37,176 nucleotides of DNA from a virus. Below are positions 1 to 37,176 of the stretch, piece after piece. The position numbers and the translations under genes are program-made. The stretch covers positions 1 to 37,176 of IMG/VR virus record IMGVR_UViG_3300023181_000378. One strand, written 5' to 3'. Each line of letters starts with the position of its first letter. Position 1 is the stretch's first letter. The notes beneath the pieces were generated by a model. It did no database searches. It was not told the DNA's origin and was given only the letters and a program-made list of their open reading frames with translations.

Positions 1-219
1 TTACAAATCAGATGATTCAATAAATTTCCCAATTTCTGGTGCATGTTGGTTAAGATATTCAGTACTACCACCCCATATAGGTAAACCCAAATCTTCATCA
101 ATATCTTTGACGAAAATGTAACCGACATGTTGTTTTGACCAGATTACTTCATAACGTCCTTCTACATCTGGTTCATTGATAATTATATCTTGTGTGTCTA
201 ATGTGTAATGATAACTCAT
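1..219 (-). CDS. Hypothetical protein, 72 aa
   Basis: A complete small ORF (ATG to TAA) whose stop codon is at the very left edge of the window. The protein is acidic and soluble, with no signal peptide or membrane segment. It has a beta-type pattern around VIWSKQHVGYIFVKDID and a short helical C-terminus. Its length and pattern (short strands, a central G-[YT]-I segment, a W, a C-terminal acidic helix) resemble the 72-residue protein encoded at 253-471. The two may be distant paralogues, which is inference from pattern only. It follows that gene on the same strand with a 33-nt gap and could be co-transcribed. It may be phage accessory or host flank. Function unknown. Confidence 0.6.
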   Translation of the reverse strand: MSYHYTLDTQDIIINEPDVEGRYEVIWSKQHVGYIFVKDIDEDLGLPIWGGSTEYLNQHAPEIGKFIESSDL

Positions 220-252
220 ATGAATAATTTTATGTTCTAAGATAAAATATTT

Positions 253-471
253 TTATATTAATCTCGCCTGTTCCAGTAAAGCATCCATGTCATCTGTGGT
301 GAAATAATGAGAATGTTGAGGATGCACTACCCACTGAGAATTTACGCAAACGATAGTACCGTAATAAAAGGCATCGATATAAATATGAAAGTAACCTCCA
401 ATCATAGGCTTTAACTCAACATATTTTTCTGGTTCAAATGCGGCTATAAAGGAAACAGGTTTTAATTCCAT
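253..471 (-). CDS. Hypothetical protein, 72 aa
   Basis: A small complete ORF ending in TAA. The protein has a strand-rich centre (GGYFHIYIDAFYYGTIVCV), a single W in QWVVHP and a helical, acidic C-terminus (DDMDALLEQARLI). Small proteins with this general plan (short strands, G-T-I, W, then a final helix) are common in Sphingobacteria-type genomes, but I do not recognise a named family. It is divergent from the gene at 507 across a 35-nt gap that holds a 17-nt palindrome. Function unknown. Confidence 0.6.
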   Translation of the reverse strand: MELKPVSFIAAFEPEKYVELKPMIGGYFHIYIDAFYYGTIVCVNSQWVVHPQHSHYFTTDDMDALLEQARLI

Positions 472-481
472 AAATCAAAAA

Positions 482-498
482 TACTAATAATATTAGTA
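482..498. promoter_or_regulatory. 17-nt palindrome between divergent small genes
   Basis: TACTAATAATATTAGTA is an inverted repeat with 8-nt arms around one central base. It lies in the 35-nt gap between the divergent starts at 471 and 507. The position suits an operator for both genes. The role is inference. Confidence 0.35.
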
Positions 499-506
499 GA
501 ACAAAA

Positions 507-752
507 ATGAAATGTGTTTGTTGCAGGGAAATGAATGAAGAAAGCGAACTATTGACAATGTTAGAAAAGTGTGCTGAACAATGTATAACTACGTACTCGA
601 ATTTAACGTGGGCTGAGACGGCTTGGTTAGTGCAACGTACACCTGAAGCAAAAATAGAAATTGCCCGTTGCTTTGAAGAGCATAAAAAAATGAGTGAAAA
701 ATATCATACGATTGGAAAGAGGTTACTAGACTTAGATACAACTAAAAATTAG
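507..752 (+). CDS. Hypothetical protein with N-terminal Cys cluster, 81 aa
   Basis: One of few plus-strand genes in the left half. It begins MKCVCCREMNEE, with a CxCC cluster near the start and two further Cys (KCAEQC) near residues 22-26, so metal binding is possible. The remainder is predicted helical and charged (EIARCFEEHKKMSEKYHTIG). No membrane segment. It ends in TAG and overlaps by 4 nt the 3' end of the convergent gene at 749-1558. Its position beside the phage lysis genes but on the opposite strand suggests an independently expressed accessory gene. Function unknown. Confidence 0.55.
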   Translation: MKCVCCREMNEESELLTMLEKCAEQCITTYSNLTWAETAWLVQRTPEAKIEIARCFEEHKKMSEKYHTIGKRLLDLDTTKN

Positions 753-1558
753 TAATTCAAAAAATCATATTCTAGTCCTATGGCAGGTATCAATTTTTTT
801 GTACTTGGAAAGTAGTATTCAGCACCAGTAAGAGTTAGACTTTTATACCTCAATCTAATTTGACTTCCAACCGCAATACGTCCGCTCTGAGGGAAGAAAA
901 CAGTTTTACCTGTTAGTACTGCTCCAAACGATTTAACAGGCTGTGCTACTCTTATAGTATTCACACCATTGATTGTAGCATTTGGGTCATCAGTGGAAAT
1001 ATCCATAATATATTTGTCTCTACCTAAGAACCAACGCTTGTCATTATACGCTATCATATTCAACTTTTGATTGTACTTATATGCAAACATTCCTGCTTTA
1101 GTTGAATCTGTTGAAGGGGAATAAGAGACATAGAAATTCTTATCCTGATACTCAAACTTCCTTTTATTCATAGAATCAATAACAGCAACAGCTTGTAATT
1201 TTTCACCGCTAACTGTTTGGACAATTTGGGTTAGACTGATAACTTTTGATTTCTCTATGTTGAGGGCGTTAATCATTGAATCTCTCCAAATCGAATCATA
1301 ACCAATACCTGAGATAAACTGTTCTTTTGAAAGTATTTGTTTTGTAGCATCAGCAACAGCATGGCTATATCCATCCTTATCTACGACTCTTTTATTGATG
1401 GTAGCTTTCACATCAATCAAATTCTTTTGAAACTCACTTACTTTTTTTTGGGTAAGAGGTTTTGTATTTGGGTTTAAATAAGAGTAAACCCAAAACCCAA
1501 ATAAACAAACCAATAAAATTGGAATGATATAGTAAATTATTTTATTTAATACTGTCAT
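749..1558 (-). CDS. Membrane-anchored lysis-cassette protein, spanin candidate, 269 aa
   Basis: One N-terminal transmembrane segment (about residues 6-26, YYIIPILLVCLFGFWVY) is followed by a long, presumably periplasmic part. The C-terminus (SLTLTGAEYYFPSTKKLIPAIGLEYDFLNY region) shows alternating strands and ends in an aromatic residue, as outer-membrane strands often do. An inner-membrane anchor with an outer-membrane-like end, next to an endolysin, fits a spanin-type or DUF6808-like lysis protein, but I cannot confirm a family. The Cys in LLVC is not a good lipobox (V at -1). The start overlaps the upstream gene by 17 nt, so the two are probably translationally coupled. It is the last gene of the late operon. 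Confidence 0.7.
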   Translation of the reverse strand: MTVLNKIIYYIIPILLVCLFGFWVYSYLNPNTKPLTQKKVSEFQKNLIDVKATINKRVVDKDGYSHAVADATKQILSKEQFISGIGYDSIWRDSMINALNIEKSKVISLTQIVQTVSGEKLQAVAVIDSMNKRKFEYQDKNFYVSYSPSTDSTKAGMFAYKYNQKLNMIAYNDKRWFLGRDKYIMDISTDDPNATINGVNTIRVAQPVKSFGAVLTGKTVFFPQSGRIAVGSQIRLRYKSLTLTGAEYYFPSTKKLIPAIGLEYDFLNY

Positions 1559-1850
1559 GTGTACTATCTTTAATTATTTTGGTTGCACTAACCTTTGCAT
1601 CCTGTAGAGTCATGATGTATAAATACAGGTTTTCAATTTTTGCTTCCTTTTTAGCGTTATCCATTCTCAATTCTTTTATTTGTTGGTTTTTATCAGCAGT
1701 GGTACTTTCATTTAATGTTGTATTTGCCTGAACGAAATACCAAATCAAACCTAGTATCAACGTCCAAGCACCCATCATTAACCAAGTAGCAGGATTTTTA
1801 ACAACCTCACCAAATGTTGCAGTTGGTGCTACTGGTAAATTATTTTCCAT
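1542..1850 (-). CDS. Small membrane protein with coiled coil (i-spanin or holin candidate), 102 aa
   Basis: A hydrophobic segment at about residues 22-42 (WLMMGAWTLILGLIWYFV) is followed by a heptad-like, charged helix (KNQQIKELRMDNAKKEAKIENLYLY). One N-terminal membrane helix plus a periplasmic coiled coil is the plan of inner-membrane spanins, though a one-helix holin is also possible. It lies directly after the endolysin (16-nt gap) and overlaps the next membrane-anchored gene. The lysis role is inference from topology and context. Confidence 0.7.
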   Translation of the reverse strand: MENNLPVAPTATFGEVVKNPATWLMMGAWTLILGLIWYFVQANTTLNESTTADKNQQIKELRMDNAKKEAKIENLYLYIMTLQDAKVSATKIIKDSTHDSIK

Positions 1851-1866
1851 TTGTATTTATTGTTAT

Positions 1867-2328
1867 TTACAGAATTACATATCCGTCTGTATCGGTTTGA
1901 TTTAATTTTACCTTAGCTAAGAGCGTTTTCCAATGGTTACCAAAAGTCATTTCAAAATGTGGAGCATCTTTAATGCTTTTAAAATCATTTCCAGATACAA
2001 AACCATGTTTCTTGAATATTGAAATTACAAGCAACCAATTTTTATCAATTACCCATGAAGTTTTTCCATCAATAACTAAACAAAAGTCAAGTGCTAACCC
2101 GTAATTATGGTATGATTGTCCTGCTGATGCATTGGTAACAATAGAACCCTTTTTAGTTCTACCTTGTGCGTATAAAGCATCTGATTCTGCAAACGTTCTT
2201 AATGTCTGTGTAATGAGTGGATGCACACCTTGTGGAGTTTTAGCAACTGCTTCAGCGTATGCATCCAATGCTTTTTGTCTTATTGCAGGGTGTAGTTGGT
2301 TTAATCGTTCTATACTTTTAGTTTCCAT
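1867..2328 (-). CDS. Endolysin, peptidase M15 (L-alanoyl-D-glutamate/D-Ala-D-Ala type)
   Basis: A zinc peptidase that would cleave the peptide stem of peptidoglycan at lysis. The M15 metal-site motif SxHxxGxAxD appears as SYHNYGLALD, with metal ligands His74 and Asp81. The second histidine is in PHFEM (His124), and Arg44 lies in TLRTFAESDALYAQGRT. The 153-aa single catalytic domain has no wall-binding module, which is normal for phages of Gram-negative hosts. No signal peptide is present, so it needs a holin-like partner. The two genes downstream are membrane-anchored and fit a lysis cassette. A perfect 8-bp GAAA-loop hairpin covers the start codon, and a CAATAC element abuts it. Confidence 0.9.
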   Translation of the reverse strand: METKSIERLNQLHPAIRQKALDAYAEAVAKTPQGVHPLITQTLRTFAESDALYAQGRTKKGSIVTNASAGQSYHNYGLALDFCLVIDGKTSWVIDKNWLLVISIFKKHGFVSGNDFKSIKDAPHFEMTFGNHWKTLLAKVKLNQTDTDGYVIL

Positions 2329-2343
2329 AAATTTCTTTATGGA
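2324..2343 (-). promoter_or_regulatory. Hairpin containing the endolysin start codon
   Basis: On the minus strand TCCATAAA-GAAA-TTTATGGA forms a perfect 8-bp stem with a GAAA tetraloop. The ATG of the endolysin is inside the 3' arm, and the 5' arm directly follows CAATAC at 2344-2349. It could limit translation of the lysin. The role is inference. Confidence 0.5.
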
Positions 2344-2349
2344 GTATTG
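2344..2349 (-). promoter_or_regulatory. CAATAC element upstream of endolysin
   Basis: Minus-strand CAATAC, 15 nt before the lysin ATG. It is the leftmost of the thirteen copies in this window. Confidence 0.5.
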
Positions 2350-2355
2350 ATTGAT

Positions 2356-3453
2356 TTAGGCTATAATCCAGTGTCCAAACGGTATCATCAAACCTTCAGT
2401 GTTTTCAGGTATTTCAGGGTCAGTTGGAATTACTACTTCATTCCAGTTATTTTTCTCTAGAAAAGCATTTACTAATCCAGTTGCAGAATTAAATGAAGAT
2501 GATTTAAAGCCCTCTACAGCAACAGATGCAACAGTACCACCACTTACATTCAAACTAATGTCGCGCCACCTTGTACGGTCTGGTAAGTTGTCTACATTGA
2601 TAGTAACAGTCAGTACATTACCTGATAAAGATTGGGTCATAGGCATCTTTCTCATTTGCCTGTATTCGTAAATTTCTCGAACTGGACAAACTAAAACAGT
2701 ATCACCTAAAACTGACTGAACATTAGCCATAATTGTTCTATAACCTGCTTGTTCTTCAGGCTCACTTAGATATGCATGTGTCCCGAAGATGTGAAAATTA
2801 CGTTCACCAGTTGCAAACATTGCATGTTGCGATTTATAGTAGTCAATAGGCTGTTCTCCAATCCACCAACTATCATCAAAATCACGGACAAAACAAAAGA
2901 ATTCATCAGTGGTAAGAGCGGGTAACAGGACTTTATGAGTACCTGCCAACCCATCAAATGTAGCACCATTTTGGGAAACTATTGCTCTGTAACCATATGC
3001 TTTAGAAGCACTTGCAAAACCATTATCTGCTCCTGGGATTATAACATCATTGAACTTATAACCCGTTGCATTTAGCATTCTTACCTCTAAATCATTGATG
3101 TCATCATACCTTACAGGTGCACCACCATGTGTGTTTGTGTGGTTAGTTGGTGACCAACCCGCATCAATCATATCACGTAAACCTTCAGGTGTAATATACG
3201 TAGGGTCATACCCATCTAATCCAACTGAGAATGCACCATTCAATGCTAAATCACCTCTGTAATGGATGTTATTACCACATCCGTCTGTATAGGTCATTGT
3301 ATTAAAGATATTGAATCTAGCAATGTTAGCCCCAGGACTCCCATCATCGAATTGTGGGGTCACCCACCCATATTTATTAAATTTTTGGGGGGCAACAACC
3401 GCAACTGGATTACTGGATTGGGATAATGTTATTTTTACTTTTAACTCTGCCAT
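2356..3453 (-). CDS. Tail-associated polysaccharide deacetylase-like protein (NodB fold), 365 aa
   Basis: The protein carries metal-dependent deacetylase signatures. Motif 1, usually TFDDG, appears as QFDDG (Asp36, Asp37). Motif 2, H[ST]xxH, appears as HTNTH (His105, His109). A plausible motif 3 is VIIPGADNGF, and a late His lies in FGTHAY. Family members remove acetyl groups from chitin-like, capsular or cell-wall polysaccharides. The C-terminal part (from about residue 275) is beta-rich and may be a trimerisation or binding domain. It sits directly between a tail fibre (1-nt gap) and the endolysin, so a virion-borne enzyme modifying host surface glycans is the likely role. No signal peptide is seen. 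The fold call is fairly secure and the substrate is unknown. Confidence 0.75.
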   Translation of the reverse strand: MAELKVKITLSQSSNPVAVVAPQKFNKYGWVTPQFDDGSPGANIARFNIFNTMTYTDGCGNNIHYRGDLALNGAFSVGLDGYDPTYITPEGLRDMIDAGWSPTNHTNTHGGAPVRYDDINDLEVRMLNATGYKFNDVIIPGADNGFASASKAYGYRAIVSQNGATFDGLAGTHKVLLPALTTDEFFCFVRDFDDSWWIGEQPIDYYKSQHAMFATGERNFHIFGTHAYLSEPEEQAGYRTIMANVQSVLGDTVLVCPVREIYEYRQMRKMPMTQSLSGNVLTVTINVDNLPDRTRWRDISLNVSGGTVASVAVEGFKSSSFNSATGLVNAFLEKNNWNEVVIPTDPEIPENTEGLMIPFGHWIIA

Positions 3454-3454
3454 T

Positions 3455-5404
3455 TTATATATCGTTTGAAAGAGTCAGTCCTGTATGTCTGATATTATTA
3501 ATCTCGCTTGATTCACCAAAGAAGGTTTTAATGTGAAGTATTGAAGCAGGTTGTGCAACTATTACTGTAGGATTTTTATCAACCCATGTATTACCACCGT
3601 CAACCGATTCTTCGACATACAACCTTGTACCATCACCCCTAACCCTAGCAAAAGGTGTTACACCTGCGGCAAAACTTGCATTAGTACCGTTATAACTTAT
3701 ACCGTTAAGACGTAATGACCAACGGCCATTGGTGTTAGAGTTACCTCTACTCCATCCTACCCCAACAAGTACATCATTATTTGCATCCAAATCTGTAGGG
3801 TCAACAGCTATCATACCACCATTTGATGTAAGTGGACTGTCAATCTGTAAAGTGAATTGAACATTAGGTAATGCATCAAATTGCGCCCATGTTTGACCGT
3901 AACCACCTGCTACTGATGCATCAAATGCTAGTGTATTTCCGTTAGTACCTTTAAGTGTAAGCCCAGGGTCTAACCACCATGCAGTTAATGGTGTCAAAGT
4001 ATCTGGTACAGCTACTACCGTTGCAGTAAAGGCAACAGTGTTAGTTAACCATGCTGAAACATTGGAAACATTAGCTACTGCTTTTACTCTTACCCTTATT
4101 CCAGATACAGGAATAGCAACATCCCCTACTAATATAGGGTTAGCACTAACGGGAATAATAGTACCCGTACCTATTTGATATTCATAACTTGATAATGATG
4201 GATAATTTGGATTTAATGTAAAACCAAAACTATTTGCTGTATCATTTACCACTGCATTTGACGGTGCTGATGGAGTTGATAACGCTACAGTAGGTGTAAA
4301 GGCAACAGTGTTAGTAAGCCAATCACTGGCATTTGATACACCTGCAACTGCTTTTACTCTAACCCGTAAATCACCAACAGGAATCAAAATATCCCCTACT
4401 GGAATAGGCATAACCGTCACCGTATTAAAGTTACCACTACCTACAACAAACTCATAACTTGATAGATTTGGATAGTTAGGATTTAGTGTAAATGCGAAAG
4501 TATTATTCGAATCGGACACTATCCCATTCGTAGGTGCTGAAGCCGTTGGTAATGCAGGACTGTTTGCTACACCGATATAACTGATTAATCCATCTTTAAC
4601 CGCAAATTGAGTTAAGTCAAAATATTGCAACAGGTTAATATCTGGTAATTCAGAAAGAGGTACTTTACCTGATACCTTACTAGCTTTACCAGATAATGAA
4701 GATTCAATTTTTGTAGATGAATAAGTAGTTGTACCAGATGCTACACTATCATTTATACTTGCACCACCAGTAATTGATGGTTTATTTGTTAAGTCATTAT
4801 AGTTACCAGAAAAAAGTGTTGGTAAATTAGATAAACTTGTATAAGAAATTGTTGGAATAGCTTTTAAAAAGCCCTGAGCATTAACATAAGTCTCTGTAGC
4901 TAGTCCTGTAGGTTTACCAGTTATGTCATTCCACGTTACAGCCGTTAGATAAGCACCTTTAAGCTGATAGGTAGCAGTTGCTAATTCCTTAGTTAAATAT
5001 GGTGTCAAATCAACATTACCAGTGGTTGCAGGTTTATTTGTTAAGTCATTATAGTTACCAGAAAAAAGTGTTGGCAATCCTGATAGACTTGAATAAGCAA
5101 TTGTTGGGATAGCTTTGATAAAACCTTGTGCATTAACATAAGTCTCTGTAGCTAGTCCTGTAGGTTTATTTATTAAATCAGCATAGCTACCTGAAAACAA
5201 TGACGGCTTGGAAGTTATTTCACTCCAAGAAACACCAGTTAAATAAGCACCTTTTGGTTGATACAATCCTGATGCAGACGTTTTTGTTAGATATACCTCC
5301 AATGCGGTTGAATCAGCCTTACTGTTAACAGCATTCTTAATTTCGTTCATGTCAGCAGGTGAAACTCTATCACCAACTTGTTTATTTGTAAAAGTTATAT
5401 TCAT
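3455..5404 (-). CDS. Tail fibre with repeated collar motifs and Ig/Fn3-like domains, 649 aa
   Basis: The N-terminal third is built from repeats widespread in phage tail fibres (GLATETYVNAQGF, LPTLFSGNYNDLTNKP, SWSEITSKPSLFSGSY). Two repeats are nearly identical at DNA level (4779-4916 and 5031-5168). The middle holds two related beta-sandwich domains with the shared phrase RVRVKAVA.VSN.S.WLTNTVAFT, like fibronectin-III/Ig modules. The C-terminal domain (GYGQTWAQFDALPNVQFTLQI onward) is probably a receptor-binding or carbohydrate-binding head. It lies between the probable tail-terminator gene and the deacetylase. No intramolecular chaperone motif was noticed. Confidence 0.8.
   Translation of the reverse strand: MNITFTNKQVGDRVSPADMNEIKNAVNSKADSTALEVYLTKTSASGLYQPKGAYLTGVSWSEITSKPSLFSGSYADLINKPTGLATETYVNAQGFIKAIPTIAYSSLSGLPTLFSGNYNDLTNKPATTGNVDLTPYLTKELATATYQLKGAYLTAVTWNDITGKPTGLATETYVNAQGFLKAIPTISYTSLSNLPTLFSGNYNDLTNKPSITGGASINDSVASGTTTYSSTKIESSLSGKASKVSGKVPLSELPDINLLQYFDLTQFAVKDGLISYIGVANSPALPTASAPTNGIVSDSNNTFAFTLNPNYPNLSSYEFVVGSGNFNTVTVMPIPVGDILIPVGDLRVRVKAVAGVSNASDWLTNTVAFTPTVALSTPSAPSNAVVNDTANSFGFTLNPNYPSLSSYEYQIGTGTIIPVSANPILVGDVAIPVSGIRVRVKAVANVSNVSAWLTNTVAFTATVVAVPDTLTPLTAWWLDPGLTLKGTNGNTLAFDASVAGGYGQTWAQFDALPNVQFTLQIDSPLTSNGGMIAVDPTDLDANNDVLVGVGWSRGNSNTNGRWSLRLNGISYNGTNASFAAGVTPFARVRGDGTRLYVEESVDGGNTWVDKNPTVIVAQPASILHIKTFFGESSEINNIRHTGLTLSNDI
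4779..4916 (-). repeat. Tail-fibre direct repeat, copy 1 (138 nt)
   Basis: Nearly identical in sequence and equal in length to 5031-5168. It encodes the LFSGNYNDLTNKP / GLATETYVNAQGF unit of the fibre. Such repeats can expand or contract by recombination. Confidence 0.8.
5031..5168 (-). repeat. Tail-fibre direct repeat, copy 2 (138 nt)
   Basis: Second copy of the fibre repeat. The two ends are the best conserved parts (first about 45 nt and last about 38 nt). Differences cluster in the middle. Confidence 0.8.
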
Positions 5405-5408
5405 TTAT

Positions 5409-5888
5409 TTATATTAATTGGAAAGGTAAAGTGTATGGTAATGATGAGTTGTTACCATCTATTACTCTATTTGGTATTGAACATGTGTTTTGTCTTCGAA
5501 TAGTCTGAATGGTGATTCTAAAAGTTATCCCTGCTATACGGTCACCATCAGATTCAGTGAATTTTTGACTGTTTGCAGTACGGTTAAATGTCCACAATGG
5601 ACATTGATATAAAAACTCATAAAAGTCTTCTGCAATTTCAAGTGTACTGCTAAATATCTCCAACTCATTGCTACCATCAGGTGCCAATAAATCAGCTAAT
5701 GTAATCTCAAAAATGTCGTTACGAACCCTATTACTGATGTTAGTATCTTGATATTCAACATTAGCTATAAGATATTTTTTATCGGGTTTAGCTGTGAAAT
5801 CACTAATGTCATAACTAGTTACAGATTGCACTTGTAGATGACTCCTAAAGAAGTTTTTAAGCTCTAATTGTATCTCTTTTAAAGTCAT
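5409..5888 (-). CDS. Probable tail terminator/neck protein, 159 aa
   Basis: An alpha/beta protein whose pattern fits the tail-completion proteins of Bacteroidota siphophages. An N-terminal amphipathic helix is followed by strands, a central acidic segment (LADLLAPDGSNELEIFSSTLEIAEDF) and a C-terminal strand pair around DRIAGITFRITIQT ending in a Cys-Ser-Ile-Pro segment. It follows the connector gene with a one-base overlap (TAATG), which supports a head-tail joining role. The assignment is from pattern and position, and a minor tail protein is the alternative. Confidence 0.55.
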   Translation of the reverse strand: MTLKEIQLELKNFFRSHLQVQSVTSYDISDFTAKPDKKYLIANVEYQDTNISNRVRNDIFEITLADLLAPDGSNELEIFSSTLEIAEDFYEFLYQCPLWTFNRTANSQKFTESDGDRIAGITFRITIQTIRRQNTCSIPNRVIDGNNSSLPYTLPFQLI

Positions 5889-6454
5889 TATAGATACCTA
5901 TTCCTTCCTGTACGTTGGAAATAGTCACTGAAATCATTGTATTTTTCGACATAGATTCCAGTGACATTAAACGTTGTACTTGCTTTGGTGGAACCACCAC
6001 ATGATGTATCTGTATTAGACGTTTTAATTGCCTCTATTAGCTCTAACTTTGCGGATGCAGCCTCACTATCCCAATATGCTTGATAATCCATCTTAGCCTT
6101 GTATTCTACGGCATTAGCATTGTTAGCATTTAGTGTCTGTAAACCTTTATTAGTAAGCTTAATACTATTCAATTTCACGAATTTTGCCATTGTTGCGGCT
6201 ATTAGGTACGGACGGATATAATCAGTAATCATATCCCAAGTTTCAGGTGTAAATGGTACTGGATTTTCCGCATCAAAGTATGCATCAGCTTCAGCTATAA
6301 TAGCATGATATCTATCTTTACCTAATATTTTACGCAAATCGGTATTTTGCACACCCGCTAGGATTATACTAATATCTTTTTCTGCAATATTGTCTTCCAT
6401 AACTGAACTCGCTTTAAGTTCAGATATAGTTATAAGCATGGTTTTATTTTTCAT
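5888..6454 (-). CDS. Head-tail connector/adaptor protein (gp6-like), 188 aa
   Basis: A mainly helical protein with the pattern of connector proteins in Bacteroidota phages. An N-terminal ISELKASSVMEDNI segment leads to ILAGVQNTDLRKILGKDRYHAI, then a YIRPYLIAATMAKF helix and an NKGLQTLN segment. A C-terminal tail rich in aromatics ends the protein. Such proteins form the ring below the portal. It starts at the stop of the portal gene (one-base overlap) and ends at the start of the probable tail-terminator gene, the standard order for this trio. The family name (DUF6712-like) is from memory of the pattern. Confidence 0.65.
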   Translation of the reverse strand: MKNKTMLITISELKASSVMEDNIAEKDISIILAGVQNTDLRKILGKDRYHAIIAEADAYFDAENPVPFTPETWDMITDYIRPYLIAATMAKFVKLNSIKLTNKGLQTLNANNANAVEYKAKMDYQAYWDSEAASAKLELIEAIKTSNTDTSCGGSTKASTTFNVTGIYVEKYNDFSDYFQRTGRNRYL

Positions 6455-8289
6455 TATTTTTTCTTGATTACGCTAAGTGCTTTGAAGTAATGTCTACAGT
6501 GGTTAAGTGTCTCATACCCATTGTTCCAGTGCCCTCCACTATTTTTCATAATTGAATATCCGTAAATTGCGCTCATCTGTTCGATTGAGTCACGTGAATA
6601 CAGTTTTCCAGATTGGATAAGCTTCACACAGAACGGACGTGATGTATCTAATAAAACCTCACCTTGAACATCTTCTCTCAAACTGTATTTGAACATCGTC
6701 ATGATTTCACGTTGTTCTGCTTCTACTTTCTTGTTAGGCGTAGGATTTTTTATAATGAATTTTCCATCTTTTACCTCCTGTTGGATAATACCAGATTTGC
6801 CCATGTCAGAAATCAACTTTTTAAGTCCTGCTGTTGTGATTTCAATACCTAAATCATCCTTAATTTTCTTACGTAAATCAGCAGACGATAAACCAGATAT
6901 TTCTTTATCCAAAATCCATTGAGCAATGTCTGCTTCATCATCAAATCTTAGCTGTGCTTGAAATTTATCACCTTCAACTATTTCATATGCATTTTCATCA
7001 TCACCTAGTGCTTGGATAGCTTCAAAATCTTCATCAGTTAATTCCTTTGAAAAGTGTTGACATGTAGAATGATTGGAAAAACTGTTAGCTTCAGGTACAG
7101 CAGGTGCAGATTGCTCACCTATTAATCTATCTCCATCAGGTAGTGGTTTCATACCAATTTCAGCCCTAAATTCATTGATTGTTAACACTGATTTTTTAAC
7201 ATCATCAGATAATGAAGCAGAGAATAAAGGTTTATTTTGGAAGAATATTTTATCATTAAATAAATCTGATAAAGCAGATTCTAATTCTGTTCTTTTAACC
7301 CTTAAATAAGAGTTATTCCAAATTTCATAAGCGTTTTCTAGCTCGCTACTTGCTGATAATTGTCCCTCAGTCTTGTCACCGAACAGTGCGGGGGAAGTAA
7401 TACCGTGTCCCTTATATATCTTACTAGCAACGTCTTCTGATAATGTTATATAGGCATCAGCCCAATCACCAGATGTTAATGGTGTAATAGAAATAGGTTG
7501 TGCATCTGGATTATTCCAATCTATTAGCACCTTTTTACCTGATGTTCCAGTAAATGCACCTAAGATGTCACTTTCAGCTTTCTTTGCAACATCTTCATCA
7601 ACTTCACCTTTAAATAATGAAAGTACTGTTGAAGGACTAAAATGATTAGATATCTGATTGAAGTTGAAATTACTGATTTCGATATCTGTTAGGATTGTTT
7701 TTATCAGTTGGAAATAGTCAGGACTTGGATACACCTGTGATGTAGAGGGTATGTAACCTTCGTAGTAGAAAATCTTAGATTTATTATCGGGATAAATTAC
7801 TGATGGATTATAACGCTCATAGGTGTACGTCACTTTATCCCGATTTTCACCACCATAGTAAAATATTTTATCTTTTTGTTTTGATAGTCCTATTCTTTCT
7901 ATTGGAACATGAATATAAGAAGCAGGTGTACCATCCATATTAAAGTTAATTTCCACCGCAAACGCTGAATAAATCAAGTTACTAAGAATCAACTTATTGA
8001 TGAATAGTTCGAATGTATCATCAGAATTTACTTTCTTCCTAAATGGCTTTTTATCTGACACATTTAATAACCCATCACCCCAAATATGTACTGCTTTTTG
8101 GTTTATAATATTTGCATGGATTGGACTGCGTGAATAGAGGGATAAAATGAAAAATGGATAATCATTTGATGTACCCCAATCAATAGGTTTATCGTTACTA
8201 TTGGTTGTTGATTCTGTCGGTAATGGAATATGAACCGCTGAAAGTTCCAGTGATTGTATTCTAGGATTATTTATATTTTTATCGGACAT
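6454..8289 (-). CDS. Portal protein with C-terminal extension, 611 aa
   Basis: Forms the dodecameric DNA gate of the procapsid. The N-terminal region has the typical Bacteroidota-phage portal pattern, including PIDWGTSNDYPFFILSLYSR, SPIHANIINQKAVHIWGDGL and later GHGITSPALFGDKTEGQLSA. About 390-420 residues would be a normal portal core. The remaining ~200 residues contain an acidic, winged-helix-like segment (SSADLRKKIKDDLGI... SDMGKSGIIQQEV) and a terminal Cys/His domain (DTSRPFCVKLI, LYSRDSIEQMSAIYGYSI, GGHWNN, NHCRHYF). That last module is one I associate with MuF/protease-type head proteins of Bacteroidota phages, so this looks like a fusion. A CAATAC element lies 17 nt before the start. 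Confidence 0.82.
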   Translation of the reverse strand: MSDKNINNPRIQSLELSAVHIPLPTESTTNSNDKPIDWGTSNDYPFFILSLYSRSPIHANIINQKAVHIWGDGLLNVSDKKPFRKKVNSDDTFELFINKLILSNLIYSAFAVEINFNMDGTPASYIHVPIERIGLSKQKDKIFYYGGENRDKVTYTYERYNPSVIYPDNKSKIFYYEGYIPSTSQVYPSPDYFQLIKTILTDIEISNFNFNQISNHFSPSTVLSLFKGEVDEDVAKKAESDILGAFTGTSGKKVLIDWNNPDAQPISITPLTSGDWADAYITLSEDVASKIYKGHGITSPALFGDKTEGQLSASSELENAYEIWNNSYLRVKRTELESALSDLFNDKIFFQNKPLFSASLSDDVKKSVLTINEFRAEIGMKPLPDGDRLIGEQSAPAVPEANSFSNHSTCQHFSKELTDEDFEAIQALGDDENAYEIVEGDKFQAQLRFDDEADIAQWILDKEISGLSSADLRKKIKDDLGIEITTAGLKKLISDMGKSGIIQQEVKDGKFIIKNPTPNKKVEAEQREIMTMFKYSLREDVQGEVLLDTSRPFCVKLIQSGKLYSRDSIEQMSAIYGYSIMKNSGGHWNNGYETLNHCRHYFKALSVIKKK

Positions 8290-8306
8290 TCTTTATTGTT
8301 TTTTAA

Positions 8307-8312
8307 GTATTG
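8307..8312 (-). promoter_or_regulatory. CAATAC element upstream of portal
   Basis: Followed by TTAAAAAACAATAAAGA and the portal ATG at 17 nt. The A-rich stretch TTAAAAAACAA is also found after the copy at 18087. Confidence 0.5.
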
Positions 8313-8319
8313 CGAATGC

Positions 8320-8673
8320 CTACGGTAAATATCTAAACCCATCATTATCATTGGAAGGAACATATACATTAGGAACGAATTCTAGCGCATCTAATACTCT
8401 TATTACACCTGATGTAACACTAACATCATTCGACAATAATTCATAGTTATACAGACCTGTATTAAGGTTAGAATAAGACTCAGAATAAAGAATAAAATAA
8501 GAATTTCGTCTCGGATAAAATGATAGGTCACTACCTAAAGTAATGTCTAAGGATTTACCAGTTGATTGTGGTGTTAATCTTAAAATATTATCACTCCCAA
8601 TTACCTTTTCTAGGATTAAATAATTTTGATTTAATTGTTTGTCTATAATCATAAATAGGTATTGATAGGACAA
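8320..8673 (-). CDS. Small hypothetical structural protein, 117 aa
   Basis: A predominantly beta-strand protein (YFILYSESYSN, TGLYNYELLSNDVSVTSGVIRVLD) ending in TAG. The pattern, with a G-x-Y-x-Y-x-L strand and a G-V-I-R-V turn, resembles small beta-sandwich proteins found beside portal genes in Bacteroidota phages, perhaps a decoration or head-completion protein. The coordinates give the long form. A start at the internal ATG at 8652 (MIIDKQLNQNY) would instead place the CAATAC element at 8659-8664 upstream with a 6-nt spacer, as seen for two other genes. I slightly prefer that shorter form. A terminator lies just upstream. Confidence 0.55.
   Translation of the reverse strand: MSYQYLFMIIDKQLNQNYLILEKVIGSDNILRLTPQSTGKSLDITLGSDLSFYPRRNSYFILYSESYSNLNTGLYNYELLSNDVSVTSGVIRVLDALEFVPNVYVPSNDNDGFRYLP
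8659..8664 (-). promoter_or_regulatory. CAATAC element inside or just before the 8320-8673 gene
   Basis: CAATACC TATTT ATG: 6 nt before the internal ATG at 8652, but codons 4-5 of the longer reading. It is the first start signal after the terminator at 8681-8704. Confidence 0.45.
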
Positions 8674-8704
8674 AAGAAAACCCCTATCAAATTAATGATA
8701 GAGG
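8673..8704 (-). terminator. Rho-independent terminator after the tail-tube gene
   Basis: Minus-strand CCTCTATCA / TGATAGGGG stem (one G-U pair, 6-nt loop) followed by TTTTCTTTT. It lies 24 nt after the stop of the 8729-9283 gene and separates it from the next gene. Confidence 0.8.
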
Positions 8705-8728
8705 TTAGATAGTAAAAGAGAATTACTA

Positions 8729-9283
8729 CTATGCAATTGGAGCAATTGCATCGTCAGCACCATCTTGGGCTAACAATTTGATACCAAACGCATCATTACT
8801 TTGGAAGGTTAATTTAAATCCTTTGTCATCAGATGGAGCAGTACCTAAACCACCAGTATAACCGTTCATTTTCAGGTTACCACGCAATCCTGCTGTGTAA
8901 TATACACCCGATTTGTCTAGGACAATAACAGCAATTTCTTGCCCTGATACATTATCAACCCATGCTGAATTTTCAGCAGTAATACCTTGCAAGGTAACAG
9001 CTAAATCAACTGTTTTGTAACGTGTACCGTTCTCATTGAAAACACCTGTAACATTAAGTCCAGTTGTGTCTTTTAACAAGCCGATTTCAACGAAATGTTT
9101 ACCAGTTTGTAAGCCGATTGCAGAGATAACACCACCTGTTGCTTGGGAATAAGGAAATGGTGTTCCAGTTAACGCTTTCAAATCTTGATAAGCAATCATA
9201 TATAATTTAGAAATACCTGCAATTAAATCTTCACCACAATTTTGTGCTGATAGTAATTCGGTAATTGATAGACATGTAGCCAT
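8729..9283 (-). CDS. Probable major tail (tube) protein, 184 aa
   Basis: A strand-rich protein with the pattern of major tail proteins in Bacteroidota siphophages. It has an N-terminal CGEDLIAGISKLYMIAYQD segment, then GVISAIGLQTGKHFVEIGLLKDTTGLN, a FNENGTRYKTVDLAVTLQGI strand pair and IAVIVLDKSGVYYTAGL. The C-terminus is flexible and acidic. The pattern fits a tube subunit that stacks around the tape measure. It is flanked by strong terminators on both sides, as if expressed as its own unit like the capsid gene. A capsid-decoration protein is the main alternative. No CAATAC element precedes it. Confidence 0.6.
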   Translation of the reverse strand: MATCLSITELLSAQNCGEDLIAGISKLYMIAYQDLKALTGTPFPYSQATGGVISAIGLQTGKHFVEIGLLKDTTGLNVTGVFNENGTRYKTVDLAVTLQGITAENSAWVDNVSGQEIAVIVLDKSGVYYTAGLRGNLKMNGYTGGLGTAPSDDKGFKLTFQSNDAFGIKLLAQDGADDAIAPIA

Positions 9284-9313
9284 ATATTTTTATATTTTAA
9301 AATTTTGAGTTAG

Positions 9314-9346
9314 AAAAAAAAGGGTAAGTAAACTTTACCTACCCTT
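9314..9346 (-). terminator. Strong terminator after the capsid gene
   Basis: Minus-strand stem AAGGGTA / TACCCTT, extended inward after one mismatch, followed by eight T. It lies just after the capsid stop and would uncouple capsid expression from the next gene. Confidence 0.85.
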
Positions 9347-9373
9347 CGTTTATTAATATTTATTGTTCAGAGA

Positions 9374-10288
9374 TTACAGGATTGAAGCAAATACTACCTG
9401 TGAAGGGTCAATCACTTTAATACCTAAAGAGAAGTAAGCATTCAATTTGTAGATGTTGTCATCTTTAGAGAACCACATTTCAATTGACTCAGTTTCTGGT
9501 ACACCAGTGAAGGCCATATGGAAGTTTGATAACCTAGAAATGTAAACGTTTTTAGAGCCTTTTAGACCTGGAACAACAATGATTTTTAAGTCAGTCTTAG
9601 CAAAGACTAAATCAGTATCAACATTTGTTTTATCGGCTTTATATAATTCTCTTGCATAAGCTCTATGTACTGCTTTAGACATGAACATATAAGTATCTTC
9701 AGCTTCTAAGATGTCTTCATCTACTGCATCATATAAATCATATAATTTATCAGAAATAGATGTTGAACCTGAAACAGAAATTGCAGTAGTACCTGCCGCT
9801 ACTTGTTTCTCAATACCGTTAAACCATTTTAAATCTGGATTAGTAGTTTTAGTGGTGTCACCTTGCCATAAAAGCAATTCACCTTTTAATTTCATTTTAG
9901 CTACTTGCGTATCTAAGATTTGTTTAACATATTCTTGTGACAATACTCTGTCTTCAACACCTTCAGCAGCGGCTGTTACTTCTGTCAAATAAGTACCTTC
10001 TAAATCGTCAAAACACCAATCTTGATATGATGCTAATTTCGTTACACTTACCTCTGTTTCGCCAAACGCAACTCCTCCATTAGCAATACGGCCACAGCCT
10101 TGCTTTTGAAGCACAACATCAGTGTTCATCTTTAAAATTGGTGCAGAGGTGATTACTCCTGCTTGATAGTTTTTAGAGTCCTTTAATAGTTTTACAGTTA
10201 CTCCTTCTTGGATACCGTTAACAACCATTTTAAAACCACCGTTTACTTGTTTTATTACTTCGCTTAATGCGGATTTATCAAATGCCAT
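9374..10288 (-). CDS. Major capsid protein, HK97-fold type, 304 aa
   Basis: Length and pattern fit Bacteroidota-phage capsid subunits. There is a long N-terminal region ending in EYVKQILDTQVAKMKLKGE, the LLLWQGDTTKTNPDL-type loop with KWFNGIEKQV, and a P-domain-like helix after ISDKLYDLYDAVDEDILEAEDTYMFM. A C-terminal A-domain portion runs from IIVVPGLKGSKNVYISRLSNF to LGIKVIDPSQVVFASI. The gene directly follows a scaffold-like gene and the XkdF protease, the standard protease-scaffold-capsid order. A strong terminator follows, consistent with high expression. A CAATAC element lies 24 nt before the start. Confidence 0.82.
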   Translation of the reverse strand: MAFDKSALSEVIKQVNGGFKMVVNGIQEGVTVKLLKDSKNYQAGVITSAPILKMNTDVVLQKQGCGRIANGGVAFGETEVSVTKLASYQDWCFDDLEGTYLTEVTAAAEGVEDRVLSQEYVKQILDTQVAKMKLKGELLLWQGDTTKTTNPDLKWFNGIEKQVAAGTTAISVSGSTSISDKLYDLYDAVDEDILEAEDTYMFMSKAVHRAYARELYKADKTNVDTDLVFAKTDLKIIVVPGLKGSKNVYISRLSNFHMAFTGVPETESIEMWFSKDDNIYKLNAYFSLGIKVIDPSQVVFASIL

Positions 10289-10312
10289 ATTATATTTTTC
10301 TTGTTTTTTATT

Positions 10313-10318
10313 GTATTG
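10313..10318 (-). promoter_or_regulatory. CAATAC element upstream of capsid gene
   Basis: CAATACAATAAAAAACAA, 24 nt from the ATG. The same 18 bases follow the copy at 10959, so the leaders of capsid and scaffold genes look duplicated. Confidence 0.55.
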
Positions 10319-10333
10319 GTTATTCAGAATTAA

Positions 10334-10933
10334 TTATTTACCGTTCATTGCTTCACGTAATCTTTCTGCGTTAATTTCTTTTTGGGTTTTCTCCTTGAAT
10401 GTTGGAGCGACTTTAGAATATTCCATTGGAGTTTTAGCTAGTACTTCCAACTTTGCTTCGAATGCTTTAAATAATTCTTTGATTGTTGAATCGACTGTAT
10501 TTAAGTCAACTTTAGTTGCGTAATTCTCAGTAGAAAATGTACCCGCTTCAGCTAATTTGTCTTCCAATTCTTTAATCTTAGCTTCCAATTCAGCAATCTT
10601 TTCATCTTTTGCTTCGTCTTCTTTCGGTGCTTCTTCAGTAGGTACTTCATCAGCTAATTCTTCACCTGTTTCTTCTTCAGGTTTAACTTCAACTTGCTCG
10701 TCAATTGATGCAATAACTCCGTCAGCAACGGTAAATTTGAATGCACCTGAGTCTACGGAATATGAACCATCAGGAACAGGTGTAGCTTCAACTCCTTCAG
10801 TAACTTCAGCACCTACTTCACGTGAAGTAATGTTGATTTCTTTGCCGTCTTCAGTAGTAACCATTTCGAACTTTTGTTCAATGTTTTCGTTAATCTGTTT
10901 AGCGAATTTTAAAAGTGATTTTATGATATCCAT
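10334..10933 (-). CDS. Head scaffolding protein, 199 aa
   Basis: An acidic protein with an N-terminal helix and then a small beta part (VPDGSYSVDSGAFKFTVADG), which is characteristic of scaffold proteins in Bacteroidota phages. A long Glu/Lys-rich coiled coil follows (KIAELEAKIKELEDKLAEAG). The C-terminal helix is basic (EKTQKEINAERLREAMNGK) and could bind capsid, as scaffold C-termini do. It lies between the protease and the capsid. The protease may clear it during maturation, which is inference from the arrangement. Confidence 0.75.
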   Translation of the reverse strand: MDIIKSLLKFAKQINENIEQKFEMVTTEDGKEINITSREVGAEVTEGVEATPVPDGSYSVDSGAFKFTVADGVIASIDEQVEVKPEEETGEELADEVPTEEAPKEDEAKDEKIAELEAKIKELEDKLAEAGTFSTENYATKVDLNTVDSTIKELFKAFEAKLEVLAKTPMEYSKVAPTFKEKTQKEINAERLREAMNGK

Positions 10934-10943
10934 GTATGTCTTT

Positions 10944-11606
10944 TTATTGTTTTTTATTGTATTGGTTATGCTTAACTTTATTCATGTATTCAGTTAGCTT
11001 AATCAGCTCAATAGCCAATAATTGTTCATCGGATAATTGGATACTTTGAATGTCTGCAACCTGTGCACTATCGTATCCCATATAGTTGAAAAGTCCCTCG
11101 ACTGAGTAACCCCATTTCTTAACTGCTTCGAATGTTTCAGCGTCTTCTATTTGACATCCTAATACCCATGAACCATTAGGTAAATCAAGTCCATTAACTC
11201 TACCTTGCCCTACTTCATCACCAATAATTATTGATTGGAAAAAGTATCCTTCAACTGTTTTATCAGTATGATTAATATTGATGTTGTGATGAAACCCTTG
11301 TTTGAAAAACTCCTTCGACATTAGTCTAATGTCATCTGCTTCAAATACGATATTGTGGTATCCATTAAAGACGTTATTAGGTTTTCTTAGTATCTTTTTA
11401 TTGGGGATTATTGCCGCTCCTAGCACTTCGTTTTTGGATTCATCTGAACTAAAAACTAATTCAGCAGGGTCATTATTGAATGCTAAATACATAGATGAAT
11501 GTGCAGGGTCATTTGTCAGTGCAACGGCATGAACGAATGCTTCATTTTCAGGGTTAATTACCATGCGGAATACAGGTAATGAATCAATTATTTCTTGGTC
11601 TGTCAT
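10944..11606 (-). CDS. XkdF-like prohead protease, 220 aa
   Basis: Matches the XkdF family of putative phage serine proteases. Typical phrases are AFVHAVALTNDPAHSSMYLAF, VLGAAIIPNKKILRK, YHNIVFEADDIRLMSKEFF, HHNININHTDK, an ESWI-like SIIIGDE segment and GSWVLGCQIEDAETFEAVKKWG, then YSVEGLF. The conserved His in INHTD and a Ser in YSVEG are plausible active-site residues. The enzyme would process scaffold and capsid. Its last codons (NQYNKKQ then TAA) overlap the CAATAC element serving the scaffold gene. Confidence 0.82.
   Translation of the reverse strand: MTDQEIIDSLPVFRMVINPENEAFVHAVALTNDPAHSSMYLAFNNDPAELVFSSDESKNEVLGAAIIPNKKILRKPNNVFNGYHNIVFEADDIRLMSKEFFKQGFHHNININHTDKTVEGYFFQSIIIGDEVGQGRVNGLDLPNGSWVLGCQIEDAETFEAVKKWGYSVEGLFNYMGYDSAQVADIQSIQLSDEQLLAIELIKLTEYMNKVKHNQYNKKQ
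10959..10964 (-). promoter_or_regulatory. CAATAC element upstream of scaffold, inside protease 3' end
   Basis: Encodes Gln-Tyr in the last codons of the protease while keeping the element 25 nt from the scaffold ATG. It is the only copy clearly embedded in an upstream coding sequence. Confidence 0.5.
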
Positions 11607-11619
11607 TTTCTTTTTATGG

Positions 11620-11625
11620 GTATTG
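11620..11625 (-). promoter_or_regulatory. CAATAC element upstream of XkdF protease
   Basis: CAATACCCATAAAAAGAAA then ATG (13 nt). It is the first signal downstream of the terminator at 11641-11668. Confidence 0.55.
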
Positions 11626-11634
11626 AAAACGACA

Positions 11635-11668
11635 TAAAAAAACCCCTACCAAATGAATGATAGAGGTT
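11635..11668 (-). terminator. Terminator after the tape-measure gene
   Basis: Minus-strand AACCTCTATCA / TGGTAGGGGTT stem with G-U pairs, followed by a T-rich run. It lies 25 nt after the tape-measure stop. Its sequence closely resembles the terminator at 8681-8704. Confidence 0.8.
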
Positions 11669-11693
11669 GAATAATTAATTATTGGAAGGTTAT

Positions 11694-14108
11694 TTAAGCG
11701 TCACTAATTGCGTCATCAAAAGCTTCAGCATCACGTGAATTTTTAATATCTTTTTGAGTAACGTATGCTTTGAGTGGGGATATATTGGTTATCTCTACTT
11801 TTTGAATATCAGACGACCTACCACCGTTAGGATTTATAACGGGTGCCTGATTGTAGTTTATCCCACTACCACCTGATGCACCTGAATCAGGACTACCACC
11901 AGATATAGAGGCTCCACCCCCATTCATGAACTTACCTACAGAGGCGGCAACGATTGAAGCGATACCTGCACCTGCATTTAGTTTAGCCTTGCCGATTGTT
12001 AAAGCAGTAGCGGCACTAGCAATAGCATAAGCAGGGTTAGGTATTGGTACACCAATGAATGCAGCAGCGGGTATTAACTTTGGAATCGCGGCTAAGTTAG
12101 CTTGTGCTATAGCTATACTACGGGCTGTACTTGTTATGATTTGACCTATAGCTAAACCTTTCTCGACAGCAAACAACATGTCAGCAAGGGCTTTATTCTT
12201 TCCAAACAAAGTACCTAATGTATCCAGTCCCTGATTAGCAATATTATATTTGGCATCTTGTAAGTCCTGTTCATTTTGTTTTTGACTTGCCTTTAGTTCC
12301 TTATCTGCTTCATACCCTTCTAATTGTATAGCACGAATTTTTGCTTGAAAATCAGATTCCGCTGTTAATTTTTCAGCATCAGACATTACTTTAGTTTCCA
12401 ATTCTAACTGGTACTGGTCTTTTAGCAATTGTATTTCATTTGCACGTTTTTGTGCAGGGTCAATTGCGTTGTTTACATCAGTAGTATCATTAATAATATT
12501 ATTATTTAATGTTTCCTCTCTACGTATTTTAGTAGTTTCAATGGTTACATTATTGTTAATTTCATCAGCACGTTCAGGATTGTTTTTTCTTAATTCATTA
12601 GCTTTGGATTGTAGTGCTTTAATACGCAAATCATAACTAGATAATGCTTTATCATTTTGTTCCTCAAATGCTTTATCTAAGATGTCATCATATTTTAATT
12701 TTACTTCACCTAATTCTGTTGCTTGTGCATCCAATAAAGTTTTGACTTGTGCAGAATTTGCACCGTATGCTTTTTTAGTTGTTGCAATTTTGCTTTTGTA
12801 ATTTTCGGTAATTGCTAATTCTTCTTTGCTACGTTCCGTGATGTATCCTTTTTCGATTACTTTTAATGCTTCATCTACATTTTTCTTTGCCTCATCGCGT
12901 AATGCTTTAGCTTGCTTATTAGCTTCGTCTACTTTCTTTTTATGTTCGTCTGCACGTTTTTGGGTAATAGTATCTAATCGTTTTTGCTCAACTGCATCTA
13001 ATACTATTTTATCCTGTATCAACTTATCAGCACCTTCTTTATATTCTTGTGCACTAAGTTCATCAGCTTTCTTTTTTAATGCTAAATCAGCTAATTGATT
13101 ATCTAAAATTTTTCTGCTATTTAAATATTGTTGACGCTCATTACCACCTTTTGCCGCTAAAAGTTTATTCTGGAATTCTAACTCTCCATTCATCTTCTTC
13201 ATTGAAATACTAAATGCTTCTGATGCTCTACTAGCCTCTGATGTTATACCTGCAAAGTCTGTAAATTTTTCGATGATAGCACCCGTAACTTCAACTATAT
13301 CTTTCAGAAATGGAATAGCTTCGAATATTTGTTTTTTGAATTTGATGAAACCCGTAACAACAGCAATCAATGCAGTAGCTATAGCAATGAATGGAATATT
13401 CTGCATAGCAAGATTGAATAACTTAGTTACTATCGTTGCTCCCTCAGTGGCAACCGCTACTTCCGTTGTAGCTACAGCTTGTGCTTCAGTTGCTACTATC
13501 TGTGATTCTGTTACAGCAAGATTTTGGCCTTGTGCAACTGTGTTTGCTTCTACTACAACAGTCTGTTCCGTTAGGGCTACATTTGACGCTAAAAGGTTGT
13601 CTAAGAATGGATTAAGTACATCCATACTATCTCCAAAATTATCTAATAAACCTACGATTGCCTGTAAACTTTGAAGTTTAGCAATAGACTCATTAGCTGT
13701 TTCTGCATTTACCCCAAGCAACGTGAATGTTCCTTGCAGGGCACTTAGGCTGTTGACCGCCAATGAACTAACTTTTGCTAAAGCTTGGAATTTATTTCCA
13801 GGGTCGAATGCTTGTGTCTCACGACCTAAAGTTTGCATCTGGTCTGTTAACGAGGCAATTGCTTTTAGTTGCTCTCGGTAAGCCGCTGTACCTTGTTCAC
13901 CTGCTTGTGCTAACCTTAGTGCTTCTTCTTTTGCAAATTTTAGTTGTGCCTTAAAGGATGTAACAGCTTTTGTGCCTGCGCTTAGTCCACCGCCTGAGCC
14001 AATTTTATTTATCTGTGTATTTGCTGATGCAACATCAGTAGCTAAACCACTATTATCAATCGCTGTGTTGATGATAATATTAGTTTGCAATTCGTTATTT
14101 TCTGCCAT
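11694..14108 (-). CDS. Tail tape-measure protein, 804 aa
   Basis: A long, helix-rich protein. The start is coiled-coil and Ala/Lys-rich (INKIGSGGGLSAGTKAVTSF, SLTDQMQTLGRETQ). A hydrophobic segment follows near residue 235 (IPFIAIATALIAVVTGFI), then a very long charged coiled coil, and a second hydrophobic stretch (AAAFIGVPIPNPAYAIASAA). The C-terminus is Gly/Ser-rich. This is the usual plan of tape measures, which set tail length and help DNA cross the membrane. About 800 residues points to a moderate siphovirus tail. It follows the baseplate gene and is itself followed by a terminator. The ATG lies in a hairpin arm. Confidence 0.88.
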   Translation of the reverse strand: MAENNELQTNIIINTAIDNSGLATDVASANTQINKIGSGGGLSAGTKAVTSFKAQLKFAKEEALRLAQAGEQGTAAYREQLKAIASLTDQMQTLGRETQAFDPGNKFQALAKVSSLAVNSLSALQGTFTLLGVNAETANESIAKLQSLQAIVGLLDNFGDSMDVLNPFLDNLLASNVALTEQTVVVEANTVAQGQNLAVTESQIVATEAQAVATTEVAVATEGATIVTKLFNLAMQNIPFIAIATALIAVVTGFIKFKKQIFEAIPFLKDIVEVTGAIIEKFTDFAGITSEASRASEAFSISMKKMNGELEFQNKLLAAKGGNERQQYLNSRKILDNQLADLALKKKADELSAQEYKEGADKLIQDKIVLDAVEQKRLDTITQKRADEHKKKVDEANKQAKALRDEAKKNVDEALKVIEKGYITERSKEELAITENYKSKIATTKKAYGANSAQVKTLLDAQATELGEVKLKYDDILDKAFEEQNDKALSSYDLRIKALQSKANELRKNNPERADEINNNVTIETTKIRREETLNNNIINDTTDVNNAIDPAQKRANEIQLLKDQYQLELETKVMSDAEKLTAESDFQAKIRAIQLEGYEADKELKASQKQNEQDLQDAKYNIANQGLDTLGTLFGKNKALADMLFAVEKGLAIGQIITSTARSIAIAQANLAAIPKLIPAAAFIGVPIPNPAYAIASAATALTIGKAKLNAGAGIASIVAASVGKFMNGGGASISGGSPDSGASGGSGINYNQAPVINPNGGRSSDIQKVEITNISPLKAYVTQKDIKNSRDAEAFDDAISDA

Positions 14109-14127
14109 GTTTTATTCTTTAACATGG
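14105..14127 (-). promoter_or_regulatory. Hairpin containing the tape-measure start codon
   Basis: Minus-strand CCATGTT and AACATGG pair over 7 bp with a 9-nt loop. The ATG is in the 3' arm. The 5' arm shares its first base with the CAATAC element. Confidence 0.4.
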
Positions 14128-14132
14128 TATTG
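14127..14132 (-). promoter_or_regulatory. CAATAC element upstream of tape measure
   Basis: 18 nt before the ATG, in the 30-nt gap after the baseplate gene. Confidence 0.5.
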
Positions 14133-14138
14133 AAAGTG

Positions 14139-16508
14139 TTATAGAATAACCTTCTGCAACTTGATGGTACTACTCCTACTACTGTTAGTATAGTTGACAC
14201 TTAACACTTTCCAGTAACCGTGTCCGTCTAAACCAAAATCAATGAAAATGGGAGTAGCTAAATCTAATTGATTGATATCATTTTCGTTTAGATATGCTTC
14301 ACCTTCAAAATAAACTATGTTGGGATTTCGCAATTCTTTGAACTGATTTTGATAGAATGAATATGATGTTGGAATAGATGGAAAACGTTTCCAATATCCT
14401 TCATTAGGATTGGTAAAATGTAAGTCACGTGTAGGATTGAAATCAATCCCCATTACAAAATTACTAGCCATTGCACCCGCATAAATTTTCTCACCATCAA
14501 TATTATAATCAGTATTAACGTAATCCCAATTTTCGGTAATTACCGTAACGAATGTATTTTGAAATGTTTGCACACCGTTATAATGAAGTATTCGTATATT
14601 GCTATCTAAGGGTGCAACGCTATCTCCATTGAGTTTATATATCCAAGGTATAGGTAAAGAAAAACCACCTTGTCCAAACACGTTAGGAGCACTTAAAACA
14701 GTTGGAGTAGATGAAAATATTAATTCTACTTTTTTAGGTGTATCAGAAATGCCCTTACTATCTGTTACTGTCAGACTACCAAAATTTTTATTATATTTTT
14801 TAGTATAAAAATCATTGATATAATCGGAGTCACTTTTAAATACAAACTCATAAGATTTTTGAATATCTACATTTGTTTTTATTGTACTAGTTGTTGTGTT
14901 ATCAATTTTCCCGCTCCAATCAAGTGCATGTTGAAAAATCTCTAAACCTTTAGTACGTTCATAATATTTATCATAAGTTTCAAAAACTACTGTACGTGAA
15001 TCAGTGTCAGTATAGATGTACAGATTAAATAAATTACGTAAACTATTTAAAAAATCTAACTGCTTAATCCCCGTTGGAAGTGTGGGAGTAATTGTATTAT
15101 TTATTCCTAGGTTAGTTATAAACTTAGAACCTAATTCATTTGGAAAACGTAGTTGAGTATCAGAAAAACTATACTGATATCTAGACTCAAAACCATTTAA
15201 ATTAGAACCGTATGCAAATTGGGTAGCAAAACATATCCTAATTTGCCTCCCTAATGCGTACTCCCTTTCAGGGATTATTACATTACCTACTCTATTGAGA
15301 GTACCAACAGGTATAGCAAACGTATCTTGACCTATAACATCCCATCCATCCCATGTATTGTACCCGTCTAGATAGTTTTCATCAATAGTTTCACGTTCAA
15401 ATACATATACAATACCCGTTAAAGGCTGATTTGCAGGATAAATATTGTTAGTTGATACCTTATATGATAGGTTTGCAGTGCTTTTAAACGTTCTCATAAC
15501 ATTAAAAATCACCTTATCATGCTTAGTTGATGACACATTTGCACCACCAAACCATGTTCCGACCTGTAATAAGTTAAAAGCATCTAGTTTATTGTGTATA
15601 TCAATGTCCGTTACTAGGTTAAACGGGCTGAAAAATGTAGAATTCCCTGGTGGAAAGAAACCAAAAGTTATTGGTGTAGCTTGACTAAGCTCTAATATCA
15701 CATCAGTTCCATCGTATTCGGTGGTTTCAGTAATCACAGCTTGGTTATTTGGAATGATTAGATTACTGAACATCTCTTTAAATTCATCTGTTCCTTCCAC
15801 TTTCCAATTATAGGGTAACCCTATCCTAGTCTTTTCATCATCAGTAATGACAACATTGGAATCAGTAAAGATTTTATCTAGAATTGTAGAAACAAATACA
15901 GCAGGTCTGAAATTGAATATTTGGAATGGATTAGTATTAATTGCAGTTGCTGATTTATACGATGCAAACGGCACACCATTGTGTATTAATGGGTAAACGT
16001 AACCCATTGATTTAGGGTCATTGTTCCAATTGTATTTAATGGTATTGATGTTGAAGGTATGGGTCATTTCTGACAAATCTAAATCAGTCAATACCTTGTC
16101 ACCAATCATATCTTTGAAATCTTTCAGTTGCCCTGTAACAACACAATCATAACTCTTAGTCCCGTTAGGATTTCTATTAGTTTGTAGGTGCCTCAAAGTA
16201 CCTTGGAGTATTAATATTCCATTTTCATAAATATATACAGGGACTAATATTTGCGGATTATATGACCAAAAAAGTAAGCCATTAGTTGTTGCACTTTCAT
16301 CAATATATTTATTTAGTACTCCACTATATCCAAATGCTGAATTGTTCCTTTGAGTATCTTTGAAAGATAAATTTTTTGTGAAGGAATCTTTTCTTTTGGA
16401 AACATCGTTAATGTCTGCTACTTGGAAGACAGATGTCATGTCTACTGTGTCAACATCGAGTTTGGCGTATTGGTTATTTGGTTTATCGTCTAAATATATT
16501 TCGTACAT
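14139..16508 (-). CDS. Baseplate/distal tail structural protein, 789 aa
   Basis: The N-terminus (TSVFQVADINDVSKRKDSFTKNLSFKDTQRN) matches the conserved start of large minor tail proteins in Bacteroidota phages. It is followed by a beta domain (LQGTLRHLQTNRNP... DYDCVVTGQL type) that resembles the start of distal-tail and baseplate-hub proteins. The rest is long and strand-rich, with a hub-like segment (LDFLNSLRNLFNLYIYTDTD) used by tail-tip proteins. It lies directly before the tape measure, consistent with a tail-tip location. The exact assembly role is inferred. Confidence 0.72.
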   Translation of the reverse strand: MYEIYLDDKPNNQYAKLDVDTVDMTSVFQVADINDVSKRKDSFTKNLSFKDTQRNNSAFGYSGVLNKYIDESATTNGLLFWSYNPQILVPVYIYENGILILQGTLRHLQTNRNPNGTKSYDCVVTGQLKDFKDMIGDKVLTDLDLSEMTHTFNINTIKYNWNNDPKSMGYVYPLIHNGVPFASYKSATAINTNPFQIFNFRPAVFVSTILDKIFTDSNVVITDDEKTRIGLPYNWKVEGTDEFKEMFSNLIIPNNQAVITETTEYDGTDVILELSQATPITFGFFPPGNSTFFSPFNLVTDIDIHNKLDAFNLLQVGTWFGGANVSSTKHDKVIFNVMRTFKSTANLSYKVSTNNIYPANQPLTGIVYVFERETIDENYLDGYNTWDGWDVIGQDTFAIPVGTLNRVGNVIIPEREYALGRQIRICFATQFAYGSNLNGFESRYQYSFSDTQLRFPNELGSKFITNLGINNTITPTLPTGIKQLDFLNSLRNLFNLYIYTDTDSRTVVFETYDKYYERTKGLEIFQHALDWSGKIDNTTTSTIKTNVDIQKSYEFVFKSDSDYINDFYTKKYNKNFGSLTVTDSKGISDTPKKVELIFSSTPTVLSAPNVFGQGGFSLPIPWIYKLNGDSVAPLDSNIRILHYNGVQTFQNTFVTVITENWDYVNTDYNIDGEKIYAGAMASNFVMGIDFNPTRDLHFTNPNEGYWKRFPSIPTSYSFYQNQFKELRNPNIVYFEGEAYLNENDINQLDLATPIFIDFGLDGHGYWKVLSVNYTNSSRSSTIKLQKVIL

Positions 16509-16526
16509 TTTTAATTCTTTTTATAG

Positions 16527-16532
16527 GTATTG
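16527..16532 (-). promoter_or_regulatory. CAATAC element upstream of baseplate gene
   Basis: CAATACCTATAAAAAGAATTAAAA then ATG (18 nt). It lies in the 80-nt divergent gap shared with the plus-strand gene at 16589. Confidence 0.5.
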
Positions 16533-16554
16533 ATGGGACCTCAAAGAATTATTC

Positions 16555-16562
16555 TACATTTG
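16555..16562 (+). promoter_or_regulatory. Candidate Bacteroidota promoter -7 element (TACATTTG)
   Basis: TACATTTG matches the TAnnTTTG -7 consensus of the Bacteroidota primary sigma factor. A TTG lies about 22 nt upstream, and the start codon of the small plus-strand gene is 26 nt downstream. This would let that gene be expressed independently of the late operon. Confidence 0.45.
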
Positions 16563-16588
16563 GAATTATAAACTTAATCATATTAAAT

Positions 16589-16855
16589 ATGGCACGTCCT
16601 AAAGCAAATAAACAACTGACAGTTGAAGAAACCATTAATTTTAAAATCGATTCCTTAGAAACACACATTGAAGCTTTACAAGCGGAATTGGTACATTGGA
16701 GAAAAGTAGCTTCAGATTATGAAACTAATAGAGTAACTATCGAGTCTATCCTATCAGTACATCAGGCACCAGATTTATCTTTTGCACCTGCAAAAACTGA
16801 AGCACCTGTTGCAACTAAAACTAAAAAACCAAGGGGTGTTACTGTAAAAAATTAA
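16589..16855 (+). CDS. Small coiled-coil protein on the opposite strand within the tail operon, 88 aa
   Basis: Begins MARPKANKQLTVEET. Residues 11-50 form an amphipathic helix (INFKIDSLETHIEALQAELV), and the C-terminus is Pro/Ala/Lys-rich and basic (KTKKPRGVTVKN). I chose the ATG at 16589 over an upstream alternative start because the longer reading overlaps the divergent baseplate gene. It has its own -7 element and its own terminator, so it is a separate transcription unit inside the late operon. That is the pattern of a moron or regulatory gene. Function unknown; nucleic-acid binding is possible from the basic ends. Confidence 0.65.
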   Translation: MARPKANKQLTVEETINFKIDSLETHIEALQAELVHWRKVASDYETNRVTIESILSVHQAPDLSFAPAKTEAPVATKTKKPRGVTVKN

Positions 16856-16876
16856 TACACACCATCAATAAATGTG

Positions 16877-16911
16877 AAAGGGGAAACAAATAAATGTTAT
16901 CCCCTTTTTTT
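16877..16911. terminator. Bidirectional terminator between convergent genes
   Basis: AAAGGGGA / TCCCCTTT, an 8-bp stem with a 15-nt loop, followed on the plus strand by seven T. It serves the small plus-strand gene. On the minus strand the following bases are less T-rich, so termination there is weaker. Confidence 0.75.
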
Positions 16912-16913
16912 AT

Positions 16914-18071
16914 TTAGTCTGGTGTTGTACCAGTACCACATTGCCCTTGTGATACAAGTGAACCATTTACAATATAGTAGTAACGTTTGATGTCATTTGA
17001 TAGAACCCTAACATAATATCCATTGGTAGGTAATTGATTAAGTCCTGTGTTAGCATAATACCTATCTGGTGATACGTTTTTAGGCATATATAGATAGTTG
17101 ATAGGTGAAGTTATAGTTGCAAAACCGCAAGCGTTACCTAAAGTAGTATCAAATCTATGATAAGTAAACCTATTGAAGTCCTCTACTGGTGGTGGATTAC
17201 CTATATCGCCTGTTGGATAATTTCCTGCTGATGCATCTCCGCTACTTTTAACTGTAGAATATTGTCCATCATTCGGGTCTTTAGATATATACATCCATTT
17301 ATTAGTAACAGGGTAGTAATAATAACCATCTAGAATTGAATCACCAACACCCTCATTTCTGATACGTGTACCCAAACTGAAGAATGGATATACATCTACT
17401 TCAGCAGTTACTTTATTGGCACTGGTAACCGCGTATGATGCCGTAGTAGGGTCATATCCTAATACTATAGCCGCCTTTTGAATGGTGAAAGTAAACGGTT
17501 GAGAATAATGTGTACCCTCAGAATTGGTTACATATGCTCTAACACTAACATTCTGTCCACCTCTTATTTGCCATTCATCCATTCCAAAAGCATGTGAAGC
17601 TTCTGTTTTAGTCATAGTAGTGTTAGATGGAAAACCATCAGTTGCAGTACCTTTAGATTCTAACCATTCCCCTGAAAAATATTGAAATCCATATGATGTT
17701 GTGTCATTATAGTAACTGGATTTTAATACAGCGTTTAAAGTAATTGTACCTAATCTAGTATCAGGTGCAGTTGGAATATTAGCAAAAGGTAAAGTGTTTA
17801 ATCCTGCATCATTATATGCTTTCAGTTGTCCTGATTTGAACATGTTAATGACACCGATTCTATGACTTGCATGGAAGTTATAATTGTAGCCACCAACGTA
17901 ACAACAGCCGATAAAACCTGCTGATGTATTGAGAATGTAGTCTAGGTAAAATCTAGCTTTAATTGTTTCTAGAGTTTCACCTAAACCTAATGCGATATTG
18001 TGGTACACTATCTGTCCATTCTTCATTACCTGAAGGTTTTTACTGGATAGTGCTGAAGCGGGTACTGCCAT
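16914..18071 (-). CDS. Tail-associated structural protein, 385 aa
   Basis: A strand-rich protein (YSQPFTFTIQKAAIV, VTAEVDVYPFFSLGTRI) lying between the large fibre and the baseplate gene. The N-terminus (LSSKNLQVMKNGQIVYHNI) looks like a tail-attachment region. The C-terminal ~60 residues (YYANTGLNQLPTNGYYV... YIVNGSLVSQGQCG) resemble DUF5977-type ends, with a recurrent aromatic pattern and a final Cys. The probable role is a tail fibre or fibre-associated protein. The family is unconfirmed. Confidence 0.6.
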   Translation of the reverse strand: MAVPASALSSKNLQVMKNGQIVYHNIALGLGETLETIKARFYLDYILNTSAGFIGCCYVGGYNYNFHASHRIGVINMFKSGQLKAYNDAGLNTLPFANIPTAPDTRLGTITLNAVLKSSYYNDTTSYGFQYFSGEWLESKGTATDGFPSNTTMTKTEASHAFGMDEWQIRGGQNVSVRAYVTNSEGTHYSQPFTFTIQKAAIVLGYDPTTASYAVTSANKVTAEVDVYPFFSLGTRIRNEGVGDSILDGYYYYPVTNKWMYISKDPNDGQYSTVKSSGDASAGNYPTGDIGNPPPVEDFNRFTYHRFDTTLGNACGFATITSPINYLYMPKNVSPDRYYANTGLNQLPTNGYYVRVLSNDIKRYYYIVNGSLVSQGQCGTGTTPD

Positions 18072-18086
18072 AAATTTGTTTTTTAA

Positions 18087-18092
18087 GTATTG
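18087..18092 (-). promoter_or_regulatory. CAATAC element upstream of the 16914-18071 gene
   Basis: CAATACTTAAAAAACAAATTT then ATG (15 nt), directly after the stop of the large fibre gene. Confidence 0.5.
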
Positions 18093-18093
18093 G

Positions 18094-21000
18094 TTATGAT
18101 ATCCAAATTGAATTTTCAGTTCCAGTATTCACCGTTGGAATAACTAAAATATTATCAGCATATATAGCAGGTGCAGACAGAACAGCATTAGCCCTAATTG
18201 TATTTCCTGCTGTAATATTTACAGTAGCTGTTATACTATTACCTACATACATGAATCCACCCGCATCTAAACTTAAATCAATACCTGAGAATGTACCGCC
18301 ATTAGATGAACCTCTACCTATGATAAAACTGTTGGAAGTAGAGATTCCCATACCCCAACCTATTTGACCCGCTCTAGTCATACCGTAATATGCATAGTTT
18401 CCTTGTGTACCGCGTGTTACACTTATTGCTCCATACGGGTCTGATACAGCACCATCATTAGCAACTTCAATTCTATAGTTATTTAGATATTTACCTTCAG
18501 CAGTAAATCTATGTAGCGGTGCATTACGATTACCAAAATGGAAACCAATTGAATCAATACCCCCTTGGAAATATCCTATACCATGTTCTGGTGCAGACTC
18601 TAGTCTCCAAATATTATTGTGTCCTGCGTTATAGTTGATATTTGAAAATCCACCTTCACTACCTTGTGCTGATGTCATCCGACCATATGATTGAATGTAA
18701 TTGGCGGCGAAATTCTCATATGTATTCCCTGGGTTATTTCTAACTACAATTCTACCTGATTGTTCTATTCCAATTGTTGATGCTACTACACCTTCCCAAT
18801 GCATACCTAGTACAGGCGAAGCAGTAGATAGTAATTCTAGTGTACCGTTATCGAACCCTGTTCCACCGTTTGTATTTCTAAACTGTTGATGTCTGTTCAT
18901 TCCATCAGTAACTACACCATACCATTGATTCCATGTTGAGTCAATCCCCTTACGTATATTCAACATGGGTATACCACCATTGTTAGCGGCTGTTGAACCA
19001 AATGCGAGCTGATAAGAAGCGTCACCTGTACTTGCGGTTGTTCCGTTCCAAGGTGCAACGGTCATAACCCCTGCATAATTACCACCTGTTGAAGTGGATG
19101 CAGAACCAACGAAATCAAGTCTTAATACATTTGGATTATCTTGTGGTAAAATACTTGCGGCATTCCTATTTGGTAAATCTATACTTCGAAGTGTATTCGA
19201 TATACGCGCGTAATCAGCCCCTCCAGTAACGGAATTATTAAGTGCTGAACCATTATTGATTCCAAGAAAACCATTGATTGTAGCGGCTGATGATGGCCTC
19301 CATTCATTGGTATCTGTTGAATACCCTAAAAGAAATATAGGTGTAGTCCCTCTTTCAGCCCCACTATAAGAAGTACCATTCCATTTCTTAGCATTGTCAA
19401 CTCCAACACCATATGATGAAACTCCATTCCATGCCATTAAAACGGGATGTGATACACCTGCTTGACCAAATGCTACTTCAGGATTAGTACTTGATAATGC
19501 TCTACCTGTTGGAGATACGCCTTGTGATGCATCAAAAATAACATGGTCAGTTCCATAGTTAGCCCACCTTAAATATTTACTTACTTGCAAATCTGCTGAA
19601 GCATTATTAATTGATGTGATAACCTCGTTACCTTGTATTTGATTTCGATATGCAAACGAACCTAAACCGATAAACCTCTGTACACTACCTGCATTCAATG
19701 CCCTGATGTAACCGTCATCATCATAACCGCCAAAGATTCTATCAACCCTATAAGAGTCTTCTACAGTTGCTTGCGTATTAAAATAACTTGCGAAAATTTG
19801 ACTAGATGCATTACGTTGCACTAATGTATTAGCACTTGTTACCTGAGAAAATGGATTCTCATATTCATTTAAAACACGGTAATTATTTACACCACGTTTC
19901 ATGTAATAACTTCCCTTAACAATCCAGTTTCCTTCACGGGAATCAAACGCACCTGTAACACTTCCATCATAGGTTTCTATTTGGTAACCCCAATGGAAGT
20001 GTTGTCTTATATTAGAAGGTTGTGTAAAGTCATTACCACTATTATCAGCGGCCATACCATAGCTATAATTGTTGGAATTTAAGTAGAACGTATTATTATT
20101 CATAGATAATCCACCCGTTAGATTTCCACCTGATAACGGTAAATAACCCGACAAGTCAGATACAATATTTTGATTAACCCATCTTGCACCATTCCAAATT
20201 AATGCTTGTCCAACGTTGGGAGCTGATAATAATACATCAGCCAATGTTGCTAGTGAACCTCCACCTGCTCCAGGATTAGGTATACCTCCACCACTAACAG
20301 CATCAGCTAACCACATAGAACCATCTTGCATAGATTCAGGGTTATACAATGGAATATATAATTGTCCACCCCTTACATCTGCAATACCGTTGTTTTTCCA
20401 AATAGCACCTAAGCTACCATCAACCCTAATCTTTGCTCCATCTAATCCAGTGTTACTATTGTTAAATGTAAAGCCACCAATTGAACCTGATGTTGCATTT
20501 ACCACCCCTGAAATGTTTGCATTTGTGAATGTTGCATTACCTTGTGCATCAATGTTAAAATTAGGGGCACTGATACCGTTAGCTTGATTGATTGTGATTC
20601 CTCCAATGTTACCACTTGTGGCATTAATGTTACCAGTTAAGTCAACATCTGAAGCAAACAATCTACCTTCACTGGTTAATGAAGTGCGTGCTGTACCGTT
20701 AGCATTTGTTTGGATACTTTTTATTGCACCCTGTGTAAACACCCATCCATATTGACCATCACCAATGTAGATGTTTTTTGATTGAAGGTTAGCTAAATAT
20801 GCATCGTTGGCAAGTAATAGATTAGTAGCAATGTTGGTATAGCTTTCCATTGCAGTCCAATATGACGTATCTGTTACTGGTGTTCCTGCGGGGATTGTTC
20901 CAGTACCAAATCTTGATTTATAAAAGGTAGCACCAAATTGAACTACTGTTATCCTATCATCATACATTGGATAAGCTATAGCACCTGAATACAAACCTTT

Positions 21001-22299
21001 GTAATCCATGAATGATGGTTTCCCAGTTGCACCATCGGCACCTGTTCTACCACGTGTTAAACTGAATTTATAGTCAGCAGGGTTATTACTATCATTAATA
21101 TTTTGGTCGGCATATACACCCATGTAATCACCTACATCTTCTCCATTATTTGAAGTAAAATTGAATCCATCGTTGGAATATTTTATGTGTAAATAAGACG
21201 GTTTTCCATCAACTCCAATACCTGCTATACCTTGTTCACCTTTAGCACCCTGAGAACCTTTAAGTTGTACCCATGTATAGGCTGTGTAAGTATTAGGTGC
21301 AGTTGGAGAATCAGTTACAGCAGTACCGATATAAATATCTGGTGTATCAGACATAGGATTTCCATTAGCATTTGGAGAATACTTTACATGAAAAAAGTTT
21401 GAAGTACCATTGATACCGTTGCTACCTACAGCACCCTGAGAACCTTTAATCAACTTCCATTTATATAATGCAGGGTTGTTTGAATCAGCTTCTATTTCAT
21501 CAACTAGAGTACCAAACCAATCACCTACTACTTCACCGTTATTAGCAGTAAAAGTAATCCCACCATTATCGGAATATTTAATATGAATGAAATTTGATTT
21601 ACCATCTTCACCTTTAACAGGTATACCATCTAATCCAGTTTGTCTATTCCAATTATACATTCGATAATCAGAACTATCTTCTTCAATTCTATCAGTGTAT
21701 GTACCAATAAATGTACCTGCTGTTTGATTGAAATTAAAACTACCATCTTCACTATCTGCATACGCCAAATGGATGAAGGAACCGTTCAATCCATCAATTC
21801 CTTTTTCCCCTTGCAATCCAGGTATACCTACACCGTCCTGTCCATTCTGTCCATCTTGCCCGTTATTACCAACAACCTTAATCCATTGGTATTCAGAATA
21901 TTCTAATGATGGTTCAGGTGTTAATTTGTTATATGCATAGCCTACGTATTTTTTACCTAACGGACTTTTAGAAATACCCGTATTTGGACTATCAGCATAC
22001 ATAACCCAATTATACATGGTTACACCGTCTTCACCTCTAACTGGAATTATTTGAAATCCTGAACCCTGAGTATAGACGTATACAAAATCATCAACTACAA
22101 TCCAATTAATTACAGTTATTGCACCTGCTGTTTTATCTAAATTGATACCGCCTTTATAACCTGCATTGAACGGTAAGTTGATACTATGTCCACCAACTTC
22201 ATCCTGTTCCACTATTAAGATTCCCGTTCTACCTGCTTCATGATTTGCGGCAATAAAAACTTCATCCTGTTTTAATAATATTTTTCTTACTATCTCCAT
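18094..22299 (-). CDS. Large tail fibre/host-specificity protein with collagen-like and repeated modules, 1401 aa
   Basis: The N-terminal half alternates short collagen-like Gly-X-Y tracts (GQDGQNGQDGVGIPGLQG) with at least four copies of a ~60-residue beta module of the form [hydrophobic]-H-h-K/A-Y-[SA]-x-D/N-G...F...G...G-x-[YF]...Y.W. A short chitin-binding-like motif follows (VVQFGATFYKSRFGTG... SYW). A repeated NATSGNIGG / NATSGSIGG fibre region and a long beta-rich C-terminal part come next. No Ser/Lys chaperone (S74) was seen at the end. Collagen-like tracts trimerise many phage fibres. It probably decides host range. The single module at 30777-31373 is related. No CAATAC element precedes it. 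Confidence 0.82.
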   Translation of the reverse strand: MEIVRKILLKQDEVFIAANHEAGRTGILIVEQDEVGGHSINLPFNAGYKGGINLDKTAGAITVINWIVVDDFVYVYTQGSGFQIIPVRGEDGVTMYNWVMYADSPNTGISKSPLGKKYVGYAYNKLTPEPSLEYSEYQWIKVVGNNGQDGQNGQDGVGIPGLQGEKGIDGLNGSFIHLAYADSEDGSFNFNQTAGTFIGTYTDRIEEDSSDYRMYNWNRQTGLDGIPVKGEDGKSNFIHIKYSDNGGITFTANNGEVVGDWFGTLVDEIEADSNNPALYKWKLIKGSQGAVGSNGINGTSNFFHVKYSPNANGNPMSDTPDIYIGTAVTDSPTAPNTYTAYTWVQLKGSQGAKGEQGIAGIGVDGKPSYLHIKYSNDGFNFTSNNGEDVGDYMGVYADQNINDSNNPADYKFSLTRGRTGADGATGKPSFMDYKGLYSGAIAYPMYDDRITVVQFGATFYKSRFGTGTIPAGTPVTDTSYWTAMESYTNIATNLLLANDAYLANLQSKNIYIGDGQYGWVFTQGAIKSIQTNANGTARTSLTSEGRLFASDVDLTGNINATSGNIGGITINQANGISAPNFNIDAQGNATFTNANISGVVNATSGSIGGFTFNNSNTGLDGAKIRVDGSLGAIWKNNGIADVRGGQLYIPLYNPESMQDGSMWLADAVSGGGIPNPGAGGGSLATLADVLLSAPNVGQALIWNGARWVNQNIVSDLSGYLPLSGGNLTGGLSMNNNTFYLNSNNYSYGMAADNSGNDFTQPSNIRQHFHWGYQIETYDGSVTGAFDSREGNWIVKGSYYMKRGVNNYRVLNEYENPFSQVTSANTLVQRNASSQIFASYFNTQATVEDSYRVDRIFGGYDDDGYIRALNAGSVQRFIGLGSFAYRNQIQGNEVITSINNASADLQVSKYLRWANYGTDHVIFDASQGVSPTGRALSSTNPEVAFGQAGVSHPVLMAWNGVSSYGVGVDNAKKWNGTSYSGAERGTTPIFLLGYSTDTNEWRPSSAATINGFLGINNGSALNNSVTGGADYARISNTLRSIDLPNRNAASILPQDNPNVLRLDFVGSASTSTGGNYAGVMTVAPWNGTTASTGDASYQLAFGSTAANNGGIPMLNIRKGIDSTWNQWYGVVTDGMNRHQQFRNTNGGTGFDNGTLELLSTASPVLGMHWEGVVASTIGIEQSGRIVVRNNPGNTYENFAANYIQSYGRMTSAQGSEGGFSNINYNAGHNNIWRLESAPEHGIGYFQGGIDSIGFHFGNRNAPLHRFTAEGKYLNNYRIEVANDGAVSDPYGAISVTRGTQGNYAYYGMTRAGQIGWGMGISTSNSFIIGRGSSNGGTFSGIDLSLDAGGFMYVGNSITATVNITAGNTIRANAVLSAPAIYADNILVIPTVNTGTENSIWIS

Positions 22300-22304
22300 T
22301 TATT

Positions 22305-23591
22305 TTAAACTCTAACTACCCCATTTAATCCAATCACATATTCATAATCTGCTGTTTGCAGAACGATATCAGGATTGGTTGTACCTATCATTCCTACCTG
22401 TGAAGCGTCATTAATCCTATCTACAATTGATGTTAATAACCCTGATTCACTTTGGAATTGAAGGGTATACTGACTTAAACCTTTATTATATCTGCTATTA
22501 TATACTGTTGCACTGTCATTCAATACTTTAACAGGCAATAATTTACCATTGGTAAGCTCAACATACACTGCTTTGGAAGACATTATAGATGGTATCCAAG
22601 CTGATTCTGCATTGTTCAACCAATCTGATACCACTGTGTATTCACTGGTGGTATCAGAACTGATAATTACCTCATTATTTTGATAGATATTAGCGTCTGT
22701 AGCAGTATAAAAACCTGCTGAATTGGTAGAATATGGATTAGTTTTGATTGTTACTTTATCTACTTTCCTTGTTTCTTGTGGATTTTTAAACAACATGCTA
22801 TCTATTCCACCTAAATCATTGCTCCAAATCATATTAACTACTTCATCCTGACAGTCTGATGATAGGTTATTGTAGTATCTGGTTACAGTTTGTGATGCTA
22901 CTGTATTACCTGCAACTAGATTCACTGTAAATGATTGTAGGTTTTCCAACGAAACACCATTAACTACTAATCCCCTTGGAGAAATATTAACTCTACCTGA
23001 TTTAAATGAAGGGTTAATTGGGAATGGTTTTACTATTGTTCCAGTACTATAATTCAAATGAATATCTACACCTGTTGCCCTACCATCATTTAAGTAGTAC
23101 AGATATTCAGTAGTCCAATATTTGGTTACTGATGCAGGTTTGTTAGTTAAGAATTTAGGAGTACTTGCAGAGGTTGCAACCAATGTAGCAAAGTCATAAT
23201 CAGACATGGTAATTTTTGGAAGTTGTCCATTGAATACATTGTAAAAAGGAGTAGTATAACTTTCTCCAAGTGACGTACTATTACTAGTGACATTATATAT
23301 TACCTCAGTGATTTCTAGCCTGTATGAGAACACATCTATTAATTCCTGAACAATGATATCATTCTTTTTTATTGTGGTTTGTACAACGTTTTTAAGTATC
23401 TGTTGCAAATCAATTGCTGAACCTTGTCTGTTGGAAGGATTAGGATATAATTGCAATTTGCTGATGATGTTTACACCATCGGTTACTGTTACGTAAAAGG
23501 ATTGTATATCTGTTCTATTACTTTGTATCTGCCAAATATTTACATTCAATGCAGGGTTAAATAAAGCAGGTGTTTTTATTACTGTTATCAT
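22305..23591 (-). CDS. Tail-tip/baseplate structural protein, 428 aa
   Basis: A strand-rich protein with phrases I associate with minor tail proteins of Bacteroidota phages: MIWSNDLGGIDSMLFKN, then a TSEYTVVSDWLNNAESAW segment and VYVELTNGKLLPVKV near the C-terminus. It is followed by the large fibre gene with a 5-nt gap, suggesting it anchors the fibre. The leader forms a small hairpin that abuts a CAATAC element, with the ATG right after the stem. The exact location in the virion is inference. Confidence 0.65.
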   Translation of the reverse strand: MITVIKTPALFNPALNVNIWQIQSNRTDIQSFYVTVTDGVNIISKLQLYPNPSNRQGSAIDLQQILKNVVQTTIKKNDIIVQELIDVFSYRLEITEVIYNVTSNSTSLGESYTTPFYNVFNGQLPKITMSDYDFATLVATSASTPKFLTNKPASVTKYWTTEYLYYLNDGRATGVDIHLNYSTGTIVKPFPINPSFKSGRVNISPRGLVVNGVSLENLQSFTVNLVAGNTVASQTVTRYYNNLSSDCQDEVVNMIWSNDLGGIDSMLFKNPQETRKVDKVTIKTNPYSTNSAGFYTATDANIYQNNEVIISSDTTSEYTVVSDWLNNAESAWIPSIMSSKAVYVELTNGKLLPVKVLNDSATVYNSRYNKGLSQYTLQFQSESGLLTSIVDRINDASQVGMIGTTNPDIVLQTADYEYVIGLNGVVRV

Positions 23592-23614
23592 TTCTCTTGT
23601 TTAGAGAAGTATTG
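23592..23614 (-). promoter_or_regulatory. CAATAC element plus hairpin just before the 22305-23591 gene
   Basis: CAATAC at 23609-23614 is followed directly by a TTCTCT / AGAGAA stem with a 5-nt loop (23592-23608). The ATG is the very next base. The element sits 4 nt after the stop of the zinc-ribbon gene. Confidence 0.45.
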
Positions 23615-23618
23615 ACAG

Positions 23619-23828
23619 TTACTCCCATTTACCCAACGGACATAAAGATAACTTACTATATACCTTTGATGCTAATGGACATCCACAATGCCCACAGATA
23701 TCTAACATGGTTTTATGTGAACATGCATTACATATTTCTTTTCGTCTCTTAGCCTCTATCTTTTCAGCATCAGTTGGATTTAAAAGTGCTAACCAACTAT
23801 CAGCGATATCTATTACTTTATTAATCAT
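23619..23828 (-). CDS. Small zinc-ribbon protein, 69 aa
   Basis: A helical N-terminus is followed by a Cys-rich ribbon: CNAC, then CGHCGCP, and a final CPLGKWE. This R-x-x-x-C-x-x-C ... C-x-x-C-x-C ... C-P-x-G-K-W arrangement is widespread in phage genomes, and its role is unknown to me. Zinc binding is likely. The start overlaps the 3' end of the upstream gene by 8 nt, so translation is probably coupled. The position between a gp10-like protein and a tail-tip gene suggests a virion or assembly role, but this is not shown. Confidence 0.7.
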   Translation of the reverse strand: MINKVIDIADSWLALLNPTDAEKIEAKRRKEICNACSHKTMLDICGHCGCPLASKVYSKLSLCPLGKWE

Positions 23829-24510
23829 TTGGTTCCTTATAACTTCTATTACTTGATGATGGTGTATCTAATCTAGTAGCACCTCTATTAGTAGTACCAT
23901 TCATATTCTGAATTAATTTACCTGCTACACCATTGATTGTTTGCTGTTGTACTAATTCAACTAAATCCTTAACATACTGAGGAATCTCAACACGCATAAA
24001 ATTCTTAGGTTTAATACCTTTATTCAGCCATATATCATACGCTATTGCAGTAGCAAATTGAGTTTGTTTCTCATCATCTGTTAAGGTTTTAAATTTTGCT
24101 TCTTCGTTAAATTTTTCTGCATTCCGAGATACTAATTGTTTACGTTTTACCCATTCTTTTATGGCTTGTATCGGTGGTGGTTTGGATGTGTAGGTAAAAG
24201 TTGTTTCAGGATATAAATTTTTATTCCTTGGATTTACACCTCTATCTTGAAAGAATAAAGCCGCATCACCAGTAATAGTACAATGTGTATCATCAATGAT
24301 ATTAACCTTCAATGAATCAGATAAGCTACCTGTTGTACTCATTCCCAAGTTTGTAATATTTTGTTGCACACGTAATACAAATGCTGAGGCCGCAAATTCC
24401 ATTGGTGTTTTTAAATCCTCAAAATTTGATTCATCTTCACCTAGACTATCCAACATAGCCAATCTTTCAGCTTGTAGATTCTTTGCTGATGCTTGTTTTA
24501 AACTTGCCAT
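23821..24510 (-). CDS. HK97 gp10-like head-tail/tail-completion protein, 229 aa
   Basis: The segment VLRVQQNITNLGMSTTGSLSDSLKVNI, followed by a LFFQDRGVNPRNKN loop, has the pattern of gp10-like proteins (an N-terminal helix, then T-G-x-L-x-x-S, then a conserved G in a D-R-G-V turn). The C-terminal half is helical and ends in a polar, disordered tail. Members of that family sit at the head-tail joint. It follows the frameshifted chaperone-like gene (1-nt gap) and overlaps the zinc-ribbon gene. The assignment is by pattern only. The position far from portal and connector is unusual. Confidence 0.55.
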   Translation of the reverse strand: MASLKQASAKNLQAERLAMLDSLGEDESNFEDLKTPMEFAASAFVLRVQQNITNLGMSTTGSLSDSLKVNIIDDTHCTITGDAALFFQDRGVNPRNKNLYPETTFTYTSKPPPIQAIKEWVKRKQLVSRNAEKFNEEAKFKTLTDDEKQTQFATAIAYDIWLNKGIKPKNFMRVEIPQYVKDLVELVQQQTINGVAGKLIQNMNGTTNRGATRLDTPSSSNRSYKEPND

Positions 24511-24511
24511 A

Positions 24512-25251
24512 TTATTTATTCAATTCTCTTAACCTAGCTTCTTGTTTCATCAGGTAAATAATTCCAAATACTTCTAATGCTTCCATTTGTAATACATCCC
24601 TGAACTTCTCACCACTCCAATCAGCAACTTGTTTACCTAATAGATGAAATCCTACTTGCTTATTGATAACTTCTTTTTCATTGTTACCACCAATTTTAGT
24701 AGTGTTTCCTTCATCATCTGTTTCAACATTCGGCATAGTAAATACAGCCTTAGATTGGATAGCGATTGCTTCATAACTTTTACCGCAAAAAAAAAGATAG
24801 ACATTGCTTCACGTATGTTTAAATTCTCAATCTCTTCATCAGTCATACCAGTAGTAAATGATTTAACTATACCTGGTAAACTCTGTGCAACACTGACTAC
24901 ATCAGGCTTTAATTTTGAGAATAAAATATAGTTATCAAATGATACATCTATTGTTTTCTTTTGCTTAACATGTGGCTTATCCATGGGTTTCATGTCAACA
25001 TAAATGAATGAAAAATGATTAATCAACTTATCCCAATCCATAGGCATAAAGTCTTTATATATTTCATCCAGTGGTATGTTTAATAATTTGGATGATATGT
25101 TTAATAGATTGTCTACTTGTTGCGCTCTTTGTTCATCTGGTGTTAAGTCATCTTCAGTATCAATTAAAGCCCCTAGGATTGATTGATATTGTTTTAATGT
25201 AATGTCTTCCCACTTGGAAGGTAGTAGTGGTTGTATCTCTTTATACTTCAT
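24512..25251 (-). CDS. Probable tail-assembly chaperone, -1 frameshift fusion product, 246 aa
   Basis: Frame 0 runs from the ATG at 25251 to a run of nine T (24787-24795 on the minus strand). If the ribosome slips back one base there, the next codons read C-G-K-S-Y-E-A-I and continue in frame to TAA at 24512. The -1 frame extension (91 residues) is normal-looking and acidic (FTMPNVETDDEGNT, FHLLGKQVADWSGEKFRDVL). The frame-0 end is repetitive Leu/Lys/Met. Tail chaperones of siphophages (G and GT) are commonly made by just such a slip. A T10 in the true sequence would give one continuous gene, so a homopolymer error is the main alternative. The location next to terminase is not the usual one. 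Confidence 0.6.
24652..25251 (-). CDS. Frame-0 product of the same gene, 199 aa
   Basis: Without slippage, translation continues past the T9 run for 44 more residues and ends in TAG at 24652. The shared N-terminus (KWEDITLKQYQSILGALIDTEDDLTPDEQ... ISSKLLNIPLDEI) is a soluble helical protein typical of a gene that follows terminase in Bacteroidota phages. The ATG lies 6 nt after a CAATAC element, directly after the terminase stop. As a short form it would correspond to the G-type chaperone. Confidence 0.6.
   Translation of the reverse strand: MKYKEIQPLLPSKWEDITLKQYQSILGALIDTEDDLTPDEQRAQQVDNLLNISSKLLNIPLDEIYKDFMPMDWDKLINHFSFIYVDMKPMDKPHVKQKKTIDVSFDNYILFSKLKPDVVSVAQSLPGIVKSFTTGMTDEEIENLNIREAMSIFFFAVKVMKQSLSNLRLYLLCRMLKQMMKETLLKLVVTMKKKLSISK
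24787..24795 (-). other. T9 slippery run (candidate -1 frameshift site)
   Basis: Minus-strand ATC TTT TTT TTT GCG: nine T in frame, so a T TTT TTT heptamer fits the X XXY YYZ rule. It is placed exactly where the two overlapping frames must be joined. Confidence 0.6.
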
Positions 25252-25257
25252 ATATCA

Positions 25258-25263
25258 GTATTG
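25258..25263 (-). promoter_or_regulatory. CAATAC element between terminase stop and chaperone start
   Basis: TAG CAATAC TGATAT ATG: it fills half of the 12-nt gap, 6 nt from the start. Confidence 0.5.
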
Positions 25264-26454
25264 CTAAACTGCACTTAAACCTTTCCAACTTCTACCAACA
25301 TTAATATATTCATTGTACCCATGCCACGCTAAAGCACATGCTGTCACGCGGTCGTCATTGAAGCCCGCTTGATTTCCAAATTTTGTGTGACCTGTTTCAC
25401 TATACTTCATTTCATATACAAACATTTCGTCAGCCACTTCTTGTGTATATTTAACAGCACCTGATTCAACTGCTTGAATGAACTTATATATCAGATATGG
25501 TTTACTCTTACCATTGAAACCATATGGCAATACATAGTGTCCTTTATTCTTTAATGGCTCACTTACTGCTACACCGCTACCTGAACTATCAATTACCTTT
25601 AATGTACCCTTAGATAGTTTGTTTAATTCTTCTACCTGTAGCGTATAATCATCTTTAATCTTCCATGTTGTGAAGTGTGACATCACTGCTTGTTTATTTA
25701 ATCCAACAGCTACCGTGTAATCGTTTATGCCATTGGAAATATCTATACCAAACACACAAGATTTTTCATTGGAAATAGGTACAATGTTCTTTATGATATC
25801 CTCATACTTAAATGGATTAGAAGCATTCGCTGTAAACTCTGCTAAGAATTCCTGTCTGAATAATATATCAGGCATATCCAATCTAGATTCTTCAATCTTC
25901 TCTACTGGATAATGTGGATTATCATAAGTAGTAAAATGGAATGCAGATGTTGATTGTAGCTTACCATCTTTTGCATCGTTATATAATTGCGTGAAAAAAT
26001 TAGCACCCTTAGGTGTACCGATAAACCAACATCCACCTAGTAACAAAGGACGTATTACACCGTTCCAAACATAGCTTAAATTGACTATATCCCCTGCTTC
26101 ATCAATGATTGCAAAATCATATTCACGTCCTCTAATTTTCTCTACTGCGTTACCTGAAAAGAATTTGATTGAACCACCATTTAATAACCTGATTGTTAAC
26201 TCTGATTTATTTGGTTCTCCATCCATTAATGACTTATCAAACTTCTCACTAAATTCAGTGAAGAATGTTTTAGCTAAATCATATTCAGGTGTTAGATACA
26301 TGCATCGTTTACCACGTAACATAGCATCCATTAATTTCATCATTGAAACTAATGTCTTACCAAATCTTCTACCTGCTACAATGATTTTATACTTACTCTT
26401 ATTCTTAATTATCTCTAACTGTTTAGCGTGTGGTGTATCGAATTTTGCAATCAT
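25264..26454 (-). CDS. terL: Terminase large subunit, 396 aa
   Basis: The DNA-packaging motor ATPase and nuclease. Walker A is GRRFGKT (residues 28-34) and Walker B is FAIIDEAG (Asp118, Glu119). The coupling motif is FIGTPKG (about 144-150). The C-terminal nuclease has acidic clusters in FGIDISNGINDYTV, VIDSSGSG and NDDRVTACALAWHG. Length is at the short end of the family (about 400-450), yet all core motifs are present. The start overlaps the small subunit stop by one base (TAATG). Downstream comes the frameshifted gene rather than portal. Confidence 0.93.
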   Translation of the reverse strand: MIAKFDTPHAKQLEIIKNKSKYKIIVAGRRFGKTLVSMMKLMDAMLRGKRCMYLTPEYDLAKTFFTEFSEKFDKSLMDGEPNKSELTIRLLNGGSIKFFSGNAVEKIRGREYDFAIIDEAGDIVNLSYVWNGVIRPLLLGGCWFIGTPKGANFFTQLYNDAKDGKLQSTSAFHFTTYDNPHYPVEKIEESRLDMPDILFRQEFLAEFTANASNPFKYEDIIKNIVPISNEKSCVFGIDISNGINDYTVAVGLNKQAVMSHFTTWKIKDDYTLQVEELNKLSKGTLKVIDSSGSGVAVSEPLKNKGHYVLPYGFNGKSKPYLIYKFIQAVESGAVKYTQEVADEMFVYEMKYSETGHTKFGNQAGFNDDRVTACALAWHGYNEYINVGRSWKGLSAV

Positions 26455-26780
26455 TATACATCCTCACTTTCCACATCTTCTACATCATCATTATCAAACA
26501 ATGGATTGTTATACTCGAATGTTATTTTAACGTTCCCTGTACTCTCATTCTCGTTTTTATTTGCAGATAACTTAGGTTTCACATAATTCATTAAGTCAGT
26601 GTATAATTGCAATCTACGTTGTGGTGTTACCTTATCGATATCAGCCATTAATGTTGACTCTAGTTTATTCATAACTACTGCTAATGCATCCTGAATTACC
26701 TTAGTATTTTTATTGATTGCACCCTTTGGTCTACCTGTTGGATTTAATACCTCTCCTTTTTTGATTAATTTCTTAGCCAT
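26454..26780 (-). CDS. terS: Terminase small subunit, 108 aa
   Basis: Small, helical and basic at the N-terminus (KKGEVLNPTGRPKGAINKNT), with a GRPKG segment often seen in phage DNA-binding small terminases. A central helical pair follows (DALAVVMNKLESTL, RRLQLYTDLMNYVKPKL), then an acidic tail (NDDVEDVESEDV) that may contact the large subunit. It is the first gene of the late operon, immediately upstream of and overlapping the large subunit. The role is assigned mainly by position, size and this pattern. Confidence 0.75.
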   Translation of the reverse strand: MAKKLIKKGEVLNPTGRPKGAINKNTKVIQDALAVVMNKLESTLMADIDKVTPQRRLQLYTDLMNYVKPKLSANKNENESTGNVKITFEYNNPLFDNDDVEDVESEDV

Positions 26781-26820
26781 TTTTTACTTTTCTTTCCACT
26801 TTTTTATTGGAACTAAAGAG

Positions 26821-26826
26821 GTATTG
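26821..26826 (-). promoter_or_regulatory. CAATAC element upstream of small terminase
   Basis: First copy of the late operon, 40 nt from the ATG (the longest spacing of all). A purine-rich stretch (TGGAAAGAAAAG) lies between. Confidence 0.45.
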
Positions 26827-26936
26827 ACAGCACCCTTGTTAATCAGTTGATTAAGGCGGTTTTTACAATTTATTAGAAAATAAATTAAAGATTATTTAAA
26901 AAAAATTGTAAAAATATTTGTGTTTGATTACAAATT

Positions 26937-26956
26937 TATTTCCATATATGGAAATA
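26937..26956. promoter_or_regulatory. 20-nt perfect palindrome, operator candidate
   Basis: TATTTCCATATATGGAAATA is a perfect inverted repeat. It overlaps the TAAATTTG match that points toward the terminase genes, which is a typical operator position. Confidence 0.5.
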
Positions 26957-27157
26957 TTAGGCGTATGTAAATAATTTTTATTTGGAAAGTTCTTAAAATT
27001 TGTTTTGGTTTGCATTCAAATGAGGTTAGAAAATAGAGGATACATTACACTCATCAAAAAGATTATTGGACAAATCGGATAGTAAGAAACCTTAACTTTG
27101 TTATAGTATAACACTTAGATAAAAACGTATTTTAATACACGCAAATGCAACGATTTT

Positions 27158-27190
27158 ATATGCATGACATATCTCGAATATGTCGCATAT
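27158..27190. promoter_or_regulatory. 33-nt imperfect inverted repeat
   Basis: ATATGC-AT-GACATAT, a 5-nt spacer, then ATATGTCGCATAT: 13-base arms with a 2-base bulge. It can form a hairpin or bind a dimeric regulator. No T-run follows, so it is not an obvious terminator. Confidence 0.4.
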
Positions 27191-27339
27191 GTTTGGAAAA
27201 GAAGTTGTTACAAATGAATAGTTATCAACAATGTTTAAAAATAGATAGGCGAACTGAATTATGAATTTGGTAAGTTTGCTAATAGAAATAGTAAGAAATA
27301 AATGTATCAGCAATAAAAGGGTGAAAGGGACAATATATT

Positions 27340-27516
27340 ATGAAAAGTGCATTAGAAATTATAGTAGCGGTATTGAGTATCATAGGTAGCATATATGCAT
27401 TCATCAAATGGATTGTGCCCTTATTTAAGCCAGGGAATTTACTAAGTGAAGAAATTGAAGAAGTTCAACATGCAGATGGAAGTAAACACAGGAAACAGAA
27501 AAGAATATTTAAATAA
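27340..27516 (+). CDS. Small membrane protein, 58 aa
   Basis: A short ORF (ATG to TAA). The N-terminal two-thirds is one strong membrane helix (ALEIIVAVLSIIGSIYAFIK, continuing WIVPLF). The C-terminus is charged and basic (EEIEEVQHADGSKHRKQKRI). An AAAGGG stretch precedes the start by about 10 nt, which is purine-rich for this genome. It lies alone on the plus strand between the control region and the terminator that also ends the early operon. The topology could suit a holin-like, superinfection-exclusion or signalling peptide, but nothing decides among these. Confidence 0.6.
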   Translation: MKSALEIIVAVLSIIGSIYAFIKWIVPLFKPGNLLSEEIEEVQHADGSKHRKQKRIFK

Positions 27517-27546
27517 AAAACCTCTAACAACTTAATGCTAGAGGTT
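27511..27546 (-). terminator. Terminator ending the early minus-strand operon
   Basis: Minus-strand AACCTCTAGCATTAAG / TTAGAGGTT stem followed by six T and an AT-rich run. It lies 18 nt after the last gene of the early operon (27565-27747). It also lies just beyond the convergent small membrane gene, where it may work weakly in the other direction. Confidence 0.75.
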
Positions 27547-27564
27547 GTGAAGCCGTTCAGATTA

Positions 27565-27747
27565 TTAACCCTGCTTCAAGTTTCTAATGATGATAGCTGC
27601 TTGAGCAATGGCTAATGAAGCTGATGATGGTGATTCAATAATCTGATAATCACTATCTCTAAGCCATTGAATAAATGCTAAGTATGTTTTATCGAGTGTA
27701 TTAGCATCAGCTAAAAACATCTCTGCTAATTCTGCTAGTGTATACAT
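27565..27747 (-). CDS. Hypothetical protein, 60 aa
   Basis: A small helical protein (MYTLAELAEMFLADANTLDK... FIQWLRDSDY) with an Ala/Ile-rich C-terminal helix. The start follows the upstream gene's stop without a gap. It is the last gene of the early operon, just before its terminator. No family recognised. Confidence 0.6.
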   Translation of the reverse strand: MYTLAELAEMFLADANTLDKTYLAFIQWLRDSDYQIIESPSSASLAIAQAAIIIRNLKQG

Positions 27748-28200
27748 TTATTTCTTCTTGGGTCTACCTGTTTTTTTAACGGTCTCTTTAATCTCCTTTA
27801 ACTGTTCATCAGTTGGATTACCATCTACATTAATCAAAGTTGTACCATTACCTAAATCAATTTGGGTATAAGGAAATGCATCAGTAATGTCATCAGGAAC
27901 CATTTTAAGATGTGCAGTGGTATTATCTACTGTTGGATAAATGATATCATACAAGGCTTTATACTTAGCCCCTTCCACATACGGGATGAATAACATAGCT
28001 ATAACCCCTTCAACCACATTTCCAAAGCATGACCAACATGAAACATTATAGTTTCTTAAATCGCGTGCTAGACGTTCCTTAATGAACGATTGAAGTAATG
28101 ATACATCTTCACTGGTTACCATACGGTGTTTACCCTGAATGTATTCATATGCTTTTTCTTTAAAGCCCTCTATTAAATCTACAAATTCTTTATCTGTCAT
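27748..28200 (-). CDS. Hypothetical protein with SCWSC motif and AT-hook-like tail, 150 aa
   Basis: A mixed helix/strand protein. Residues about 54-58 form a Cys-rich SCWSC, followed by a hydrophobic stretch (VVEGVIAMLFIPYVEGAKY). The C-terminus is basic and ends KKTGRPKKK, which resembles an AT-hook (GRP flanked by Lys) and could bind AT-rich DNA in the minor groove. It lies in the early operon, one base from its upstream neighbour. DNA binding is inference from the tail alone. Confidence 0.6.
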   Translation of the reverse strand: MTDKEFVDLIEGFKEKAYEYIQGKHRMVTSEDVSLLQSFIKERLARDLRNYNVSCWSCFGNVVEGVIAMLFIPYVEGAKYKALYDIIYPTVDNTTAHLKMVPDDITDAFPYTQIDLGNGTTLINVDGNPTDEQLKEIKETVKKTGRPKKK

Positions 28201-28201
28201 G

Positions 28202-28561
28202 TTATATTACCTCATTTAATTCAGCGGCATACCCTAAATCAACAAATTTATTTAAGGCGATTTGATACACATCATCCAAATCACTTAACGTTGTACTAAA
28301 GGACATCCAAATATTAATAGGGAATGCATTAGCTTCACCTAACGAACTTTTAACTTGAAATGGTTGTTCTCCATTGTCTTTATCAGTTAGGCTTTTATAC
28401 AGGACATAATTGATTGAAACAGTACTTGTCTGTTTAACTTCATCTTGTGTTAAGTCGATGTTGTTATTCACCTGATAGTTGGTAATCTTTAAAATAGCTT
28501 CATCAGTTTCAAAACCTGATACAGACTTTAGCGTCTGATTAAATAAAATATAATTAGTCAT
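28202..28561 (-). CDS. Hypothetical protein, 119 aa
   Basis: A strand-rich N-terminal half (SVSGFETDEAILKITNYQV) and a mid segment with paired strands (STVSINYVLYKSL) precede a short helix. No signal peptide, membrane helix or known catalytic motif was seen. The start overlaps the upstream gene's stop by 8 nt, so translation is likely coupled. Not recognised. Confidence 0.6.
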   Translation of the reverse strand: MTNYILFNQTLKSVSGFETDEAILKITNYQVNNNIDLTQDEVKQTSTVSINYVLYKSLTDKDNGEQPFQVKSSLGEANAFPINIWMSFSTTLSDLDDVYQIALNKFVDLGYAAELNEVI

Positions 28562-28712
28562 TTGTTTTTTCTCCTTCTTTTGGTAATAGTTGCGCTAACA
28601 CTTGGATAGCTTTATCCAACACTTGTGCATCGTTTCTTTTAAGTTGTAAATCACCTGTTGCGGTGAATATAATTTGCAGTGCTTGTTCTGCTGTCATTTC
28701 TTTATTTTCCAT
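28554..28712 (-). CDS. Small helical phage protein, 52 aa
   Basis: Begins MENKEMTAEQALQII. This short helical type, with MENKxMTAEQALQ and a later LxxxDAQVLDKAIQVL helix, is common in early regions of phages. No function is established to my knowledge. I chose the ATG at 28712 over one at 28736 because the longer form overlaps the end of the sigma-like gene. It overlaps the next gene (ATGACTAA). Confidence 0.65.
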   Translation of the reverse strand: MENKEMTAEQALQIIFTATGDLQLKRNDAQVLDKAIQVLAQLLPKEGEKTND

Positions 28713-28719
28713 AATTATT

Positions 28720-29457
28720 TTATTCTTCTTCGTCATCAGACTCTGATGCCTGATGTGTATTTCTTTTTGTTTTCTTTATTGTAATAGGGTTAAGTATTTC
28801 ATCAATTTCCTTGTCTGATTTATACTCACTCGCTTTTCTTATATGTTTATATTCATCTGTAAATTCGTTAACCAATTCAGCTAACTTTATTTTCATTGCT
28901 TCAACTTTAATCTTCACATCTGCTTTGTAACGGCCTTTAGTTTTTTTCTTGTCAATTAGCAGGTTCAAAGTATTTACTTCATCAGTTGTAAGCTTAGGTA
29001 GTATGTAGTTGAATAATTCATTCTCACTATATTCATCATCTGGTTTATCCCTTGGAATGAAATTAAAGTCCTCACCTATATCATCTACAAACATTTCTGT
29101 TGGACTTATTGATGCATTGGAAGATAAACTGCTAGCATGTCTAAGCCTTCCAAGTAGTGAACCGTTAGGGTTGTTAGTACTTCTTCTTACACATACGTTA
29201 GTAAACATCATAAACACATACCCCTCAAAATCACCTTTACCTTCTTCAACGTATAATGCTTCAATTTTTCACGGTGGTATCCTAGATAGTTCCATAAAGG
29301 TTTCTTGTATGCAATCGTCTAATACTTGTGTGCCTCGGGGTATACCACACCTAAAAACAAGCTTATCAAATTTCTTCCAAAGTTGTTTACTGTTATAGTA
29401 TTTAAGAATGATTTCGTCTCTAGACAGTCATACCTTTTCTGTTTTCTTTCTACCCAT
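28720..29457 (-). CDS. Sigma-70-like factor read through two in-frame TGA codons (or nonsense-broken), 245 codons
   Basis: One continuous frame runs from ATG at 29457 to TAA at 28720, except for TGA at codons 10 (29428-29430) and 63 (29269-29271). The frame before, between and after the stops is coding-like and reads as one protein. A sigma region-2-like part (LWKKFDKLVFRCGIPR... LDDCIQETFMELSR, GYVFMMFTNVCVRRS) is followed by an acidic linker and a region-4-like helical end (LTTDEVNTLNLLI). The start lies 1 nt after the preceding stop, so the whole frame fills its slot in the operon. The first TGA is followed by CTG, a leaky context. Readthrough or recoding, versus a broken gene, is undecided. 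The sigma assignment is moderate. Confidence 0.55.
29269..29271 (-). other. In-frame TGA, codon 63 of the sigma-like gene
   Basis: CCG TGA AAA within the phrase RIPP-TGA-KIEALYVEEG. Coding-like residues continue on both sides. Confidence 0.75.
29428..29430 (-). other. In-frame TGA, codon 10 of the sigma-like gene
   Basis: GTA TGA CTG within MGRKKTEKV-TGA-LSRDEIIL. The downstream C matches the weakest context for UGA termination. Confidence 0.75.
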
Positions 29458-29458
29458 A

Positions 29459-29923
29459 TTATTTTACCTCTTTTGTATTCTTTAAAAACCAGTAGCTGAA
29501 ATCAACCAATGCCATTGTGGTATTGTTACCATCTCCACCGCGTACCGTTCTTAGCACTTTATTATCTTCCAATTCTTTGATACCTTCTTTTAGTTTTTCA
29601 GTTGGAATACTGTAGAACTTATCAAGTATTTTATAAACCGTGTAATCTGCTGTAGTTGCTGATAATCCACTGTCTTGCTTCATTCCTTCCCTATCGTAAC
29701 GGAACAACTCAATTGCCACGTTCGTAGTCTTAACCATAGCGATTAGGTCATTTTTTAATTCAAATGTGTACGTGACATCTTTCTTTGTTGCAGTGACATC
29801 ATATCCTGAAAACTTTCCTAGCTCTGCTGTAGTGGTAGCAACCCATCCTTTATTATTTAAGAGGGTACAAAACTCCTTTTCTACTTCTTGTGCTTTTTGT
29901 AAATCGTTATTGAATGTTGACAT
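29459..29923 (-). CDS. Putative PD-(D/E)XK nuclease-like protein, 154 aa
   Basis: Begins MSTFNNDLQKAQEVEKEF. The core GYDVTATKKDVTYTFELKND carries Asp, a strand turn and E-x-K (D-x(n)-ExK), the signature of PD-(D/E)XK nucleases. It is followed by TTNVAIELFRY and SATTADYTVYK, a pattern shared by a phage nuclease-like family. The C-terminal half (GIKELEDNKVLRTVRGGDGNNT) may be a substrate domain. An upstream alternative start at 29962 was rejected because it overlaps the previous gene deeply. The fold is likely and activity unproven. It may act in recombination, DNA degradation or end processing. Confidence 0.6.
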   Translation of the reverse strand: MSTFNNDLQKAQEVEKEFCTLLNNKGWVATTTAELGKFSGYDVTATKKDVTYTFELKNDLIAMVKTTNVAIELFRYDREGMKQDSGLSATTADYTVYKILDKFYSIPTEKLKEGIKELEDNKVLRTVRGGDGNNTTMALVDFSYWFLKNTKEVK

Positions 29924-30257
29924 TAGTGACTGCTTCAGGCTTGGTATTAGTGCCGTTGGCAATCGGAAATTGTACTACTTGTGTTTGAATTACCGCTAGA
30001 CTTTTATAATGGTCTTCATCAAAATAAACTGCAACACTTTCTGTGTTATCAGCATACACAATGTCTAATACATTTTGTACTCTTTTACTTGTTGATAATA
30101 CAATTGCTTCAATATCTGATTCAGTAATGCTGATGTAGTGTGGTGCAGGAATGATTGCATTCTCTGTTCTGAAAAATACTAATCCAACAAATGGTAATAA
30201 CTGTTCTCTTAATTTAGCTTGTGCTTCTTGTAATCTTAAATTCTGTTCTTTATTCAT
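29907..30257 (-). CDS. Hypothetical protein, 116 aa
   Basis: A helical N-terminus (LQEAQAKLREQLLPF) is followed by a beta-alpha-beta body (ITESDIEAIVLSTSKRVQNV, VAVYFDEDHYKSLAVIQTQ). No known motif was seen. Its leader contains AGACTATTTAT and ATGAATAAA, the same elements found before the gene at 32017, suggesting shared control of expression. It overlaps the nuclease-like gene by 17 nt. Confidence 0.6.
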   Translation of the reverse strand: MNKEQNLRLQEAQAKLREQLLPFVGLVFFRTENAIIPAPHYISITESDIEAIVLSTSKRVQNVLDIVYADNTESVAVYFDEDHYKSLAVIQTQVVQFPIANGTNTKPEAVTNVNIQ

Positions 30258-30261
30258 ATCT

Positions 30262-30272
30262 ATAAATAGTCT
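30262..30272 (-). promoter_or_regulatory. Leader repeat AGACTATTTAT, copy at 30257 gene
   Basis: Minus-strand AGACTATTTAT-AGAT-ATGAATAAA. It is identical in its 11-base core to the leader at 32254-32264. Confidence 0.4.
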
Positions 30273-30354
30273 CTTACTTGACTTATGATTAAAATAGTTG
30301 AAAATATATTTTTAGTAAATGCTATAATTAATTACTTGATTTTTTTTAAATCTG

Positions 30355-30360
30355 CAATAC
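30355..30360 (+). promoter_or_regulatory. CAATAC element upstream of the plus-strand gene at 30367
   Basis: CAATACTATTGT then ATG (6 nt). It is the only copy found on the plus strand just before a gene. A TATAAT lies about 30 nt upstream. Confidence 0.4.
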
Positions 30361-30366
30361 TATTGT

Positions 30367-30684
30367 ATGATGACTAAAAATAAATACAACGCAAAAAAAA
30401 CTATATATAAAGGGATTACTTACGACTCTAAAAAAGAAGCTATGCGTGCTGAAGAATTGGATGTAATGTTATCCATTGGAAAGATACTAGATATCCAAAG
30501 ACAAGTACCATTGAAGTGTATTGTAAACAATCTACTTGTTTGCAAACTTGTATGTGATTTCGTTTATACTTTACCTTCAGGGGAAGTTATTCATGAAGAT
30601 GTTAAGGGTATGGTTTTGCCTGTGTTTAAACTGAAACAAAAACTAGTAAAGGCTCTACTTGGGATAGAGGTAATAATCTTTTAA
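30367..30684 (+). CDS. DUF1064-like protein (PD-(D/E)XK superfamily), 105 aa
   Basis: Typical DUF1064 features are NKYNAKKT at the start, YDSKKEAMRAEELDVML, VPLK, VCDFVYTLPSGEVIHEDVKG and a C-terminal KLKQKLVKALLG. The Asp in CDFVY and the E-D-V-K segment are the expected nuclease-fold residues. Family members occur in phages as small nucleases or Holliday-junction-resolvase-like proteins. It is on the plus strand inside a minus-strand operon, so separately expressed. The C-terminal end is only slightly shorter than typical, so I regard it as intact. Confidence 0.72.
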   Translation: MMTKNKYNAKKTIYKGITYDSKKEAMRAEELDVMLSIGKILDIQRQVPLKCIVNNLLVCKLVCDFVYTLPSGEVIHEDVKGMVLPVFKLKQKLVKALLGIEVIIF

Positions 30685-30690
30685 AATATG

Positions 30691-30719
30691 AAACCCTCAC
30701 TTGTTTAAGGTAAGGGTTT
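30691..30719. terminator. Hairpin after the DUF1064-like gene
   Basis: AAACCCT / AGGGTTT stem with an inner extension, 7 nt after the stop of the plus-strand gene. No clear T-run follows on the plus strand, so it may be processed or help termination together with the next hairpin (30751-30767). Confidence 0.4.
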
Positions 30720-30750
30720 GAAAATGAAACTTTCAGTTTTCAGTTTATTC

Positions 30751-30767
30751 CAACACATTAAGTGTTG
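30751..30767. terminator. Hairpin between convergent genes
   Basis: CAACAC-ATTAA-GTGTTG, a 6-bp stem, then an AT-rich run. It lies 9 nt beyond the end of the minus-strand 30777-31373 gene and could end either transcript. Confidence 0.4.
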
Positions 30768-30776
30768 ACACTATTA

Positions 30777-31373
30777 TTATTTATCTTCAGTATTCCGAAG
30801 TTTACGTTTAAGCTCAAATAATTCACCAATCAACTTATCAGATTCATTTTCCAACCTATCCATTTCACGGTTATAATCTATATCATCAGGTAGCTGATTT
30901 AGTTTCACTCTATGGTTGCATACGGCTTTATTGGCTTTGCTAAATTCTGCTTCAGCTTCTCTGATTTGTTGCCTGATGCTCTTTACAGGCTCTTGTACAA
31001 CCTCAGTCCATTTATATGTATCTGGATGTGGACATGATTTAACTGATGTTCCTGTATAAACCCCTATGTACTTACCAGATTCCCTATTGAAGTTAATTGT
31101 ACCATCGGCACTATCAGCATAAGCAATATGTAGATAAGATTGTTTCTTTTCCAACTCCGCTACCTGCTTAGTCAATAAATCCATTGATTCCAATCGTTGT
31201 GCTGATGTTGCTTCTGCTTCTGTGATTTCTTCTTCTAATTGTTTGAATAAGTCTGTAACACGATTACTATTTTCTATAATTCTATTTGCTTCTAAAAGTG
31301 TATATGTACCTTCATTTCTTAAAAAGTTTAAATCCCTGATTTCTTCTTGTATTTCTTTTAATTTATTTTTCAT
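30777..31373 (-). CDS. Coiled-coil protein carrying a tail-fibre-type module, 198 aa
   Basis: Two long charged helical regions flank a beta module (residues about 78-112, SYLHIAYADSADGTINF... SGKYIGVYTG... YKWTEVV). The module is closely related to the repeats in the large fibre at 18094-22299 (for example SFIHLAYADSEDGSFNFNQT). The flanks are heptad-like (EEIRDLNFLRNEGTYTLLEANRI and LNQLPDDIDYNREMDRL). It is in the early operon, not the tail region, so a transferred or duplicated module is likely. Possible roles include a fibre-assembly chaperone, a decoy or an accessory fibre. Function unknown. Confidence 0.65.
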   Translation of the reverse strand: MKNKLKEIQEEIRDLNFLRNEGTYTLLEANRIIENSNRVTDLFKQLEEEITEAEATSAQRLESMDLLTKQVAELEKKQSYLHIAYADSADGTINFNRESGKYIGVYTGTSVKSCPHPDTYKWTEVVQEPVKSIRQQIREAEAEFSKANKAVCNHRVKLNQLPDDIDYNREMDRLENESDKLIGELFELKRKLRNTEDK

Positions 31374-31386
31374 TTTGTGTTTGTGT

Positions 31387-31737
31387 TTATTTTTTATATT
31401 CTAATACTTCTAATGTATATCCTTCTGCTTCCATACCTTTAATATAACTCCTATTAAATGCTGATAGTAATATATTCATTACAGCGTAGTCATTGGTCAA
31501 TTTAACTTTACCTTTCACATCAGCAGGTGTACCATCCTCTAGGAAAAATTGAGAATCAATTTCAAATGTATGGTTAACACCACCAACATATTTAATTGAA
31601 GGTATAACCACAATTTTATTAATGATTGAATATGGTTCATCACTACCTAATCCACGTGCCAGTACGCCTGATGTGATTGCTAACATCTGTCTATTTGTTG
31701 CATAATTTGCAATCAAAACATCTTTTTTATTTTTCAT
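31387..31737 (-). CDS. Hypothetical protein, 116 aa
   Basis: A mixed protein: a helical start (DVLIANYATNRQMLAITSGV), a strand-rich middle (NKIVVIPSIKYVGGVNHTFEI) and an alternating C-terminus (YAVMNILLSAFNRSYI). No signal or membrane helix. It lies 10 nt after the gene with the in-frame TGA. No known family recognised. Confidence 0.6.
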   Translation of the reverse strand: MKNKKDVLIANYATNRQMLAITSGVLARGLGSDEPYSIINKIVVIPSIKYVGGVNHTFEIDSQFFLEDGTPADVKGKVKLTNDYAVMNILLSAFNRSYIKGMEAEGYTLEVLEYKK

Positions 31738-31747
31738 ATTATTTATT

Positions 31748-32011
31748 TTATTCTCTTACTTTTTTTAATTTATTAATGTGCTTCACTACTTGTGGGCACT
31801 TCTCATATTCTTCTTTTGTTTCATAGATGTTTAACACCTTAGACATCTGCTGAAGCAGTCAAGGCTTGGTTACGAAAATTATTATATCACCATCAGGGAA
31901 AAAATATTCATAGATTAAATCTTTCTGTGATATGATTTCTTCGTTGTCCATAATGTCATCTATATAATCATCCATTATATATAGATATCGCATTGCTGTA
32001 CCTCTATTCAT
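31748..32011 (-). CDS. Hypothetical protein read through one in-frame TGA, 87 codons
   Basis: One frame runs from ATG at 32011 to TAA at 31748, broken only by TGA at codon 51 (31859-31861). Before it is an acidic segment (MDDYIDDIMDNEEIISQK... YFFPDGDIIIFVTKP). After it comes LLQQMSKVLNIYETKEEY, KCPQVVKHINKLKKVRE. The continuous reading fits its slot exactly, 5 nt after one gene and 10 nt before the next. The stop context is TGA-CTG, the same as at codon 10 of the sigma-like gene. Function unknown. Readthrough or recoding, versus nonsense mutation, is not decided. Confidence 0.55.
31859..31861 (-). other. In-frame TGA, codon 51 of the 31748-32011 gene
   Basis: CCT TGA CTG, in FVTKP-TGA-LLQQMSKVL. 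Confidence 0.75.
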
Positions 32012-32016
32012 TTTTT

Positions 32017-32247
32017 TTATTTGTCTATTGTTTTTTTATCTTCATCTATTTCATGTTGAATTAATAGTGACACCATGGCAAGTACACCCCACCATACATT
32101 AATCACATTGAAAACTGCTAAGGCTATTTGTATACGATACATTGTTTTCCAATTAATCACCTTATCCAAAAATTTTTCAAATTCATTTTGTTTTGATTCT
32201 CCTTCAGTAATAAACCATTTCTTCAGCGTACTTTTTATTTTATTCAT
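32017..32247 (-). CDS. Small membrane protein, 76 aa
   Basis: Begins MNKIKSTLKKWFITEGESKQ, a basic amphipathic start, with a hydrophobic segment at about residues 42-63 (IQIALAVFNVINVWWGVLAMVSLLI) and a charged C-terminus (QHEIDEDKKTIDK). One membrane helix is predicted, with the basic N-terminus likely cytoplasmic. I chose the ATG at 32247 because ATGAATAAA follows the same AGACTATTTAT leader as the gene at 29907. An ATG at 32253 is the alternative. Function unknown. Confidence 0.6.
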   Translation of the reverse strand: MNKIKSTLKKWFITEGESKQNEFEKFLDKVINWKTMYRIQIALAVFNVINVWWGVLAMVSLLIQHEIDEDKKTIDK

Positions 32248-32253
32248 ATACAT

Positions 32254-32264
32254 ATAAATAGTCT
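32254..32264 (-). promoter_or_regulatory. Leader repeat AGACTATTTAT, copy at the 32017 gene
   Basis: AGACTATTTAT-ATGTAT-ATGAATAAA. This is the partner of the copy at 30262-30272 and lies just after the terminator at 32327-32348. Confidence 0.4.
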
Positions 32265-32315
32265 TCTAATTCTTTTTATTAAGATAAATCAAAAAATAAA
32301 TTTTATAAATCTTAT

Positions 32316-32350
32316 AAAATAAAAAACCCCTATCCGTTTTGATAGAGGCT
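32316..32350 (-). terminator. Terminator inside the early operon
   Basis: Minus-strand CCTCTATC / GATAGGGG stem (6-nt loop) followed by TTTTTT and an AT-rich run. It divides the early operon: the upstream genes (33743 to 32441) end here. It is the same stem type as the terminators in the late region. Confidence 0.8.
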
Positions 32351-32366
32351 CTATTACATGACAATA

Positions 32367-32429
32367 TTAAATTAATTTGCGAACCTTACGGGGTGCGTCT
32401 TTTCCTATTTCACCAATCCCTTTCTACAT
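32367..32429 (-). other. Possible tiny ORF with a TAG at codon 2
   Basis: Reading from ATG at 32429, the second codon is TAG, then KGIGEIGKDAPRKVRKLI and TAA. The peptide looks coding-like (basic, no repeats), and it lies between a gene's stop and a terminator. It may start from a non-ATG codon, be a broken small gene, or be chance. Included only as a weak call. Confidence 0.25.
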
Positions 32430-32440
32430 ACTAAGATAGG

Positions 32441-32695
32441 TTAGAAATTAAAATTTTCAACATCATCATTGTTATTAGTTTGGTCATCATTGTTATTAGT
32501 TTGGTCATGATAGTTATTTATATATTCATCACATTCTTCTTTCATTTCAGCAAGCATTGCTTGCATTGACTCTATCCTTACACGGGCTTGTACAGCCATT
32601 TCATAATCTGTTTTTTGATTATCATCAATGACAGCACGTAATCCTGATGCCCTAATCATAATCATCCCTTTGAGGGCTTCACATATTTCTAACAT
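32441..32695 (-). CDS. Hypothetical protein, 84 aa, with tandem Asn/Asp repeat
   Basis: Helical through most of its length (ALKGMIMIRASGLRAVI, EMAVQARVRIESMQAMLAEM). It ends in a 7-residue tandem repeat, DQTNNND twice, encoded by two 21-nt direct repeats (32463-32504), so the tail length may vary. An acidic, polar and probably disordered C-terminus. No family recognised. It starts 5 nt after the 32701-32967 gene. Confidence 0.6.
   Translation of the reverse strand: MLEICEALKGMIMIRASGLRAVIDDNQKTDYEMAVQARVRIESMQAMLAEMKEECDEYINNYHDQTNNNDDQTNNNDDVENFNF
32463..32504 (-). repeat. 21-nt tandem direct repeat, two copies
   Basis: Two perfect 21-nt units (32463-32483 and 32484-32504) encoding DQTNNND twice. 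The reading frame is preserved by the unit length. Confidence 0.85.
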
Positions 32696-32700
32696 AATAT

Positions 32701-32967
32701 TTATCCAATGATGGTTCCACTAATATCTATTTTATTAATACTGGAATAATTTGTTTTTATTTTTTCTAAAGCATTAATTGACCGACTAATAAGCTTTATC
32801 ACCTTTTCCTTAGTTTCGTTATCATGGTTGGATATATCATTTAATTCTTCGTCCGTACCTCCTTGGGAATTAATAGGTTTAATGTGTCTAAGATAATTAA
32901 GTAGTGTTTCATTGGAAGCTTCCAGTACCCAAACTGCACTTGCTAATTCTTCTAGCGTTGTTTTCAT
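32701..32967 (-). CDS. Hypothetical protein, 88 aa
   Basis: Largely helical (LEELASAVWVLEASNETLL, KEKVIKLISRSINALEKI) with a polar, acidic mid-loop. No membrane helix or known motif. It is the second gene of the early operon, 8 nt after the 32976-33743 gene. Function unknown. Confidence 0.6.
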   Translation of the reverse strand: MKTTLEELASAVWVLEASNETLLNYLRHIKPINSQGGTDEELNDISNHDNETKEKVIKLISRSINALEKIKTNYSSINKIDISGTIIG

Positions 32968-32975
32968 ATTGTTGT

Positions 32976-33743
32976 TTAATTAATTGTTGCCGTGATTGTA
33001 TCAGCATCCAAACCGAACACCGTTGATTTATAGTACGTTACAGTCTTATCTTGTTCTTTGTACGTATTTATACCACCTCTATGTCTGCTAACGTAGTAAA
33101 GGAAAGTATCAATGTCCCTAATATAGTAAATGGACTTGTAATTTCTAATGATGATAACATTACCTTCATAATCAAATTCTTTCACATCAGGTGCAATAGA
33201 GGCCGCTAACGGTGTTGGAGTATTAGATGCAGGTGATTGTTTAGGTTTATTAATTCGTTTCTTATACGGTCGCTTTTTAGCCTCTGTAATCGTTTTAATT
33301 TCTTTAGCTGTAGCAGGTGTTACAATAGCATCAGTAAACTCAAAGATTGCAATGTTATGTAGAAATTTTGCTTTGTCGCTGTACATTGTGTAAGCAGTTT
33401 TTTCTTTGAATAGATAATCCCAATTGACTTCATACCCTGTGGCATTAATTGCTTTTATCCGACCTTGTTTATCTTTAATAAACGTAGCCTTATAAGCCAC
33501 TGTAATAAAGTTCCATTTGATAAGGTTATCTTTAATGTCAGCACCTTCACCATTGGAAAGTTGTAGAACCTTGTATAGGTTTACACTGTTAACTTCTTGT
33601 GTTATGCTATTACCCTTATATATGGATGCTAAAAAGAATAAATATTTATTTAATTGGAACGCTGACTTGCATTCAGGTTTGTCTTTTAAGATGTTGATTA
33701 CTTCACATGGAAGTTCAATTGTTAGTTTTAATAATTTTTTCAT
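32976..33743 (-). CDS. Early-region protein of unknown function, replication-initiator candidate, 255 aa
   Basis: The first gene of the early operon, directly next to the repeat-rich non-coding region. The N-terminal half is helical with aromatic loops (YLFFLASIYKG, GADIKDNLIKWNFITVAY). A strongly basic linker follows (KKRPYKKRINKPKQ), then a Ser/Pro/Thr-rich spacer and a C-terminal beta part (YEGNVIIIRNYKSIYYIRDI). A basic linker and a position beside candidate origin repeats fit a DNA-binding initiator or regulator, but no known family motif is seen. The ATG at 33743 is preferred to an upstream TTG at 33764. Confidence 0.6.
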   Translation of the reverse strand: MKKLLKLTIELPCEVINILKDKPECKSAFQLNKYLFFLASIYKGNSITQEVNSVNLYKVLQLSNGEGADIKDNLIKWNFITVAYKATFIKDKQGRIKAINATGYEVNWDYLFKEKTAYTMYSDKAKFLHNIAIFEFTDAIVTPATAKEIKTITEAKKRPYKKRINKPKQSPASNTPTPLAASIAPDVKEFDYEGNVIIIRNYKSIYYIRDIDTFLYYVSRHRGGINTYKEQDKTVTYYKSTVFGLDADTITATIN

Positions 33744-33988
33744 TTGTTGTTTGGTTTTATTCAATCATTGCAGGTAGTAATAAATGACAACCGTTGCAAC
33801 AGTTGCCATTCCCAAACAATGAATTAAAGTATCTATATACTTTCTAATAAATATCTTCCAGAATTGGAAAGTGATGATTTATTATTAAATATTTTTATTT
33901 ACTCATATTGTTAAGATAGGGCAACATTCAAAAAAGTCAAGTGTGGAAATGATATTTATTTTTAGATATTCTATTTCTGACAGAAAAT

Positions 33989-34006
33989 AACACAAAAAGA
34001 CTCCAC
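33989..34006 (+). repeat. Repeat AACACAAAAAGACTCCAC, copy 1
   Basis: Identical over 18 bases to 34086-34103. Followed by ACGG rather than TAC. Confidence 0.85.
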
Positions 34007-34020
34007 ACGGTATACCCTAT

Positions 34021-34030
34021 TTTTACCCTA
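34021..34030 (+). repeat. TTTTACCCTA, outer left arm
   Basis: Inverted partner of TAGGGTAAAA at 34520-34529. A second ACCCTA lies at 34014-34019. Confidence 0.55.
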
Positions 34031-34085
34031 AATCAGACAATTTGGAGAAAATAAAAGTGTGGATTTTGATACTAAAAACTGGATT

Positions 34086-34106
34086 AACACAAAAAGACTC
34101 CACTAC
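34086..34106 (+). repeat. Repeat copy 2, inner left arm of a 20-bp inverted repeat
   Basis: ACACAAAAAGACTCCACTAC (34087-34106) is the exact reverse complement of 34462-34481. The leading A at 34086 extends the direct match with copy 1. Confidence 0.9.
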
Positions 34107-34461
34107 TAAAGAAGAAAATCCAAATGATTCTTTTTATCAAATAGTTTAAATGAATTAAAAACTCATTTCACTACGTTCAATTTCATTTTTAATTATAGAA
34201 TCAGTTGAAACAAAAAAAATATCTTTTGAAATTATTCTATTGAAATCCTTTTGTTAGTTGGAAACTTGAATATTTATTTTGAATTGGAATGAAGTTATTG
34301 TTACTCTTTAAAATTAGTTTATGATATCTTTCTTTCCTTTATGAATGTTGTATGGATGAATTATTCTTTATCCAATGTTATTATTCTTCTAACTGCATCA
34401 CAGATTGATTTCTACTATATCCCAACATCCGCAGGATAAACTTTGATTGATATAGTTACCC

Positions 34462-34481
34462 GTAGTGGAGTCTTTTTGTGT
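34462..34481 (-). repeat. Repeat copy 3 (inverted), inner right arm
   Basis: GTAGTGGAGTCTTTTTGTGT, a perfect 20-bp inverted match to copy 2, separated by 355 nt. Confidence 0.9.
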
Positions 34482-34519
34482 CAATTACAGTATTACAATT
34501 CTATGACAATAGGTAAAAC

Positions 34520-34529
34520 TAGGGTAAAA
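34520..34529 (-). repeat. TAGGGTAAAA, outer right arm
   Basis: Inverted partner of 34021-34030. The inner and outer pairs are nested in the same order on both sides. Confidence 0.55.
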
Positions 34530-34690
34530 TCTACCATTTCCAAGTATTGAATTTTCCTTAGTCCAACAGTATCAATAAGTTATCTTATGATATTTCTTTT
34601 AGATTTAAAAATAATTCACTAATCAGTGTAACTGTCAGTAGTCCAGGCAAATAAATAAGGTAATTACATTTTAAATTCTAACCTTTGTGT

Positions 34691-34837
34691 ATGAACACAC
34701 GACTACTTAACCTATTGAATACCGTTCTTACTGATTCTATCAGAGTATTAGAGAATGATGAAGACTATGAAACATGCGCTCTACTATTAGATAAACAGCA
34801 GGATGTACAAATAGACATCCTGCTTAATGATATATGA
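34691..34837 (+). CDS. Small Leu-rich protein, 48 aa
   Basis: A short ORF (MNTRLLNLLNTVLTDSIRVL, then ENDEDYETCALLLDKQQ) with helical, leucine-rich character and an acidic middle. It ends in TGA inside an ATGA overlap with the next gene, strong evidence for translational coupling. A TAACCTTTG sequence ends a few bases upstream of the ATG. It is the first gene of the four-gene plus-strand operon. Function unknown. Confidence 0.55.
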   Translation: MNTRLLNLLNTVLTDSIRVLENDEDYETCALLLDKQQDVQIDILLNDI

Positions 34838-34995
34838 TTACAGAGGCTCTAATGCAGTCATTATTAAAGGATACTAATACAGTACCTGACTATTTATATA
34901 TACTACTGGATATAATCATTCCCCAATTGGAAGATGAGAATCAGATAAACGAATTAAAACAATTACAAACCGAACTTAAAAAACTAAAAAAATGA
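34834..34995 (+). CDS. Small helical protein, 53 aa
   Basis: MITEALMQSLLKDTNTVPDY leads to a hydrophobic helix (LYILLDIIIPQLEDENQ) and a Lys/Leu coiled-coil end (INELKQLQTELKKLKK). It overlaps both neighbours by ATGA and ends in TGA. Function unknown; possibly a small antitoxin-like or assembly peptide, but nothing specific supports that. Confidence 0.55.
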   Translation: MITEALMQSLLKDTNTVPDYLYILLDIIIPQLEDENQINELKQLQTELKKLKK

Positions 34996-35573
34996 GAAGA
35001 ATATTTTTAACCCTCTTTGCTGTTATTAGCATCCTAACAGCATCAGCACAATTACCAGTTCCAGTTAGAGATGGAAGGATAGAGTATACAGGCGTTGTAG
35101 AGACACCAAATGTATCAGGTAAGGATTTATATAAGAATACTAAATATTACCTTACACATGCGTTTAAAGGAGCTAATGATGCTATCATCCTAGATGACTC
35201 AACTAGCAATACCATTGCATTAAAGTCTCAGGTGTTTGTTCCTATGGAAATCCAAGGTAGTACTTCACAGGGTAACATGTTTGACTATCGTGTGCAGGTG
35301 GAAGTTAAAGACGGTAAGTACAGATATACTATCAGCGGTTTTGGCGGTCACTCGGTAAATAACAATCAATATCAAGGCACTTCCAATGTTTCATTTGATG
35401 GTTCAGGTTTGGATAAGATGTTAGAAAAACTGAATGGCATAGCTGATGCTAAAATAAAAGAGATGATTATCAAATCAACCAATGGAATGCTGAATAACTT
35501 AAATGAAAAAATGACTACATTGATTGCCCAATTGAATGCAAATATAATTACCAAACCAAATACTGATTTCTAA
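34992..35573 (+). CDS. Secreted DUF4468-like (TBP-like fold) protein, 193 aa
   Basis: An N-terminal signal peptide (MRRIFLTLFAVISILTASAQ) with likely cleavage after ASA. The mature part has the DUF4468 pattern: GRIEYTGVVE, then SGKDLYKNTKYYLTHAF, a strand with IALKSQVFVPME, and FDYRVQVEVKDGKYRYTIS. Family members are exported Bacteroidota proteins of unknown function. A phage or prophage copy could alter the lysogen's surface. It is coupled to the preceding gene by ATGA and to the next by TAATG. Confidence 0.72.
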   Translation: MRRIFLTLFAVISILTASAQLPVPVRDGRIEYTGVVETPNVSGKDLYKNTKYYLTHAFKGANDAIILDDSTSNTIALKSQVFVPMEIQGSTSQGNMFDYRVQVEVKDGKYRYTISGFGGHSVNNNQYQGTSNVSFDGSGLDKMLEKLNGIADAKIKEMIIKSTNGMLNNLNEKMTTLIAQLNANIITKPNTDF

Positions 35574-35917
35574 TGAAACCAATGACCAAAGAAAGATGGG
35601 ATGCTTTAAGTGATAGTGAAAAAGCATTCTTCCAACATGGGTATATAACATCACAAATAAAAGATAATAAATTTACAACCCCATTTGACCTGTTTTTATC
35701 ACGCCTAACACCACCCATACCAGTGGTTGATGTAAATGCTTTCCAACAAATGCAAGAAACGTTAGAACAGCTTAAAATAGGTTTGACACCAGTTACGTCA
35801 TTTTTCGCAAAAGAAGTTAAAGAACCTGTAAAACGTATTTCAGCCAAAAAGCGGAAACAGATGGAAATGGAAGAATATGAAAAACAGATGGACTTGAAAG
35901 CTAGGAAATTATTATAA
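35573..35917 (+). CDS. Hypothetical charged protein, 114 aa
   Basis: Starts MKPMTKERWDALSDSEKAFF, helical and charged. A central helix (NAFQQMQETLEQLKIGLTPV) is followed by a highly basic C-terminus (KRISAKKRKQMEMEEYEKQM). The ATG overlaps the previous stop by one base. Last gene of the plus-strand operon, ending just before a bidirectional terminator. Function unknown; nucleic-acid binding is possible. Confidence 0.6.
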   Translation: MKPMTKERWDALSDSEKAFFQHGYITSQIKDNKFTTPFDLFLSRLTPPIPVVDVNAFQQMQETLEQLKIGLTPVTSFFAKEVKEPVKRISAKKRKQMEMEEYEKQMDLKARKLL

Positions 35918-35924
35918 TAAAAAT

Positions 35925-35941
35925 GGGGCTATTTAAGCCCC
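35925..35941. terminator. Bidirectional terminator between the plus operon and integrase
   Basis: GGGGCT-ATTTA-AGCCCC, a 6-bp stem. On the minus strand it is followed by ATTTTTATTAT, a good T-run for integrase. The integrase stop (TAG) lies inside the loop and stem. It could also terminate the plus-strand operon. Confidence 0.75.
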
Positions 35942-37176
35942 TCTAATACATTAAAGTTTACTTTCTTCCTAGTACTTGCAAATTGTAATTGATGCTCTCT
36001 GAGGTAGTTTTCTGTCTCTAAAAACGAGGCATGACGTGCATGATGTTGAATTGTATGAATCACCATTGCGGGCGTTAAACTATGGTCGTTTACCAGAGCA
36101 TAAAATAGTTTGGCCAATCCACTATGTTTGAGAGCGTATAGGCGTTTTTCAAATTTACCTTTATATTGGCGTTGTAATTTTTCACGTACATCTACAAATA
36201 TATCATCAAACGTATAGTGGTTATGTTTGATTTGTCTGCCCTTGTCGTTTGCAATTAAATAATCTTCAGGTTTATAACCATCAGGAAATACAAGCTTTAC
36301 CCATTTTTTTAAGGAAACTAACAATTCATCGGGTATATCTATTTCAATGTTTTCATTCTTTTTATGTCTTTTTGCAGATTTGGTAAGTTTTGCAGGTATA
36401 ACAAATTTTTCTTCTTTTAAGTCGAGCATAGACATCCTCAGTCTAAAAATCTCAGACGGTCTGATAAACGTATACATAATCATTTTACTGACAACATGAA
36501 GTTTGTAATGTTCAGGAACATTAGTGTACTTAAAATATATTTTCAATTCTTCATCCGTCCAAGGTTCGTATTTATCTTCTAAATCTTCAATCTTAATAAT
36601 TTTTTCGTTATCATGTTTTAATTTGACATTGGATGCAGGATTAAATGTTGCCAATTCTTTTTCAATTAGAGTGGCATATAAAATAGAAATGTAGCCCCTA
36701 TTTCCCTTACACGTTTGATATCTCCATTCGACGTGACCGTCTTCAGGGTTGAAATATTCTTCAATGAGATTTTTGATATCTGATTTGGTCACTTGACGTA
36801 TATCATCAAGTTTACCAATTTTAACTATGTACCGTCTAAATGCATTTTTGAGAAATGATAAGATACCGCGTGCTGAATGTTCTTTACCTTCTGCTATTTC
36901 ACCTACCCAACCTTTTTCAGTTGCCAAAATATCTATGGCTTTATCAAGTGAAATTCTAGCATCAGCTTTAGCTTCTTCTAATTCTTTGATTTTTTTCTGT
37001 TCGTCTTTTTTCTTTGCTAAAATTTTCTTAGGGTCTCTACCCTCTTTTAGATGTATGGTCATCCTTTCTATAAGTTCACTTGCTTTAGCTTCTCTTTCTT
37101 TAAGAGTGCCTTTAGTCAGACTGATGTTATAGTTTTTCAGGCCATATTCTTTTCGATATTGTTTTTTACCGTCTAT
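35929..37176 (-). CDS. int: Tyrosine site-specific recombinase (integrase), N-terminus cut by window edge
   Basis: Integrates and excises the phage DNA. The frame is open to the right edge, and at least 38 residues precede the first ATG (37062), beginning IDGKKQYRKEYGLKNYN. That resembles the start region of phage integrases, so the true start is outside. After a core-binding domain (GILSFLKNAFRRYI), the catalytic part shows Arg I in FIRPSEIFRL, a Lys in AKLTKSAKR, and a YALKHSG box with Lys where many integrases have Arg. Then come a His-rich QHHARHASFL segment and the nucleophile Tyr in ENYLREH. The YxxKHSG form is frequent in Bacteroidota phage integrases. No att core was identified. Confidence 0.9.
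   Translation of the reverse strand: MDGKKQYRKEYGLKNYNISLTKGTLKEREAKASELIERMTIHLKEGRDPKKILAKKKDEQKKIKELEEAKADARISLDKAIDILATEKGWVGEIAEGKEHSARGILSFLKNAFRRYIVKIGKLDDIRQVTKSDIKNLIEEYFNPEDGHVEWRYQTCKGNRGYISILYATLIEKELATFNPASNVKLKHDNEKIIKIEDLEDKYEPWTDEELKIYFKYTNVPEHYKLHVVSKMIMYTFIRPSEIFRLRMSMLDLKEEKFVIPAKLTKSAKRHKKNENIEIDIPDELLVSLKKWVKLVFPDGYKPEDYLIANDKGRQIKHNHYTFDDIFVDVREKLQRQYKGKFEKRLYALKHSGLAKLFYALVNDHSLTPAMVIHTIQHHARHASFLETENYLREHQLQFASTRKKVNFNVLEGLK

Follow-up and report, generated by a model that had tools for sequence, protein, structure and literature searches.

Two in-frame UGA codons in a terminase-proximal sigma-70-like gene of a phage: probably a recent inactivation in a single genome

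Introduction

In-frame stop codons in selected bacterial genes were described in 2021 as orthologous stops common to at least two species (PMC7918605). In phages, they are known from stop-reassigned genomes such as the crAss-like phages that use code 15, where recoding is genome-wide and has been validated by metaproteomics (PMC9523058). Stop contexts of the UGAC and UGAA type have been described as terminating inefficiently or as liable to be misread (PMC5289835), and a tRNA-Trp with a 4-bp stem as a mechanism of readthrough (PMC13092985). Among phage genes of the sigma-70 type, ORF 33 of Nonlabens phage P12024S (AFM54694.1) is annotated as 'Sigma-70 region 2'.

Here we analyse a sigma-70-like gene carrying two in-frame TGA codons in an IMG/VR virus record of 37,176 bases and 34% G+C (the window, meaning the whole stretch of DNA analysed). 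The window contains terminase, portal and integrase genes, and its structural genes are intact. An earlier note on this DNA had proposed that UGA is read in the gene, as Trp or another residue, and could gate late expression, with a recently broken gene as the alternative.

Results

An interrupted gene in a conserved position

The frame lies on the minus strand at 28720–29457, running from ATG at 29457 to TAA at 28722–28720 over 245 codons plus the stop. It is interrupted by TGA at codon 10 (29428–29430, UGA-C context) and codon 63 (29269–29271, UGA-A context), and by no TAA or TAG. Its start codon stands 1 nt past the TAA of the upstream gene (29459–29926, minus strand). On the ends of the frame, the two TGAs, the lack of other stops and the 1-nt spacing, our translation agrees with the earlier note. 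For the base composition of the window, a random frame of 244 codons would lack TAA and TAG with a chance of about 4e-6. Given these odds and the end-to-end homology to an intact prophage gene, the frame is not a product of chance and is a real gene. The segment between the two TGAs (29427–29272, minus strand) has atypical synonymous codon usage, in the lowest 0.6% of same-length windows of this phage's genes, while usage is normal downstream of codon 63.

The intact gene belongs to a prophage of the soil bacterium Pedobacter sp. L105 that is colinear with the window along the entire record. The prophage was found through its large terminase in an alignment-based scan; such scans also picked up the related phages, whereas single-protein scans for relatives of the sigma-like gene and of TerL returned no matches. 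The L105 homologue (L166:5836-6567, NZ_LMUP01000007.1; 45% identity, 229 aa, E 1e-65) aligns without gaps across both TGAs, bearing out the claim that the segments form one protein, and has the sense codons GTG (Val) and GAA (Glu) opposite codons 10 and 63.

The upstream gene encodes a nuclease-like protein (restriction- or Holliday-junction-nuclease-like) and stands 5' of the sigma-like gene as a conserved neighbour, also in the related loci L011, L017 and L184 and in P12024S (VRR-NUC). Downstream, also on the minus strand, lie a small gene at 28554–28736 (50% identity in L105), a gene at 28202–28561 (47%), the probable small terminase subunit at 26454–26780 (78%) and the large terminase subunit at 25264–26454 (74%), which serves as the synteny anchor. 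The interrupted gene occupies the slot that directly follows the nuclease gene and lies upstream of both terminase genes, and P12024S and many IMG/VR relatives have a sigma-70-like ORF in the same order. Homologues fill this slot in about 30 related phages and prophages. Elsewhere in the phage group the gene is universal and its reading frame uninterrupted: no internal stop was found in the conserved body of the homologues from Sphingobacteriales genomes and IMG/VR phages, and no relative has TGA at codon 10 or 63. The window holds no second sigma-like copy, the interrupted frame being the only window frame that matches the family profile.

Inside the leftward operon, a DUF1064 gene lies on the opposite strand (30367–30684, plus strand). 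A coiled-coil protein is encoded at 30777–31373 (minus strand), with a segment, YLHIAYADSADGTINFN, that resembles repeats of the large tail protein at 18094–22299 (minus strand). The stretch from 33765 to 34690, about 0.9 kb, has no coding-looking ORF of at least 60 aa; a 19-nt direct repeat occurs there at 33988 and 34085, with an inverted copy at 34462–34491 (consensus TAACACAAAAAGACTCCAC), making the region a possible operator or origin. In the L105 prophage, in the region compared (contig positions 346980–347647), two repressor-like HTH genes on the minus strand stand between the homologues of 34691–34837 and 34992–35573. Both are absent from window positions 34690–35000, where the flanking genes are joined by ATGA overlaps.

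Identity of the encoded protein

Searches of Pfam returned no sigma match for the window protein. Its group members fare better: L015 matches Sigma70_r4_2 with an E value of 1.2e-4, which falls below the curated cut-off, P12024S matches Sigma70_r2 above the cut-off, and several members match the sigma family PHROG_1740. Against the profile of this group the window frame scored E 0.001, the best of all window frames, and a profile-profile comparison (hhalign) of window and group gave E 4e-5 with a probability of 70%. A second hhalign result was set aside as inflated, since the window protein was present in both alignments.

A first AlphaFold model showed no sigma match, while the model from a better alignment did. 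With TGA read as W, the model has confident helical domains at residues 1–80 and 135–190 joined by a disordered linker; the sigma2-like domain corresponds to codons 11–90 and the region-4-like part to codons 145–205. The three best PDB matches of the model are all sigma factors, none significant alone, the best of them being M. tuberculosis sigma L (6tye_F; E 0.37, prob 0.57, not significant alone). We therefore name the product, by family and position, a putative, diverged sigma-70-like factor in the order sigma2, loose linker, sigma4. Its location ahead of the packaging genes, together with this domain plan, suggests that it is probably a regulator of late transcription.

The two stops fall differently on this plan. 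Codon 10 lies in an N-terminal extension, immediately ahead of the point where the conserved sigma2 begins, and codon 63 in the first turn of helix four of the sigma2-like domain. The second stop thus cuts the sigma2 domain and does not part region 2 from region 4. The earlier note had placed regions 2 and 4 on opposite sides of this stop; the region-4-like part does follow it, but the stop lies inside the first domain and not between the two.

Broken gene or readthrough

The reading that fits best, and that we consider probable, is the one that had been offered as the alternative: the sigma-like gene was recently inactivated in one genome, and its UGAs are ordinary stops. Ribosomes starting at the ATG would halt after 9 codons, and those starting between the two TGAs would halt within the sigma2 domain. 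In a standard-code host both UGAs would act as ordinary stops, with trace readthrough at best, and the product would most likely be inactive or nearly so. The inactivation would have to be recent, because the remainder of the gene still looks selected: no frameshift, TAA, TAG or rate acceleration was seen in it.

This same lack of decay is what speaks against a broken gene. For neutral decay to leave exactly two TGAs and neither a TAA, a TAG nor an indel, the probability is about 0.001–0.01 at best, a figure conditional on a finding that was picked for its oddness. Such decay should bring roughly 10–40 extra missense changes, and relative-rate counts (28:21, 16:14, 20:15, 9:23 and 12:19) give the window branch no excess. 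The presence of the gene throughout the rest of the group and the intact structural genes of the window count against a broken gene as well. The argument against a dead gene would be weakened if loss had been selected for, if the prophage were defective or if the sequence contained an error.

An in-frame TGA also occurs in a second gene, missed by the earlier note, at 31748–32011 (minus strand), where it is codon 51 (31861–31859, UGA-C context). Its L105 homologue (L166:4082-4378) is intact and has TGG (Trp) opposite this codon. An RF2-type +1 frameshift in this gene, at CCU-UGA-C, was rejected, as homology runs on in the zero frame. Internal stops are rare in the phage group, with 3 events among the 166 loci surveyed after antisense ORFs were filtered out, which speaks for an inactivated gene. 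All three internal stops of the window are TGA (contexts UGAC, UGAA and UGAC), an event of about 1% at roughly 0.2–0.25 per random nonsense mutation. This figure, conditional on the same choice of an odd finding, also counts against a broken gene.

The strongest competitor, unlikely in our assessment, is leaky readthrough, in which a near-cognate tRNA (Trp or other) would read a few percent of the UGAs and yield small amounts of full-length protein, perhaps limiting late expression. The uniform TGA identity of the three stops, followed by C, A and C, would suit this account, as would the lack of other decay or rate acceleration, the conservation of the sigma-like gene throughout the group and its lack of a second copy in the window, and the Trp codon opposite the TGA of the second gene. 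In-frame stops under purifying selection are also reported to be widespread among bacterial genes, with an enrichment in the mobilome category (PMC7918605). On the other hand, two serial UGAs multiply the loss, and residue 63 is Glu or Asp in all six close Sphingobacteriales homologues, L105 included, and never Trp; an acidic residue is not typical of UGA suppression. Together, the serial stops and the acidic ancestral residue would make productive readthrough hard. At codon 63, moreover, the change from GAA to TGA needs two substitutions. We found no stimulatory RNA stem downstream of the TGAs, no unusual folding near the three sites (z +1.0, -0.35 and -0.19), no tRNA, suppressor or other, and no Rfam element within the window, and no homologue with TGA at these sites. 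The proposed gating of late expression by readthrough is therefore unsupported, the loss being multiplied at two stops in series. Highly doubtful, too, is the broader version in which UGA would be used or tolerated in both phage genes and a trickle of sigma-like factor would tie late transcription to the termination efficiency of the host.

Specialised forms of readthrough were considered separately. Selenocysteine insertion was rejected for want of a SECIS element, an Rfam match or a tRNA in the window, the homologues having Val and Glu at the two sites. Programmed readthrough at a conserved stop was rejected since no relative has TGA at either site, and the 4-bp-stem tRNA-Trp since the anticodon stem of the L105 tRNA-Trp has, by eye, 5 pairs with a G-U on top.

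Other explanations

It is distinctly unlikely that the stops are an artefact of assembly, sequencing or population structure, that is, a contig error or a minority variant among mostly intact phages. The window derives from one uncultured record of IMG/VR, and no near-identical record against which to check the contig was found in the searched set, which may omit such records. An exact IMG/VR search for variants around codon 63 also returned none. As a pattern of errors, three independent TGAs would nevertheless be odd, since no frameshift accompanies them and no further gene is broken.

True reassignment of UGA (to Trp, Gly or another residue) in the phage or its host is largely refuted and very improbable. 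It was suggested by the scarcity of TGA stops, with none in ORFs of at least 60 aa, and by the Trp codon aligned with codon 51 of 31748–32011. This scarcity is not a sign of recoding, because TGA stops are equally scarce in the standard-code L105 prophage: of 36 pairs of homologous genes, 1 window gene and 3 L105 genes end in TGA (Fisher p 0.61). Within the window, a small gene at 34691–34837 (plus strand) terminates with TGA at the position where the L105 homologue has its TAA stop, evidence that TGA is still a working stop codon in this phage. A small ORF at 34834–34995 (plus strand), which joins the next gene by an ATGA overlap, also ends in TGA and is weaker evidence, no homologue having been found. 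Genome-wide reassignment was dropped given these TGA-ended small genes and the equal scarcity in L105.

Codon counts and the host point in the same direction. TGG is used 110 times in the counted gene set, against three in-frame TGAs in the window. A recoded code (code 4, code 25 or similar) was rejected on the TGA end of 34691–34837 and on these few TGAs, which stand opposite Val, Glu and Trp. The L105 host, taken as a stand-in for the true host, has prfB (RF2) and one ordinary tRNA-Trp(CCA), and none of its 52 tRNAs (Rfam and ARAGORN) has a UCA anticodon; these features count against reassignment. The reading of UGA as Trp is likewise unsupported, given the terminating TGA of 34691–34837, an acidic residue 63, and the lack of any suppressor tRNA, SECIS or stimulatory structure.

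Least credible of all is a split gene, in which TGA10 would lie outside the true start and a restart past TGA63 would give a separate DNA-binding (sigma4) protein. TGA10 does precede the conserved domain, an internal ATG of the L105 homologue aligns with window codon 9, and there are GTG and ATG starts around codons 81–83, but codons 10 to 55 contain no ATG, GTG or TTG, so that only CTG could start the N-terminal part, TGA63 cuts a folded sigma2 domain, and no homologue is split.

Discussion

The protein encoded by this gene would most likely help RNA polymerase to start late transcription, covering the packaging and structural genes. We infer both this role and its loss in the window phage. 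If the gene is simply broken, the case is ordinary in kind, yet it would provide a natural knock-out of a sigma-like gene, and the locus still defines a family of terminase-proximal sigma-like genes in Bacteroidota phages that automatic annotation has missed. If UGA were read, the stops would form a throttle on a late regulator in an otherwise standard-code phage, which would be a rare case.

With the stop-reassigned phages (PMC9523058) the window shares an in-frame stop in a phage gene, but its TGA is found inside genes at three codons only and terminates elsewhere, in contrast to their genome-wide recoding. The selected bacterial genes with in-frame stops (PMC7918605) are likewise conserved genes with no other decay, but their stops recur between species, whereas those described here occur in one record alone.

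As to the protein, the modelled sigma2-linker-sigma4 plan, with two helical domains and a disordered linker, would be that of the ECF-type sigma-70 factors, although the window sequence lies below Pfam detection. ORF 33 of P12024S follows VRR-NUC in the same slot and is separated from the large terminase by a few small genes, but it is highly diverged in sequence, intact and 159 aa long. The closest counterpart is the L105 gene, which keeps the same gene order along the whole prophage and likewise adjoins the stop of the nuclease gene; unlike the window gene, it is uninterrupted, has sense codons at both sites and ends in TGA instead of TAA.
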